Assembly (NCBI RefSeq): GCF_009735685.1
Contig: NZ_WHPN01000283.1
Span: forward strand, 20,444 to 76,240
DNA: 55,797 nucleotides
Direction of reading: 5' to 3'
DNA from: Streptomyces lycii
Lineage (GTDB): Bacteria > Actinomycetota > Actinomycetes > Streptomycetales > Streptomycetaceae
The translations under genes and the position numbers were made by a program. The notes below the pieces were generated by a model. The model saw nothing but the letters and a program-made list of their open reading frames with translations, was not told where the DNA came from and ran no database searches. The first letter of the stretch is position 1, and each line of letters opens with the position of its first letter. This document shows, piece after piece, positions 1-55,797 of this stretch.

Positions 1-52
1 CCCGGCCGCCGGTCGGTGTCGCACCGTCCGAACCGGCCGCCGGGCGGGGCCC

Positions 53-805
53 TCAGCCGGCCACGGGTGCCGCCAGCGTGTCCTGGATCAGCGTGTACGG
101 GGGCCGCGGGACCAGGTAGAAGTGGTCACCCCGCACCGTCCGCTGCCGGAATCCGCCCCGGGTCAGCTCCCGCCACGGCCGCCGGTCGGCGTCCGCGTCG
201 GCGTCCCCGGCGATCGCCGTCACCGGGCAGCGCAGCACCGGTTCGGCGGACGGGCCGTAACCGTGGAACATCCGGCCGTCGGCGCGGACGTACGGCAGGA
301 CCAGTTCCTGGAAGTCCGGGTCGGCCGCCAGCTCGGGGTCCGTGCCGCCGAGCCGGAGCAGCTCAGCGACGACCTCGGCGTCGTCCTCCGCCTCCAGCGC
401 CCGCTGCTCCTCCTCGGTGGGCGGCGGCGGGTACGGGGCGTCGCGGGACCCGGAGGCGAACAGATGCGCGACGGTGACGCCCCGGGCCTCCAGTGCCCGT
501 GCCGTCTCCAGCGCCACCGCCGCCCCCATGCTGTGCCCGAACAGGGCGACGGGGCGGTCGGCCACCTGCTCCACCGCGTCCGCGACCGACCGCGCGAGCA
601 CCCGCAGGTCCGTGGGGACCGGCTCGGCGATCCGCTCGGCCCGCCCCGGGTAGCGCACGGCGAGCACCTCCGTGCCCGGCAGCCCGGCGGCCCAGTCGCG
701 GAAGAAGGAGGCGGAGCCCCCGGCGTGCGGGAAGCAGACGAGCCGCTGCCGCGGGTCCGGGACGGGGCGCGCGCACTGCAGCCAGATGCCGGCGTCCGTC
801 GTCAC
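53..805 (-). CDS. Type II thioesterase of the NRPS cluster
   Basis: A 250-residue alpha/beta-hydrolase thioesterase. It has the usual FPHAGG oxyanion segment near residue 25, the nucleophile in GHSMG (Ser92), an acidic residue near 200 (AGDAD) and a late His (GDHFYL, His228). Family members hydrolyse misloaded acyl groups from carrier proteins or release products from trans-acting modules. The GTG start at 805 overlaps the stop of the NRPS gene in a GTGA, so the two are translationally coupled. With no fused TE domain and only one carrier protein nearby, this enzyme may be the real product-release enzyme rather than an editor. That last point is inference. Confidence 0.9.
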   Translation of the reverse strand: MTTDAGIWLQCARPVPDPRQRLVCFPHAGGSASFFRDWAAGLPGTEVLAVRYPGRAERIAEPVPTDLRVLARSVADAVEQVADRPVALFGHSMGAAVALETARALEARGVTVAHLFASGSRDAPYPPPPTEEEQRALEAEDDAEVVAELLRLGGTDPELAADPDFQELVLPYVRADGRMFHGYGPSAEPVLRCPVTAIAGDADADADRRPWRELTRGGFRQRTVRGDHFYLVPRPPYTLIQDTLAAPVAG

Positions 806-2895
806 TTCGCCACCCCCTGCTGCGCCCGCTGCCGCCGTGCCCGCAGCGCGTCGGCCCGGCGGGTGGACGCCCGCCCGGCGTCGGAACCGGCCCCGCCCGC
901 CCCGCCGCCGTCGCGGATCAGCGCCCGCTGCTCGCTGACGGTGGTGTGCCGGAAGAGCGCGACGACCGCCGGCCGGTGGCCCGTATGGCGTTCCAGGGCG
1001 TCCTGGAGCCGGAACATCGCCAGCGAGTGGCCGCCCATGTCGAAGAAGTTGACCTCCGTGGGCACCTCCCGCACCCCGAGGACCTCCGCCCAGGCGGCAC
1101 TGATCCGCGCGGTGAGGTCGTCGGCGGACCCGGAGCCCTGCGCGGGCGCCGGTGCCTGCTCCCGCGCGGGTGCCGGGGCGGCGTCCGCCTCGTCCGCGCG
1201 CTCCCGCAGCCGCGCCCGGTCGGCCTTGCCGTTGACCGTGCGCGGAAAGTCGCCGAGCACGGTGATCCGTGCGGGCACCATGGCGGGCGGCAGCCGGTCG
1301 GCCAGCTGCTCCCGCAGGGCGGCGGCGTCCGGGGCGGACGGCGCGATCACGAATGCGGCCAGTCCGGTGCCCGTCCGGTTCGGTACGACGACGGCCTCCC
1401 GGACCCCGGTCAGCGAGCACAGCGCGGTCTCCACGGCGCCGAGTTCGACCCGGTGGCCGCGGATCTTGACCTGGTGGTCGCGGCGGCCGAGGAAGGCGAG
1501 GGTGCCGTCGGCGTTCCAGCGGGCGAGGTCGCCCGTGCGGTACATGCGCGCCCCCTCCCGGCCCTCGAAGGGGTCGTCGAGGAAGGCGGCGGCCGTGTCG
1601 GCGGCGCGGCCGTGGTAGCCGCGGGCGACCCCGGCGCCCCCGATGTACAGCTCGCCCCGCTCGCCCGGGGGCACCGGGCGCAGGGCGTCGTCCAGGACGT
1701 AGAGCCGGGTGCCGGGGACCGGCCGCCCGACGGAGACCGGCCCGGGGGTGTCGTAACGCCGGTAGCTGGCCCAGACGGTGGCCTCGGTGGGGCCGTACTC
1801 GTTGACCAGGGCGACACCGTCCGGGTGCAGGGCGAAGTGGCGGTCGATCAGGGCCTGCGGGAGCGGTTCGCCGGCGACGATCACCGTCTCCAGCGAGCGC
1901 AGCCGGTCCAGGCCGGCGCGTTCGGCGGCGTCGAGCAGCACGCCGTACAGGGACGGCACGCACAGCAGCCGCGTCACCCCGTGCCGGCCGACCAGCTCCG
2001 TGAGCCGCGCGGGGTCGCGGACCTCGTCGGCGCCCGCGACGACGAGCGTGCCGCCCGCGGTCAGGGTCCCCCACAGGCCGGCCACCGAGGAGTCGAAGGC
2101 GAGCGGCGACACCAGCAGGAACACCGGCTCGCCCGGGTAGACCAGGCGGCGGGCCAGCGTGGAGGAGGCGAGCTGGCGGTGCTCGACCACGACACCCTTC
2201 GGCTCACCGGTGCTGCCGGAGGTGTAGATCAGATACGCGGGGTCGTCCCCGGTGACGCGGACCGGTGGCGGGGCGGCCGGTAGGGCGCCCTCCCCGGAGT
2301 CGCCGTCCCCGGCGGCGGCTTCGGCGGTGCCGGGCCGCCCGCCGTCCCGGGCCGCCGCCGCCCGCGGGTTCCGGTGCGACGGGTTGCGGGAGCCCGGCCC
2401 GTCCCGGTGCTCGGCCGGGACGACCGGCACACCGGTCCGCCCGGCGCGCGGCGCGGTCTCCTCTGTGGCCACCACGGCGGCGGCCCCGGCGTCGGCGAGG
2501 ACCGCGGCGATCCGCCGGTCCGGGTTCGAGGGGTCCACCGGGAGGTACGCGGCCCCGCTCCGCATGACGCCCAGCACGGCGGCGACCATGGCCGTCGAGG
2601 GCTCGGCGAGCACCCCGACGCGGGAACCCCGGCCGACGCCCGCCTCGGCGAGCCGGCCGGCGATCCGGGCGGCCCAGGCGTCGAGTTCGGCGTAGCTGAT
2701 GGCCTCGCGGCCGCTCCGTACGGCCGTATGCGCGGGGCGCGACCGGGCCAGAGCGGCCACCTGTTCGTGCACGGCGGGGCGGCCTCCCGGGGGCAGTGGT
2801 GCGCCGCGTCCCGGTGACAGCGGGTCGCCGGCGGGGCGGCCGGTGTCGCCGCTCCGGATGCGGCTCGCGATGTCGGTGTCCAGTGGTGCGGTCAT
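802..2895 (-). CDS. Stand-alone adenylation-thiolation (A-T) NRPS protein
   Basis: 697 residues. The A domain shows the core motifs in order: YTSGSTGEPKG (225-234), NEYGPTEATV (365-374), GELYIGG (414-420), YRTGDLARW (452-460), the KIRGHRVELG hinge (477-486) and NGKADR. A carrier domain follows with FFDMGGHSL; the phosphopantetheine Ser is about residue 624. No condensation or TE domain is present. By alignment to GrsA the pocket reads roughly D-S-A-L-I-A-E-V-W; I do not assign a substrate. A low-complexity insert (about 160-212) separates A2 from A3. The start at 2895 has GAGGAG at 2901-2906. It likely activates an amino acid for oxidation or transfer while carrier-bound, in an operon with the exporter and TE. 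Confidence 0.93.
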   Translation of the reverse strand: MTAPLDTDIASRIRSGDTGRPAGDPLSPGRGAPLPPGGRPAVHEQVAALARSRPAHTAVRSGREAISYAELDAWAARIAGRLAEAGVGRGSRVGVLAEPSTAMVAAVLGVMRSGAAYLPVDPSNPDRRIAAVLADAGAAAVVATEETAPRAGRTGVPVVPAEHRDGPGSRNPSHRNPRAAAARDGGRPGTAEAAAGDGDSGEGALPAAPPPVRVTGDDPAYLIYTSGSTGEPKGVVVEHRQLASSTLARRLVYPGEPVFLLVSPLAFDSSVAGLWGTLTAGGTLVVAGADEVRDPARLTELVGRHGVTRLLCVPSLYGVLLDAAERAGLDRLRSLETVIVAGEPLPQALIDRHFALHPDGVALVNEYGPTEATVWASYRRYDTPGPVSVGRPVPGTRLYVLDDALRPVPPGERGELYIGGAGVARGYHGRAADTAAAFLDDPFEGREGARMYRTGDLARWNADGTLAFLGRRDHQVKIRGHRVELGAVETALCSLTGVREAVVVPNRTGTGLAAFVIAPSAPDAAALREQLADRLPPAMVPARITVLGDFPRTVNGKADRARLRERADEADAAPAPAREQAPAPAQGSGSADDLTARISAAWAEVLGVREVPTEVNFFDMGGHSLAMFRLQDALERHTGHRPAVVALFRHTTVSEQRALIRDGGGAGGAGSDAGRASTRRADALRARRQRAQQGVAK

Positions 2896-2963
2896 CGGTA
2901 CTCCTCTGCTGGGCGTCGGATGCCGGCGCGGCGTGCGTGACACCGCGCGTGCGGTGAGGGGAT

Positions 2964-3000
2964 GAGGTCGGTGAGGTCGGTGAGGTCGGTGAGGTCGGTG
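2964..3000. repeat. 9-bp tandem repeat (AGGTCGGTG x4)
   Basis: Four perfect copies of AGGTCGGTG lie between the MFS gene and the NRPS gene, which run in the same direction 178 bp apart. No protein is implied. It is one of several minisatellite-like arrays in this window. Confidence 0.85.
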
Positions 3001-3073
3001 AACTCGGTTCGGGCGGTGGCGGATCGGGGGCGGCGGGGTCCGTGGCGGCGGGGGCGGACGCGGGCCGGGGCGG

Positions 3074-4360
3074 TCAGGCGGCGGGACGGGGACGGGTACG
3101 GCCGGCGCGCCGGTCGGCGGCCAGGAGCAGTCCGGTGGCCAGCAGGGTGACGACGCCGAGGGTGCTCCAGTACGCGCTGCCGTCGCCCGCGGCGTACAGG
3201 GCGAGGAAGAGCGAGCCGCCGGTGAGGGCGCCGAGCGCCTCGCCCGCGGTCCAGCACAGCTGCCGCAGGTTGAAGGCCTCCAGGCTGGAGCCGATCGGCA
3301 GCCCGGCGAAGGCGGTGCTCACCATGGGCCCGAACACCATTTCGGCGACCGCGAACACCGCCACCGCGAGCACCGCGCCGAGGACGGCGGGCAGCCCCAG
3401 GCCGAGCACGACGAGGGAGACGCCGAAGAGCAGGTTCGCGCCGCCGAGCAGGACCAGGGGGGTGGCCCCGGACCGCAGGAACCGGGCGGTCACGGCGGTC
3501 ACCGCGGTCTGGAGCAGCACGATCGCCACGGCGGGGCCGGCGACGAGCGCCGAGCGCAGGGCCGCCGAGGTGAACTCCTCGCCGACGTACAGCACGAAGG
3601 CCGAGTAGAACTGGGCGTAGACGAAGGTGCCGAGGAAGCTGACGGCCACCATCCGCGCCATGTCCGGGGTGCGCGCGACACGGAGCAGCACCTGCCGGCC
3701 GACCGGCCAGCCACCGGAGGTGGGCGGCGGCTTCCGGCCGCGCGGGACGCCCGGCAGCAGGGTGACGGCGGCGGCCGCGTAGCAGAGCGAGACGACGGCC
3801 ATGAGCGGCCGCGGATCGGTCGAGGCGTAGAGCAGGTTGGCGACGAACGGGCCGAGGGCCGCGGCGGCGTTGACGGAGATCTGGAGCAGCGAGAAGACCC
3901 GGTTGCGGCCGATGTCGTCGCTGATCACCTCGGCGATCAGTACCCGGGAGAGCAGGAAGTGGGTGCTCACCCCGAATCCCGCGAGGATCACCAGCCCGCA
4001 CAGCGCCCAGTCGGCGCCCGCGTAGGGCAGCAGGCCGAAGGCGACCGCTGAGGTCAGCAGGGCGCCGGCCATGCCGTGGGCGTAGTCGAGCCGGGCCAGC
4101 AGGCGGCCGGCGAGGGTGGCGGACAGCCCGGCGGAAGCGGTGTAGCAGAACAGCCCGATGCCGACCACGGCCGTGCCCGATCCCGGTGAGCGGGCGGCGA
4201 GCAGCAGGCCGAGCACGGGGATCACGCTGAACAGCCCGAGGCTGCCCAGCAGGGTCTCGGCGGTCAGGGCCGCGGTCGTCCGCCGCGGTGCCGACGGGCC
4301 GCTGCCGGGGTGCTCCGCCACGGACGCCGCCGGGCGGGGCACCGGGGTTGGTCGTTTCAC
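3074..4360 (-). CDS. MFS transporter, probable product exporter
   Basis: 428 residues, about 12 hydrophobic segments and an MFS-type layout, including the GLLLAAR to LAGRLLARLDYA stretch and a charged central loop around GVPRGRKPPPTSGGWPVG. The GTG start at 4360 was chosen because GAGGGAG lies just upstream; an in-frame extension to 4441 would run into the shared promoter. It is first in the operon exporter, A-T NRPS, thioesterase and is divergent from the S9 peptidase gene. Export of the finished peptide and self-protection is the natural reading; the substrate is unknown. Confidence 0.88.
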   Translation of the reverse strand: MKRPTPVPRPAASVAEHPGSGPSAPRRTTAALTAETLLGSLGLFSVIPVLGLLLAARSPGSGTAVVGIGLFCYTASAGLSATLAGRLLARLDYAHGMAGALLTSAVAFGLLPYAGADWALCGLVILAGFGVSTHFLLSRVLIAEVISDDIGRNRVFSLLQISVNAAAALGPFVANLLYASTDPRPLMAVVSLCYAAAAVTLLPGVPRGRKPPPTSGGWPVGRQVLLRVARTPDMARMVAVSFLGTFVYAQFYSAFVLYVGEEFTSAALRSALVAGPAVAIVLLQTAVTAVTARFLRSGATPLVLLGGANLLFGVSLVVLGLGLPAVLGAVLAVAVFAVAEMVFGPMVSTAFAGLPIGSSLEAFNLRQLCWTAGEALGALTGGSLFLALYAAGDGSAYWSTLGVVTLLATGLLLAADRRAGRTRPRPAA

Positions 4361-4414
4361 GGCTGGCTCCCTCGAAGCCGACTGGCTCCCTCGAACAACG
4401 GGACGGGCAGCATC

Positions 4415-4448
4415 TTGCCAAGGAAGACACACTATTGGCAATATTTGG
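4415..4448. promoter_or_regulatory. Candidate cluster operator 1 (TTGCCAA-N13-TTGGCAA, then TAT)
   Basis: In the AT-rich divergent promoter between the exporter and S9 peptidase genes, TTGCCAA (4415-4421) and TTGGCAA (4435-4441) form an inverted repeat with centres 20 bp apart. The right arm continues as GGCAATAT, the same string found in the regulator/dioxygenase promoter and the SDR promoter. Proposed target of the XRE regulator encoded at 10157-11404. This is inference from motif sharing. Confidence 0.6.
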
Positions 4449-4490
4449 AAACCAGCAAGGTAAATGATGTCAACTCAAGGGAGACTCTCC

Positions 4491-6623
4491 GTGCGGACCG
4501 CTCCTTACGGAACGTGGCCCTCTCCTGTATCCGCCGCCGAAGCGGCCGCCGGGGAGGCCCTGATCGAGTGGGTCGGCTTCGTCGGTGACGAGGTGTGGTG
4601 GGTCGAGAGCCGCCCCGGGGACGGCGGGCGCAGCGCGCTCGTCAGCGGCACCCCGGGCAATACACCGGTCGATGTGCTCGGCCCCGAGTGGAACGTACGC
4701 ACCAAGGTCATCGAATACGGCGGGCGGCCCTGGCTGCCGCTCGGACCGGAACCGTCGGCGGGTTTCGTCTTCACCCACTGGGACGACCAGCGGGTGTACC
4801 GGGCGCTGCCCGGACGCGGCCCGGAGCCGGTCAGCCCCGCCCCGGACCACCCCGCGGGCACCCGCTACTGCGACTTCGCCCGGGTCGGCGACGAGGTCTG
4901 GTGCCTGCGCGAAGAGGCCACCGGCCCCGCCGGCACGGAGGTCCGCAGGGACCTCGTCGCCCTGCCCCTGGACGGCGCAGCCGCCACGGACCCCGGGCGG
5001 GTACGGGTGCTCGCCGCCAGCCACCACTTCATGACCGGCCCGAAGGTCTCCCCCGGCGGTGACCGGGTGGTCTGGATCGGCTGGGACCACCCGACGATGC
5101 CCTGGGACGCCACCGACCTGATGTGCGCCCCGGTCGCCGCCGACGGCACCCTCGGCCCCCCGCGACGCGTCGCGGGCGGGGACGGGATCTCCGTCACCCA
5201 GGCCGAGTGGGCCCCCGACCAGCCCGGAGTGCTCTACGTCCTGAGCGACCCCGGCGGCTGGTGGAACCTCCACGAACTCCGCCCGGACGGCACCACCCGG
5301 GCGCTGTGTCCCCGCGCCGAGGAGTTCGGCGAGCCGCCGTGGCGCATCGGCAGCCGCTGGTTCGTTCCCGCGGGCGGCGGACGGCTGTTCGTCACCCACG
5401 GCACCAGCGAGCGGCGGCTGGCCGTGCTGGACGCCGACGGCTCCCTGCGCGACATCGGCGACCCCTACACCGAGTGGTCCCACCCGGCGACCGACGGCAC
5501 CCGGGTCGCGGGTGTCGCCGCCGGGCCGCGCCTCCGCCGCCGGGTCGCGCTGGTCGACCCCGGGCGCCCCGGCGCGACCGGCCTGCGCCCCGCGGAGCTG
5601 CGGCACGCGGACCATCTGCCCGAGGGCCGGCACACGGTCTTCCGCGGCACGGACGGCGAGGACGTGCACGCCTTCGTCTATCCCCCGCACCACCCCGGCT
5701 ACCGGGCGCCCGCCGGGGAACTCCCGCCGTTCCTGGTCCAGGTGCACGGCGGCCCGACCACCCGCAGCCAGCTCGTGGTCGACTACCGGATCGCCTACTT
5801 CACCAGCCGCGGCATCGGTGTCGTGGACGTGCAGTACGGCGGCTCGACCGGCTTCGGCCGTGACTACCGCGAGCGCCTGCGGGAGAACTGGGGCGTCGTC
5901 GACGTACGCGACTGCGCCACCGTCGCCCGGGGCCTCGTCGAGCGGGGGCTCGCCGACCCCGGCAGGATCGGCATCCGCGGCGGCAGCGCGGGCGGCTGGA
6001 CGTCGGCGGTGTCGCTGGCGGCCGAGCCGGAGCTGTACCGCGTGGCCGGCATCTACTTCCCGCTGCTGGACCCGGAGTCCTGGCGCGGGCCCGGCACGCA
6101 CGACTTCGAGTCCCGCTATCTCGACAGCCTCATCGGCCCCTGGCCGGAGGCGGCGGAGCGCTACGCGCGGGTCTCACCGCTGCGGCAGGCCGACCGCATC
6201 CGCAGCCCCTTCGTCATCATGCAGGGCCTGGAGGACGCGATCTGCCCGCCCGTGCAGGCCGAGCGCTTCCTGGCGCGGCTGGACAACGGCGACGGCACCG
6301 TCCCGTACGCGTACCTCGCCTTCCCCGGGGAGCAGCACGGCTTCCGCCGGGCGGAGACCGTGATCGCCTGCCTCCAGGCCGAACTGTCCGCCTACGCCCA
6401 GGTCTTCGGCTTCGACCCGCCGGACGTGCCCCGGCTGGACCTCTCACCACGCTCCTTCCCGGGCTCCGCCCAGGACCCGGAACCCACGCCCGGCGCCACC
6501 GCGCCGACCCCACCGGCCACTTCCGCGCCCACCACGACATCCACCCCTGCGGCCGTCCCGGCGCCCGCGCCCGCGCCCTTTGGTGACGGGACCGGCCACG
6601 GCACTCCGGAGGCAACGACATGA
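4491..6623 (+). CDS. S9 family prolyl-oligopeptidase-type serine peptidase
   Basis: 710 residues: an N-terminal beta-propeller-like region with repeated D-G segments, then an alpha/beta-hydrolase domain. The nucleophile is in GGSAGGW (Ser499), the acid near EDAICPP (Asp582) and the His in EQHGF (His616). This resembles acylaminoacyl or dipeptidyl peptidases. No signal peptide is visible, so it is probably cytosolic. A Pro/Thr/Ala-rich tail of about 60 residues follows the catalytic domain. GTG at 4491 is preferred over ATG 4464 because AAGGGAG at 4477-4483 is well spaced. The stop overlaps the next ATG (ATGA). A role in trimming a precursor or inactivating the product for self-protection is inferred. 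Confidence 0.88.
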   Translation: MRTAPYGTWPSPVSAAEAAAGEALIEWVGFVGDEVWWVESRPGDGGRSALVSGTPGNTPVDVLGPEWNVRTKVIEYGGRPWLPLGPEPSAGFVFTHWDDQRVYRALPGRGPEPVSPAPDHPAGTRYCDFARVGDEVWCLREEATGPAGTEVRRDLVALPLDGAAATDPGRVRVLAASHHFMTGPKVSPGGDRVVWIGWDHPTMPWDATDLMCAPVAADGTLGPPRRVAGGDGISVTQAEWAPDQPGVLYVLSDPGGWWNLHELRPDGTTRALCPRAEEFGEPPWRIGSRWFVPAGGGRLFVTHGTSERRLAVLDADGSLRDIGDPYTEWSHPATDGTRVAGVAAGPRLRRRVALVDPGRPGATGLRPAELRHADHLPEGRHTVFRGTDGEDVHAFVYPPHHPGYRAPAGELPPFLVQVHGGPTTRSQLVVDYRIAYFTSRGIGVVDVQYGGSTGFGRDYRERLRENWGVVDVRDCATVARGLVERGLADPGRIGIRGGSAGGWTSAVSLAAEPELYRVAGIYFPLLDPESWRGPGTHDFESRYLDSLIGPWPEAAERYARVSPLRQADRIRSPFVIMQGLEDAICPPVQAERFLARLDNGDGTVPYAYLAFPGEQHGFRRAETVIACLQAELSAYAQVFGFDPPDVPRLDLSPRSFPGSAQDPEPTPGATAPTPPATSAPTTTSTPAAVPAPAPAPFGDGTGHGTPEATT

Positions 6624-7840
6624 CACGACGGGTCCTGCTGATCGGCTGGCGGCCGGACGCGGTGGCCGCCCTCCAGCACCTGGGAGCCGAGGTGACCTGT
6701 GTGCTGACCCCGCCCGAGGACCGCGACCGGCGGCGGGGGCGGCTGCTCCCCGACGCCGCGGTGGTGCCCGTGGAGGATCCGTCCGGCGTCGAATCGGTGC
6801 TGGCCGGGCTGGTCCGCCGCGGGCTGTCCGCCGCCGACTTCGACGTGGTCTGCAGCCAGGCCGAGTTCACCCTGGTCAACACGGCGGTCCTGGGCGGCGC
6901 ACGGAGCGGTACGACACCCGAGGACGCCCTCGCGCTGCGCGACAAGGACCTTCAGAAGCGGCGGATCCGCTCGGCGGGACTCCCCGTCGCGGACTTCCGG
7001 CACCTGGTCCACGCCCGCCAGCTCACCGGCTTCCCGCACACGCGCGGCGTCCTCAAGCCGCTCGCCAGCTCCGGCACCCGCGGCGTGCGCTCCTGGCAGA
7101 GCGCGGAGGAACGCGCCGGGGTCGCCCGCGACACGGAGCGGTCCGGCGCCACCGGCCCCTGGCTGGCCGAGGAGTGGATCGACGGCGCCGAACTGCACGT
7201 CGACGGCGTCGTCCGCGGCGGCCAGGTCGTGTTCGTCTCGGTCGGCCGCTATCTGCAGAACGTCCTCGCCATCCGACAGGGCGGCATCGTCGCCTCCGTC
7301 GTCCGGCACCCCGCGCACCACGAGCAGCTGTACGCCCGGGCGCGGGAGTTCGCCGAGCGGGCCATGAAGGCGCTCGGGCACCACGACGGGGTCTTCCACA
7401 TGGAGGTCTTCGACCAGGGCGACCGGCTGGTGTTCGGGGAGTGCGGCGGGCGCATACCCGGCGGCTCGTTCGACGAGATGATCCGCCGCCAGCACGGGGT
7501 GGACCTGCACGGCGAGTGGGCCCGGGCCGTGCTCGGCCTGCCGCCCGCGGCGCGCCCGGACCCCGTGGCCGGGTGGGTGGGCGACGTCTTCCTGGCCACG
7601 GCCGCGGGCGTGGTGCGCTCGCTGCCCGCGGAGAGCGAGGTGGCCCGGCAGGAGGGCGTGCTCCATGTCGTACTGGAGGCGCGCCCCGGCGACACGCTGT
7701 CCAGCGCGCGCGAGGCGTCGTGCAGCCACGCCGGTACCGCGGTGGTGGTGGGACGGGACGAACGGGAGACGGCCGACCGCATGCGGCGGCTCGCGGCCTG
7801 GTTCGCGGAACGGGCGGTGATCGACCCGGCGGCACCCTGA
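6620..7840 (+). CDS. ATP-grasp ligase 1
   Basis: 406 residues with the ATP-grasp fold signature: an N-terminal Rossmann-like part, the Lys of GVLKPLASSGTRGV, EEWIDGAELHVDG, and the metal-binding end HMEVFDQGDRLVFGECGGRIPGG. It resembles carboxylate-amine ligases such as L-amino acid ligases, which make an amide bond through an acyl phosphate. It starts inside the stop codon of the S9 peptidase gene (ATGA), so the pair is coupled. With a second ATP-grasp gene nearby, the cluster has two ATP-dependent amide-forming enzymes plus one A-T protein, which suggests a di- or tripeptide. Substrates are unknown. Confidence 0.88.
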   Translation: MTRRVLLIGWRPDAVAALQHLGAEVTCVLTPPEDRDRRRGRLLPDAAVVPVEDPSGVESVLAGLVRRGLSAADFDVVCSQAEFTLVNTAVLGGARSGTTPEDALALRDKDLQKRRIRSAGLPVADFRHLVHARQLTGFPHTRGVLKPLASSGTRGVRSWQSAEERAGVARDTERSGATGPWLAEEWIDGAELHVDGVVRGGQVVFVSVGRYLQNVLAIRQGGIVASVVRHPAHHEQLYARAREFAERAMKALGHHDGVFHMEVFDQGDRLVFGECGGRIPGGSFDEMIRRQHGVDLHGEWARAVLGLPPAARPDPVAGWVGDVFLATAAGVVRSLPAESEVARQEGVLHVVLEARPGDTLSSAREASCSHAGTAVVVGRDERETADRMRRLAAWFAERAVIDPAAP

Positions 7841-8408
7841 CCCGGCCGGCCCTGAGCCCTCCCGACCGGTCCGGCACCGGGCCCCGGTCCGGCACCAGCC
7901 CCGGACCGGCCGGGACGGACCGGCCGGGACGGACCGGTAGCGAGGGAGGGGCGGCGGGAGGGACGGACACACCGGCTGCCGAACGGACCGTTTCCGGCGG
8001 AACCGCCAGTGGCCGAACACCCTCCCACCCGACCGCTCTTCACCCGCCCGCTTCCCACCCGACGGCTCCCCGGCCGACCGCTCTTCACCCGACGGCTCCC
8101 CGGCCGACCGCTTCCCACCCGACGGCTTCCGCCCGGACCGCCGCTGACCGGACCACGGCTGACCGGGCCATCACCGAACGGGCAGCCGCCGCCCGGGCAG
8201 CCGCTGCCAGGAGCCGCCGGCGACCGGGCGGCCGGCGACCGGACCGCCCACCGGCCATACCGCCGACCGGGCCCCCGGCCCGCCGAGCCGCCCACCGGCC
8301 GCCGGCCCGCCCATCGCCCCCCGACCGCCGGGCCGCCCCCGGGCGGGCAGCTGCCCCGGCGCCCACACCCGACGGAACGCCCGCGTCCGGGCAGACTGGA
8401 GAGAGAAC
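7841..8408. other. Intergenic spacer with degenerate repeats, no gene seen
   Basis: 568 bp between the two ATP-grasp genes. Reading frames are open only because of GC bias and have no recognisable protein character. It contains GACCGGT/CCGGCACC-type direct repeats near 7860-7940 and the 30-bp array listed separately. A GGAGAGA ribosome binding site ends it at 8398-8404. I see no clear promoter, so ligase 2 may depend on read-through. Confidence 0.6.
8031..8141. repeat. 30-bp tandem repeat, about 3.5 imperfect copies
   Basis: Units starting GACGGCTCCC begin at 8061 and 8091, with partial or diverged units at 8031 and 8121. The period is 30 bp. The array is in a non-coding spacer and resembles the arrays at 9725, 15457 and 33288 in character but not in sequence. 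Confidence 0.8.
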
Positions 8409-9662
8409 GTGCACACCACACCGTCGGCACCGCCCCGGCTGCTGCTGCTCGGCGGCGCGAACCCGCTGCCGTCGAGCGTCGACATCGTCGGGCTCGCGCT
8501 GGACCAGGCGCGCAGCCGCGGCATCCGCACCCATGTCACCCACCGGGCGGAGATGCTCGCGTCGACCCCGCGGATCACCGAACGGGCCGACGGCGCCTCG
8601 GCGGTCGACCCGGAGGACGCCGGTGCCTGCCTGCGGTGGGCCCGGGACCGCCTCGCCGCGGGCGACCGCTTCGACGCGGTGCTGGGCCTGCGGGACACCG
8701 TGCTGGACGCGACCGCCCGGACCGCCTCGCTGCTCGGGGTACCGGGCAACGAACCCGCGGCCGTACGCCGTACCCGTAACAAGGACGCCTGCCGGGAGGC
8801 GCTGGCCCGGGCGGGGTTCCGGCAGCCGGCCGTGCGGCTGTGCGGTACGGCCGACGAGGCGGCGGCGTTCCTGGCGGAGTCGGCCGGACCGTGGGTGGTC
8901 AAGCCGCGGGACGGCATGGGCAGCGTCGGCGTGACGAAGGTGAACGGCCCGCGGGAGCTGCCGGCGGCGCTCGGCGCGCTGCCGGACCGGAGCCCGTTCC
9001 TGGTGGAGGAGTTCGTCACGGGAGCGGAGTTCAGCGCGGAGGGTGTCTTCCTCGGCGGCCGTCCGCGGGTGCTCGCCGTGACCGCGAAGGAGTTGCTGCC
9101 GCCGCCGTGCTTCGTGGAGATCGGGCACGTGCTGCCCGCGGAGCTGCCGGAGGCGGCCCGGCGCGAGATCGAGGACCGGGTGTGCGCCGCGCTGACCGCC
9201 CTGGAACTGCGGTTCGGGGTCTTCCACGTGGAGTTGTGGCTGACCGGGGACGGCGTGGTGCTCGGCGAGGTGCACGTACGGCCCGGCGGCGACTGGCTGC
9301 ACTCGCTGCTGACGTACGCCGTTCCCGGTCTCGAACTGTTCGGGCTGCTCTACGACGACCTGCTGGGCCGCCCCGTGCGGCAGGACCTCGCGCCGACGCG
9401 GGCGGCGGCGGTGCGCTTCCTCGCCCCGGCCCCGGGACGGCTGGTCCGGGTCCGGGGCTGGGAGGAACTGCTGGCCCATCCGGCGGTGCTGCGCGCGGAA
9501 CTGACCGTCACCCCCGGCACGGTCCTCCCGCCGGTACGGCACTCCGGGGACCGGGCGGGGTTCGTCGTCGTCGGCGCGGACACCCCGGCGGGGGCACGCC
9601 GGCTGGCGGAACGGCTCGCCGCATCGGTGGACTTCGTCGTCGAGCCGGCGCGGGCGGCCTGA
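8409..9662 (+). CDS. ATP-grasp ligase 2
   Basis: 417 residues; ATP-grasp family. The central and C-terminal parts carry VVKPRDGMGSVGV, LVEEFVTGAEFSAEG and FHVELWLTGDGVVLGEVHVRPGG, matching the nucleotide and metal-binding segments of carboxylate-amine ligases. The N-terminus (LLLLGGANPLPSS) is a typical pre-ATP-grasp segment. The GTG start follows GGAGAGA at 8398-8404. It is only distantly similar to ligase 1, so the two probably make different bonds. A hairpin sits on its stop codon, and the next gene is convergent. Confidence 0.88.
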   Translation: MHTTPSAPPRLLLLGGANPLPSSVDIVGLALDQARSRGIRTHVTHRAEMLASTPRITERADGASAVDPEDAGACLRWARDRLAAGDRFDAVLGLRDTVLDATARTASLLGVPGNEPAAVRRTRNKDACREALARAGFRQPAVRLCGTADEAAAFLAESAGPWVVKPRDGMGSVGVTKVNGPRELPAALGALPDRSPFLVEEFVTGAEFSAEGVFLGGRPRVLAVTAKELLPPPCFVEIGHVLPAELPEAARREIEDRVCAALTALELRFGVFHVELWLTGDGVVLGEVHVRPGGDWLHSLLTYAVPGLELFGLLYDDLLGRPVRQDLAPTRAAAVRFLAPAPGRLVRVRGWEELLAHPAVLRAELTVTPGTVLPPVRHSGDRAGFVVVGADTPAGARRLAERLAASVDFVVEPARAA

Positions 9663-9673
9663 GCGGAGGCCGC
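9654..9673 (+). terminator. Short hairpin at the end of ATP-grasp ligase 2
   Basis: GCGGCCT (9654-9660) pairs with AGGCCGC (9667-9673) across a 6-base loop that contains the TGA stop. There is no T-run, as is common in high-GC actinobacteria. Probable but weak terminator. Confidence 0.45.
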
Positions 9674-10156
9674 TCCCGGGTGCGTCGGGACGGGGACCTC
9701 CGCGGTCGCCGGGGCACGGACGACCTCCGCGACAGCCGCAGGGCACACCGACTCCGCGACAGCCGCAGGGCACACCGACTCCGCGACAGCCGCAGGGCAC
9801 ACCGACTCCGCGACAGCCGGAGCGCAGACGGCCTCCGCGACAGCCGCAGGGCGGACGATCTCCGCTCCGGACGTCGCGGAGGTCGTTCCGCCCCGGCGAG
9901 GCGTCCGCCCCGGCCGAGGCGGAAGCGCGCCTCCGGCCGCCCGGGCAGCACTTGTTCCCCGGCGACCGGAGCGAAGGTCACTCCCCGGCGGACCGGGCAG
10001 CGCTCACTCCCCGGTGACCGGGGCAGCACTTGTTCCCCGGCGACCGGGACGGACGTCATCCCCGGTGACCGGGACGGAGTTCGGGCCGCCGTCGCAGGGA
10101 CGGAGGCGGGCCGCCGTCGCTGGGACGGAGGCGGGCCGCCGTCGCTGGGACGGGGG
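9663..10156. other. Spacer between convergent genes, filled with repeats
   Basis: 494 bp between ATP-grasp ligase 2 (+) and the XRE regulator (-). It contains the 27-bp array (9725-9859), then short direct repeats of the type CCCCGG(C/T)GACCGG around 9956-10070 and GGACGGAGGCGGGCCGCCGTCGC around 10100-10150. No gene is supported on either strand. Confidence 0.6.
9725..9859. repeat. 27-bp tandem repeat, five copies
   Basis: Copies begin at 9725, 9752, 9779, 9806 and 9833, each starting CTCCGCGACAGCC. The first three are nearly identical (ending GGGCACACCGA) and the last two are diverged. The array lies in the non-coding gap between convergent genes. Confidence 0.9.
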
Positions 10157-11404
10157 TCACTCCGCGGTGGTCGGTGTCGTCTCCTGGAGCCAGCGGGCGC
10201 TCTCCAGGGTCTCGGCGAGAAGGCGCCAGATCTCGGCGGCGAGGTCGATGTTCGCCGCCTGCCTGGCTTCCTCGCCCAGCTCCTTGAGCCGCTGCAGCCC
10301 CTTCTCCTGACGGCCCTCCAGGATCATCAGCCGGCTGTCGAGAATGCTCAGCCTGACCCGGTCCCGGTATGTCAGCAGCAGTTCGCCGCCGAGCAGTTCG
10401 TCGTGCGCCGCGCGGGCGTCCTCCAGCCGGCCCTCCTGGAAGGCGAGGTGCGCCTGGAGGGTCAGCAGCTCCTGGCGCAGCCGCGGGGTGCCGACGAGCG
10501 ACAGAGCGGTCTCCGCCTCCCGCAGGCAGTCGCGGCTGCGGTCCGTGAGCGGCGGGGTGATCTGGAGGTAGAGGGAGGCCGCGGCCAGCCTCAGCCGCAG
10601 CCACAGGATCAGATCGCTGTGGCTGTCCAGGATGCCCAGGGCCCGTTCGAGGTGTTCCCGGGCCCCGTCGTGGTCGCCCTGCCGGAAGCGCACCGTGGCG
10701 GCCGACCAGAGTGCCTCGGCCTTCAGGGTGTCCGTGGCGTCCTCCACCAGGCCGACCAGCTCGTCCACATGCGTCCGGGCGTCGGGCAGCCGCCCGACCT
10801 CGGCCTCGACCGAGACCAGGGTCAGCAGTGCCTGTCCGATGTCCGGCACGGAGAGCTTGGCCTCCTGCTTGGCCAGCTGGTACGCCCGCTCGGCGACGCC
10901 GATCGCCCGGGTCACCTCACCCAGCGACCGCAGACAGCGGGCGAGCTGGGTGAGGGCCCGGCACTGGAGCTCGGGGAGGCTCAGCTCGTCGGCGATCCGC
11001 GTCAGCTCCTCCAGACAGGTCTGCTCCTTGCCGTGCTCGCCCTGGAACCTCCAGTAGCGGGCGACGGTCCAGAAGGCCTGCCAGCGCAGCAGCGGATCGG
11101 CGTCGTCGGCGTCCTCCAACGCGGTGATGACACCCTCGACCGCCTGGTCGTTGTCCGTGGAGTTCGCGATGCTCAACGCCTGGGCCAGCGAGTCCCCGCT
11201 CTGCGGAAGATCGAAAGCTGAGCGGTCCACGCCCAGCTGTTCCGCGAGGTAGGTGATCACCCGGTCCGTGGGTTGCCGCGCACCGGACTCAAGTCGTGAC
11301 AAGTATCCGGTGGAGATCTTGTCTCCCGCGAGAATCGCCTGGGAGAGTCCGCGCTTCTTCCTCAGTTCTTTGAGGCGGCGCCCGAAGTACGGCTGTTCGG
11401 TCAT
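10157..11404 (-). CDS. XRE-type regulator with TPR-like repeats, probable cluster regulator
   Basis: 415 residues. An N-terminal Cro/CI-type helix-turn-helix (residues about 7-60; KKRGLSQ, GYLSRLESGARQPT) is followed by a long all-helical region of TPR-like repeats (for example AIGVAERAYQLAKQEAK, AREHLERALGILDSH, ARAAHDELLGG) of the kind used to sense peptides or small ligands. ATG 11404 is chosen over ATG 11410 because AGCGAG is better spaced. It lies centrally in the cluster, divergent from the dioxygenase gene, and a perfect palindrome sits between them. A role as pathway-specific regulator is inferred; activator or repressor cannot be told. Confidence 0.85.
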   Translation of the reverse strand: MTEQPYFGRRLKELRKKRGLSQAILAGDKISTGYLSRLESGARQPTDRVITYLAEQLGVDRSAFDLPQSGDSLAQALSIANSTDNDQAVEGVITALEDADDADPLLRWQAFWTVARYWRFQGEHGKEQTCLEELTRIADELSLPELQCRALTQLARCLRSLGEVTRAIGVAERAYQLAKQEAKLSVPDIGQALLTLVSVEAEVGRLPDARTHVDELVGLVEDATDTLKAEALWSAATVRFRQGDHDGAREHLERALGILDSHSDLILWLRLRLAAASLYLQITPPLTDRSRDCLREAETALSLVGTPRLRQELLTLQAHLAFQEGRLEDARAAHDELLGGELLLTYRDRVRLSILDSRLMILEGRQEKGLQRLKELGEEARQAANIDLAAEIWRLLAETLESARWLQETTPTTAE

Positions 11405-11739
11405 ACGCATCTCGCTATCCACATGCCCGGATGTGACGTCAGGCCAGCCGGCCACACCTCCGTCACATCTGCACAGAGGACCAACAGGCTGATCATTCCA
11501 GAGGAAGCATAGCACCCGTTTCTCCGGCGCGGCAAGAAACATTGCCCGACGAATCGCCAAGTAACTTACATCTTTCCGCACCCCTTCCAGATACATTTCG
11601 GCAAACTTCTTGGCAATATATTGCCTAAGCCTTGTCACATCGCTAGGTTGGACCCGCCTTTGGCCGGTGCCCGACTCAGGAGGGATGCCGATCCGGGCCG
11701 GGCTCCGACGACCACCGACACGGATAGGAGTTCGACTGC
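11405..11739. promoter_or_regulatory. Divergent promoter region, regulator / dioxygenase
   Basis: 335 bp and clearly more AT-rich than its surroundings. It contains the GGCAATATATTGCC palindrome (listed separately) and a second inverted repeat, TGTGACG (11432-11438) with CGTCACA (11461-11467), close to the regulator start; another TGTCACATCG occurs at 11633. The second motif could be an autoregulatory site. The dioxygenase ribosome binding site ATAGGAG is at the right end. Confidence 0.55.
11600..11625. promoter_or_regulatory. Candidate cluster operator 2 (GGCAATATATTGCC palindrome)
   Basis: A perfect 14-bp palindrome at 11612-11625, with an extra GGCAA half-site 12 bp upstream (11600-11604). 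This is the best copy of the motif shared with 4435-4448 and 17114-17140. It lies in the regulator/dioxygenase divergent promoter. An XRE dimer binding GGCAA half-sites is the natural model. Confidence 0.65.
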
Positions 11740-12549
11740 ATGACACCATCGACCACGCTTCCGCGCGCCGGCGCGACGCCCCTGGACGGCGATCAGCTCG
11801 ACCAGTTCGCGCGCCTCGGTTACCTCGTCCTGCCCGGTTTCCTCCCCGACGACCTGGTGTCGCGGCTCGTGCCCGAGGTCGACCGCTGGGTCGACGAGGG
11901 CCTCCGCACCCAGTCCATAGCCTGCTGCGTCGAACCACAGCTCCACGGCAACCCGCCGGTCCTGGAACTCGAACTGGAGGCACACGGGGAACTCATCGCC
12001 CACCCGCCCCTGATGGACGCCATCACCCAGCTGATGGGTGCGGAGTTCGTCTTCCACCACCTGCACAGCGACCGGCAGCCGCCCGGCATCGCCGGAAAGC
12101 CCTGGCACCACGACTACGAGCAGACCCCGCAGACCGACCGTACACACCCCATGGTGCACGCCCTGCACTACCTCGACGGGCTCGACGAGGACACGTCGTC
12201 CCTCGCGGTGCTTCCGGGGTCGCACCACGAGGTGGCCGAGAAGAACGCCCGCGCCCACCTCGGCACCGGCCGGTTACCGGGAGAGGTCGTCATCGACAGC
12301 CTGCCCCGGGGCTCCACGGTCGTGCTGCACTCCGCGCTGTTCCACGCCCGGCGCCCCCGGCCCGACGGCCCCGGCAAGGACCGGTACTTCGTCGACGCCT
12401 CGTACTGCCGGACCGGGACCCTGTGGCCGCCGGTCAAGCCGTACTGGCGGCACATGCTCAGCCGGGCCAGGGAACTCGGGCTGGACCGCGGCCGGTGGCC
12501 GGAGCTCTTCGCGGAGCGCCACTTCACGGAGTACGCCCGGCCCTCCTGA
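11740..12549 (+). CDS. PhyH-type Fe(II)/2-oxoglutarate dioxygenase (contains a TTA codon)
   Basis: 269 residues; Phytanoyl-CoA dioxygenase family. The facial-triad HxD is in WHHDYE (His123-x-Asp125, nearby His124) and the distal His in LFHARRP (about His202), with a following Arg for 2-oxoglutarate. LPGSHHE is also typical. These enzymes hydroxylate, epoxidise or halogenate small or carrier-bound substrates. ATG 11740 has ATAGGAG upstream. Codon 179 (12274-12276) is TTA, so translation should need the bldA tRNA if this is Streptomyces. Likely tailors the amino acid loaded by the A-T protein (inference). Confidence 0.9.
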   Translation: MTPSTTLPRAGATPLDGDQLDQFARLGYLVLPGFLPDDLVSRLVPEVDRWVDEGLRTQSIACCVEPQLHGNPPVLELELEAHGELIAHPPLMDAITQLMGAEFVFHHLHSDRQPPGIAGKPWHHDYEQTPQTDRTHPMVHALHYLDGLDEDTSSLAVLPGSHHEVAEKNARAHLGTGRLPGEVVIDSLPRGSTVVLHSALFHARRPRPDGPGKDRYFVDASYCRTGTLWPPVKPYWRHMLSRARELGLDRGRWPELFAERHFTEYARPS

Positions 12550-12571
12550 GCCCCGCGTGCCACGACCCGGC

Positions 12572-12600
12572 GGGGCGCGACCTCCACGGGTCGCGACCCC
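12572..12600 (+). terminator. Hairpin between dioxygenase and deacetylase-fusion genes
   Basis: GGGGCGCGACC (12572-12582) is nearly complementary to GGGTCGCGACCCC (12588-12600). It may attenuate read-through. No T-run is present. Confidence 0.35.
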
Positions 12601-12637
12601 GCACGTCAGACCCCTGCATGCCACGAGAGGAGGGGGA

Positions 12638-13702
12638 ATGCTCTATTCAGGAGTGTCCTGGCACACCGGCGGCTACCACGTCGAGGTGCTGGACGGCGAC
12701 GGCCGGCGGGCGATGCCGCCGGCGGAGTTCACCGCCGGCCGTGCCGGAGAGCTGATCGCGTATCTCCGGGCGGTCGGCGAACGCATGGTCACGGTGGTGG
12801 AGAGCACCAACGGAATTCTCGACGGCCGCCTGATGGCCGCGGGCCTGGAGGTGTACCGGGCCGATCCGCATCTGCTGCCCGAACGCCCGCTGTTCGGTTC
12901 GGTGTCCGCCACCGACCTCGCCCACACGGCGCGGCGGAACCTGGACCGGCTCACCCGGCTGGAGAGACGGCGCGGCACCCAGACGGGGCGGGAGGCCGAG
13001 CTGGACGCGTGGATCGTGTCCAGCTCGGCGGAGGTGGACACGGCCGTCATGGAGGGCCGCTGCCTCAGCCACGGTGAGCGCGACCGGCCCACGGTCGCGC
13101 TCACGTTCGACGACGGTCCCCTGCCGCCGTACACCGGCCAGATCCTCGACATTCTGGAGCGCTACGGCGTGCCGGCGACGTTCTTCTGCGTCGGCATGCA
13201 CGCCCGGGCGTACCCGGAGGAACTGGTCCGGATGCGCGAACAGGGCCACGCCCTCGGAAACCACACGTGGTCGCATCCGTTCCTTCCGGAACTGACCCGG
13301 TCGCAGCTCACCGAGCAGCTCGACCGCGCCGGCGAAGCCATCGCCGGGGCGAGCGGGGGCGGCGTGCCGTCGCTGTTCCGCCCGCCGTACGGGGCACGGA
13401 CCCCGCAGGTGATGGAGTGGCTGGCCGCGGCGGGACCGCGGATCGTGCTGTGGGACGTGGTGCCCGACGACTGGTCGATGCCGGGGGCGGAGAGCATCGC
13501 CGCGGCCGTGCTCGACCAGACACGGCCGGGTTCCGTGGTGCTGCTGCACGACGGCGGAGGCGACCGTTCGCAGACGGTGGCCGCGCTGCCGCCCGTCATC
13601 GAGGGGTTGCTGACACGCGGTTTCCGCTTCGTGCCGGTGCACGAGCTGCTGCCCGCGTCCCGCCGTCAGGCGGAGCCGGGACTGACCGCGGCCGCTTCCT
13701 GA
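12638..13702 (+). CDS. Fusion: IS110-transposase-like N-terminal domain + NodB polysaccharide deacetylase
   Basis: 354 residues. Residues about 150-345 are a complete NodB domain: TFDDGP (156-161), HTWSH (209-213), RPPYGA, WDVVPDDW and LLHDG. Residues 1-125 instead look like the RuvC-like N-terminal half of IS110-family transposases (YSGVSWHTGGYHVEVLD, VVEST, LMAAGLEVYRADP, SVSATD). The first catalytic Asp appears replaced by Ser7, while Glu55 and Asp93 may remain. There is no signal peptide, so it should act on a cytosolic small molecule, for example removing an N-acyl protecting group. It has an excellent GAGGAGGGGG ribosome binding site. NodB is firm; the IS110 relationship is by eye. Confidence 0.85.
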   Translation: MLYSGVSWHTGGYHVEVLDGDGRRAMPPAEFTAGRAGELIAYLRAVGERMVTVVESTNGILDGRLMAAGLEVYRADPHLLPERPLFGSVSATDLAHTARRNLDRLTRLERRRGTQTGREAELDAWIVSSSAEVDTAVMEGRCLSHGERDRPTVALTFDDGPLPPYTGQILDILERYGVPATFFCVGMHARAYPEELVRMREQGHALGNHTWSHPFLPELTRSQLTEQLDRAGEAIAGASGGGVPSLFRPPYGARTPQVMEWLAAAGPRIVLWDVVPDDWSMPGAESIAAAVLDQTRPGSVVLLHDGGGDRSQTVAALPPVIEGLLTRGFRFVPVHELLPASRRQAEPGLTAAAS

Positions 13703-13708
13703 CACCCC

Positions 13709-13747
13709 GCGGCGCCGGCACCGTCCTCCGACGGTGACCGGCGCCGC
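13709..13747 (+). terminator. Strong hairpin after the deacetylase-fusion gene
   Basis: GCGGCGCCGG (13709-13718) pairs with CCGGCGCCGC (13738-13747), with an inner CCGTC/GACGG stem. It lies 7 bp after the stop and 65 bp before the oxidase start. It could terminate or attenuate transcription into the oxidase gene. Confidence 0.6.
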
Positions 13748-13811
13748 ACCCTTCCGCGGTGCCGGCGACCGCGCAGCGGACCGGCACCGCCCGTACCGCA
13801 CAGGAGTGCCA

Positions 13812-15293
13812 GTGACCATCACCCATTCCACTTCCACCCGGACAACCGAGACACCACCGGGACCGAAGCCGCCCCGGGCGGACCGGGCACAGACTCCGGA
13901 TCAGACGGATCCGGCACAGCCGGACCCGGCGCAGGCACGGACGGACCAGGCACAGCCGGATCCGGCGCAGGCGGCGCAAGCACAGGCGGCGCAGACGACG
14001 GAACAGGCCGCGGTGGGGACCGCGGTGCGGACCACCGTGCAGACCGCGGTGCGGACCGCGAACTGGGCCGGCAACGTCACGTACGGCTCACCGCGCATCC
14101 ACCGCCCGCACAGCCTGGCCGAGCTGCGAGGGCTGGTCCGCGACCACGCCCGCATCCGGGCGCTGGGCAGCGGCCACTCGTTCAGCCTCGTCGCCGACTC
14201 CGACCACGACCTCGTGCGCCTGGACGGTCTGCCGCCGCACGTCGACGTCGACCCGGGGCGGGCGACCGCGACCGTGACCGCGGGCATGCGCTACGCCGAG
14301 GTCGCCGTAGCGCTGGACCGCGCCGGATGGGCGCTGCCGAACCTGGCGTCGCTGCCGCACATCTCCGTGGCGGGCTGCTGCGCGACCGGAACCCACGGAT
14401 CCGGGAACCACCGGCGCTGCCTGGCGGCCTCCGTACGCGCCCTGCGGCTGCTCGGCCCGGACGGCGACCTGGTCGAACTGGGCCGCGACACGCACCCGGA
14501 CACCTTCCCGGGAGCCGTCGTCGCCCTCGGCGCGCTCGGGATCGTCACCGGGGTCACGCTGGACATCGAGCCGCGCTACGAGATGACCCAACGGGTGCGC
14601 ACGGACGTACCGCTGGACGAGGTGGCCGACCGGTTCGACGCCGTGTTCGCCGCGGCCACCAGCGTCAGCGCGTTCACCGACTGGCGCAGCGGCCGGGCCG
14701 ACGTCTGGCTCAAGCACCGGACGGACCGGCCCGCGGGCGACTGGCGGGGCGGCCGCCCGGCGACGGCCCCGCGGAACCCGGTCCCGGGCATGCCCCCGGA
14801 GTTCAGCACCGAGCAACTCGGGACGGTCGGCCCGTGGTTCGAGCGGCTGCCGCACTTCCGCCCCGAACTGACGCCGGGCGCGGGCGAGGAACTCCAGTCC
14901 GAGTACTACCTGCCGCGCTCCTCGGCCCCGGTCGCGCTGGCCGCGATCAGATCCGTCGGTGACGTGGTGGCTCCGCTGCTGCACATCGCGGAGATACGGA
15001 CGGTCCGCGCGGACGACCTGTGGCTGAGCCCCGCGTACGGAAGGGACTCGGTCACGTTCCACTTCACCTGGGTCAACGACCTCGAAGCGGTGCGGCCGGC
15101 CATCGCCGCGGTGGAGGGGCAACTGCTGCCGCTGGGCGCACGGCCGCACTGGGGCAAGCTGACCGGCCTGACCCCGCGGGAACTCGGGGCACGTTACGAG
15201 CGGGGCGCGGACTTCGGCCGCCTGGCCCGGTCCATGGACCCGACGGGCAAGTTCCGCAACGCGTTCACGCAGGAACTGCTCGCGGACCTCTGA
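13812..15293 (+). CDS. Alditol-oxidase-like FAD-linked oxidase
   Basis: 493 residues. It has an FAD-binding_4 domain with the GSGHSF motif (His122, the covalent-flavin His in alditol oxidases) and a C-terminal ALO-type domain ending in HWGKL and DPTGKFRNAF. Relatives oxidise sugar alcohols or other primary alcohols to aldehydes or acids, giving H2O2. The N-terminus has about 75 extra residues of D/P/A/Q-rich repeats (PDPAQ units) not found in AldO-sized proteins. The GTG at 13812 is preceded by CAGGAG. The substrate here may be an alcohol made by the upstream dioxygenase (inference). Confidence 0.88.
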   Translation: MTITHSTSTRTTETPPGPKPPRADRAQTPDQTDPAQPDPAQARTDQAQPDPAQAAQAQAAQTTEQAAVGTAVRTTVQTAVRTANWAGNVTYGSPRIHRPHSLAELRGLVRDHARIRALGSGHSFSLVADSDHDLVRLDGLPPHVDVDPGRATATVTAGMRYAEVAVALDRAGWALPNLASLPHISVAGCCATGTHGSGNHRRCLAASVRALRLLGPDGDLVELGRDTHPDTFPGAVVALGALGIVTGVTLDIEPRYEMTQRVRTDVPLDEVADRFDAVFAAATSVSAFTDWRSGRADVWLKHRTDRPAGDWRGGRPATAPRNPVPGMPPEFSTEQLGTVGPWFERLPHFRPELTPGAGEELQSEYYLPRSSAPVALAAIRSVGDVVAPLLHIAEIRTVRADDLWLSPAYGRDSVTFHFTWVNDLEAVRPAIAAVEGQLLPLGARPHWGKLTGLTPRELGARYERGADFGRLARSMDPTGKFRNAFTQELLADL

Positions 15294-15296
15294 ACC

Positions 15297-15336
15297 CCGG
15301 GACGGCGGCCGCCGGGTACAACGGCCGCCGTCCCGG
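15297..15336 (+). terminator. Strong terminator hairpin after the FAD oxidase
   Basis: CCGGGACGGCGGCCG (15297-15311) is perfectly complementary to CGGCCGCCGTCCCGG (15322-15336): a 15-bp stem with a 10-base loop, starting 4 bp after the stop codon. Confidence 0.85.
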
Positions 15337-15456
15337 CCCGGGGGTCCGGGTACCGGTAACCGCTTCCGCGGCGAATCCGGGTCACGCGACCTGCACCGGT
15401 CGCGTCGACAGGGGTCCTGGGCGGGACGACGGCCCTGTCGGCACGGGTGTCCTGAG

Positions 15457-15540
15457 CCGGACGACGACCCCGTCCACACGAGACCCCTGGGCCGGACGAC
15501 GACCCCGTCCACACGAGACCCCTGGGCCGGACGACGACCG
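15457..15540. repeat. 35-bp tandem repeat, about 2.4 copies
   Basis: Units beginning CCGGACGACGACC start at 15457, 15492 and 15527. A diverged unit seems to precede them from about 15422. Non-coding. Confidence 0.85.
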
Positions 15541-16268
15541 AGTTCGAACTGGGGACGGCGGGCAGTTGGTGGCGAGGCGTCCGACACCAGCCCGGTCCTC
15601 CCCGTCTCCGTCACCAGCCCGGTCCTCCCCGTGTCCGGCAACCCGGCCCGGGAGGTGGACGGGCGCGGCCTGGCCCTGGTCGAGACGGTTGCCGTCCGCT
15701 GGGGCGTCCAGGACCGCACCGGCCCCGGGAAACCGTGTGGGCGGAGTGCGCGGTGGCCGGCCCGGGGCCCTGAACTCCCGCAGCCGGGCCCTGACCGGTG
15801 TGGTGGTTTCTGCGGGGCCGACCGGGGAGCAACGTCCCGGGCACGGCGGGCCGCGCTGCGACGGTCCCGTTGGGAGCGGTCTCGTTGGGAACGGTCCCGG
15901 TCGCGCGGCGTGCCGGCGGCCCGAGGGGACTCCCGGCTGCGGGCGCCCCGGCCGCGGAGATCCGGCGCGGGGCGGAAACGGATCCTGCCCGGCGCCGGGG
16001 CGGGCCTTGAACCGGCACCGGGACCGGCAGTGGCAGTGGCAGTGGCCTGAGCTTGAACCGGCACGGGGTCCGACCAGCACACCGGGCCCCACCGGCACCC
16101 GGTAGGACCGAAACGGAAGCCGACCGGCGCGGAGATCCACCCGGCGCGAGGTCCGACCCACGCAGGGTCCGACCCGCACAGGGGTTCAACCAGCACGGCT
16201 TCCACCAGCAACGGGCGCAACGAGCACGGGACCCGACGTAGCTCACGAAAGACGACTGCCGGGCTCTT

Positions 16269-17060
16269 TCAGCGGGCGGCCCGCTGGGCCTCCACGATCC
16301 GGTGAGCAACGTTCCGCGCCTCGCCCTCGGGCTGCTTCCTCCCGGTGAATCCTGGGAACTGCCCGGCCAGCGCGCAGTTCAGCCGGAGTTTCCAGGGGGC
16401 GATGTTGACCTCGGCACGGCCTGTCCGGATGGCGCCGACCACGGCGGTGGCCACCTGCTCCGGCGACACGGTGCGCAGGCCACCGGGCACGGGCGCACCC
16501 GTATCGGCGAACATGCCCGCCTCCCCCACGAAACCCGGCTGGACGAGCGAGACCCCCACACCGGCGCCGCGCAGATCCTGCCGCAGGCTGTGCGCGAAGC
16601 CCCGCAGCCCGAACTTGCTCGCGGTGTACAGGGAGGACAAGGGCGTGGCGGCCTTGCCCGACATGGAGCCGACGAAGGCGAGATGCCCCCGCCCGACGGC
16701 GACCATGCGGGGCGCCAGCAGCCGGGCCAGTACGACCGGAGCGCGCAGGTTCACTTCCAGGGCCCGGTCGACCTGGTCGACCGTGTACTCCAGCAGGTCC
16801 CCGCTGGCGGGCACGGCGGCGTTGGCCACCAGGATGTCGGTGTCCTCGCACACGTCCGCGAGCCGCGCCACGTCACCGCGCTCGCCGAGATCGGCGGTCA
16901 CGTACCGGGCCCCCAGCTCGGCGGCCAGCGGTTCCAAGGCGTCCGCCCGGCGCCCGGTCATGACCAGACAGGCTCCCGCCTCGGACAGTTGGTGCGCCAG
17001 CGCCCGTCCGATGCCGCCGGTCGCCCCGGTAAGCAGCACGGTCGCTCCGTCGATACGCAT
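16269..17060 (-). CDS. Short-chain dehydrogenase/reductase (SDR)
   Basis: 263 residues, classical SDR: TGATGGIGRAL nucleotide motif (residues 11-21), NAA, the active-site Ser (GSMSG) and YTASK. It probably uses NADP(H), as an Arg pair (GRR) follows beta-2. ATG 17060 has GGGAGG upstream. Its promoter carries three GGCAA direct repeats, matching the motif in the other cluster promoters, which ties this outlying gene to the peptide cluster. It may reduce or oxidise a carbonyl intermediate, for example the oxidase product (inference). Confidence 0.9.
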   Translation of the reverse strand: MRIDGATVLLTGATGGIGRALAHQLSEAGACLVMTGRRADALEPLAAELGARYVTADLGERGDVARLADVCEDTDILVANAAVPASGDLLEYTVDQVDRALEVNLRAPVVLARLLAPRMVAVGRGHLAFVGSMSGKAATPLSSLYTASKFGLRGFAHSLRQDLRGAGVGVSLVQPGFVGEAGMFADTGAPVPGGLRTVSPEQVATAVVGAIRTGRAEVNIAPWKLRLNCALAGQFPGFTGRKQPEGEARNVAHRIVEAQRAAR

Positions 17061-17113
17061 AGGGCCTCCCGTTCCCAGTCCTGACTCGGCGGTTGAGCCA
17101 ACAGTACCGAAGA

Positions 17114-17140
17114 GGCAAGCCTGTGGCAATATGAGGCAAC
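17114..17140. promoter_or_regulatory. Candidate cluster operator 3 (three GGCAA direct repeats)
   Basis: GGCAA starts at 17114, 17125 and 17135, about one helical turn apart. The middle copy is part of GGCAATAT, the string shared with the other two cluster promoters. On the SDR coding strand a perfect TTGACA (17151-17146) lies just upstream, so the repeats fall in or near the promoter spacer. Confidence 0.6.
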
Positions 17141-17231
17141 TCTCTTGTCAAATACTGCGCCCGCCAGGCGCTGGATCACCACCCGCTACACTGTCGGCAG
17201 CACTGCGGCCGAGCACCGGCCGCGCCGCCAC

Positions 17232-17304
17232 GCCTCCGTAGCTCAGGGGATAGAGCACCGCTCTCCTAAAGCGGGTGTCGCAGGTTCGAATCCTGCCGGG
17301 GGCA
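17232..17304 (+). tRNA. tRNA-Arg (anticodon CCT)
   Basis: 73 nt with a complete cloverleaf. The acceptor stem is GCCTCCG (17232-17238) with CGGGGGC (17297-17303) and discriminator A17304. The anticodon stem is CCGCT/AGCGG with loop CTCCTAA, so the anticodon is CCT (reads AGG). The T-loop GTTCGAATC is canonical. CCA is not encoded. It sits at the right edge of the peptide cluster and is a potential integration site. Confidence 0.97.
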
Positions 17305-17310
17305 CTTCAC

Positions 17311-17351
17311 AAGGGCCAGTTCAGGGGCTTGATCCTCTGGAACTGGCCCTT
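17311..17351 (+). terminator. Hairpin terminator after the tRNA gene
   Basis: AAGGGCCAGTTC (17311-17322) is perfectly complementary to GAACTGGCCCTT (17340-17351), starting 7 bp after the tRNA, and the right arm ends in TT. From here to 17583 I see no gene. Confidence 0.85.
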
Positions 17352-17583
17352 CTACGTGATCATGCACGGGTCGCGCTCGCGGCGCTGAGTCCGTTGTGGT
17401 CCCGGCCGGCCCGGGCCCTGGCTCAGCCTTCGTGGGGCGCGTTCGGGTGGGTGACCGCAGTTCACGCACCATGCCGTCCGGGTGGTGCAGGGACGGCGTT
17501 GCCCGGGCATCGCCGGACGGTTCAGCGAGCGCGGACGGCCGCGGCCGGCCGGTTGAGGTTTGGTCAACGGCTCGGAGCAGTGG

Positions 17584-18201
17584 CTAGCCGTGCGTCGGGT
17601 TGCTGCGCAGCTTGCGTCGTTCCCAGCGGTTGGGGTGGCGTACGACCACTCCCGCCATGCCGCCGGCCCCGGTGAGCCGGATCAGCGGAGTTCCCGGGAG
17701 CCGGTCGGGAGTGGTCTTGTCCTTCACGCCGCCGAAGCCGGGATCCATGCCGCTGGTGTCCGCGGCCCAGGCGTCGGGGATGACGATCGTGACACCAGCC
17801 GTCTCCCCGTACGCCTCCACCACGACCTCGGTGAGGCGGCACTCGGTCCGGGAGAAGTCAATCTTCACGCCGCCCATGCCTCCGCGGGCGATCACGTGCC
17901 CGGGCACCTCCCAGCGGCCGGGGCCTCGGGACGCGCCGTGCATGCCGCCCTTGAGTACCAGCGGCGGCCGGCTCTCGGAGGACTTCGGGCTGGGCAGGTC
18001 CGCGGTCAGGACGGCCAACTCGGCGTACGTCCTGGACCGCAGCGCCTGTTCCAGGCGCGCGTCCAGCTCGTCGAGATCGATCCGCCCATCGGCTGCCGCA
18101 TCGCGCAGTTGCTCCACCACTGCTTCCCTGTCGTCGTGAGAAGCACGAAGCTCTGCTGACGGAGCGGGGCGCGGAGAGGGCTCCGGAGGCTGGGCGGTCA
18201 T
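17584..18201 (-). CDS. DUF1707 protein with LiaF-like C-terminal region
   Basis: 205 residues. The N-terminal half has the DUF1707 pattern (LRASHDDREAVVEQLRDAAADGRIDLDELDARLEQALRSRT, residues about 21-60). The C-terminal half (GGMGGVKIDFSRTECRLTEVVVEAYGETAGVTIVIPDAW) resembles the cell-wall-stress-response DUF2154/LiaF-type beta structure. No membrane segment is visible. ATG 18201 is used; no Shine-Dalgarno is seen, but TATCCT lies about 8-13 bases before the ATG, consistent with leaderless expression. Function unknown; DUF1707 proteins are often linked to envelope stress. Confidence 0.8.
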   Translation of the reverse strand: MTAQPPEPSPRPAPSAELRASHDDREAVVEQLRDAAADGRIDLDELDARLEQALRSRTYAELAVLTADLPSPKSSESRPPLVLKGGMHGASRGPGRWEVPGHVIARGGMGGVKIDFSRTECRLTEVVVEAYGETAGVTIVIPDAWAADTSGMDPGFGGVKDKTTPDRLPGTPLIRLTGAGGMAGVVVRHPNRWERRKLRSNPTHG

Positions 18202-18629
18202 GGCCGTAAGGATAAGCAGCCGGCGCGCGGGGTGAACCCGGCGGGCCGGGACCGCACACGTCGGTTCCCGGCGGCCAAGGGGCGGTTCGGGCACTCTGCC
18301 CGGTGGAGCCTTGCCCTGTCCGCGAGTTCGCCGGTCCTGTGGCGGTCTTCGCCCGCCACTTTCGTCTTCGGGCCTCCTGCGGCCCTGTTCGTCGGCACCG
18401 CCACCTCCGAGGGCAACGACGCCACCGATGTCACCGGTGTACCGATGTCGCCGGTGTCACCGACGCAGTCGTCACAGCGGTGCCGGTCCGGCCTTCGACG
18501 GTTGTCCGCGCCTGTCCGGTGCGCGCTCCTTAGCCCCCCGCCGCTGCCCCTGCCCCTGCCCCGCCCCGATGGGAAATTCGCCTCTCCCGGTCCTCCTCCC
18601 GGTCCTCCCGGCCCCCGGCCCCGGGGCCG
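18202..18629. other. Spacer with no supported gene
   Basis: 428 bp between two minus-strand genes. It contains short GATGTC(A/G)CCGGTGT direct repeats at about 18426-18465. Possible frames lack any protein-like character. It should hold the DUF1707 promoter and the 3' end of the alpha/beta hydrolase transcript. Confidence 0.5.
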
Positions 18630-19457
18630 TCAGCCGCCGGTCGCCGTGAACTCCGCCGTCAGCAGTGACAGCAGCCTGGCCGGTGCGTCCTCCTGCAGGA
18701 GGTGGCCCGCGTTCTCGATCCAGTGCAGTTCCGCGTGCGGCAGCCTGGCGTGCAGCCACTCGGCGTACTCCGGCGGCAGGATCCGGTCCTCACGGCCCCA
18801 GATGAGGCGCACCGGCAACGTCAGGTCGCGCAGCAGGTGTTCGTACTCCGCCGTGTCCGCCTGCCTGATCTGGCTGTACTGGCGGTAGAACGCCGCCTGC
18901 CCCGCGGCACCGCGCCACGGTGCCGCGTACGCATCGAGCGCCTCGGGCCGCAGGCCCACGTGGGTCGCGTGCCGCAGATGGCTCACGACCAGCGCCTCGT
19001 GGGCGTAGTCCGGCAGCCCGCGGAACACGTCCGGGTGCTCCAGGATGAGACGGAACAGCCCTCGCTCCCACTCTCCGCCGCTCACCGCGTCGAACAGCGT
19101 GAGGTCCCGGTACCCGGCCCCTTCCAGCAGCAGGGTCCGCAGGGCCACCGCGCCGCCGATGTCGTGGGCGACGACGCTCGGGCGGGACAGGCCCCAGTGG
19201 CCGAGGAGCCCGGCGAAGTTCCGCGCGTGCGCCGCCAGGCTCAGGTCCTGGCCCCCGCACCGGTCGGAACGGCCGAAGCCGAGATGGTCGAAGACGTAGA
19301 CCTTTCTGGTGCGAGCCATCGCCGGGGCGATGTCCCGCCAGAGGTACGAGGAGTACGGCGTGCCGTGCACGAGCACGACCGGGTCACCGCTGCCGAAGGC
19401 CGCCCACCGCACGGTCCCTTGGGGCGTCTCGAACTCCTCGGCCGGTGCCCATTCCAT
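18630..19457 (-). CDS. Alpha/beta hydrolase, haloalkane-dehalogenase-like
   Basis: 275 residues. HGTPYSSYLWRD (oxyanion region), an Asp nucleophile in VAHDIGGAVAL instead of the usual Ser, WGREDRI and a late His (NAGHLLQEDAP) fit the dehalogenase / epoxide hydrolase branch of the fold. No signal peptide. ATG 19457 follows ACAGGAAC. It is divergent from the acyltransferase gene. Substrate unknown; a hydrolytic role on a small ester, epoxide or halide is all that can be said. Confidence 0.85.
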   Translation of the reverse strand: MEWAPAEEFETPQGTVRWAAFGSGDPVVLVHGTPYSSYLWRDIAPAMARTRKVYVFDHLGFGRSDRCGGQDLSLAAHARNFAGLLGHWGLSRPSVVAHDIGGAVALRTLLLEGAGYRDLTLFDAVSGGEWERGLFRLILEHPDVFRGLPDYAHEALVVSHLRHATHVGLRPEALDAYAAPWRGAAGQAAFYRQYSQIRQADTAEYEHLLRDLTLPVRLIWGREDRILPPEYAEWLHARLPHAELHWIENAGHLLQEDAPARLLSLLTAEFTATGG

Positions 19458-19530
19458 GGTTCGTTCCTGTCCGCCTCGGGTCGGCGACTCGCTGTCGCCG
19501 CCGCCGGACGATACATGGGGTCGTCGGGTA

Positions 19531-19585
19531 CGACACGACTGCGACACGGCGTGGACGGCCTCCCGACACGGGTGCGGCACGTTCG
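19531..19585 (+). promoter_or_regulatory. Five-unit 11-bp direct-repeat array before the acyltransferase gene
   Basis: Units begin at 19531, 19542, 19553, 19564 and 19575 and start CGACAC, CGACAC, GGACGG, CGACAC and CGGCAC. The array begins exactly 60 bp before ATG 19591. The SGNH gene at 23995 has an aligned array at the same distance. Direct repeats with about 11-bp spacing are how OmpR-family regulators bind, so the linked AfsQ1-like regulator is the suspected ligand. Confidence 0.6.
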
Positions 19586-19590
19586 GCGCC

Positions 19591-21024
19591 ATGACGTCAG
19601 TTGAGACGGGTGGAGGGACGCCTGCTCCGGGAGCGCCGCCCGCCCGGGCAACGGTGAGCACCGGGACGCTGGGCGCGGGAGCATCACCGGACACCGCAAC
19701 ACCGGGCACGGGAGCGGCACCGGACACCGCAACACCGGACACACGAACAGCGCCGCGCACCGGAACACCGGACACACGAACAGCGCCGCGCACCGGAACA
19801 CCGGGCGCGGGAGCCGTGCCGGGCACGGACGTCCCGGTCGGCGCCGGGCGCGCGGGGCGGCTGCCCGCGTTGGACGGGCTGCGTGGTGTCGCGATCCTCG
19901 GTGTACTGCTGTTTCACACCGGCCAGCTGTCCGGCGGCTTCCTCGGGGTGGACCTCTTCTTCGCCCTGTCCGGTTACCTCATCACCGATCTGCTGCTGCG
20001 CGAGACCGACGCGACCGGTACCGTCTCGCCGGCCGCCTTCTGGGCGAGGCGGGCCCGGCGGCTGCTGCCCGCGTTGGCGGCCGTACTGGCCTCGGTGACC
20101 GTGCTGGTCCGGGCGGCCGGGCCGCCGGGCCTTTTGCGTACGACCCTCGACGACGGCCCGTGGGTGCAGCTGAACCTGCTCAACTGGCATCTGCTCGCCG
20201 AGTCGGCCGGGTACTGGGACCGGTTCGGGCCCGGGCGGGTGTTCGAACACCTGTGGAGCGTCGCGGTCGAGGAACAGTTCTACCTGGTGTGGCCGGTGCT
20301 GGTGCTGGTCCTCGCCCGGGGCGGCGGGCCGATGGAGGTGCGCCGCCGGCTCGCGGTGGCCGCCGGTCTGGGCTCGGCCGTCTCCCTGGCGCTGATGATC
20401 GCGCTCGTCGACGCCGCGGACCCGTCCCGGGTCTACACCGGTACCGACACCCGGGCCTTCTCCCTGCTGCTCGGCGCCCTGGTCGCCACCCGGCCGGTGC
20501 GTGACGTGCCGGCCCGCGCGGCCGGCCGGTCGGCGGGGGCCGTGTCGGTGCTGTTGGCCGCCGGAATCGTGACGGCGTGGACGTTCGTGGACGGGACGGA
20601 CTCGCTGTGGCTGTTCCACGGCGGGCTCTTCGCGCACTCACTGGCCTCCGCGCTGCTCATCGGCCTGTGCGTGCGGGCGCCTCGTACGTGGCTCGCCGTA
20701 CTTCTCGCCCGGCAGCCGCTGCGGTGGTTCGGGCTGGTGTCGTACGGCCTGTATCTGTGGCACTGGCCCGTCATCGTGCTGCTCTCCCCGCATCTGGCCG
20801 GACTCGGCGAGTGGTCCCGGACCGTGCTGGTGTGCGCCGTGTCGACCGGTCTGGCCGCGCTGTCGAAGTATCTGGTCGAGGACCCGGTCCGGTACCGCGC
20901 CGGGTGGGCCCGGGGCCGTGGCGGTGCCCTCGCGTTCGCCGCGCTCATGACCGGCCTCGCCGCGCTGTGGTGGGCGGTGCCCGCCCCGGCCCCGGCCACC
21001 GTCGACATCACGCGGCTGGAGTGA
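19591..21024 (+). CDS. OafA-type membrane acyltransferase (acyltransferase 3 family)
   Basis: 477 residues. After a Thr/Pro/Ala-rich repeat tail (residues about 10-85), the family motifs appear: LPALDGLRGVAILGVLLFH, GVDLFFALSGYLIT, FWARRARRLLPA and EHLWSVAVEEQFYLVWPV, then about 10 membrane spans. These proteins move acetyl groups across the membrane to cell-wall polymers or exported glycans. OafA itself has a fused SGNH domain; here the protein ends after the membrane part, and a separate SGNH lipoprotein (23995) shares its promoter array. A 33-bp tandem duplication (19736-19803) expands the N-terminal tail. Confidence 0.9.
   Translation: MTSVETGGGTPAPGAPPARATVSTGTLGAGASPDTATPGTGAAPDTATPDTRTAPRTGTPDTRTAPRTGTPGAGAVPGTDVPVGAGRAGRLPALDGLRGVAILGVLLFHTGQLSGGFLGVDLFFALSGYLITDLLLRETDATGTVSPAAFWARRARRLLPALAAVLASVTVLVRAAGPPGLLRTTLDDGPWVQLNLLNWHLLAESAGYWDRFGPGRVFEHLWSVAVEEQFYLVWPVLVLVLARGGGPMEVRRRLAVAAGLGSAVSLALMIALVDAADPSRVYTGTDTRAFSLLLGALVATRPVRDVPARAAGRSAGAVSVLLAAGIVTAWTFVDGTDSLWLFHGGLFAHSLASALLIGLCVRAPRTWLAVLLARQPLRWFGLVSYGLYLWHWPVIVLLSPHLAGLGEWSRTVLVCAVSTGLAALSKYLVEDPVRYRAGWARGRGGALAFAALMTGLAALWWAVPAPAPATVDITRLE
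19736..19803 (+). repeat. 33-bp in-frame tandem duplication
   Basis: Two copies inside the acyltransferase gene, encoding DTRTAPRTGTP twice; related diverged units precede it (DTATPGTGAAP). It preserves the reading frame. Confidence 0.85.
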
Positions 21025-21226
21025 GCGGTCGGTGGGCCGCCGCCGCGGCCCCACGCCCGGACACCGCCCCTCGGTGCTCCGCGGGCTCCCTCGCCACCGC
21101 GCATCCGGGGACACCGGGTTACGAGCCACCGCGCTCCGGGGCCGCGGGCTGCCGGGCTCCCGGGCCGCCCCCGGGAAGACGACCGGAGAGACGACCCGAA
21201 AGACGACCAGCCTCCGAAAAGCCGGG

Positions 21227-21778
21227 TCACCCGGTCACCGGACACCTCCGGTGCTTCTCCGACTCCGGCGTCGGCAGCGTGAACCGGACCTGCGCCCTCG
21301 TGTCCCGCGAGCCGCCGCCCTGCACGTGAACGCCCAGCGCCGTGCACACGATCTGGTCGATGCCCAGCGGTGTCACGTCGTCGATCGTCAACGGCACCTC
21401 GATCCGGAGGACGTCCGGCGTGCTGGTCACCACGACCCGGGGTGTCGTGGTCGGCGCGATCTCCGTACGCAGGTCCGAGTCGCCGAGCCCCGTCAGCAGC
21501 AGTTGCACCGCGTCGGAGACCGTGCCCAGGCGGCCGGTCGGCCGCAGCTGCGGCCGGAGTTCGCCCCCCGCGTCCACGAAGTACAGCGTCACCCCGGGCG
21601 CCACGCCCGTCGGGGCCTCGCCCCCGCCGGTCACCCCGGAGGGCTGGACCCCGCAGCCCGCGAGCAGCACAGCCGCTGCCGCGCACCACACGGCCACCGG
21701 TCCCGCCCGTCCTACTCGTATCGCCCGCCCTACTCGTCCCACCCGTCTCACCCATCTCACGCGGCTCACCCGGCTCAT
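21227..21778 (-). CDS. GerMN-like lipoprotein of the two-component operon
   Basis: 183 residues. An Arg/Val-rich N-terminus (RVSRVRWVRRVGRVGR, from a short tandem DNA repeat) precedes a hydrophobic stretch and lipobox LLAGC (Cys42). The mature part (VTLYFVDAGGELRPQLRPTG, VSDAVQLLLTG, VTSTPDVLRIEVPL) resembles the GerMN domain. The ATG overlaps the histidine kinase stop (ATGA). In S. coelicolor afsQ1-afsQ2, as I recall, is also followed by a lipoprotein gene. Probably an extracytoplasmic accessory or negative regulator of the kinase (inference). Confidence 0.8.
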   Translation of the reverse strand: MSRVSRVRWVRRVGRVGRAIRVGRAGPVAVWCAAAAVLLAGCGVQPSGVTGGGEAPTGVAPGVTLYFVDAGGELRPQLRPTGRLGTVSDAVQLLLTGLGDSDLRTEIAPTTTPRVVVTSTPDVLRIEVPLTIDDVTPLGIDQIVCTALGVHVQGGGSRDTRAQVRFTLPTPESEKHRRCPVTG

Positions 21779-23211
21779 ACGTCCCACCCGGCTCGCCCGT
21801 CCTCCGGGTCCCGGTCCCGCGGCAGCCGCAGGACGAACCGCGCGCCCCCGCCCTCGGCCCGGCCCGCGGTCACGTCGCCGCCGTGCAGCCGGGCGTTCTC
21901 CAGCGCGATCGCCAGTCCGAGCCCACTGCCCGGGGTCCGGGTGCGTACGGCGTCGGCCTTGTAGAAGCGGTCGAACACGTGCGGCAGCACGTCCGCGGGC
22001 AGGCCCGGCCCGCTGTCGGTGACCTCGATCCGCACCTGTTCGCGGGACGCCGATACGTGCACGCGCACCGGCGGTTCACCGTGCCGCAGCGCGTTCCCGG
22101 CGAGGTTGGCCACGACGACGTCCAGCCTGCGCCGGTCCAGCCGCAGCACGATCTCCTCCGCCGCGGTCAGTTCGATCTCTTCCAGCCAGCCCCGGGCGCG
22201 CAGACAGTCCCGTACGGCGCCGGTCACGTCGACGTCCTCCAACCGCAACCGGGCCGTACCGGCGTCGAACCGGGACACCTCCATCAGATCCTCGACGAGC
22301 CGGACCAGCCGGTGGGTCTCCGTGATCGCCAGTTCCGCGGACTCCCGCGCGTCCGCCTCCATCCCGTCCGCCGCGGTCGCCAGCACCTCCACCACGGCCG
22401 TCAGCGTGCTCAGCGGGGTGCGCAGTTCGTGGGAGACGTCGGCGGCGAACCTCCTGGCGTCGGTCTGCATCCGCCGCATCGCCGTCATCGAGGTCTGCAG
22501 CGACTCGGCCATCTCGTTGACGGTGACGGTCAGTTCGGTCAGCTCGTCGGCGCCCTGGACCGGCAACCGCGCGCCGAGGTCCCCGGCGGCCAGCCGGCGC
22601 GCGGTGTCGCGGAGATCGCGTACCGGCCGCAGCACGCTGCGCGAGGCCAGCAGCGCCAGCAGCACCGCCGGCGGCAGCGCCAGCGCGGCGGTGCTCACGG
22701 CGGACCGGGTGAGGCCGTCGGTCTGCCGCTCGACTCCGGCGAGGTCGCGTACGGCGTACACCTCGATGCCGGACGGGGAGCGCGCACCGTCCGGCGCGGT
22801 GATCGTGACCGGCGTGCCGATCAGCAGCCACGGTCGGCCGCCGGCGGTGATCCGCTGCGTGACGAGCGCGTTCCGGCTGCGTACGGCGGCGCGCAGTTCG
22901 CGGGTGACCAGACCGGTGTCGGCGCCGCCGACGGACCTCATGTCCTCGTACGTCACCAGCGTGTTCGACCCGACGGCGGCGCGCAGCCGGTCGAGGGCGG
23001 CCCGGTCCGGCGGATACCGCAGTTCGGGGACGACCGCCTCGATCCGGCCGGTGACGGCCTCGGTGAGCCGCTGCTGCGTCGAGGTGACCAGCGCGGTCCT
23101 CGCCGATCCGGCGCTCGACCAGGCCGCCGCGGCCGCCCCGAGTACGGTCACCAGCACGAACGCGACCAGCAGCCGGGCCCGCAGTCCACGTGGCCGCGGT
23201 CGCCGGGTCAC
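21775..23211 (-). CDS. Sensor histidine kinase, AfsQ2-like
   Basis: 478 residues: TM1 (about 14-31), an extracytoplasmic sensor region (about 32-170), TM2 (about 172-190), HAMP (about 191-245), HisKA with VSHELRTPL (His261), and HATPase with NALRHG, DSGPGLP and GSGLGLAI. A canonical membrane kinase. The GTG start overlaps the response regulator stop (GTGA), so the regulator-kinase-lipoprotein genes form one coupled operon. The signal is unknown; the neighbours (O-acyltransferase, SGNH lipoprotein, M1 peptidase) point to the cell envelope. Confidence 0.92.
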   Translation of the reverse strand: MTRRPRPRGLRARLLVAFVLVTVLGAAAAAWSSAGSARTALVTSTQQRLTEAVTGRIEAVVPELRYPPDRAALDRLRAAVGSNTLVTYEDMRSVGGADTGLVTRELRAAVRSRNALVTQRITAGGRPWLLIGTPVTITAPDGARSPSGIEVYAVRDLAGVERQTDGLTRSAVSTAALALPPAVLLALLASRSVLRPVRDLRDTARRLAAGDLGARLPVQGADELTELTVTVNEMAESLQTSMTAMRRMQTDARRFAADVSHELRTPLSTLTAVVEVLATAADGMEADARESAELAITETHRLVRLVEDLMEVSRFDAGTARLRLEDVDVTGAVRDCLRARGWLEEIELTAAEEIVLRLDRRRLDVVVANLAGNALRHGEPPVRVHVSASREQVRIEVTDSGPGLPADVLPHVFDRFYKADAVRTRTPGSGLGLAIALENARLHGGDVTAGRAEGGGARFVLRLPRDRDPEDGRAGWDV

Positions 23212-23882
23212 ACCGGCCCGAACCGGTAGCCGAACCCGCGCACCGTCTGCACGTACACCGGGGCCCCCGAACCGTCCTCGATCTTCACGCGCAGCCGCTG
23301 CACGCAGTTGTCGACCAGCCGCGAGTCACCGAGGTAGTCCAGCTCCCACACCTCCTCCAGCAGTTGCTGCCGGCTGAACACCCGGCCGGGTGCCCGGGAG
23401 AGGGTCAGCAGCAGCCGCAGCTCGGTCGGCGTCAGCATCACCGGCTCACCGCGCAGCGACACCGTCAGCGACGTGGAGTCGACGCGCAGGTCGCGGTGGA
23501 CCCGTACGCCGTCGGAAGTCCCGGTGCTGCGGCGCAGTACCGCCCGGATCCGCGCGTCGAGGACGGTGGGCTGCGCCGGTTTGACGACGTAGTCGTCCGC
23601 GCCCGCCGCCAGGCCGCCGACGACGTCGAAGTCGTCACCGCGCGCGGTGAGCATGATCACGGGCACTTCGCCCTCGGCCCGGATGCGGCGGCACACCTCG
23701 AAGCCGTCGATGCCCGGCAGCATCAGGTCGAGCACCACGAGGCCGGGCGGGGCGGAGCGGAACTCCCGCAGCCCGTCCTCGCCGGTGTCCGCCGTGCGGA
23801 CGTCGTGTCCGTGTCTGCTCAGCGCCAGCTGGAGTCCGCGCCGGACCAGGGGATCGTCCTCGATGAGCAGTATCGCCGCCAC
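23208..23882 (-). CDS. OmpR-family response regulator, AfsQ1-like
   Basis: 224 residues. The receiver domain has the acidic pocket EDD (8-10), phospho-acceptor Asp52 (LDLMLPGIDG), Thr (MLTARGDD) and Lys (YVVKPAQ). The C-terminal winged helix shows LTPTELRLLLTLSRAPGRVFSRQQLLEEVWELDYLGDSRLVD and TVRGFGYRF. Its length and the WELDYLGDSRLVD region resemble AfsQ1 of S. coelicolor. GTG 23882 is preceded by GAGCGG. No sigQ-like sigma gene lies beside it; the divergent neighbour is the SGNH lipoprotein. It probably binds the 11-bp arrays at 19531 and 23935. Confidence 0.92.
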   Translation of the reverse strand: MAAILLIEDDPLVRRGLQLALSRHGHDVRTADTGEDGLREFRSAPPGLVVLDLMLPGIDGFEVCRRIRAEGEVPVIMLTARGDDFDVVGGLAAGADDYVVKPAQPTVLDARIRAVLRRSTGTSDGVRVHRDLRVDSTSLTVSLRGEPVMLTPTELRLLLTLSRAPGRVFSRQQLLEEVWELDYLGDSRLVDNCVQRLRVKIEDGSGAPVYVQTVRGFGYRFGPV

Positions 23883-23934
23883 CCGCTCAGTATGGGCAAC
23901 GCCCGGCCCGCAGACCCTTGCCGGCGGAATCCTG

Positions 23935-23989
23935 CGACACGTCCGCGACACAGCGGCGGAGCCCCGGGGACACGGCGGCGGCAGCGTCG
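23935..23989 (+). promoter_or_regulatory. Five-unit 11-bp direct-repeat array before the SGNH gene
   Basis: Units begin at 23935, 23946, 23957, 23968 and 23979 and start CGACAC, CGACAC, CGGAGC, GGACAC and CGGCAG. The array begins exactly 60 bp before ATG 23995, the same geometry as at 19531. It lies in the divergent promoter with the response regulator gene. Confidence 0.6.
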
Positions 23990-23994
23990 TGGCC

Positions 23995-24894
23995 ATGAAA
24001 CGGACATCGGAGACCGGGGTCTCCACCCTCATGACGTCCACGACCGGGACACAGCGCCGGGTCCTGGGCCTGGCCGCGCTGCTTCTGCTCACCGCCGCCT
24101 GCTCAGGCCGGACGACCACCGCTTCCCGGGAACCCGGCGTGCCGGACGCGCCGCCGCCCGGCAACCCGGCGCTGTCCAAGGTGCTCCTCCTCGGCGACTC
24201 CATCGCGGCGGGCGAGGCGCTGCCGCTGGCCGCCGCCTTCGAGGCCGGCGGCGTCGAGTTCGAGTCGATTGCCTCCGAGGGCGGCGGAAACGTCGTCGGA
24301 CCGTTCTCGGAGAAGAACTGGAAGAAGCTGCCCGGGCAGATCGCCTCCGCCGAACCCACCCTGGTCGTCCACCAGCTCACCACCTACGACTGGGGCACCC
24401 CGCAGGAGCAGCGGGCGGCGTACGAGAGGCTGCTGACCACCGTGAACCGGGCCGGGGCCGAGCTGGTGTTCGTCACCGCGCCACCGATCAGGCCCGACGA
24501 CTTCTACGAGCCGCACCTGGCCGAACTGGACCGCGCCCCGGACGTCGCCCGCGCGGTCGCCGCGGGTTCACCGGGGCCGTCGGATTCGTCGGGGCCGTCG
24601 GATTCGCCGGGTTCACCGGGGCCGTCGGGATCCTCGGGCCCGCTCCGCCAGTCCGACAGGGCGGCCGGGATGCTCGACGCCCGCGCGGTGTGGGGCAGTA
24701 CGTACCAGCAAGTCAAGGACGGTCGGGCGTACCGCAGCCCCGACGGCGTCCACACCTGCCCCCAGGGTGCCGCGGCCTTCACGAAATGGCTGCTCGGCGA
24801 GTTGGCGCGGTTGTTCCCCGGCTTCTCCCCCGCGCCCGCGAAGGACTGGGCCGACACCGGCTGGTCCGCGGACAAGCACTTCCAGAGCTGCTGA
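23995..24894 (+). CDS. SGNH-hydrolase lipoprotein
   Basis: 299 residues. A lipoprotein signal (RRVLGLAALLLLTAACSG, Cys36) is followed by SGNH block I, LLLGDSIAAG (Ser69), and block V, DGVHTCPQGA (Asp and His). Middle residues are a Ser/Pro/Gly repeat (GPSDSSGPSDSPG). ATG 23995 is supported by the upstream array, whose spacing to the start matches the acyltransferase gene; ATG 24031 is an alternative. SGNH domains fused to OafA-type proteins complete O-acetyl transfer, so this may be the extracytoplasmic partner of the acyltransferase at 19591. The M1 peptidase gene follows within 20 bp. Confidence 0.83.
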   Translation: MKRTSETGVSTLMTSTTGTQRRVLGLAALLLLTAACSGRTTTASREPGVPDAPPPGNPALSKVLLLGDSIAAGEALPLAAAFEAGGVEFESIASEGGGNVVGPFSEKNWKKLPGQIASAEPTLVVHQLTTYDWGTPQEQRAAYERLLTTVNRAGAELVFVTAPPIRPDDFYEPHLAELDRAPDVARAVAAGSPGPSDSSGPSDSPGSPGPSGSSGPLRQSDRAAGMLDARAVWGSTYQQVKDGRAYRSPDGVHTCPQGAAAFTKWLLGELARLFPGFSPAPAKDWADTGWSADKHFQSC

Positions 24895-24912
24895 CGAAAG
24901 AGCGTGCCGTTC

Positions 24913-26514
24913 ATGGATCTCATACGGAGCAGGCGCGTCCACCGCCGCCTCCGGGCCGCCGGACCACCCCCGCGGCCGGGCCCGGGCCGCGTCCGGGAAG
25001 GGGGCGGCCGACGCGGGCGGCTGGTGCTCGCGGCCGTGCTGGCAGGCGTCCTGACGGGCGCGGTCACGGACTTCGGCAACGGTACGGGCTTCGGTGCCGG
25101 TACGGGCTTCGGTGCCGACACGAGCCTCGGTGCCGGTACGGACGACGACGTGGCGGAGGACGACGACGTATCGCACAACGACGCGTCCGCTTACGACGCG
25201 TCCGGCAATGAGGCGTCCGGCTACGACGTGTCCGGCTACGACATCACGATGAGCTACCAGCCGGACTCCGGCACCCTGCGCGGCGTCACAGTGGTGAGCG
25301 CCACCGCGACCGAGGCGCTGGACAGCCTCACCCTCCACCTCAGCGGGCCGGCGGTCCGCTCGGTCACGGTGGACCCGGACACGGTGCGTGCGGGGGCGGC
25401 GGACCGGGCAGCGGCGGAGTCCTTCTCCCGGACCGGCGAGAAGGACCTCGTCATCGTGCCGGCGACACCGATCGCCCGCGGCGCGGGCTTCCGGGTCCGG
25501 ATCGAGTACGACGGAACGCCCGGCGCCGGATGGCTGCCCACCGAGTCGGGCGGAGCCACCGCCTTCATGGGGAACTCCAGCGCGTGGTTCCCCGCCCACG
25601 AGAACGCCCGGGACAAGGCGGACTTCCGACTGACCGCGAGCGTGCCCGAGGGCTGGAGCGTCGTATCGGTCGGCCGGGAGGAACCGGTGCGGCCGGAGCG
25701 GCCCGCATCCGCTGCGACGGCGACGTTCCGCTGGGCCGAGCCGGACGTCGACCCGGCCCATGTCGCCGTGTCCGTCGACCGCTTCACCCTCGAACGGTCG
25801 GTGCTCGCGGACGGAACCCCCGTCGTCAACGCCTACGCCGACGGCTTGCGGAAACCGGCCAAGCCACTGGCGGACCGGTTGCCGGACATTCTCACGTTCC
25901 TCTCCGGCAAGTTCGGCCCGTACCCGTTCGGGGCCGCCGGCAACGTGTTCGTCCACGTGAACGACGACGGGCCGGCGACCGCCCCGCAGACCCGGCCGGT
26001 GTATCTCGGCGCCGGCAACGAGCGGTTCATGACCCTCAATCCCGTCGTCCACGAGCAGGCCCACCAGTGGTACGGGATTTCGGCCGCCCCCCGGCAGCCG
26101 GAGGACACGTGCCTGTCGGAGTGCTTCGCCGTCTACGCCACCTGGCTGTGGGACGAGGCCGAGGACGGCGCCGACCTCGACGCCCGCTACCGCGAGCAGG
26201 TCCACGCCGAGAAGGCCGACCCCGCGTTCTGGAAGGAGCTGTACGCCCCCGGCAGGACACCGGGGATGACCCTGTACGACAAGGGGCCGCTCGCCCTGCA
26301 CGCCCTGCGCCGGGAGGTCGGCGACAAGGCGTTCGACCGGCTGCTGAAGCGGTGGCCGCGGGAGAACCGCGGTGCCTACGCCGACTGGCCGCGGTTCGAG
26401 GAGTTCGCGGAAGAGGTCACCGGGCAGGACCTCACCGGCTTCTTCCGGGCGTGGTTCCGCGGCGCGGCCGTTCCCGCGGACGCGTACCTCTGGCCCGGCC
26501 CGCTCGAACCGTAG
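24913..26514 (+). CDS. M1-family zinc metallopeptidase, membrane-anchored or secreted
   Basis: 533 residues. A basic N-terminus and one hydrophobic segment (LVLAAVLAGVLTGAV) are followed by a Gly/Asp-rich repeat linker (GFGAGTGFGADTSLGAG, YDASGNEASGYDVSGYD). The catalytic part has HEQAHQWYG and then Glu exactly 18 residues after the second His (SECFAVYATWLW): the HEXXHX18E zinc motif of gluzincin aminopeptidases. A Tyr-containing LYDKGPLALHALR also fits. ATG 24913 was preferred to GTG 24904 on ribosome binding site spacing, but this is uncertain. Extracytoplasmic peptide trimming is likely. Confidence 0.88.
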   Translation: MDLIRSRRVHRRLRAAGPPPRPGPGRVREGGGRRGRLVLAAVLAGVLTGAVTDFGNGTGFGAGTGFGADTSLGAGTDDDVAEDDDVSHNDASAYDASGNEASGYDVSGYDITMSYQPDSGTLRGVTVVSATATEALDSLTLHLSGPAVRSVTVDPDTVRAGAADRAAAESFSRTGEKDLVIVPATPIARGAGFRVRIEYDGTPGAGWLPTESGGATAFMGNSSAWFPAHENARDKADFRLTASVPEGWSVVSVGREEPVRPERPASAATATFRWAEPDVDPAHVAVSVDRFTLERSVLADGTPVVNAYADGLRKPAKPLADRLPDILTFLSGKFGPYPFGAAGNVFVHVNDDGPATAPQTRPVYLGAGNERFMTLNPVVHEQAHQWYGISAAPRQPEDTCLSECFAVYATWLWDEAEDGADLDARYREQVHAEKADPAFWKELYAPGRTPGMTLYDKGPLALHALRREVGDKAFDRLLKRWPRENRGAYADWPRFEEFAEEVTGQDLTGFFRAWFRGAAVPADAYLWPGPLEP

Positions 26515-26624
26515 GCCGCTGCCCCTTTGACGGGAAGCGCCGGTGCTTGCCGGGAGCGCCGGCCGGGGCCCCGCCCCTCCGCCCTCGCCGCGGGAGCACC
26601 GGACCGGAGCCGAAGGCCGTCGTT

Positions 26625-26715
26625 TTCGCGGAACAGCGCCCACCACATCCGCGTGGACGAGCCCGAGGCCGTCGTCCGGGCCGTGCGGTACGTCACCTCG
26701 CAGGGCGCGCGCTGA
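26625..26715 (+). pseudogene. Remnant of an alpha/beta-hydrolase C-terminus
   Basis: About 29 codons read FSRNSAHHIRVDEPEAVVRAVRYVTSQGAR and stop. This matches the end of alpha/beta hydrolases (catalytic His, then xDxPEAVxxAVxxxV). No start codon or upstream hydrolase domain is present, so it looks like a decayed gene end next to the conflict-type system. By-eye call. Confidence 0.45.
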
Positions 26716-26731
26716 GGGGCGGGCCGGCCAC

Positions 26732-29700
26732 TCACGGCTCCCGGGCCAGCCGTTCCCGCAGCGCGTCCCGGTGCGACTCCGCGTCCGCGCGCGCTCCCGG
26801 GTCCGCCTCCGGGTGGCCGGCCAGCCATGTCTCCCAGTGGCCGACCGCGCGCCGCACCCGGTTCTCGTAGGCACCGCCGGGGTCGGCCGGGGCGGCGGGG
26901 GCGTTCTGCCGCAACCGGTGGGACACGTGCTGGAGCAGGGTGGGCGCGTTCCGGTCGTCCGGCCACTTGTCCAGCCAGTCGAGGGCCGCCTCCAACACCC
27001 GGTCCAGGGCCGTCACACCGTCCGCGGCGTCCGACTCCGTGACCGGTACGCCGCCGAGTTCGCCGTCCCGCAGCAGTCCCAGCAGCAGCTTGATGGCGTT
27101 CTGGGTGCCCGGGGTGCGCGAGGCGAGCATGCGGTAGCCGAGCGACGACGCGTCCCGCCGCAGGTCCTGCGGCAGCGGGCGGGCCGCGAGGACCGGGGCG
27201 AGCAGCTCGAAGGCGCGGGTGGTGCGGGTGTGCATGCCGCACCAGGTGACGCACGTCAGATGGAGGTTCTCCAGCGTCGCGGCCTCCAGCCGGTCGGCGC
27301 CGTCGAGCAGCCGCCGCAGCACCTTCATGGCGTTGCCCGGCAGCCCGGCGTCGGCGAGCACCCGGCAGGCACGCGCCACGAAGCGGTTCCACTCGGGCTC
27401 CGCCTGGCGCCGGTACGTCAGCATCGTGTCGACGAGATGGTGTTCGGACTCCGTGGCCAGCAGATTCGGCGTGACCACGTTCACCACCCGCTCCGCCAGC
27501 AGCGGGCGGTCCTCCGGCAGGGTCCGGGGGTTGCGCAGCGCGGCGGCCAGCAGCCGCAGCGCGCTGCTCTGCCGGGGATTGGCGTCCACCCAGACGGGCA
27601 CCTCGGCCAGCGCCTCCCGGAACCGGCCGCCGGTCAGCGGGTGGCTCAGCAGGGAGGTGAGCACGAAGCTGGTGTGCTCGCTCAGCGTGTGGCCGCGCAG
27701 ATAGCCGAACGTGGCGGTGAGCAGCCGTTCCGTGAACTCCTCGTCCAGCGTCCGCTTGGCCAGCAGGGGCGGCAGCAGCGCGCGGGCCACCGTCGGGACC
27801 GGCCGGGACTCGTAGAGCTCCAGGGCCGTCGCCGCGTGCCGGCGCAGCTCCTCCGGCCGGTCGTCGAGCAGCTTGGTGCGCAGCAGCGCGCCGAGGACGC
27901 CGACACGCTGCTGGCGCTCGCCCGCGGGTCCGGCGAGCCAGCGCACCGTGCGGTCGGCGATGTCCTCGCACTCCTCCGGGGTGAGCATGGCGTCGGCCCG
28001 GGCCCTGGACTTGCGTGCCTTGGTGAGCAGCGGTTCCAGGACGAGGCCCGCCTCGCGGGTGTCGGTGTGGAGTTCCAGCCACGCCCAGGCCCGCTGGACG
28101 GCGGCCGGGGTGGCGTCGCGGCCCGGCAGGTCGCGGCCGAGCAGCTCCCCGAGGACGTAGCCGGCCTCGACGCTGAGCCCGTGGCTGTCCTCGTGCTCCA
28201 GCCAGGCCAGGGAGTCCTGTACGGCCTGCTTGAAGATCGCGCCGGGCAGGTCCCGGCGCAGCCGCTGCCGGCGGAGCACGGGTTCGTACACGTAACTGGC
28301 CGATTCCGGTTCTCCCGGGGCGACCGTGTCCAGCAGATAGCGGGCGGTGGCGGCCAGTTCGCCCCCGGTGAGTTCCGGACGCAGCACCAGCGTGGGCGCG
28401 ACGAATCTCGCCTCGGGGCGCCCGGCGTGACGGCGCAGCCAGCCCCGGGCCCAGCCGACGGCCTGGACCGCGCGGGGGTCGCCGTGCGGCAGGGCCACGC
28501 CCTTGGCGGTGTCGAGCAGCCGGTCGTACACCCGTGAGGCGTCGATGCGGTACGGATACCGGGTCAGGTGCTCGAACATGCGGTCCGCGCTCCACTCGCC
28601 GAGTGAGGGGTCGCGGTTCTCGGTCGGCAGCACCCGGTGGAAGGTGTAGGCGGCCTCGGGGTGGGTGGCGTTGGCGTCGAGCCAGGCCAGCAGGTAGTTC
28701 CGGCCGTACGACGGGTCCAGGTACGCCTTCGCGGCCAGCAGCGCGTGGCGGGCTCCGGGGTGCTGGTAGTAGCGGCGGATCCAGGGAGCGACGATCCGCT
28801 CCGCGTGCCGCCGGATCACCGGCTGCCAGGCGGGGCCGCGGAGGAGGACGAGCAGCGCACGGCCCTCGGAGTCCTCGAAGGTGAGTTCGCCCAGCCGCTC
28901 GATGTGCTCGTCCGCCCAGGCTTCGAGGGCGCGGGCCAGGAGTTGCCGGGGCTCCTCCGCCAGCGCGTCGTGGAGCCGACTCATCGCCCTCGCGACGTTG
29001 CCGAGGGTCTGGGTGTTCCTGAGTCCGGCCGCCAGGACGGTGCCCAGCTCCGGCTTGCGTACGCCCTTCCGGCCGCGGTCCAGCAGCAGCACCCGGGACA
29101 GCAGCTGGTCGGTGTACAGGCCGTGCACCACGCGGATGGTGTCGCGGCGCTGCTGTGTCACGCCGACGTCGCACAGGATGCCGATCAGCGCTTCGGCTTC
29201 CTCCTCGGCGTTCGCTTCCGCCCCGGCGTTCGCTTCCGCCCCGCCGCCGGTGAGCGCGGCGACCAGCTCCGAGCGGGGCCGGGGCGCCGCGGCGACCGTC
29301 CGGGCGACGTCGACGAGCTTCTGGTGCGTCCGGCCCGTACGGATCGGGGATCCGCGCTCGGCCGGTCTGAGCCGGAGCAGCTCGTCACGGTCCAGCACGT
29401 CCCGCAGCCACACGGTGAAGTCCGCGTCGATGGGGACGACCTGGCTCAGGTCCCGCCCCCGCTCGTGCTCCCCCGCGTAGTAGCCGGCCAGCAGCAGCGC
29501 GATGACCGGGGGCCCGTCGCACAGCCGGGCGATCCGGCGTTCGCCGTGCCGGTCCGCGGCGGCGGACGCCAGGGTGCGCACCGCCGCACGCCGGATGGAG
29601 TCGTGGTGCGCCCGGTCGACGGGCACCGCCGTCCTGTCGAAACAGTCCAGCAGCGGCCGGTCGTGGCCTCCCTCCAGAGCGGGCACCAGTACGGCGAACT

Positions 29701-30862
29701 CCGCGCCGCCGCCCCGGGCGGCCGACCGCACCCGCGCGACGCCCTTCTCGTCGTCCACGAGATGGTCGAACTCGTCGGCGACGACGAGGATGCTCCGTCC
29801 GTACGGGCCGACGCTCTCCCAGACCTCCTTCAGGGACGCCTCGCCCACGAGATGCACGACCAGCCAGCCCTCCCGGTCGGCGCGCGCGGCGGTCTCCAGG
29901 CACAGCCGGGTCTTGCCCGTCCCGGACGGCCCGTGCAGCACCACCCCGATTCTCGGGTCCCGGGCGTCCCCGGCCGACTCGGTGAGGCGGGCCAGGAGGT
30001 TCCGCGGGGAGGCGGGGTGCCCGTCGCCCGGGTCGACGAACGGCACCCGGTGCGAGGTCAGGGGGGACGGATCGGTGGCCATCGGGTCCACGGCCCAGTG
30101 GTGGAGCGCGAGCTGCCCTCCCGTACGGTCCCAGCCGTCCGCGGGCTCCAGCCGCAGCCGGGGATCGACGTCCTCCTCGTCCAGCAGCTCACGCCATCGC
30201 GGGTCGTCGACGGCGTCCAGCCCGGAGATCTCGTGCTCGCTGACACCGGTCGACAGGACGTGCTCCCGGAACACGCCGACCAGCAGCCCGGTCCCCTTCG
30301 TCAGGACCGCCGCCCCGGACATGCCCTGCCAGGGACTGTCACCGGGGGCGCCGGAGGCGGGGGTCGCGTCGAGGCGGATCCGCAGCGCGCCCGGAGAGCC
30401 GGTCTCCGCGGTGCGTACGACACACGGCACGTCTCTTCTGCCCCGTACGTCCTCACCGGTGTGCCGGTCCACGTACCGGGTGTGCACGGGGTGGCCCATC
30501 GCGCGGGCCGTGACGTCCCCGGACCGCGACCGGTCCACCCGCCCCAGGCGCAGGGGTGCCACCGTGGTCCGCGGGGGCTCGTCGAACCGCAGCAGGGCGA
30601 CGTCCGCGACCGTGTCCTTCCACACGCACTCCGCCGTCCGGAAGTCACCGTCGCCGCCGAGGTCCACCCGCACCGGGCCGCCCACGTCGACGACACCGAC
30701 GACATGGGCGGCGGTGATCACCAGGCGGTCCGAGATCCGGTAGCCGCTGCCGAAGTCGTATTTCGCGGTGCCCTTCCGCTTCGCGACCGGGATCTCCGCG
30801 CAGATCCGCGCGACCCGGCCCGGCTGGGGGGCGGTGTCGGCCGTATTGGGCAACAGGCTCAC
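26732..30862 (-). CDS. Trypsin-like protease / STAND-type NTPase / helical-repeat protein
   Basis: 1376 residues in three parts. (1) A trypsin-fold domain with an intact triad: TAAH (His53), ADVALL (Asp87) and GMSGAAV (Ser182). (2) A P-loop NTPase: GPSGTGKT (311-318) and Walker B VVADEFD (360-366). (3) A long helical region (about 550-1376) of HEAT/TPR-like units, such as ALEAWADEHIERLGEL and LLTATFGYLRGHTLSEHTSF. No signal peptide. It follows a Trypco2-like gene 10 bp upstream. This architecture matches NTP-dependent conflict systems in which a repeat sensor activates a protease effector. Antiphage function is inferred, not shown. Confidence 0.85.
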   Translation of the reverse strand: MSLLPNTADTAPQPGRVARICAEIPVAKRKGTAKYDFGSGYRISDRLVITAAHVVGVVDVGGPVRVDLGGDGDFRTAECVWKDTVADVALLRFDEPPRTTVAPLRLGRVDRSRSGDVTARAMGHPVHTRYVDRHTGEDVRGRRDVPCVVRTAETGSPGALRIRLDATPASGAPGDSPWQGMSGAAVLTKGTGLLVGVFREHVLSTGVSEHEISGLDAVDDPRWRELLDEEDVDPRLRLEPADGWDRTGGQLALHHWAVDPMATDPSPLTSHRVPFVDPGDGHPASPRNLLARLTESAGDARDPRIGVVLHGPSGTGKTRLCLETAARADREGWLVVHLVGEASLKEVWESVGPYGRSILVVADEFDHLVDDEKGVARVRSAARGGGAEFAVLVPALEGGHDRPLLDCFDRTAVPVDRAHHDSIRRAAVRTLASAAADRHGERRIARLCDGPPVIALLLAGYYAGEHERGRDLSQVVPIDADFTVWLRDVLDRDELLRLRPAERGSPIRTGRTHQKLVDVARTVAAAPRPRSELVAALTGGGAEANAGAEANAEEEAEALIGILCDVGVTQQRRDTIRVVHGLYTDQLLSRVLLLDRGRKGVRKPELGTVLAAGLRNTQTLGNVARAMSRLHDALAEEPRQLLARALEAWADEHIERLGELTFEDSEGRALLVLLRGPAWQPVIRRHAERIVAPWIRRYYQHPGARHALLAAKAYLDPSYGRNYLLAWLDANATHPEAAYTFHRVLPTENRDPSLGEWSADRMFEHLTRYPYRIDASRVYDRLLDTAKGVALPHGDPRAVQAVGWARGWLRRHAGRPEARFVAPTLVLRPELTGGELAATARYLLDTVAPGEPESASYVYEPVLRRQRLRRDLPGAIFKQAVQDSLAWLEHEDSHGLSVEAGYVLGELLGRDLPGRDATPAAVQRAWAWLELHTDTREAGLVLEPLLTKARKSRARADAMLTPEECEDIADRTVRWLAGPAGERQQRVGVLGALLRTKLLDDRPEELRRHAATALELYESRPVPTVARALLPPLLAKRTLDEEFTERLLTATFGYLRGHTLSEHTSFVLTSLLSHPLTGGRFREALAEVPVWVDANPRQSSALRLLAAALRNPRTLPEDRPLLAERVVNVVTPNLLATESEHHLVDTMLTYRRQAEPEWNRFVARACRVLADAGLPGNAMKVLRRLLDGADRLEAATLENLHLTCVTWCGMHTRTTRAFELLAPVLAARPLPQDLRRDASSLGYRMLASRTPGTQNAIKLLLGLLRDGELGGVPVTESDAADGVTALDRVLEAALDWLDKWPDDRNAPTLLQHVSHRLRQNAPAAPADPGGAYENRVRRAVGHWETWLAGHPEADPGARADAESHRDALRERLAREP

Positions 30863-30872
30863 TCCGGCCCCC

Positions 30873-31202
30873 TCACCGCGGCAGTTGGTCCAGCCGGTCC
30901 TTCGTCCTCACGGGTTCACCGTTCACCGTGCGGGCATCGAGCTGCACCCGCACCGTCTGCACCTCTCCGGCGCTCTGCGACCGCTTGGCGCCCGCGGAAA
31001 TCACATGGACCTTGATCCCGCCGTCCACGTCGTTGCTGCGGGTGAGCGTGGTCTGCAGCTCCAGCTCCAGCGATGTGACGCCCAGCCGGACGGGTCCGCC
31101 CTCGGCCTCGGCCTCCTCGACCGCCCTGGCCAGCTCCCGGCGTACCGCCCCGAGCGCGGCCGCGAGGCCGATCTCCGTGCCCTCGTCCTGCGACGACCCC
31201 AT
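30873..31202 (-). CDS. Trypsin-co-occurring domain (Trypco2-like) small protein
   Basis: 109 residues. The pattern IGLAAALGAVRRELARAVEEAEAEGG, VTSLELELQTTLTR, GGIKVHVISAGAKR and VQTVRVQLDA is that of the small domain found next to trypsin-like proteases in actinobacterial conflict loci (Trypco2, described by the Aravind group). ATG 31202 has a GGGGGG ribosome binding site. It is cotranscribed with the protease-NTPase gene. Probably an adaptor or self-inhibitor for the protease (inference). Confidence 0.75.
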   Translation of the reverse strand: MGSSQDEGTEIGLAAALGAVRRELARAVEEAEAEGGPVRLGVTSLELELQTTLTRSNDVDGGIKVHVISAGAKRSQSAGEVQTVRVQLDARTVNGEPVRTKDRLDQLPR

Positions 31203-31455
31203 GAACCCCCCAAGTCACGGCTGCTGCTGCCGGGTTGATGCTATCGATGACGCCACCGGCGGCGGGGCGCTTCGCACAGATCCTCACGGACACACAGATC
31301 CTCACGGACGCGGGACGCGGGACGCGGGGCACGGGACGCGGGACATGGAGCGCGGTGCGCGCGCGGTGCGCGGTGCGCGGGACACGGTGCGCGGTGCGGT
31401 ACGTCCGCAGCGCCGTCACGCCGTCCGGCACCCCGGCCCCCAGCGTTCCGTACGG

Positions 31456-31836
31456 TCAGCTCCGCTCGGGCAGTTCGCACCACACGGTCTTGCCGCCCGG
31501 GCTGTCGTCCACGCCCCAGCGCCGCGCCACCGCGTCGAGCAGGAACACCCCCCGCCCGTCCTCCTCGCTGTCGGCCGCCCGCCGCATCACGGGCCAGGCG
31601 TACGGCTGCCGGTCGGTGACCTCCACCCGCGTGCACCCGTCCGTGTGCGTCAGCCGCAGCGACACCGCGGTGCCCTCACCGACATGGCCGATGACGTTCG
31701 TGAGGAGTTCGGTGACGCACAGCTCCACGTCCGGGCAGCGGCACCCGAGATGTTCGCGCACGGCCCACCGGGCCTCGGGTACGGCCTTGGGGACGGCGGT
31801 CAGTTCGAGGAGGAGCGGGCGTGCGGTGAGATGCAT
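31456..31836 (-). CDS. Anti-sigma-factor-like ATP-binding protein (HATPase_c_2)
   Basis: 126 residues. A single GHKL ATPase domain of the RsbW/SpoIIAB type: CVTELLTNVIGHVGEGTAVSLRLT (N box), VEVTDRQP (G1-like D) and GRGVFLLDAVARRWGV (G2). No other domain. ATG 31836 has AGGAAGG upstream. It is divergent from an XRE/DUF397 pair, a three-gene arrangement common in Streptomyces (abaA/whiJ-like loci). It probably binds a partner regulator or phosphorylates an anti-anti-sigma protein. Confidence 0.88.
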   Translation of the reverse strand: MHLTARPLLLELTAVPKAVPEARWAVREHLGCRCPDVELCVTELLTNVIGHVGEGTAVSLRLTHTDGCTRVEVTDRQPYAWPVMRRAADSEEDGRGVFLLDAVARRWGVDDSPGGKTVWCELPERS

Positions 31837-31962
31837 GGGTGGTGCGCCTTCCTGTGCGTTGTGTTGCGGTGCGTGATTACCTGGTTACACAGTGGCGTGA
31901 ACCGGCGTACCGTAGAAGGGTTTCGGGTTCCACGGCACAGCGTGTGGAGGAAGGCGGCCCAC

Positions 31963-32817
31963 GTGGGTCCACGCAAGGACATCGACGGCTCGGCGAGCGT
32001 CCCGTCGTTCTACGGCAAGGAATTGCGCTGGAAGCGGGAGAAGGCCGGACTCACGCTCCAGGAGACGGTCGAGGGCAGCTTCTACGCGCCGAGTTACCTC
32101 AGCGAGATCGAGCACGGCCGGCGGCGCATGCCGGAGGACCTGGCGCACCACATCGACCGGGCGCTGTCGACCGACGGCTTCTTCGGCCGCCGCTGCGAGG
32201 ACGTCCGCAAGGCGAAACGAAGCGGCCACGCCGGGTACTTCGAACGCGTACTGGAGGCGGAGAAGCACGCCCTGACCATCGAGGAGTGGTCGCCGACCGT
32301 CATCCCCGGCCTGCTGCAGACCGAGGCGTACGCCCGCACGGTGGTGCGGGCGACACACCCGCTGGCGCCGGACGACGAGGTGGACACGAAGGTCAACGCC
32401 CGCCTGGCCCGCGCCCGCCTGTTCGAGGACGACCACAGCGTCCCCCAGTATTGGGTGGTCCTGCACGAGTCGATCCTGCGGCAGCCTGTGCTGTCACGGG
32501 ACGAAGCGGCTGCCCAACTGGGACGCATCGCATCGCTGGCGCGGCACAGCCGCATCCTTCCACAAGTCCTCCCGTGGGACTGTGGGCCACACCCCTTCAT
32601 GCTCGGCACGGCCAAGATCCTGACCTTCGCCGACGCCCCGCCGCTCGCCTACACGGAGTCGCTGCACAGCGGCGACGTCATCGACGATCCGAGCCTCGTG
32701 GCGGATTACCGAAGGTCGTACGATCTGCTCAGGGCCGCCGCACTGCCGCCGGAGGCGTCCCTGAGCATGATCGAGGCAACGGCTGAGGAGTTCCGACATG
32801 ACAGGCCCCGAGACTGA
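31963..32817 (+). CDS. XRE-family regulator with DUF5753
   Basis: 284 residues. An N-terminal helix-turn-helix (FYGKELRWKREKAGLTLQETVEGSFYAPSYLSEIEHGRRRMP) and a DUF5753 region (IEEWSPTVIPGLLQTEAYARTV to the C-terminus). GTG 31963 has GGAGGAAGG upstream. The gene overlaps the following DUF397 gene by 20 bp. Such pairs affect development and antibiotic production in S. coelicolor (WhiJ family). Confidence 0.92.
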   Translation: MGPRKDIDGSASVPSFYGKELRWKREKAGLTLQETVEGSFYAPSYLSEIEHGRRRMPEDLAHHIDRALSTDGFFGRRCEDVRKAKRSGHAGYFERVLEAEKHALTIEEWSPTVIPGLLQTEAYARTVVRATHPLAPDDEVDTKVNARLARARLFEDDHSVPQYWVVLHESILRQPVLSRDEAAAQLGRIASLARHSRILPQVLPWDCGPHPFMLGTAKILTFADAPPLAYTESLHSGDVIDDPSLVADYRRSYDLLRAAALPPEASLSMIEATAEEFRHDRPRD

Positions 32818-33016
32818 CTTGCGCGCCGCTGTCTGGCACAAGAGCAGCTACAGCAACGGCTCCGGCGGAGACTGCGTAGAGATCACCGACCACGTGCCCG
32901 GCGTCGTCCCGGTCCGGGACTCCAAGGCGCCTCAGGGCCCCGTCCTGCTCATCCCCGCCCCCAGCTGGTCCGCCTTCGTCGGCGCCCTGAAGAACTCGGA
33001 CGCACCCACGGCCTGA
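32798..33016 (+). CDS. DUF397 protein, partner of the XRE regulator
   Basis: 72 residues, DUF397: WHKSSYSNGSGGDCVEI, VPVRDSK, GPVLLIPAPSWSAFVGAL. It starts inside the XRE gene (20-bp overlap), so it is translated with it. Family members pair with XRE-DUF5753 regulators and modulate them. Confidence 0.93.
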   Translation: MTGPETDLRAAVWHKSSYSNGSGGDCVEITDHVPGVVPVRDSKAPQGPVLLIPAPSWSAFVGALKNSDAPTA

Positions 33017-33068
33017 CTTCCACGACGGTCCAACCCTGCAGCGCTGCGTGCTTGCCACTCTTCGTTTT

Positions 33069-33109
33069 CTTCATCGGGCGCAGGAGGTTGTGCGTCCGAT
33101 GAAGATTTT
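33069..33109 (+). terminator. Rho-independent terminator after the XRE/DUF397 pair
   Basis: CTTCATCGGGCGCA (33069-33082) pairs with TGCGTCCGATGAAG (33091-33104; one mismatch), followed by ATTTTT. It is a textbook hairpin with a T-run, unusual in this GC-rich window. Confidence 0.88.
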
Positions 33110-33177
33110 TCGCCATCACTCTGCTTGCCGCTGCGCTTGCAGCTCCAAGGAGAAATCCCGGCCGCCGTGGTACCGCT

Positions 33178-33470
33178 GCATCCGAGCGCGAGTTCGGTGT
33201 GACCGAACTCGCGGGCGAACTCGGTCTGTCCCGTACCGCCCGGCCTGAGAGAGCTACAGCGCCTCCCTGCCCGGAAACACCAGTCCTGACCGCCGAGGAG
33301 ACCAGCTCGTGACCGCGGAGGAGACCAGCTCGTGACCGCGGAGGAGACCAGCTCGTGACCGCGGAGGAGATCAGTTCCTGACCGCCGAGGAGATCAGCGC
33401 GGATTTGCCGGAGGTTCGGGCCCTGATCGATCTCGCGGAGAAGACGATCCCCCACATGCCTCGCCTCTGA
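33178..33470 (+). pseudogene. Broken small gene disrupted by a 23-bp repeat expansion
   Basis: Two halves of one protein are visible. From 33178, ASEREFGVTELAGELGLSRTA reads in frame; then a frame change near 33243 gives LRELQRLPARKHQ. The same CAG-T(T)CCTGACCGCCGAGGAGA junction recurs before and after a 23-bp array. The last part, FLTAEEISADLPEVRALIDLAEKTIPHMPRL, ends at 33470. Joined, these would make a helical, HTH-like small protein. Family not identified. Its 3' end is antisense to the HAD gene. Confidence 0.5.
33288..33402. repeat. 23-bp tandem repeat, five copies
   Basis: Copies begin at 33288, 33311, 33334, 33357 and 33380, each starting GACCGC(C/G)GAGGAGA. The 23-bp period shifts the reading frame at each copy, so expansion destroyed the small gene in which it lies. 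Each copy happens to contain GGAGGAGA and GTGACC, which look like start signals but lead only to short frames. Confidence 0.92.
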
Positions 33471-34095
33471 CCGGCGACCGCGCGTCGCCGACGAGCGGGG
33501 CGAGAGCGGTTCGCAGGTCCTCCGGGCGCCGGTAGTGGACAGCGGTCATGCCCGCCTCCCGGGCCGCCGCCACATTGACCCCGGTGTCGTCGACGAACAG
33601 GCAGCGGTGAGGGGCCGCACCGACGCGGTCGGCAGCCGTGCCGTAGACGCGGGGGTCCGGCTTGGCGACGCCGATACGGGCCGTGTTGACCACGACGTGC
33701 GCGAGACCGGCCAATCCCTGCCCGGCCAGGTCCGCCTCCAGGCGGGTGGTCGCATTGGACACGAGGGCCACCTTGGCGACCTCACGGGCCCGGGTGAGCA
33801 GGGCGACCACGTCCCGGTCGACGGACGGCACCTGCGCCGACCACGCGGCCACGGCGGACCGGGCCCGGTCCGCCGAACCGCAGGCCAGGGCCAGCGCGTC
33901 GGCCACGCCGGAGCGCCACTCCTCGTCCGAGACCCGACCGGTGACGGCCGGCTGCAAGCGCTCGGGCGCGAAGGCGGCCGCCGCGAAACACCCGGCGGGC
34001 AGACCGTGGGCCCGCTCCAGGAGGTCCGCCGGCGGCCAGTGCCGGAGGACTCCGTCGATGTCGCACAGCACGGCCTCGTACACCGGACCCGTCAT
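33394..34095 (-). CDS. HAD-superfamily hydrolase
   Basis: 233 residues: motif I DIDGVLRHW (Asp nucleophile near residue 11), motif II VSNATT, motif III Lys (AKPDPRVY) and motif IV FVDDTGVNV. A cap-1 helical insert lies between I and II. It resembles phosphoglycolate phosphatase or epoxide-hydrolase N-terminal-like HADs; substrate unknown. ATG 34095 follows GGAGGTGTG. The last about 25 residues (Arg/Ser/Pro-rich) are read through antisense to the pseudogene remnant, so the original stop may have been lost. Confidence 0.88.
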   Translation of the reverse strand: MTGPVYEAVLCDIDGVLRHWPPADLLERAHGLPAGCFAAAAFAPERLQPAVTGRVSDEEWRSGVADALALACGSADRARSAVAAWSAQVPSVDRDVVALLTRAREVAKVALVSNATTRLEADLAGQGLAGLAHVVVNTARIGVAKPDPRVYGTAADRVGAAPHRCLFVDDTGVNVAAAREAGMTAVHYRRPEDLRTALAPLVGDARSPVRGEACGGSSSPRDRSGPEPPANPR

Positions 34096-34152
34096 CGTCG
34101 GCACACCTCCGGACCGGCCGGCCCCCGGGCGGTCCCGCTCACCGCTTCGCGC

Positions 34153-34503
34153 TCACTGCTTCGCGCCCTCGGCGAGTGTGTGCGCTACCAGCGCGTTCGC
34201 ATGGCCGTGCCCCATGCCGTGCTCGTTCTTGAGCAGGTTCACCAACTCCATGTGCTTCGCCGGCATCGCCGCACAAATCAGCTCTTTCCACTCCGCGACC
34301 GGGCGGCCGTACTTCTTCTCGATCGCGGGGAAATAGGCGGCGGGCCCCTTCACCCGGGCCGGGGCCTGCGCGGTCGCCGTCGCGGCGCCCGTCGAGCCGC
34401 CCGTGGTGCTGTCCGCCGAGCTGCCCGTCGTGTTGTCCGCCGAGCCTTCGGCCGTGCTGTTCGCCGAGCTGCCCGTCGTGTTGTTCGCCGTGCTGTCCGT
34501 CAT
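34153..34503 (-). CDS. DUF4287-like small protein
   Basis: 116 residues. A Ser/Thr/Asn/Gly-rich repeat N-terminus (about 1-48) precedes a compact helical domain KGPAAYFPAIEKKYGRPVAEWKELI and HMELVNLLKNEHGMGHGHANALVAHTL, which matches the DUF4287 pattern. ATG 34503 has GAGGAGGGGG upstream. Function unknown; the HAD gene is 57 bp downstream in the same direction. Confidence 0.8.
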   Translation of the reverse strand: MTDSTANNTTGSSANSTAEGSADNTTGSSADSTTGGSTGAATATAQAPARVKGPAAYFPAIEKKYGRPVAEWKELICAAMPAKHMELVNLLKNEHGMGHGHANALVAHTLAEGAKQ

Positions 34504-34890
34504 GTCGCAGTACCCCCTCCTCGTACGGATGACGCGAGCCGCACCGGCCCCCCGGGCACACCGGCTCCCGTCCTGATGCCCGTATCGGACCACACGCCAC
34601 TGACAACACCCGGGTCCGGTGCGCGCCTTCGCCCGCCCAACCGGACCCGGCGCCACGGGGCCCCCGTCCGTGTCCGGATCTCGCCCCAACCGTTCCGTGC
34701 ATGTCAAGGAAATGTTGCGAGACGCGTTTACGGATCAACGAACCGGGGCTACTTTTTATATGGGAGCGCTCCCACTCGGTCACCTGCTGGCCGCACCCGC
34801 TCCGCTCCTCCGTCACCCCGCAGCAACCGGGAGCGCGTCCCCGCCCGTCGGCACCCCGTCCCAGGGCGAGATCACTAAGGAGACCCCCAC
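34504..34890. promoter_or_regulatory. Divergent promoter region, DUF4287 / LPMO
   Basis: 387 bp. It holds the CebR-type operator at 34761-34774 with an overlapping TTATAT -10-like element just upstream, and the AAGGAG ribosome binding site of the LPMO gene near 34877. The left part is GC-rich without further recognised sites. Confidence 0.6.
34761..34774. promoter_or_regulatory. CebR-type operator (TGGGAGCGCTCCCA)
   Basis: A perfect 14-bp palindrome identical to the CebR box of streptomycetes, the LacI-family repressor released by cello-oligosaccharides. It lies 117 bp before the LPMO start, directly after an AT-rich -10-like TTATAT, a repressing position. Confidence 0.88.
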
Positions 34891-35613
34891 ATGGCTACCG
34901 GAACCACCACGCGGAGAAAGACGACGCTCCGCTCACCCCGCTTCCTGACCCTCGTGGGCGCGGCGACGGCCTCGCTCGTCATGAGCCTCATGCCGACGAA
35001 CGCCTCCGCCCACGGCGCCACCATGGAGCCCGGCTCGCGCACCTTCCACTGCTACAACCAGCTCGTCGAGAGCGGCCACCAGACGCCCTCCAACCCCGCC
35101 TGCGCCGCCGCGGTGGCGGAGGACGGCGCCACGGGGCTGTACAACTGGTTCGCCGTGCTCGACTCCAACGGCGGCGGCAAGACCACCGGTTACATCGCCG
35201 ACGGCACGCTGTGCAGCGGCGGCAACCGCGGCCCGTACGACTTCTCCGCGTACAACGCACCCCGCGCCGACTGGCCCAAGACGCACCTCACCTCGGGCTC
35301 CAACATCCAGATCAAGCACAGCAACTGGGCGCACCACCCGGGCCGCTTCGACGTCTACCTCACCAAGCCGGGCTTCTCGCCCACCAAGAGCCTGGGCTGG
35401 GGTGACCTGGAGCTGATCCAGAGCGTCACCAACCCGCCGCAGGCGGGCGGCGCGGGCTCCAACGGCGGTCACTACTACTGGGACCTCCAGCTGCCGCAGC
35501 GTTCCGGCCAGCACATCATGTACATCCACTGGATCCGTTCGGACAGCCAGGAGAACTTCTACTCCTGCTCCGACGTCGTCTTCGACGGCGGCAACGGCCA
35601 GGTGACCGGCTGA
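34891..35613 (+). CDS. AA10 lytic polysaccharide monooxygenase (LPMO), secreted
   Basis: 240 residues. The signal peptide ends NASA before His41 (HGATMEPGSRTFHCYNQ), so mature His1 can form the copper histidine brace with a later His (NWAHHPGRFDVY). Conserved CYN, the Cys pairs and DLQLPQRSGQHIMYIHWIR fit family AA10. There is no extra carbohydrate-binding module. The enzyme oxidatively cleaves crystalline chitin or cellulose outside the cell. The CebR box upstream suggests control by cellobiose and therefore a cellulose-related role; chitin activity is not excluded. Confidence 0.95.
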   Translation: MATGTTTRRKTTLRSPRFLTLVGAATASLVMSLMPTNASAHGATMEPGSRTFHCYNQLVESGHQTPSNPACAAAVAEDGATGLYNWFAVLDSNGGGKTTGYIADGTLCSGGNRGPYDFSAYNAPRADWPKTHLTSGSNIQIKHSNWAHHPGRFDVYLTKPGFSPTKSLGWGDLELIQSVTNPPQAGGAGSNGGHYYWDLQLPQRSGQHIMYIHWIRSDSQENFYSCSDVVFDGGNGQVTG

Positions 35614-35653
35614 CGCAGAGGCGTCTTCCGGACCGACCGCACGAACGGAACAA

Positions 35654-35689
35654 CGAGGTGCCCCGCCGGCGACCCGGCGGGGCACCTCG
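35654..35689 (+). terminator. Strong terminator after the LPMO gene
   Basis: CGAGGTGCCCCGCCGG (35654-35669) is perfectly complementary to CCGGCGGGGCACCTCG (35674-35689), with a 4-base loop. Confidence 0.92.
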
Positions 35690-35791
35690 CCGTGCACCCA
35701 GCCTCACTCCGCCGTGCATCTCCCTGCACGTCACCTGCCGTCCGGCATCCCGCGAAGACCCCGCCCCGATGCCGTACGGATAAACAAAAAT

Positions 35792-35818
35792 CCCCGACCG
35801 CGCATTTGACGGCCGGGG
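35792..35818. terminator. Possible second (bidirectional) hairpin
   Basis: CCCCGACCG (35792-35800) and CGGCCGGGG (35810-35818) pair with one mismatch. They are flanked by AAACAAAAAT on the left and TATTTCT on the right, so the hairpin could work in either direction. It precedes the promoter of the HelD-like gene, where CCATGC (35845-35850) and GCATGG (35866-35871) form an inverted repeat. Confidence 0.55.
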
Positions 35819-35911
35819 TATTTCTCTGCGTATATTAAGGGTTTCCATGCCCAGTTGAGAACAATGCATGGAGAAGCTTTATGAGGCCATCATATCCGGG
35901 CGGGAGTCGCA

Positions 35912-38227
35912 TTGTCAAACGGCAAGAATGAGGAATTGCGTCGCGAGCAGGAATTCATGGACCTGCTCCACGACCGGCTCACCGAGCTGCGGGCCGGGGC
36001 GGAGGCCGCTGTCGCCGAGGCCATGACTCCGGGCGGGAACACCTACCAGGCCCGGCTGGAGCGGGACATCCTGGTCGCCGAGCGCTCCGGGCTGCTGGCC
36101 GCGTTCAACTCCGGTGAGCACGGGCTCTGCTTCGGCCGCCTCACCTACCGGGACGGCCGGGACCACCACATCGGCCGTATCGGAATCCGCCGTGACGACG
36201 CCGAGCGCACACCGCTGGTGATCGACTGGCGGGCCGAGGTCGCCCGCCCCTTCTACCTCGCGACCGGGCACACCCCGATGGGTCTCCGCCGCCGGCGTCA
36301 CATCAGCTCCGAGAAGGGCCGGGTCACCGATCTCCAGGACGAGCTGCTGGACCTCACCGACCCCGAGCGGACCGGGCACGAGGCCAGTGACGCGGTGCTG
36401 CTCGCCGCGGTCGACGCCGCGCGCACCGGGCGGATGCACGACATCGTGCAGACCATCCAGGCCGAACAGGACCGCATCATCCGCGCCCCGCACCACGGCG
36501 TCCTCGTCGTCGAGGGCGGCCCCGGCACCGGGAAGACCGTGGTCGCGCTGCACCGGGCCGCGTACCTGCTGTACGCGCACCGCGAGCAGCTCGCCCGCCG
36601 CGCCGTGCTCGTCGTCGGCCCCAACCCGGCGTTCCTCGGCTACATCGGCGAGGTGCTGCCCTCCCTCGGCGAGACCGGCGTCATGACCGCCACCCCGGGC
36701 GAGCTGTTCCCGGGCGTGACGGCGACCGGCACGGACACCCCCGAGGCCGCCGAGGTGAAGGGCCGCACGGAGATGGCCGACGTCCTCTCCCGGTTCGTAC
36801 GGGACCGCCAGACGCTGCCCGAGCCGGGGACCGTCATCCCGCACGAGGACGGGGACCTGCTGCTCGACCCGGACATCGTGACGCTCGCCCGGCACCAGGC
36901 CCGCGAGACGCGGCTGCCGCACAACCTGGCCCGCCCGCACTTCGCCTTCCAGATCATCGACGCGCTGACCGCCCAGCTCACCGAGCGCATCGGCGCCGAC
37001 CCCTACGGCGGCCCCAACCTTCTGGGCCCGGACGACATCGCGCAGCTCGGCACGGCCGTCGCCGCCGACCCGGCGGTGCGGTCCGCCGTGGAGGAGCTGT
37101 GGCCGCAGCTCACCCCGCAGCAACTGCTCGCCGACTTCCTCGACGACCCCGTGCACCTCTCCGAGGCCGACGCGGCCGCGATCCGCCGGCCGCGTGCCGA
37201 GTGGAACGGCGAGTGGACCACCGCCGACGTACCCCTGCTCGACGAGGCCGCGGAGCTGCTCGGCGAGGACGACTCGGCGGCCCGCGCGGCGGCCGAGGCG
37301 GAGCGCCAGGAACGCGTCGCGTACGCGGAAGGCGTGCTCGAACTCTCCTACGGCTCCCGCACCCAGGAGTTCGAGGACCGTGAGGACGAGGACTCCGAGG
37401 TGCTGGCCGCGCACGACCTGATCGACGCGGAGCGGCTCGCCGAGCGGGCCGAGGAGGCCGACCACCGCACCGCGGCGGAGCGCGCGGCGGCCGACCGCAC
37501 CTGGGCCTTCGGCCACATCATCGTCGACGAGGCGCAGGAGTTGTCGGCGATGGCGTGGCGGATGCTGATGCGGCGTTCCCCGACCCGCTCGATGACGCTG
37601 GTCGGGGACCCGGCGCAGACCGCCGAACCGGGCGGCTGCGGCTCCTGGGACAAGATCCTCGCCCCGTATGCCGAGGACCGCTGGGAGCACGTCCGGCTCG
37701 GCGTCAACTACCGCACCCCGGCTCAGGTCATGGAGACCGCCGCCCGGGTGCTGCGCGCCGCCGACCCGTCCTTCGAACCGCCGCGTTCCATCCGCTCGAC
37801 GGACGCCCGGCCGTGGGCGCTGCGCACCGGGGACCTGCCGGGCGCGGTCGCGGACGCCGTGACCCGGGAGGCCTCCGGCGAGGGGCGGCTCGCGGTGATC
37901 GCCCCGGACGCGCGCCTGGACGCCCTGGCGAAGGCGCTGCCCACGGCCTCGTGGGGCCCGAACCCGGACCTGACGAACCCCGTGGTCCTGCTGGGCCCGC
38001 GGCAGGCGAAGGGGCTGGAGTTCGACACCGTGCTGGTGGCGGAGCCCGCCGAGTTCGGGACCAGCGACCTGTACGTGGCGCTCACCCGGGCGACGCAGCG
38101 GCTCGGCGTGCTGCACACCGGCCCGCTGCCCCCGGGGCTCGCGGATCTGCCCGTGCCGGAGAGTGCCGTACCGGAAACTCCCGCACCGGTGACTCCCGTA
38201 CCGGAGACCGCGGAGCGACCGGGGTGA
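35912..38227 (+). CDS. HelD/HelR-like RNA polymerase-associated motor ATPase (UvrD-type)
   Basis: 771 residues. An N-terminal coiled-coil arm (about 1-70) precedes a superfamily 1 ATPase: Walker A EGGPGTGKTVVALHRAAYLLY, Walker B region IIVDEAQELSAMAW, LVGDPAQTAEPGG, and late motifs LGPRQAKGLEFDTVLV and YVALTRATQRL. HelD/HelR proteins pry RNA polymerase off DNA, and HelR gives rifamycin tolerance. I see no rifamycin-associated element upstream. The start is TTG at 35912 with CGGGAG before it; the nearby ATG at 35881 is out of frame. The stop overlaps the next gene (GTGA). Confidence 0.88.
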   Translation: MSNGKNEELRREQEFMDLLHDRLTELRAGAEAAVAEAMTPGGNTYQARLERDILVAERSGLLAAFNSGEHGLCFGRLTYRDGRDHHIGRIGIRRDDAERTPLVIDWRAEVARPFYLATGHTPMGLRRRRHISSEKGRVTDLQDELLDLTDPERTGHEASDAVLLAAVDAARTGRMHDIVQTIQAEQDRIIRAPHHGVLVVEGGPGTGKTVVALHRAAYLLYAHREQLARRAVLVVGPNPAFLGYIGEVLPSLGETGVMTATPGELFPGVTATGTDTPEAAEVKGRTEMADVLSRFVRDRQTLPEPGTVIPHEDGDLLLDPDIVTLARHQARETRLPHNLARPHFAFQIIDALTAQLTERIGADPYGGPNLLGPDDIAQLGTAVAADPAVRSAVEELWPQLTPQQLLADFLDDPVHLSEADAAAIRRPRAEWNGEWTTADVPLLDEAAELLGEDDSAARAAAEAERQERVAYAEGVLELSYGSRTQEFEDREDEDSEVLAAHDLIDAERLAERAEEADHRTAAERAAADRTWAFGHIIVDEAQELSAMAWRMLMRRSPTRSMTLVGDPAQTAEPGGCGSWDKILAPYAEDRWEHVRLGVNYRTPAQVMETAARVLRAADPSFEPPRSIRSTDARPWALRTGDLPGAVADAVTREASGEGRLAVIAPDARLDALAKALPTASWGPNPDLTNPVVLLGPRQAKGLEFDTVLVAEPAEFGTSDLYVALTRATQRLGVLHTGPLPPGLADLPVPESAVPETPAPVTPVPETAERPG

Positions 38228-38772
38228 ACCGGCGGTCCGCCGGGCGCGTCCGTCCGGACATGGAGCAACAAGGGAGTCCGGCTCGTTCAACTCGGTCGGG
38301 CCGGTCGGGCCGGTCGGGCCGGTCGGGCCGGTCGGGCCGGTCGGGGCGGTCGGGCCGGTCGGGCCGGTCGGGGCGTTCTACGGCTCGTACGGCTCGTAGG
38401 GCGAGTCCGCTGGGGGCCACGGGGTGTGTCGTGTCGCTGCTGGCCGCTTTCGCCGGCCTCGGCGCGTGGCTGTCCGGGTCGGGGGCTCATCTGCGGGGCG
38501 GCTTCGAGGGCGAGGGGCGGGATCTGAGCGTCCTGTACATCGAACTGCCGCTCATGGTGCTCGGGATACCGGCCGCCGCGCTGGCGGCCTCGCTGCTGGC
38601 GGGTGCCGCGCTGGGCGGCCGGGCCGGGCGGAGGGGGCGCGCCGCGGCGTCGGGGCTGGCGGCGCTGGTGGTCGCGGCGGTGCTGACCTGGGTCTGCGCC
38701 GGCTGGCTGGACGCCACTTCCCCGGTCCGGCCGCAGGAAGGACTTCTGGGCCCGGGGGCCGGGACGGTGTGA
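38224..38772 (+). CDS. Small membrane protein with Arg-Ser-Gly repeat tail
   Basis: 182 residues, not recognised. The N-terminal 55 residues are basic with an RSG repeat from a 9-bp DNA repeat. Three hydrophobic segments follow (CVVSLLAAFAGLGAWL, IELPLMVLGIPAAALAASLLAGAAL, GLAALVVAAVLTWVCAGWL). GTG 38224 overlaps the HelD-like stop and has GGAG 8 bp upstream; ATG 38260 is an alternative with no ribosome binding site. Confidence 0.6.
   Translation: MNRRSAGRVRPDMEQQGSPARSTRSGRSGRSGRSGRSGRSGRSGRSGRSGRSTARTARRASPLGATGCVVSLLAAFAGLGAWLSGSGAHLRGGFEGEGRDLSVLYIELPLMVLGIPAAALAASLLAGAALGGRAGRRGRAAASGLAALVVAAVLTWVCAGWLDATSPVRPQEGLLGPGAGTV
38293..38372. repeat. 9-bp tandem repeat (TCGGGCCGG-like)
   Basis: About nine near-identical 9-bp units inside the start of the small membrane protein gene, encoding Arg/Ser/Gly. 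The period keeps the frame. Confidence 0.85.
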
Positions 38773-39000
38773 TCGGGGTGGCCGGGGCGGCCGGGGCGGT
38801 CGGGGCGGTACGGCCCGGGTGAGCGCCGGGGACGGCGGCCGGCGGGTGGGAGTGGCGGTGTCCGGGGCCGGTGGCCGGCGGGGTGGGATCGGGGCGGGCG
38901 GCCGGGCGCGGCACGGGCGGCCGCCGCTCCCCGCCGGCCCACGACGTTTCGGCGTCCCGGCCCTACGGATCGGCGCCCGGCGCGCCTATCGTAAGGCGCC

Positions 39001-42000
39001 ATGGGGGATGAAACGCGATCGCCGGATCACGGAGCGTCACAATACGGCGGGTCACCGGGGGACGAGGAGACCGCAGGGACCGAGCGGGCCGAGCGATTCG
39101 ACCCGACCGACCGGGCCCACCGAATCGAGCGGACCGACCGAAGCAACCGGGCCGGACCGGACGACCGGACCGTGCGGATCCGGCCGGAGCCGGACGAGGG
39201 CACGGTACGGATCCACCGGCCCGCGCCGCCGGGTCGGGCGGCGGACGGGAAGACCGTGCGCATCGCTCCCGCGGACGGGCCCGCACGGACCGGTCCGGCC
39301 GCGGCGGCGGGCGAGGAGCCCGTACCGACCGGCCTCGCGGCGGGCGAGGAGCCCGTACGGCCCGCTCCGTCCGAGGAGACCGTCCGGCCCGGACCGGACG
39401 ACGAGACCGTACGCGCCGTTCCGCCGACGGACGGGGCGACCCTGCGCATCGGTCCGCCGACCGGTCCCACCGCTGCCACCCCCAACGCCGCAGACACCAC
39501 CAACACCACCAACACCGCAGACACCGCCGACACCGCCAACGCCGCAGACACCGCTGCCACCGCCGACACCGCCAACACCGCAGACACCGCTGCCACCGCT
39601 GCCGCGGTGCGGGACGAGCGCGACCTGTTGTCCCTGCCCACCCTCCCCGTCCCCGACCCCCGCCACCTGGTCAGCCGCGACGCCTCGTCCCCGCCGCCCC
39701 TCGCCCGCCACCGGCCGCGCGGCGGCGACCCGGACGACCGCGCCCGGCGCGGCGCGGGCCCCGCGGGAAGGCGCAAACCGCCGCTGCGCCCCGGAACGCT
39801 GCTGGACGGCGGGCGGTACGAGGTGACCGGCTATCTGGCCCACGGCGGCCAGGGCTGGATCCATCTGGCCGAGGATCTCCGGCTGGAGCGGCGGCCGTTG
39901 GTGCTGAAGGGCCTGCTCGACCCGCACGACGAGACGGCCCGGCTCATCGCGCTGGAGGAGCGCAACCATCTGATCGCGCTCGACAACGCCAACATCGTCC
40001 GCATCCTCGACTACGTCACGCACCACCCGGAGACCGGCGGCGCGAGCGACGGCGAGAGCGGCGGTCCCGGGGACGAGGGCTGCGGTGCGGGCGGCGGTCC
40101 GGGCGACGAGAGCGACGGTGCGGGCGGCGGTGCGGACGCCGGAACCAGCGGTGCGGCCAGCGGTCCGGTCCCCGGAACCGGCGGTGCGGGCGCCGGGGGC
40201 GGCGCGGCCGAGCCGACCGACTACATCGTGATGGAGTTCGTCGGCGGCAAGCCGCTCCAGCAGATCATCGACGAGACCCGGCAGGGCGCCCGGCCGCTCG
40301 GCCCCGGCGAACCGCTCACCCTGGAGCACGCCGCCCGTTACGGCTGCAAGATCCTCCAGGCGCTGGAGTACCTGCACGGCAAGGGCCTGCTGTACTGCGA
40401 CATGAAGCCCGAGAACGTCATCCACCACGCCGACCGGGTCAAGGTCATCGACCTGGGCGCGGTGCGCAGGATGGCGGACACCACCACCCCGTCCATCGCG
40501 ACCAGACGGTTCGCGGCCCCCGAGGTACGCGCCGGAGGGCTGCCGACCGTCGCGCACGACCTGCACACCGTCGGGGTGACGCTGCGGGTGCTGGCCGACG
40601 CCTGTGAGGACACCGGCGGATCCGGCGGCGGCTCCCGGGCCGGCTCACCGCGCGGCGGGCCCCGGGGAAACGCTCCGCGCGGCGCGGCCCCGGACGCCGC
40701 GCCACCCGCCGACGCGCCGCCCGCCGCAGGGCTCGGCCCGGAGTCCTTCCGGCGGCTCGTGGACCGCGCCACCGAGGCCGACCCCGCTCGGCGCTTCGCG
40801 TCCGCCGCCGAGATGGGCCGCCAGCTCCAGGGCGTGCTGCGCGAGATGGTGTCCCTGCGGACCCGGACCTCCTCCATCGAGCCGTCCGCCCTGTTCGAGC
40901 CCAGTCCCACGCTGCTCGACGCGGGCCTGGGCTCCGTACCGCCCGTCGACCGGTGGACGGAGGGCGACGCCGGTGCCCCGTGGACGCCCGCGCCGCCGCT
41001 GGGCAGCGGGCGTCCCGAACCGCGGGAGGTCGCGGCCGGGTTACCGGTGCCGTATCCGCGCGCGGACGACCCGGCCGTCGTGCAGCTGCGGTTGCCCGCC
41101 TCGCAGGATCCGCGCGGTGTCGTACGGCAGCTCGAGGCGGTACGGGTGGCCAGCGTCGAGGTGAAGCTGCGGCTGTGCCGGACGCGGACCACGCTGGGCG
41201 AACTCGACGAGGCGGAGCGGCTGCTGGCGGAGGCGGCACGGCAGGCGGCGGCGGAGACGGAGGCCGGCCACGGACCGGAAGGCGGCCCGGGAGGCAGGAC
41301 GGCGGGCGGCCCCGACCGCCCGCCAAGCTTCGGTGAACGGGGCGGTCCCGGCGAACGGGGTGGTCCCCGGGAACGGCACGGTCCCGGCGAACGGGGCGGC
41401 GCGGGCGGGGCCGGGGGCGGGATCGGCTCCGGCCGGGACGACTGGCGGATCAGCTGGCACCGCGGACTGCTGGAACTCGCCCGCGGCCGGGTGCAGACCG
41501 CCGAGGCCGCCTTCGACCACGTCTACAGCGCGCTGCCCGGTGAGTACGCCCCCAAGCTGGCCCTCGGCTACTGCGCCGAGCACCGCGGGGGCACCGACCG
41601 CGCCGCGCTGCTGTACGAGGCCGTCTGGCAGCGCAACCGGCAGCAGGGCAGCGCCGCGTTCGGCCTCGCGCGTACCTGCCTCGCGCGCGGTGACCGGCGG
41701 GCGGCGGCCGGCATCCTGGACGGAGTGCCGCCGGCCTCCCGGCACCACGACGCGGCGGCGGTCGCGGCCACCCGGGTGCGGGCCGCCCGGCTGGCCGTCG
41801 ACGGCAGCCTGCCCGGCCGGGACGACCTGCTGGAGGTCATCGCGCGGCTGCCGAAGCTGTATCTGGACGGCGGCGCGGAGCACGGTGACGAGCGGACCCG
41901 GCTGACCGCGGAGATCCGCGGCTGGGCCCTGGACCGGGCCCGGGAACCCGGAGCCGCCCGGGACACGGCCGGGCTGAGCGGTCCGCTGCTGGGCACCCCG

Positions 42001-42135
42001 CCGAGCGAGCAGCGGCTGCGCAAGCTGCTGGCGGGCTCGCTGCGCGCGCTGGCCTGGCTGCCCGGCACCGACCGGCGCACCCGGGAGCTGCTGATCGACC
42101 GGGCCAACCAGGTGCGTCCCTGGACGCGCTTCTGA
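39001..42135 (+). CDS. pknG: PknG-type serine/threonine protein kinase (contains a TTA codon)
   Basis: 1044 residues. A disordered N-terminus (1-260) has TVRI-type phospho-acceptor-like motifs and Asn/Thr/Ala/Asp repeats. The kinase domain starts at GRYEVTGYLAHGGQGWI, with the Lys in LVLKGL and the catalytic DMKPENV and DLGAV. The C-terminal PknG TPR region follows (LRLCRTRTTLGELDEAERLL, WHRGLLELARGRVQTAEAAFDHVYSALPGEYAPKLALGY). No rubredoxin CxxC pairs. A Gly/Asp-rich insert interrupts the kinase N-lobe. Leu681 is a TTA codon (41041-41043). It is first in a kinase / membrane protein / binding-protein operon like mycobacterial pknG-glnH-glnX, which senses amino acids. Confidence 0.9.
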   Translation: MGDETRSPDHGASQYGGSPGDEETAGTERAERFDPTDRAHRIERTDRSNRAGPDDRTVRIRPEPDEGTVRIHRPAPPGRAADGKTVRIAPADGPARTGPAAAAGEEPVPTGLAAGEEPVRPAPSEETVRPGPDDETVRAVPPTDGATLRIGPPTGPTAATPNAADTTNTTNTADTADTANAADTAATADTANTADTAATAAAVRDERDLLSLPTLPVPDPRHLVSRDASSPPPLARHRPRGGDPDDRARRGAGPAGRRKPPLRPGTLLDGGRYEVTGYLAHGGQGWIHLAEDLRLERRPLVLKGLLDPHDETARLIALEERNHLIALDNANIVRILDYVTHHPETGGASDGESGGPGDEGCGAGGGPGDESDGAGGGADAGTSGAASGPVPGTGGAGAGGGAAEPTDYIVMEFVGGKPLQQIIDETRQGARPLGPGEPLTLEHAARYGCKILQALEYLHGKGLLYCDMKPENVIHHADRVKVIDLGAVRRMADTTTPSIATRRFAAPEVRAGGLPTVAHDLHTVGVTLRVLADACEDTGGSGGGSRAGSPRGGPRGNAPRGAAPDAAPPADAPPAAGLGPESFRRLVDRATEADPARRFASAAEMGRQLQGVLREMVSLRTRTSSIEPSALFEPSPTLLDAGLGSVPPVDRWTEGDAGAPWTPAPPLGSGRPEPREVAAGLPVPYPRADDPAVVQLRLPASQDPRGVVRQLEAVRVASVEVKLRLCRTRTTLGELDEAERLLAEAARQAAAETEAGHGPEGGPGGRTAGGPDRPPSFGERGGPGERGGPRERHGPGERGGAGGAGGGIGSGRDDWRISWHRGLLELARGRVQTAEAAFDHVYSALPGEYAPKLALGYCAEHRGGTDRAALLYEAVWQRNRQQGSAAFGLARTCLARGDRRAAAGILDGVPPASRHHDAAAVAATRVRAARLAVDGSLPGRDDLLEVIARLPKLYLDGGAEHGDERTRLTAEIRGWALDRAREPGAARDTAGLSGPLLGTPPSEQRLRKLLAGSLRALAWLPGTDRRTRELLIDRANQVRPWTRF

Positions 42136-42136
42136 C

Positions 42137-43129
42137 ATGGCCGGCAACCGGGGCACCCGGCACTACCTGGAGCGGCGGCTCGCGCTGCTCCTCACCCTGA
42201 TCGCCCTCTCCCTCGCCGCCCTGCTCACCGGCTACCACGGCGTCCACCGCGCCCCCGGCGAGCTGCGCGGCGGCACCGCCCCCGCCATCCTGGAGACCGC
42301 CGCGGCCCGCACCGCGCTGCAGAGCGCGAACCTGGCCGCGCAGCAGAACCTGACCGGCGAACTCGCGGACGTCGTCGGCAAGGGCGAGGACTACCGCACC
42401 CAGATATCGGCCGCCGACCAGAGCCTGTCCAAGATCGTCGACCTCTCCGCGGACGCGGGGCACGGCGAGGTGCTGCCGCCCGTGCGGGGCCAGTTCAAGG
42501 CGTACACCGAGGCCGTCGACAAGGCCGCCGAGCACCGGGACGACCCCGATCTGCGCGACTTCTACCTGGAGAACGCGCAGACCATGCTGGTGCGCGAGGG
42601 CACCGGCATCCTGCACCAGCTGGAGCAGCTCCAGCGCGACCAGCAGCGGGTGATGGTGAACCGGACGTCGTTCGGCCCGGTGCTGTGGACGGTCTGGGGT
42701 ACGGCCGTGGCGGCGCTGCTCGCCCTGGCCGTACTGCTGGTGCGGACCCAGTTGTCGTTCCGCCGCCGGTTCCGGCGCCGGTACAACGTCGGTCTGCTGG
42801 CGGCGACGCTGCTGCTCGGCGCGGCGGCGCTGCCCGCCATCGGCACGTACCAGACCCAGCAGCGGCTCGACTCCGCCCGCGTCCACCTGGAGTCGGTCGT
42901 CGAGGAACAGCGTCCGGCCGAGCGGGCGCGGCGGACGAACACCGGGGAGCTGACAGAGATGCGCAAGACCATCAGGGACGCCTCGCGGCAGGTCCGGGCG
43001 GACCTGCTCGACACGGACGCGCGGGCCAGCGCCATCGACTGGATCTGGTTCGGCGGCTGCGTGACGGGGGTCCTCGTGTTCGGCGGGATGCAGATCCGGA
43101 TCACCGACTACCGGTTCCCGCGGCGATGA
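42137..43129 (+). CDS. GlnX-like membrane protein of the PknG operon
   Basis: 330 residues. One N-terminal membrane span (LALLLTLIALSLAALLTGY), an extracytoplasmic helical domain (about 35-180; TALQSANLAAQQNLTGEL, FYLENAQTMLV), then spans near 183-203, 222-240 and 303-322. This is the layout of GlnX, which links an extracellular binding protein to PknG. ATG 42137 lies 1 bp after the kinase stop, and its stop overlaps the next start (ATGA). Confidence 0.82.
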   Translation: MAGNRGTRHYLERRLALLLTLIALSLAALLTGYHGVHRAPGELRGGTAPAILETAAARTALQSANLAAQQNLTGELADVVGKGEDYRTQISAADQSLSKIVDLSADAGHGEVLPPVRGQFKAYTEAVDKAAEHRDDPDLRDFYLENAQTMLVREGTGILHQLEQLQRDQQRVMVNRTSFGPVLWTVWGTAVAALLALAVLLVRTQLSFRRRFRRRYNVGLLAATLLLGAAALPAIGTYQTQQRLDSARVHLESVVEEQRPAERARRTNTGELTEMRKTIRDASRQVRADLLDTDARASAIDWIWFGGCVTGVLVFGGMQIRITDYRFPRR

Positions 43130-44835
43130 ACGGCGGTACGGAGGGCCGGGAGACGGTCGGGGCCGACGCGACGACCGACGCCACCAGCGACGGGGCCGAC
43201 GCCACCACCGACACGACCGGCACGACCGGCACGACGGCCAACGGGACCGACGCCACCACCGACACGAGCGACACGACCGGCACGACGACCAACGGGACCG
43301 ACGCCACCACCGACACGACCGGCACGACCGGCACGACGACCAACGGAACCGACGCCACCACCGACACGACCGACGCGAGGACCGACAGGACCGACGCCAC
43401 CACCGACGCGGCCGTGCGCAACCGGCCAGCTCACTCCGCGAGTGCGCGGCCGTCCCCATCGGGGTCCGGCACCGGCTGGAGAACGCCTGCTCACGCGGCA
43501 CGCACCCGGCCCGCACACTCCGCACCTACGCGGCCCCCTCGTTCCGTACGTGCCCGGCCCGGCCCGCCCGCCCGTGTGCCGCGCCGCGCGGCGCCCCGGC
43601 GGCTCCTGCTGCTCTGCCTCGCCCTCGCGCTGGCGGTCACGGCGCTCCCGGGCTGCGGCGGCCCCACCGGCACCCAGCGCGGCGTCACCATCCTCGCGCC
43701 CTGGACCGAGGAGGAGGCGGCCGCCTTCGAAGCCCTGCTGGACCAGTTCACCGACCGCACCGGCATCGAGGTCAACTACCAGGGCACCCCGGCCCAGCGG
43801 GAGGTGCTGCTGTCCGAGGTGCAGGCGGGCACCGCCCCCGACCTGGCGGTCATCCCCGGCCCGGGCGAACTCGCCGACTACGCCCGCAACCGCGACCTGA
43901 TCCCGCTCGACGGCATCGCGGACCCGGGCGAGTACGACGAGCCGTGGCTCGCCCGTCCCGCGGGCGAGGAACACACGTACTGGCTCCCGGTGAAGGCCGA
44001 TCTCAAGAGCATCGTCTGGCACGAGAAGGGCGCGCAGCCCGAGCGGTTCGCCGACGACCCGGCCCGCTGGTGCGTCGGCATGGGCGCCGACGCCATCTGG
44101 GGCTGGCCCGGCAGCGACTGGATCGAGGACATCCTGCTCCAGCAGTCCGGCACGGACGTCTACGAGAAGTGGGTCACCGGCAAACTGCCCTGGACGTCCC
44201 CGGAGGTCCGCCGGGCCTGGACCACCTGGGGCGGGTTCCTGACGCCGGACGGCGCCCGGCGCGCGCTGCTCACCGACTACCGGGGGCCGGACGGCGGCGA
44301 CGGGCTGCTGTTCGACCCGGACGCGGACTGCGATCTCGAACACCAGGGCTCGTTCGCCCGGGTGCACATCTACCACGACCGCGCCGATGAGACCGACTTC
44401 GAACTCTCCTCCGAGATCCTGCCGCGCGCCCGCAGCTCCGCGCGTCACCGCGAGGTGTCCGGCGACTACGTCGCGATGTTCCAGGACTCGGACGAGGGGC
44501 GGCAGCTGATGGCCTTCCTGGTCTCCGCCGACACCCAGCGGACCTGGGCGGAGTCCTCCCGGACCCCGGTGTTCTCCGCCAACAGCCGCGTCACGCCCGC
44601 CTCGTACGGGGACGAGGTGGACCGGCGGATCGCCCGCGAGCTGCGGGAGGCCGACGCGCTCTGCCTCGACGCGTCGGACGCCATGCCGCCACCCGTGCGG
44701 AACGTCTTCCACCAGAAGATCCTGGAGTACCTGGCCGACCCCGGGGACGTCGACACCGTGCTGGAGGATCTCCAGCGGCTCCAGGACAGCCTGGACCCGG
44801 CGGAGACCTCCTGGCTGTCCTCGGTCTGCGGCTGA
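43126..44835 (+). CDS. Extracellular solute-binding lipoprotein (family 1), GlnH counterpart
   Basis: 569 residues from the coupled ATG 43126 (ATGA overlap). The first about 150 residues are Asp/Thr/Gly repeats and an Arg/Pro/Ala-rich stretch; only then comes a lipoprotein signal (RRLLLLCLALALAVTALPGCGG). The mature part (VTILAPWTEEEAAAFEALLDQFTDRTGIEVNY, GTAPDLAVIPGPGELADYA) is a family 1 ABC-type binding fold, whereas mycobacterial GlnH is family 3. The true start may be GTG 43576, just before the signal sequence. No permease genes accompany it, so a sensing role through the membrane protein and PknG is likely. Confidence 0.82.
   Translation: MNGGTEGRETVGADATTDATSDGADATTDTTGTTGTTANGTDATTDTSDTTGTTTNGTDATTDTTGTTGTTTNGTDATTDTTDARTDRTDATTDAAVRNRPAHSASARPSPSGSGTGWRTPAHAARTRPAHSAPTRPPRSVRARPGPPARVPRRAAPRRLLLLCLALALAVTALPGCGGPTGTQRGVTILAPWTEEEAAAFEALLDQFTDRTGIEVNYQGTPAQREVLLSEVQAGTAPDLAVIPGPGELADYARNRDLIPLDGIADPGEYDEPWLARPAGEEHTYWLPVKADLKSIVWHEKGAQPERFADDPARWCVGMGADAIWGWPGSDWIEDILLQQSGTDVYEKWVTGKLPWTSPEVRRAWTTWGGFLTPDGARRALLTDYRGPDGGDGLLFDPDADCDLEHQGSFARVHIYHDRADETDFELSSEILPRARSSARHREVSGDYVAMFQDSDEGRQLMAFLVSADTQRTWAESSRTPVFSANSRVTPASYGDEVDRRIARELREADALCLDASDAMPPPVRNVFHQKILEYLADPGDVDTVLEDLQRLQDSLDPAETSWLSSVCG
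43195..43395 (+). repeat. In-frame repeats of about 51 bp (TDATTDT-type)
   Basis: Roughly three to four imperfect 51-bp units, encoding GTDATTDT plus GTTGTTTN-like segments, at the 5' end of the binding-protein gene and upstream of its signal-peptide region. Confidence 0.8.
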
Positions 44836-44952
44836 GCCCGGCGGGCGGCCGCGGATGCCGGCACCGGCTCCCCGCCGCCGTTGGGAGCGGAGGCCGGCCG
44901 CGGGACGGCCCGTGTCGGCTTCCCGGGTCCCGCGACCGCACGCCCGCCCCGC

Positions 44953-47379
44953 TCAGCCGGTCTCCGGGCAGGGCGTGCCGCGCGGCAGTTGGTACGGGGC
45001 CGCCAGCCGGTACGTACCCGGGCGCGGCGCGTGCAGCACCGTCCACTCGTCCTCCGGCTCCCCCTCCTCCACCGGCGCCGTCTCCTCCTTGGTGACGCAG
45101 CCGTGCAGGTTCCGGAAGCCGTTCCCGGACGGGTTCACCTCCGGCGGCTCGACCCCCTCCCCCTCGCTGTTCACCAGGCCCAGCCACGGCGAGTACGGGA
45201 TGCGCAGCCGCACCGGCCCCGCCGACTTCACCGTGATCACCAGCTCGCCGGCGTCCGCGCGGCGGGCCGAGGCAGGCGGCTCGGCCAGCGGGGTGGGGTC
45301 CTCGACGGCGTACAGCCGCCAGTTGGCGTCGGACCACACCAGGTCGAGATACGGCAGCCCGGCGTCGACCAGCTCGGCCTCCCGCTCCCCGCCCTTGTCC
45401 ATCTCGCCCTCGGGCAGCACGACGTACCGGACGGCCCAGCGGCGCAGCCAGTCACGGTACTTCTCCGCGGTGAGCGAGTCGTCGTAGAAGTGCGGGTTGC
45501 GTTCCAGGTCGGCCTGCCGGTTCCAGCCGCGCGCCAGATTGACGTACGGAGCGAGCGCCGACGCCTCGCGGTGGCTGCTGGCCGGGACCACCTCGACCCG
45601 GCCCCGGTCGGAATCCAGCCGGTCCAGCCGGTCCACCAGCGGCGCCAGCTCCAGCGCCCACGCGACGTCCGGAGTGGTCCGCACGACGTCGCCGATGGTG
45701 TTGCCGATCTGCCAGCCGGTGATCACGACGAACCCGGCGACGAGCGTGTACCAGCGGCGGGAGCGCGGCACCGTCCAGGGCAGCGCGGCCAGGAACACGA
45801 CACCCGCGAAGATCAGCGAGAGCCGGGTGATGTTGCTGCCGACCTGCGAGTCGATCAGCCATGTCAGCAGCACCCCGATGCCGTAGACCCCGGACACGAT
45901 GCGCACCGTGCGCCACTCGCGGGGCACCAGGGCCACCGCGATCACGGCGGCGGCCAGCGGCAGCGCGGCGCTGAAGACGGACATCGGCTGCGTACCGGAG
46001 AACGGGAACAGCCAGGCCGACAGCCCGACCACCACACACGGCGTGACGCCCAGCGAGTACGCGGCGGGCCGCCGCCGGTCGAGGAACAGCGCCGCGGCCA
46101 CCACCCCGAGGAACAGCCCGGCCACCGGGCTGCCCGCCGTCGCCAGCGCGGACAGCAGCGCTGCCGCGCCCGCGCGCGCGAACTGCCAGGGACGGGCGCG
46201 CCAGGTGCGCGGCCAGCAGAACACCATCGCGACCGCGCCCAGCGCGAACATCATGCCCAGCCCGAACGTCACCCGCCCCGACACCGCGTTGCAGGTCAGC
46301 GCGAACGCCCCGGCCAGGGACGGCCACAGGGGGCGCTTGACGCCGCTGCTGCGCAGCAGGATGAAGGCGAGCAGCCCGCAGGAGATCGTCCCGGCGATCA
46401 TCATCGTGGTGCGGACACCGACCACGGACATCAGATACGGCGAGACGACGCTGTACGAGACGGGGTGCATCCCGCCGTACCAGGAGAAGTTGTAGGCGGA
46501 GTCCGGGTGCTTGCCGACGAACTCGGCCCAGGCGTCCTGCGCGGCCAGGTCACCGCCGCTGTTGGCGAACACCTGCACCCAGAGCAGGTGCAGTGCGGCA
46601 CCGACGACGAGGGTCACGACCACGGGGTGCGCGGCGAAACGCCGCAGCCGGAGAACGGGCCGGGGGCGGCTGTTGGGGGTGAGGCGGCTCGCGGGCCGGG
46701 GGCGGCTGTCGGATCCGGGGCGGTTCTTGGGGGCGGGGCGGCTGTCGGATCCAAGGCGGCTGTTGGGGGTGGGGCGGTTCGCGGGGTCGGGGCGGCCCGC
46801 GGGGTCGGGGCGGCCCGCGGGGTCGGGGCGGCCCGCGGGGTCGGAGGGCGCGGGCTTACCGGTGTCTCCGGGGTCTCCGGTGTCCCCGGTGTCCCCGGTG
46901 TCCCCGGTGTCGCCGATATCTCCGGGTATGAGCCGGGCGGGCTTTTCCGTGTCTCCGGGTGCGGGCCGCGACGTCGGCTTACCGGTGTCTCCGGGTGCGG
47001 GCCGCGGCGCGGGCTTCACGGCCCCGACGGGGGCGGGGGGCGCGGGCTTCCCCGTGTCGCCGGGCGGGCGGGGGCGGGGCGCCGGTATTCGGGGGGCGGG
47101 TGTCCGACGGGGGCGGGAACTCCGGTGTCCGGACCCGCCGTCGGCCGCTTCCCGCGCCGGGGCTCCGCCCGCTCCGTGTGCCGGTTCTCCGGCCGGGCCG
47201 TGTTCCCGGGCTTGGCCCGGAGCGCATGCCGGGCCGCCGCTCGTTCCGGGTATCGCGCCCGGGTCCGTACCGCGCGCCGGGGTTCCGTCCGGCCCCGGCC
47301 CCGCGGCCGCCTCCGTGCTTCCGGCCAGGTGTCCGCTCCGGCCGTCGCCCTCGGCCCGCGTCGGGTCCACGGTGCTCAC
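44953..47379 (-). CDS. Large polytopic membrane protein (GT-C/MFS-annotated type)
   Basis: 808 residues. The first about 250 are disordered with GDT and PDPAGR repeats. Next come 9-11 membrane spans beginning at HPVVVTLVVGAALHLLWVQVFA, with SWYGGMHPVSYSVVSPYLMSVVG in the first loop. A soluble C-terminal region (EVVPASSHREASALAPYVNLARGWNRQAD, VRYVVLPEGEMD) lies after the spans. Such proteins are often annotated MFS, but the first-loop aromatic/His pattern and large C-terminal domain look more like GT-C glycosyltransferases. GTG 47379 has GGGGGAGAG upstream. Function unproven. Confidence 0.72.
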   Translation of the reverse strand: MSTVDPTRAEGDGRSGHLAGSTEAAAGPGPDGTPARGTDPGAIPGTSGGPACAPGQAREHGPAGEPAHGAGGAPAREAADGGSGHRSSRPRRTPAPRIPAPRPRPPGDTGKPAPPAPVGAVKPAPRPAPGDTGKPTSRPAPGDTEKPARLIPGDIGDTGDTGDTGDTGDPGDTGKPAPSDPAGRPDPAGRPDPAGRPDPANRPTPNSRLGSDSRPAPKNRPGSDSRPRPASRLTPNSRPRPVLRLRRFAAHPVVVTLVVGAALHLLWVQVFANSGGDLAAQDAWAEFVGKHPDSAYNFSWYGGMHPVSYSVVSPYLMSVVGVRTTMMIAGTISCGLLAFILLRSSGVKRPLWPSLAGAFALTCNAVSGRVTFGLGMMFALGAVAMVFCWPRTWRARPWQFARAGAAALLSALATAGSPVAGLFLGVVAAALFLDRRRPAAYSLGVTPCVVVGLSAWLFPFSGTQPMSVFSAALPLAAAVIAVALVPREWRTVRIVSGVYGIGVLLTWLIDSQVGSNITRLSLIFAGVVFLAALPWTVPRSRRWYTLVAGFVVITGWQIGNTIGDVVRTTPDVAWALELAPLVDRLDRLDSDRGRVEVVPASSHREASALAPYVNLARGWNRQADLERNPHFYDDSLTAEKYRDWLRRWAVRYVVLPEGEMDKGGEREAELVDAGLPYLDLVWSDANWRLYAVEDPTPLAEPPASARRADAGELVITVKSAGPVRLRIPYSPWLGLVNSEGEGVEPPEVNPSGNGFRNLHGCVTKEETAPVEEGEPEDEWTVLHAPRPGTYRLAAPYQLPRGTPCPETG

Positions 47380-47866
47380 TGCGGCTCTCCCCCGGTCTGC
47401 TCGGCCCTGTTGGTCCCGGCACTTCGGGCCAGGCCGGATACCTGCGGTGCGGTCCAGCGACGCTAACACGCACCGCGGCGGCGCCCCGGTGCCCGCCGGA
47501 ACGGCGACAGGGCCCTCCGTCGGGGACGTCCCGGCCGCCCCCGGGTTGCCTCCGGTCGGGGCCGGCTGAGCCGAGCGGCCGTAACGGAACCCGGGCGGCG
47601 AACGGCCCGCGGCCCCGGTACGGAAACCCCGGTACCGGCCACGGAACCCGGCTCGTACGGCGAACCGCGGCGCGGCCCGTGCCCCGGCGGCCGGCCGCCG
47701 GCCCGCCCCGTGCTGACGGGCGGGACCGGCAGACCGGACACGGGCGGAACGGCAGACCGACCGGCGGACCGGACACGGGCGGGCCGACCGACCGGCGGAC
47801 CGGCCGACGGACAGGGGCGCACCGGCTGTCGTCGGACGGGGCTCCGTGAACGCGCGTGGGCTTCGC
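47380..47866. other. GC-rich spacer with no supported gene
   Basis: 487 bp between two minus-strand genes. It contains degenerate ACCGGCGGACCGG/ACACGGGCGG repeats around 47690-47800. Open frames on both strands lack motifs and normal composition. Confidence 0.5.
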
Positions 47867-50800
47867 TCAGAAGACGCGCGTCAGCTTCGCCCCGAAGCCC
47901 GGCTCCGCCTTGTCCTCCTGGAGCGCCACCGGAACCTTCACCTGCCCCGGTCCGCTGCCCACGGTCAGCGTGCCGACCTTGTCGCCCGCCTTCGCCTCGT
48001 GCGGCACGCTCTCCCCGTTGTCGGTGAGCGCGAGGTCGACCGACAGCCCCGGCCAGCCCACCGCCGTGACGTCCTTGGTCGCGACGAGCGCCGTCCGGCC
48101 GCCCAGACCGTCGTCCACATGCCCGACGACATCGCCCTTCGCCACGACTTTCGTGTCGATGAGCGCGGCCTGCGCGGACTCGATGAGCTGCTTGCTGACC
48201 TCGGTGACCGTGTCGATGGCGGGCACCTCGTACTGCCCCAGCGCCGCGCCGACGATCAGCTGCGTGGTGCCGCCGATCTCCTTCTCGGCCGCGAAGAGCA
48301 GGTTGCCGCCGGCGGCGGTGCTGGTGCCGGTCTTGATGCCGATTCCGGTGTACGGGATCAGCCGGTTGTAGTTCAGCTGCTTCTCGCCGTTGGAGTCCTC
48401 GTAGTACGGCTGGGCGGAGATCTCCTTGAAGACCGGGTCCTCCATCGCCGCCTTGCCCAGCTTCACCAGGTCCTTGGCGGTGCTCACGGTCGACTTGGTG
48501 AGTCCGCTGGGGTCGGTGAAGGTGGTGTTCTTCATGCCGAGGTCCTTGGCGGCGTCGTTCATCTTGTCGACGAACGCCCCCTCGTCACCGTTGCTGTCCC
48601 AGCGCGCCAGCAGCCGCGCGACGTTGTTCGCGGACGGAAGCATCAGCGCCTGGATCGCCTCGTACTGCGACAGCTTCTGGCCCTCCGTCACGCGGACGAC
48701 GGACTCCTTGTCGGCCTTGCCGGTCTCGTAGTCACGGACCGCCTTGGCGTCGACGGTGATCTGCTTGCCCTCACCGTCCCCCTTGATCGGGTGGTCGCGC
48801 AGGATGACGTACGCCGTCATGACCTTGGCCACGCTCGCGATCGGTACGGGCTTCTCCGCGCCGGAGGAGCCCAGACTGCCGAGGCCGTCGACCTCGACGT
48901 ACGCCTGTCCCTCCCCCGGCCACGGCAGCGACGGCTTCTGGCCCTTGAAGGCGTGGCTCGCGGGCACCGACAGGTGCAGCGTCGGCTCCGGCAGCGGACG
49001 AACGGTTTGTGCGATCGCGAAGATGATCAGGAGCAGCAGGACCAGCGGCGTCCAGATCTTGACCCGGCGCACCAGGGTCCGCAGCGGAGTCTCCGGCGGT
49101 GGCGGGGTGTTCGTCAGCTGCGCCAGCAGATCGAGCGGCGGAAGCGGTTGCTGCTTGGTCCGCTCGGACTCGGCGGGCCCGCCCGGCGCGACCGCCGCCT
49201 CTTCGCCCGCCCCGTGGCCGGACGCGGCGGGCAGCGGGCCGGGGGTCGCCGGAGACCGGGACCCGACGGTGGGCGGGGTGCTCGGCGCGTCGGGAACGGC
49301 CGCGGCCCCGCTGCTGCTCCTGGCGGCCCAGGACGGCGCGGCGGCGGCCGCCTTCGGGGTGCGCGGAACGCCGTCCGCCTGCTGGAGCGGTACGAACTTG
49401 CTGGTCCGCTCGGCGGGCGACCCGGCCGGCGCCCCGGTCCGGGAATCGCTCTCGGCAGACGTCTTGGCACGGCCCTGCTGGCCGGCCTTCGGAGCTGCCT
49501 TCGCGTCCGGCTCCGGGTCCGCCTTCGCGGCTGCGTTCGTGGCTGCGTTCGTGGCTGCGTTGGCGTCCGGCTCCGCGCCGGTCTTCGGGTCTGCCTTCGC
49601 GTCCGGCTTCCCGGCTGCGTTCGCGCCGGTCTTCGGGTCCGGCTTCGCGTCCGCTGTGGTGCCCGGCTTCGATGCCGCCGCCTGCGAGTCGTCCTTCGAA
49701 CCGGCCTTCGGCTTCGCGCCACCCCCGGGGAGGTCCTTGTCCGGCCGTACGGCGCGGAACGTGGTCGTCGGCCGGTCGACCGGCTTTCCGGCACCGGAGG
49801 GCGCCTCGTCCGGCTTTCCGGCACCGGAGGACGCCTCGTCCGGCGTACCGGCACCGGAGGACGCCTCGTCCGGCGTACCGGCTTCGTCGCGGCCGCCCTT
49901 TCCGGGCCGCACCCGGAACGCGGTCGTCGGCTGGTCGACGGGCTTCCCGCCGTCCCGCGCCGCCACCACGCCACCCGCAGCCCGGGCACCGCTCGCACCG
50001 GCAGCGGTTTCCTCGGACCCGGTCTCACCGGACCCGGAACCGGACTTCGAGGCCGGCTCGGCCACCCGACCGGACTCCGCGCCCGGCTCGGTCCCCGGAC
50101 CGGACTTCACGCCCGACTCCGGCTCCGGTCCGGCCTTCGCGCCCGACCCGGACTTGGCCTCCGGCTCGGGCACCGCGCCCGATTCGGGCACCGCGCCCGG
50201 TCGTGACCCGGACGGCCGTGACCCGGACGGCCGGTCCGATTCCGGTTTGCGGCGCGGCAATTTGCCGGAGCCGCTCCCGGCCGTCTCCGCGCCTTTCCCG
50301 GCGGCCTCCGCCTCTCCGGTCGGCTCGGCCCCTCCGGACGGCGTGTCGGCGTCCTCGGCGGCCTTCGCGCCACCTTCCGCAGCCGTTCCCCGGGAGCCGT
50401 CGTCGCGCAGCACGCCGAACACGGCGGTGGCGCGGTCCCGAACGGCCCCGCCGTCCCCGACTCCGCCGTCCACGACCTCGCCGTCCCCGACCTCGCCGTC
50501 GGCCTTCTCCGCGTCGTCGCCCGCCTCGTCCGTACGGCTGTCCGCCCGGTCCGCACCGGCAGACCCGCCCGCCGTGTCCGTATCGGCAGCCGCCGGGCCC
50601 GTACCGGCAACCGCGGCGTCCGTGACGGCGGTCACCCCGTCCGTAGCCGCAGCCTCAGCCTCCGTACCGGCGACCGCGGCGTCCGTGGCGGCAGCCGCGC
50701 CGGCGACCGCGGCGGGAGCCGTCCTGCCGCTGTCGGCAGCGGCCTCGTCCGCGTCGCGACCCGACTCGCCCGCCTGACCCGTCTCGGCTGTTTCGCCGGT

Positions 50801-51502
50801 TTCGTTCGTCTTTACCGTCTTTACCGTCTTTTCCGTCTTTTCCGTCACTTCCGTCTCTTCCGTCCCGGCGTCCGCCCCGCCGCCGGTTCCGGGCGACTCG
50901 ACCCTGGCCCTGCCCGCCCGGAGGCCGTCGAAGGCCGCCGTCGCGCGCCGGGCCCGCTCGGCGGCGGAACGTTCGGTCACCGGCTCCTCGGCCGCACCGG
51001 CCCCAGGCCCGTCGGTCTCGCCGGCCCCTCCGGTCTCGCCGGCCCCTCCGGTCCCGTCGGTCCGGTCGTCCTCCTCGGCGGTCGCGACCCAGGCCGCCAC
51101 GGCGGCCCGCAGCCGCGCGTCACCGCCCGCGGCGGGCCCGTCCGCCGAACCCGCCCCCGCCCGGCCGGAACCACTCCCGGCGCCGGAACCGTCACCACCC
51201 GAGGAACCCTCGGCGCCCGAGCCCCCGGCACCCGACCCCTCGGCACCCGAGCCCCCGGACTCGCCCTCCGGCTCCGCGGAACCGGAGGGGCCGGAGGGGC
51301 CGGAGGGGCCGGAGGGGCCGGAGGAACCGGAAGGCCCCGGAGCCGCGTCGTCCTCGGCGGGGTCCGGTGGCGTCACCGCCTCGCCGGAGTCCTCGCCCGG
51401 CGGCGTGGACCCGAATACGGCGAGCCGCGGATCGCGCTCGCCTCGCCCGGTCGCCCCCGACGACTTCCGCTGCTCCGACCTGTCGGGGGACTTGCCCGCC
51501 AC
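47867..51502 (-). CDS. D-alanyl-D-alanine carboxypeptidase with very long cytosolic N-terminal tail
   Basis: 1211 residues. Residues 1-810 are low-complexity (Gly/Ser/Pro/Asp/Lys-rich, many tandem units such as GPSGPSG and PDEASSGAGK). One membrane span follows (WTPLVLLLLIIFAIA, about 812-832), then a type 5 PBP domain: SVAK (Ser890), SANN and KTGTSTAAG, plus a beta-rich C-terminal domain. The catalytic part trims stem peptides outside the membrane. GTG 51502 has GGAGGAGG upstream; ATG 51517 is possible. The arrangement resembles the S. coelicolor SCO4439 locus as I recall it. Confidence 0.9.
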   Translation of the reverse strand: MAGKSPDRSEQRKSSGATGRGERDPRLAVFGSTPPGEDSGEAVTPPDPAEDDAAPGPSGSSGPSGPSGPSGPSGSAEPEGESGGSGAEGSGAGGSGAEGSSGGDGSGAGSGSGRAGAGSADGPAAGGDARLRAAVAAWVATAEEDDRTDGTGGAGETGGAGETDGPGAGAAEEPVTERSAAERARRATAAFDGLRAGRARVESPGTGGGADAGTEETEVTEKTEKTVKTVKTNETGETAETGQAGESGRDADEAAADSGRTAPAAVAGAAAATDAAVAGTEAEAAATDGVTAVTDAAVAGTGPAAADTDTAGGSAGADRADSRTDEAGDDAEKADGEVGDGEVVDGGVGDGGAVRDRATAVFGVLRDDGSRGTAAEGGAKAAEDADTPSGGAEPTGEAEAAGKGAETAGSGSGKLPRRKPESDRPSGSRPSGSRPGAVPESGAVPEPEAKSGSGAKAGPEPESGVKSGPGTEPGAESGRVAEPASKSGSGSGETGSEETAAGASGARAAGGVVAARDGGKPVDQPTTAFRVRPGKGGRDEAGTPDEASSGAGTPDEASSGAGKPDEAPSGAGKPVDRPTTTFRAVRPDKDLPGGGAKPKAGSKDDSQAAASKPGTTADAKPDPKTGANAAGKPDAKADPKTGAEPDANAATNAATNAAAKADPEPDAKAAPKAGQQGRAKTSAESDSRTGAPAGSPAERTSKFVPLQQADGVPRTPKAAAAAPSWAARSSSGAAAVPDAPSTPPTVGSRSPATPGPLPAASGHGAGEEAAVAPGGPAESERTKQQPLPPLDLLAQLTNTPPPPETPLRTLVRRVKIWTPLVLLLLIIFAIAQTVRPLPEPTLHLSVPASHAFKGQKPSLPWPGEGQAYVEVDGLGSLGSSGAEKPVPIASVAKVMTAYVILRDHPIKGDGEGKQITVDAKAVRDYETGKADKESVVRVTEGQKLSQYEAIQALMLPSANNVARLLARWDSNGDEGAFVDKMNDAAKDLGMKNTTFTDPSGLTKSTVSTAKDLVKLGKAAMEDPVFKEISAQPYYEDSNGEKQLNYNRLIPYTGIGIKTGTSTAAGGNLLFAAEKEIGGTTQLIVGAALGQYEVPAIDTVTEVSKQLIESAQAALIDTKVVAKGDVVGHVDDGLGGRTALVATKDVTAVGWPGLSVDLALTDNGESVPHEAKAGDKVGTLTVGSGPGQVKVPVALQEDKAEPGFGAKLTRVF

Positions 51503-51779
51503 CGATGCCTCCTCCATACGTGCCGCCTCAACCGTCGCGGGACGCCGTACGTCCCCACGGCGTCCCGTTCCGTCCGTCCACTCCACCAGTGTCCTGTGCG
51601 ACCGGAATGTGATCCGCCCGCCACACGGCCGCCATCCGGTTTCGTCGCCTTCCGGAGGCCGCCCCACGTGCTAGACGAGCACGACATACATATCGGTTCC
51701 AGTACAAAGTACCCAGGCACCCTCGACAGACCATTGTGAGAGGGGTCACCCTGTCAGACATCCACGCGGGGAGGCATGG

Positions 51780-52511
51780 ATGGGCAGGAGCCGCAGAACA
51801 ATTCCGGAGGAGCTTCTGTTGCTCGCCCTGGACCCGGCCACGGGTACCACGGCGCAGCCGCAGTCGCTCGACCTCGGCCTGGCCGGGGCACAGCTAGTGG
51901 AGCTGGCTCTGGCAGGACGGATAGCCCCAGACGGGGATCGTATCGCCGTGGTGCTGCCACGGCCGACAGGAGATCCGACACTGGACTCCGCACTGGAGCT
52001 GTTGCGCCGTCGTGGCAGCCCGGTACGGGCGGTCCACTGGATCGGCGGGCCCCGGCTGGGGCTGCGCCAGACGTATCTCACGCATCTGGAGCGGTGCGGC
52101 ATGGTGCATGCCGTGGCCGGTCAGATGTGCGGGGTGCTGCCGACGACGCGCTATCAGGCGACGGAGACGGCGATCAGCCGGGAGATCAGGAACCGGCTGG
52201 ACAACGCGATCCGCACCGGCGTACCGCCGGACCCGCGGACCGCGGCGCTCGCCGCGCTGGCCCATGCGGTCGGTCTCGGCAAGCACCTCTACCCGGGCAA
52301 CGAGGGGCGGTCCTCCCGCTCGAGGCTCCGGGACCTCATCAGGCACGATCCGATGGGCGGGCTCGTCGCGCACGCCGTGATGGACGTGCAGAACGGCGCG
52401 GCGGCGCAGCCACGGCGATCGGCCCCGGCCCGGGGAGGCGCAGGCGATCCCGCGGGCGTCCCGGTGCAGAGCCGGCGCGGCGGTGTGGCCGCCCGGGCCG
52501 TGGCCCACTAG
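51780..52511 (+). CDS. GPP34 (GOLPH3-like) family protein
   Basis: 243 residues, GPP34 fold: IPEELLLLALDP, LDLGLAGAQLVELALAGRI, DGDRIAVV and TRYQATETAISREIRNRLDNAI. Eukaryotic GOLPH3 binds phosphoinositides and glycosyltransferases; the bacterial role is unknown, and in Streptomyces such genes often lie by developmental regulators. ATG 51780 has GGGGAGG. It is divergent from the carboxypeptidase gene. The last about 40 residues are Arg/Ala/Gly-rich. Confidence 0.88.
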   Translation: MGRSRRTIPEELLLLALDPATGTTAQPQSLDLGLAGAQLVELALAGRIAPDGDRIAVVLPRPTGDPTLDSALELLRRRGSPVRAVHWIGGPRLGLRQTYLTHLERCGMVHAVAGQMCGVLPTTRYQATETAISREIRNRLDNAIRTGVPPDPRTAALAALAHAVGLGKHLYPGNEGRSSRSRLRDLIRHDPMGGLVAHAVMDVQNGAAAQPRRSAPARGGAGDPAGVPVQSRRGGVAARAVAH

Positions 52512-52944
52512 TTCCCAATTTCCTCAGTTCCCCCGTCCCGGTCTCCGGGACCCGACAGAGCGAGGCAGGTCCACAGCAGCGCGACGAGTGGCGGCAGGCC
52601 GCTCGTCTCCGGTTCCTTCCGGCCGTATCGCAGGTCAGTCCCCACCGACCGGTCCGGGAGCCGCAGAAGCGCGAGGAGGCGTGCGGGCCCCGGGACGGAG
52701 CCGGCACGCCTCCTCCGCGCGCCCGAACACGGCGCGGCGTCCGTACGCGCACCGGCCCCGGCCGCCACCCGGCCCCGGCCACCGTCCGGCGCGGGCCGCC
52801 GCGTCGCCCCGGGCCCCGGCAGCCCGCCCCCGGATCGCCACGCGTGCTCACCGGGCAACCGTGTGTGGCCGTTTCCCAGCGCCGGAGTGGTCCGGGCTGG
52901 CAGGCTGTTGGACAAACAGCGGTACAAGTCGGAGGTGCTGCCTC
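52512..52944. other. Spacer before the second XRE gene
   Basis: 433 bp, mostly GC-rich without a supported gene. At the right end, GCTGTT (52904-52909) and AACAGC (52915-52920) form an inverted repeat around GGACA, about 25 bp before the XRE start, next to a TACAAG -10-like hexamer. It is a likely promoter/operator. Confidence 0.5.
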
Positions 52945-53802
52945 GTGGCGTCCAACGTCAATCCCACCGTCAGAAGACGGCGGTTGGGTCAGGAGCTGCG
53001 CCGGCTCCGCGAGCAGAAGGGCATGACGGCCGAGGCGGTCGCCGAGCGGCTGCTGGTGTCCCAGTCGAAGATCAGCCGGCTGGAGAACGGCCGTCGCAGC
53101 ATCAGCCAGCGCGACGTCCGGGACCTCTGCGGGGTCTACGAGGTCGAGGACCACCGCATCGTCGACTCGCTGATGAACATGGCCAAGGAGTCCCGCCAGC
53201 AGGGCTGGTGGCACGCCTTCGGCGACATTCCGTACAGCGTCTACATCGGGCTGGAGACGGACGCGACCTCGGTCCGCAACTACGAGTCGCTGCTCGTCCC
53301 GGGACTGCTCCAGACCCGGGAGTACGCGGAGGCCGTGCTCGCCGGCATGGAGCCCGAGGCGACCGCGGCGGACAACGCCAAGCGGGTCGGCGTCCGGATG
53401 AAGCGCCAGGAGCGGATCAGCGACCCGGCGTCGCCGCTGCGGTTCTGGGCGGTGGTCGACGAGTCGGCGCTGCGCCGGGTCGTCGGCGACCGGCGCATCA
53501 TGCGGGAGCAGCTGGAGCATCTGGTCGAGCTGAGCCACCAGCCGCACGTGACGGTGCAGGTGCTGCCGTACGCGGTGGGCGCGCACCCGGGCATGGTCGG
53601 CACCTTCTCGCTGCTGGAGTTCTCCGACACGGCCGACTCCAGCGTGGTCTATCTCGAAGGGGCCACGAGCGACCTGTATCTCGAGAAGCACACCGAGGTG
53701 CAGCACTACAGCGTCATGTACGAGCATCTGCGGGCCCAGGCGCTCAATCCCGACCACACGCGCCGGTTCATGGCCGATGTGGCCAAGGAGTACGCCCGCT
53801 GA
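52945..53802 (+). CDS. XRE-family regulator with DUF5753
   Basis: 285 residues. HTH (LGQELRRLREQKGMTAEAVAERLLVSQSKISRLENGRRSIS, residues about 12-52) and DUF5753 (YESLLVPGLLQTREYAEAVLAG; VTVQVLPYAVGAHPGMVGTFSLLEF). GTG 52945 follows GGAGG at spacing 10. A DUF397 gene follows after 249 bp rather than overlapping, so the pair has separate control. Confidence 0.93.
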   Translation: MASNVNPTVRRRRLGQELRRLREQKGMTAEAVAERLLVSQSKISRLENGRRSISQRDVRDLCGVYEVEDHRIVDSLMNMAKESRQQGWWHAFGDIPYSVYIGLETDATSVRNYESLLVPGLLQTREYAEAVLAGMEPEATAADNAKRVGVRMKRQERISDPASPLRFWAVVDESALRRVVGDRRIMREQLEHLVELSHQPHVTVQVLPYAVGAHPGMVGTFSLLEFSDTADSSVVYLEGATSDLYLEKHTEVQHYSVMYEHLRAQALNPDHTRRFMADVAKEYAR

Positions 53803-53858
53803 AGACCGGGTAAGGCCATTTGCGATCAGCTTTCGATCGCTACCTGACAGGTATAGGT

Positions 53859-53874
53859 CATGCCAATTGACATG
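53859..53874. promoter_or_regulatory. 16-bp imperfect palindrome before the DUF397 gene
   Basis: CATGCCAATTGACATG is palindromic except for one mismatched pair. It lies in an AT-rich stretch (53820-53900) between the XRE gene and its DUF397 partner, just after GGTATAGGT. A possible binding site for the XRE regulator. Confidence 0.45.
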
Positions 53875-54051
53875 GTGCCGGGGCAAGATACACCGCGCAC
53901 CAACCCTCGCGGACGAGATCACGGCATATGCCATCCGGTTGAGTGAATGCGTCTGCCCTACGGGCGAGTTGCCCCGTAGCGTCGATCACGCCTCGAAGCC
54001 CCCTGGGCGACGGGGAGTTCCATTCAACCGCAGATCCACCGGGAGCTGATC

Positions 54052-54255
54052 ATGGCAGAACATGGCATTACCGAGGTCTGGAAGAAGTCGTCCTACTCCG
54101 GAGCCAACGGCCAGTGCGTCGAAGTGGCCGCCCGGGTCCCCGGCAGCGTCTCCGTGCGCGACTCCAAGGACACCGGCCGCCCCGCTCTGAGCTTCTCGGA
54201 GTGCTCCTGGGAGGCCTTCCTCTCGGAGATCGACCGGGGCGTCACCGGCCGCTGA
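54052..54255 (+). CDS. DUF397 protein
   Basis: 67 residues: VWKKSSYSGANGQCVEVA, VSVRDSK, RPALSFSECSWEAFLSEI. ATG 54052 has GGGAG upstream. Small partner of the preceding XRE-DUF5753 regulator. Confidence 0.93.
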   Translation: MAEHGITEVWKKSSYSGANGQCVEVAARVPGSVSVRDSKDTGRPALSFSECSWEAFLSEIDRGVTGR

Positions 54256-54593
54256 GCGTCCGGCGTCCGCGGAGTCCCGCAGGCCCGGGTACGCGCACCG
54301 ATCACCCGCACCGCCGCATCCCCGAACTGAGCCCTCTCGACTGGCCCGCCGTCCCGGCCGAGGGGGCTCGGCCCTGCCCCGCGCCGACCCCGGGACCCCG
54401 CCCCGTGCGGGGCCCGCCCCTGCGGGACCCGCCCTGGCCCGTGCGGGACCCCCCCGTGCCGGACCCGGCCTGCCCTGCACGGGGTCCGGGCTTCCCCGTG
54501 CCGGAGCCGGCCCCCTGCCCCGTGCCGGACCCGCCGCCGGCCCGTGCCGGACCCGCCGCCGGCCCGTGGCGCCGGCCGCTCCCCGGTCCGCTC
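54256..54593. other. Repeat-rich spacer between convergent genes
   Basis: 338 bp made largely of CCCGTGC(C/G)GG(A/G)CC(C/G)-type units from about 54400 to 54580, including two adjacent copies of CCCGTGCCGGACCCGCCG. The units can fold into many GC hairpins, which may serve as a terminator for both convergent genes. No gene seen. Confidence 0.55.
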
Positions 54594-55709
54594 TCACGCC
54601 CGCGGGTAGCGGGCCAGCCAGCCCGGGGACGAGGCCGCCGGGCCGTGCAGCGCCGGGCCCTGCGTCATCTCCATCGAGAAGTCGTCCGCCAGCTCCAGAA
54701 TCGTCGGCCGTCCCTCCAGCTCGGCCAGCCAGCCCGGCGGCAGCGCGGTCTCGCCGTGCAGCACCCCGAGGAGATGGCCGCAGACGGAACCGGCGGCGGC
54801 CGAGGCCCCGCTGTGGTTGACCGCGAGCAGCAGCCCGTGCCGTACGTCCTCGGCGACGAGCGCGCAGTACAGCCCGATGGCCAGCGCGTCGGCCGCGGTG
54901 CGGCCCTCGCCCAGCGACTCCACCCGGGCGGCGCTCGGCAACCCCTGCCGCACGGCGCCCAGCGCCCGCTTCAGCCCGTCCATCGTCTCCTCGTGCCCCG
55001 GCCGCGTCGCGAGCTGGACGAGCGCCTGCTGCACCGCGTTGTCCAGGGTGTCGCCGCGCGCCAGACCGTGCACGACGACCGCGTACGCCCCCGGCGCGAG
55101 ACAACCGGTCGGGGCGCCGTGGGTCTGCGCCGCGCACTCCACCGCGAGCTGGAAGACCAACTGCGGCTCCCAGCCCACCAGCAGGCCGAACGGCGCCGAG
55201 CGGGTCACCGCGCCGCTGCCGTCCGCCCCCGGGTTCTTCGGCCGGCTGAGGGTGCCCATGACCTCGTCGCCGAACCCGGCCAGACAGGCGCGGTCGGGCT
55301 CGCGGCGCGCGTAGAGCCACTCCTCCCGGGCCAGCCACCCGTCGTCCTTGCGGCGCTCGTCGGGACCCCACTCGTGCTGGGTCGCGGCCCACCGCAGATA
55401 CGCCCGGTGCAGATCGGTCGGCGGGTGCCAGGCACCGGTGTCCCGCCGCACCTGCGCCCGTATCAGCCCGTCGACGGTGAACAGGGTGAGCTGGGTGCCG
55501 TCGGTTATCGCGCCGCGCCGCCCGAAGGCGGGGACCAGGTCCGTGATGCCGTTCGGGCCGTGGGCCGTGCGGATGTCGGCCAGCGAGTCGGAGGCGACAC
55601 CGGCGCCGAGGGCGTCACCGACGGCGCCGCCGAGCAGACAGCCGCGTACCCGGCTGCGGAAGTCCTGCTGTTCGGCGCGGCCCCAGACGGCCGTGCTCAC
55701 TCCGCTCAC
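54594..55709 (-). CDS. ADP-ribosylglycohydrolase-fold protein, probably inactive
   Basis: 371 residues, all-helical ARH family: GCLLGGAVGDALGAG near the N-terminus, then TDGTQLTLFT (69-78) where active members have TDDTQM, and NHSGASAAAGSVCGHLLG (298-315) where active relatives have NHSGDSDSTG. The acidic metal ligands therefore look replaced. GTG 55709 has GGGAGGAAA upstream. In active relatives the enzyme removes ADP-ribose from proteins; here a binding or regulatory role is more likely. Confidence 0.85.
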   Translation of the reverse strand: MSGVSTAVWGRAEQQDFRSRVRGCLLGGAVGDALGAGVASDSLADIRTAHGPNGITDLVPAFGRRGAITDGTQLTLFTVDGLIRAQVRRDTGAWHPPTDLHRAYLRWAATQHEWGPDERRKDDGWLAREEWLYARREPDRACLAGFGDEVMGTLSRPKNPGADGSGAVTRSAPFGLLVGWEPQLVFQLAVECAAQTHGAPTGCLAPGAYAVVVHGLARGDTLDNAVQQALVQLATRPGHEETMDGLKRALGAVRQGLPSAARVESLGEGRTAADALAIGLYCALVAEDVRHGLLLAVNHSGASAAAGSVCGHLLGVLHGETALPPGWLAELEGRPTILELADDFSMEMTQGPALHGPAASSPGWLARYPRA

Positions 55710-55797
55710 TGGTTTCCTCCCGGTTGCGCGCGGGCGGTCCTCGTCATGGCGTCCGCCCGTCCCGTCGTCACGGCCCCCGCGCGTCCTGCCCCCCTCC

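Follow-up and report, generated by a model that had tools for sequence, protein, structure and literature searches.

The window examined here, a stretch of 55,797 nucleotides of Streptomyces lycii DNA (contig NZ_WHPN01000283.1), contains a gene in which a domain resembling the front part of IS110 transposases runs directly into a NodB deacetylase domain, and this raises the question of what a piece of a mobile element does in such a protein and how it came to be there. The gene, its parts and its neighbours are located in Table 1. Family comparisons were made over a set of 120 sequences, the window protein plus 119 homologues, drawn from the best 120 of 6883 matches (P0002 was left out, being identical to the window protein); these best 120 homologues align over 89-100% of the query.

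Table 1. Positions in the window of the fusion gene, its parts and neighbouring genes
Feature	Position	Strand	Basis
S9 prolyl-oligopeptidase-type hydrolase	4464..6623	+	PF00326 5.5e-39
ATP-grasp ligase	6620..7840	+	PF02222 4.7e-07
ATP-grasp, L-amino-acid-ligase type	8409..9662	+	PF18603 4e-23, PF13535 1.7e-19
XRE-type HTH + TPR regulator ORF	10157..11983	-	Pfam, tblastn
PhyH-type Fe/2-oxoglutarate dioxygenase gene	11740..12549	+	PF05721 8.3e-10
AGGAGG, likely ribosome-binding site of fusion gene	12628..12633	+	read directly, upstream of ATG
Fusion gene, IS110-type RuvC-like domain + CE4/NodB deacetylase, 354 aa	12638..13702	+	ORF, Pfam, homologues, model
RuvC-like (RNase H fold) domain homologous to IS110 recombinases, residues 1-111	12638..12970	+	structure, sequence
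Joining segment with conserved GTQTGR loop and two helices, residues 112-145	12971..13072	+	secondary structure, conservation
CE4/NodB domain, metal and catalytic residues intact, residues 146-339	13073..13654	+	Pfam, residue counts
FAD-dependent sugar-lactone-oxidase-like gene (ALO)	13734..15293	+	PF04030 2.4e-17, PF01565 1e-15
Short-chain dehydrogenase (SDR)	16269..17129	-	PF00106 1.9e-38

PF01522 (Polysacc_deac_1) matches residues 146-267 of the fusion protein with an E-value of 2.6e-36 and 124.8 bits, against a curated cut-off of 23.1, and residues D158, D159, H209, H213, R248, D273, D278, W279 and H304 are each present in 120/120 sequences, in agreement with the preliminary description of a complete NodB domain with all five motifs. 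By analogy with other CE4 enzymes, we take D159, H209 and H213 to be the metal ligands, D158 the base and H304 the acid. Judged by the Pfam cut-off and the motif residues, the fusion protein is a predicted member of the CE4 deacetylase family, and it is not an IS110 recombinase, though it contains an IS110-homologous domain. It falls below the cut-offs of all 10 NCBIfam models listed for it, including NodB chitooligosaccharide deacetylase (TIGR04243; 154.3, equivalog cut-off 240) and PdaB (151, cut-off 237). The N-terminus lies exactly at residue 1 in 98/120 sequences, with 27 residues as the longest extension, and by hydropathy only, none of the 120 has a 15-residue stretch above 1.6 mean hydropathy in its first 45 residues; the protein thus starts, as had been described, without a visible signal peptide. 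The predicted structure of the full-length protein (pLDDT 94.9, pTM 0.92) suggests a fixed packing of the two domains. None of the 50 structure entries listed for this model has a chain covering both; the 5jp6 chain extends over 40-349, but only 199 residues of this span are aligned, and it was given no weight.

Pfam gives no match to the N-terminal part alone. At E 10, PF01548 matches 0/73 family members (HMMER filters drop most weak matches), and PF02371, the C-terminal Tnp domain with the catalytic serine, is likewise found in 0/73, the NodB domain standing in its place. Profile-profile comparison yields a probability of 97.2 and a score of 69.6 over 109 columns for a motif-picked IS110 set (isB, n=15, the best-scoring subset chosen by a motif filter and hence a favoured choice), and 96.8 and 63.7 for an unpicked IS110 set (n=63), with column-shuffled controls (n=100) scoring at most 20.0. 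When 29 IS110 domains, the majority from one clade, were used earlier, the probability was 89.8, which the wider sample raised, and a single IS110 clade as target gives 27.2. Profiles of RuvC (score 16.8, probability 0.8) and RuvX (score 16.2, probability 0.7) show no likeness to the N-terminal domain, and the RuvC HMM gave 0/151 matches. The predicted N-terminal structure has an RNase-H-like fold and is nearest to the RuvC domain of IS621 (101 residues, 2.2 Å, 25% identity), with lower structural Z for RuvC and RuvX. The N-terminal domain is RuvC-like and a homologue of the RuvC domain in IS110 recombinases. The two checks proposed with the preliminary description, an RNase-H fold in the predicted structure and IS110 similarity by profile, both came out positive, the latter at probabilities of 96.8-97.2 as against 0.8 and 0.7 for RuvC and RuvX; its reading of residues 1-125 as IS110-like holds as to homology and has to be shortened to residues 1-111.

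Catalysis by IS621 requires D11, E60, D102 and D105 (PMC11208158). D11 and E60 correspond to fusion positions 7 and 55, and D102 and D105 to 87 and 90 in two alignments or to 88 and 91 in another, so that the window protein has S7, E55, G87 (or S88) and S90 (or A91). Across the 120 sequences, position 7 is S in 69, A in 43, G in 7 and a gap in 1, and D never, whereas position 55 is E in 67 and D in 53, the sole DEDD acid kept. Residues at the remaining positions are G 110, A 6 and S 4 at 87; S 112, A 7 and G 1 at 88; P 87, S 14, A 7, G 5, T 5, Q 1 and E 1 at 90; and A 114, P 3 and S 3 at 91. The first and third DEDD positions are therefore never acidic in the 120, and the fourth is acidic in at most 1/120; in the genome copies, position 90 is E or D in 3/31. 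The replacement of the first catalytic Asp by Ser7, noted previously, is borne out by 0/120 D at this position, and as the only lost acid it was an incomplete account, the third and fourth being lost in the window protein too. The loop equivalent to that of D102, which in IS621 meets the Tnp serine, is 7-8 residues shorter in the fusion domain than in IS621. Because three acids are lost, this loop is shortened and the Tnp domain is missing, we predict that the RuvC-like domain has no nuclease activity left and does not cut DNA. Position 93 (window 12914-12916), at the start of the helix that bears the last Asp of IS110, is D or E in 88/120 sequences and D in the window; lying three residues past the aligned position, it could be a shifted acid near the old active site.

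Mean pairwise identity is 40.4% over residues 1-50, 66.5% over 51-118 and 66.7% over the NodB domain. The best conserved part of the RuvC-like domain comprises the former active-site loops (55-64, 74-91) together with the GTQTGR loop (113-118), and the seven N-terminal columns checked (S56, G59, G63, G69, R74, D76, G113) are invariant in 120 sequences. Among the close gene pairs listed (whole-gene dS <0.3), N-terminal dN/dS ranges from 0.16 to 0.54; among all gene pairs listed it is below 1 and often above that of the NodB domain, by a simple Nei-Gojobori estimate that carries no GC-bias correction.

Within the window, the first ~100 residues of the ALO ORF (13734-14040) consist of Gln/Ala/Pro-rich repeats, and its true start may be further downstream; the HTH of the XRE-TPR ORF begins at about residue 199, so this gene likely starts near 11410. 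The region in which the second ATP-grasp gene and the XRE-TPR gene reach their 3' ends has tandem repeats at 9708-9852 and 9933-10153 (27-bp unit, ~5 copies, 93% match; 25-26-bp units), and another at 15416-15539 (35-bp unit, 3.5 copies, 87% match) lies downstream of the FAD oxidase gene.

Gene neighbourhoods were compared by tblastn with named proteins over 29 distinct fusion loci, comprising the window, 9 loci from a name search and 19 of 20 from the genome sample (L013 and L167 look like one record and were counted once). GC3-based gene calling missed genes, including the window's PhyH, and tblastn was used in its place. Several loci stop at contig ends, so that partner counts are lower bounds. 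PhyH occurs with the fusion in at least 12/29 loci, 8 of which have it directly upstream, the ALO oxidase in at least 11/29, the XRE-TPR regulator in at least 10/29, AKR and SDR in at least 7/29 each, an ATP-grasp ligase resembling the second of the window in at least 6/29 and a family-2 glycosyltransferase in at least 5/29. A second context, with a stand-alone condensation domain and an MFS pump, is found in 9/29 loci (L155, L156, L158-L160, L162-L165), four of them also with an AurF-type oxygenase and an LCM methyltransferase; a third, with an aminotransferase, a Gfo/Idh/MocA oxidoreductase and an AMP-binding enzyme, is found in 2/29, and 6/29 have none of the three partner sets. The fusion loci look like natural-product clusters of different chemistry, from which we infer that the step they share is likely a simple one, the removal of an acyl group from the nitrogen of a small intermediate. 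On gene neighbourhoods, the fusion protein is probably an enzyme of a biosynthetic pathway; the papers listed in the literature searched gave nothing relevant that would name the cluster product.

These observations bear on three other ways of reading the protein. If the front domain were an inert remnant, or a handle for solubility, and played no role in catalysis, the loss of most nuclease residues and the 40% identity of residues 1-50, compared with 67% for NodB, would follow readily, but the best 120 of 6883 homologues keep it in alignments over at least 89% of the query, residues 51-118 are conserved like the NodB domain, the seven checked columns do not vary and dN/dS is below 1 among the pairs listed, which leaves this reading very unlikely. 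Slimmer still is the chance that the domain binds RNA or DNA and thereby places or regulates the deacetylase: IS621 contacts its bridge RNA and DNA through the same domain (PMC11208158) and the predicted structure keeps the fold, but the domain has lost three acids and a stretch of 7-8 residues from the D102 loop, Pfam finds no Tnp domain in the window protein or the 73 members, and the neighbours are small-molecule enzymes. That the protein is a conventional secreted deacetylase of cell wall or chitin whose N-terminus varies, as might be supposed from the resemblance of the NodB domain to peptidoglycan and xylan deacetylases, is hardly credible, given a hydrophobic start in 0/120 sequences, scores under the cut-off for all 10 NCBIfam models listed and neighbourhoods that look biosynthetic.

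The preliminary description had called for a search for the same fusion elsewhere, and it was found in other actinobacterial genomes. Its spread in the genome samples is sporadic, with 20/392 genomes in the genus sample (18 full and 2 partial matches), 4/394 in the class sample and 2/396 in the phylum sample. An N-terminal HMM match of any kind occurs in 29 genomes of the genus sample, the other 9 being 7 IS110 and 2 unconfirmed, and the fifth class match and the other five phylum matches are IS110. Pfam was used to confirm all 12 IS110 loci, because 8 of them had gone into the building of our own IS110 profile; of the 14 non-family loci matched by the N-terminal HMM, two were counted as misses, L146 for lack of any match on re-scan and L147 as an apparent chance match. 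Named carriers are all actinobacteria among the matches listed (at least 9 of the 80 loci listed match from the first three residues on), the search by name outside the phylum being a single one (at least 80 loci). Free-standing N-terminal domains are almost absent among the matches listed, with at least 9 short matches of 74-234 aa, two of them labelled partial, in a search covering lengths of ~74-234 aa and 7992 candidates. One fusion gene (L138, genome G767) lies in two reading frames, with profile matches at 2-87 and 77-131, and is broken or mis-assembled. Two fusion genes occur ~7 kb apart in Micromonospora rosaria (L009) and two on separate contigs in genome G719.

A tree of 19 fusion rows and 61 IS110 domains (unrooted, quick method, 140 columns, 80 rows) places the fusion rows in one group (SH-aLRT 100) on a stem of length 1.94, joined to one IS110 clade with support 67; with this support, the long stem and an unrooted tree, descent from within IS110 is no more than a candidate reading of the tree. 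Directly after the lost first Asp, the fusion has Trp8, and DW is found in 21/21 members of one IS110 clade versus 0/25 and 2/15 in others; the profile score of the fusion is highest with this Trp8-bearing clade (60.8, other clades 53.2 and 27.7). IS110 clades score 82-140 among themselves and the fusion domain 28-61 against any of them, so the fusion is further from each clade than the clades are from one another and may be a sister of IS110 or fast-evolving; these sequence-derived distances argue against a simple nested origin within IS110. Both the distances and the long stem of the unrooted tree would suit a non-mobile sister lineage that shares an ancestor with the IS110 RuvC domain and was never part of a transposon. 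We regard such a lineage as unlikely, since Trp8 is typical of one IS110 clade only, no free-standing sister is seen among the matches listed beyond the 9 short ones, and the named carriers listed are all from the actinobacteria, where IS110 is common (28/60 phylum genomes). PF01548 finds no match, and with it no local donor, in the S. lycii genome itself. The simplest reading is capture from an IS110-type element; as the front domain is IS110-like and lacks three of the acids, a transposase piece has likely been reused in a probable natural-product enzyme.

The account we favour, and consider quite likely, is that an IS110-homologous RuvC-like domain without three of its four DEDD acids and an intact NodB domain together form a predicted cytosolic, metal-dependent N-deacetylase, in which the front domain likely serves to cap or shape the site for the substrate; its likely source is a single capture from an actinobacterial recombinase of the IS110 type, followed by spread among biosynthetic gene clusters. 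The substrate would likely be a small N-acylated biosynthetic intermediate in the cytosol, because no export signal is visible and the neighbours are tailoring enzymes. The two domains would most likely pack as one rigid unit that confers substrate selectivity or stability, and the old active-site loops and the GTQTGR loop may form or support a cap beside the NodB groove, a hypothetical role proposed from the high pTM and the conservation. More tentatively, and at somewhat less than an even chance, the RuvC nuclease domain of an IS110 bridge-RNA recombinase, captured once in actinobacteria, may have lost its DNA chemistry and had its old active-site face rebuilt as a recognition surface controlling a biosynthetic N-deacetylase, so that a domain of a transposase would have become a component of metabolism. 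The observation and main reading of the preliminary description stand overall, with corrected domain limits and two further lost acids.

An IS110-type RuvC fold, poor in acids yet conserved, is thus embedded in an apparent small-molecule enzyme whose family carries no Pfam label other than deacetylase. If confirmed, this shows how the catalytic domain of a mobile element can find new use as a metabolic accessory, and the fusion offers a handle, at the level of sequence, on a group of gene clusters. No report of an IS110-deacetylase fusion or a domesticated IS110 RuvC domain was among the papers listed in the literature searched, which covered few subscription papers or preprints. Among the parts of mobile elements that one review describes as captured, Cas1, Xer and Hin-type recombinases and RecET remain in DNA or RNA work (PMC8987985).

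In IS621, the RuvC domain (residues 1-122) lies at the N-terminus, as in the fusion protein, with a coiled coil and the Tnp domain beyond it (PMC11208158); joining segment 112-145 occupies their place in the fusion, which has no Tnp domain with its serine and is joined to a deacetylase instead. The equivalents of IS621 D11, D102 and D105 are gone from the window protein, and that of E60 is kept as E or D across the 120 sequences. The RuvC and RuvX Holliday-junction nucleases share no profile similarity with the fusion domain. From the CE4/NodB enzymes Bc1960, PdaC and SpPgdA, the fusion protein differs by its IS110-type N-terminal domain, its lack of a hydrophobic signal start and its natural-product-like gene neighbours.
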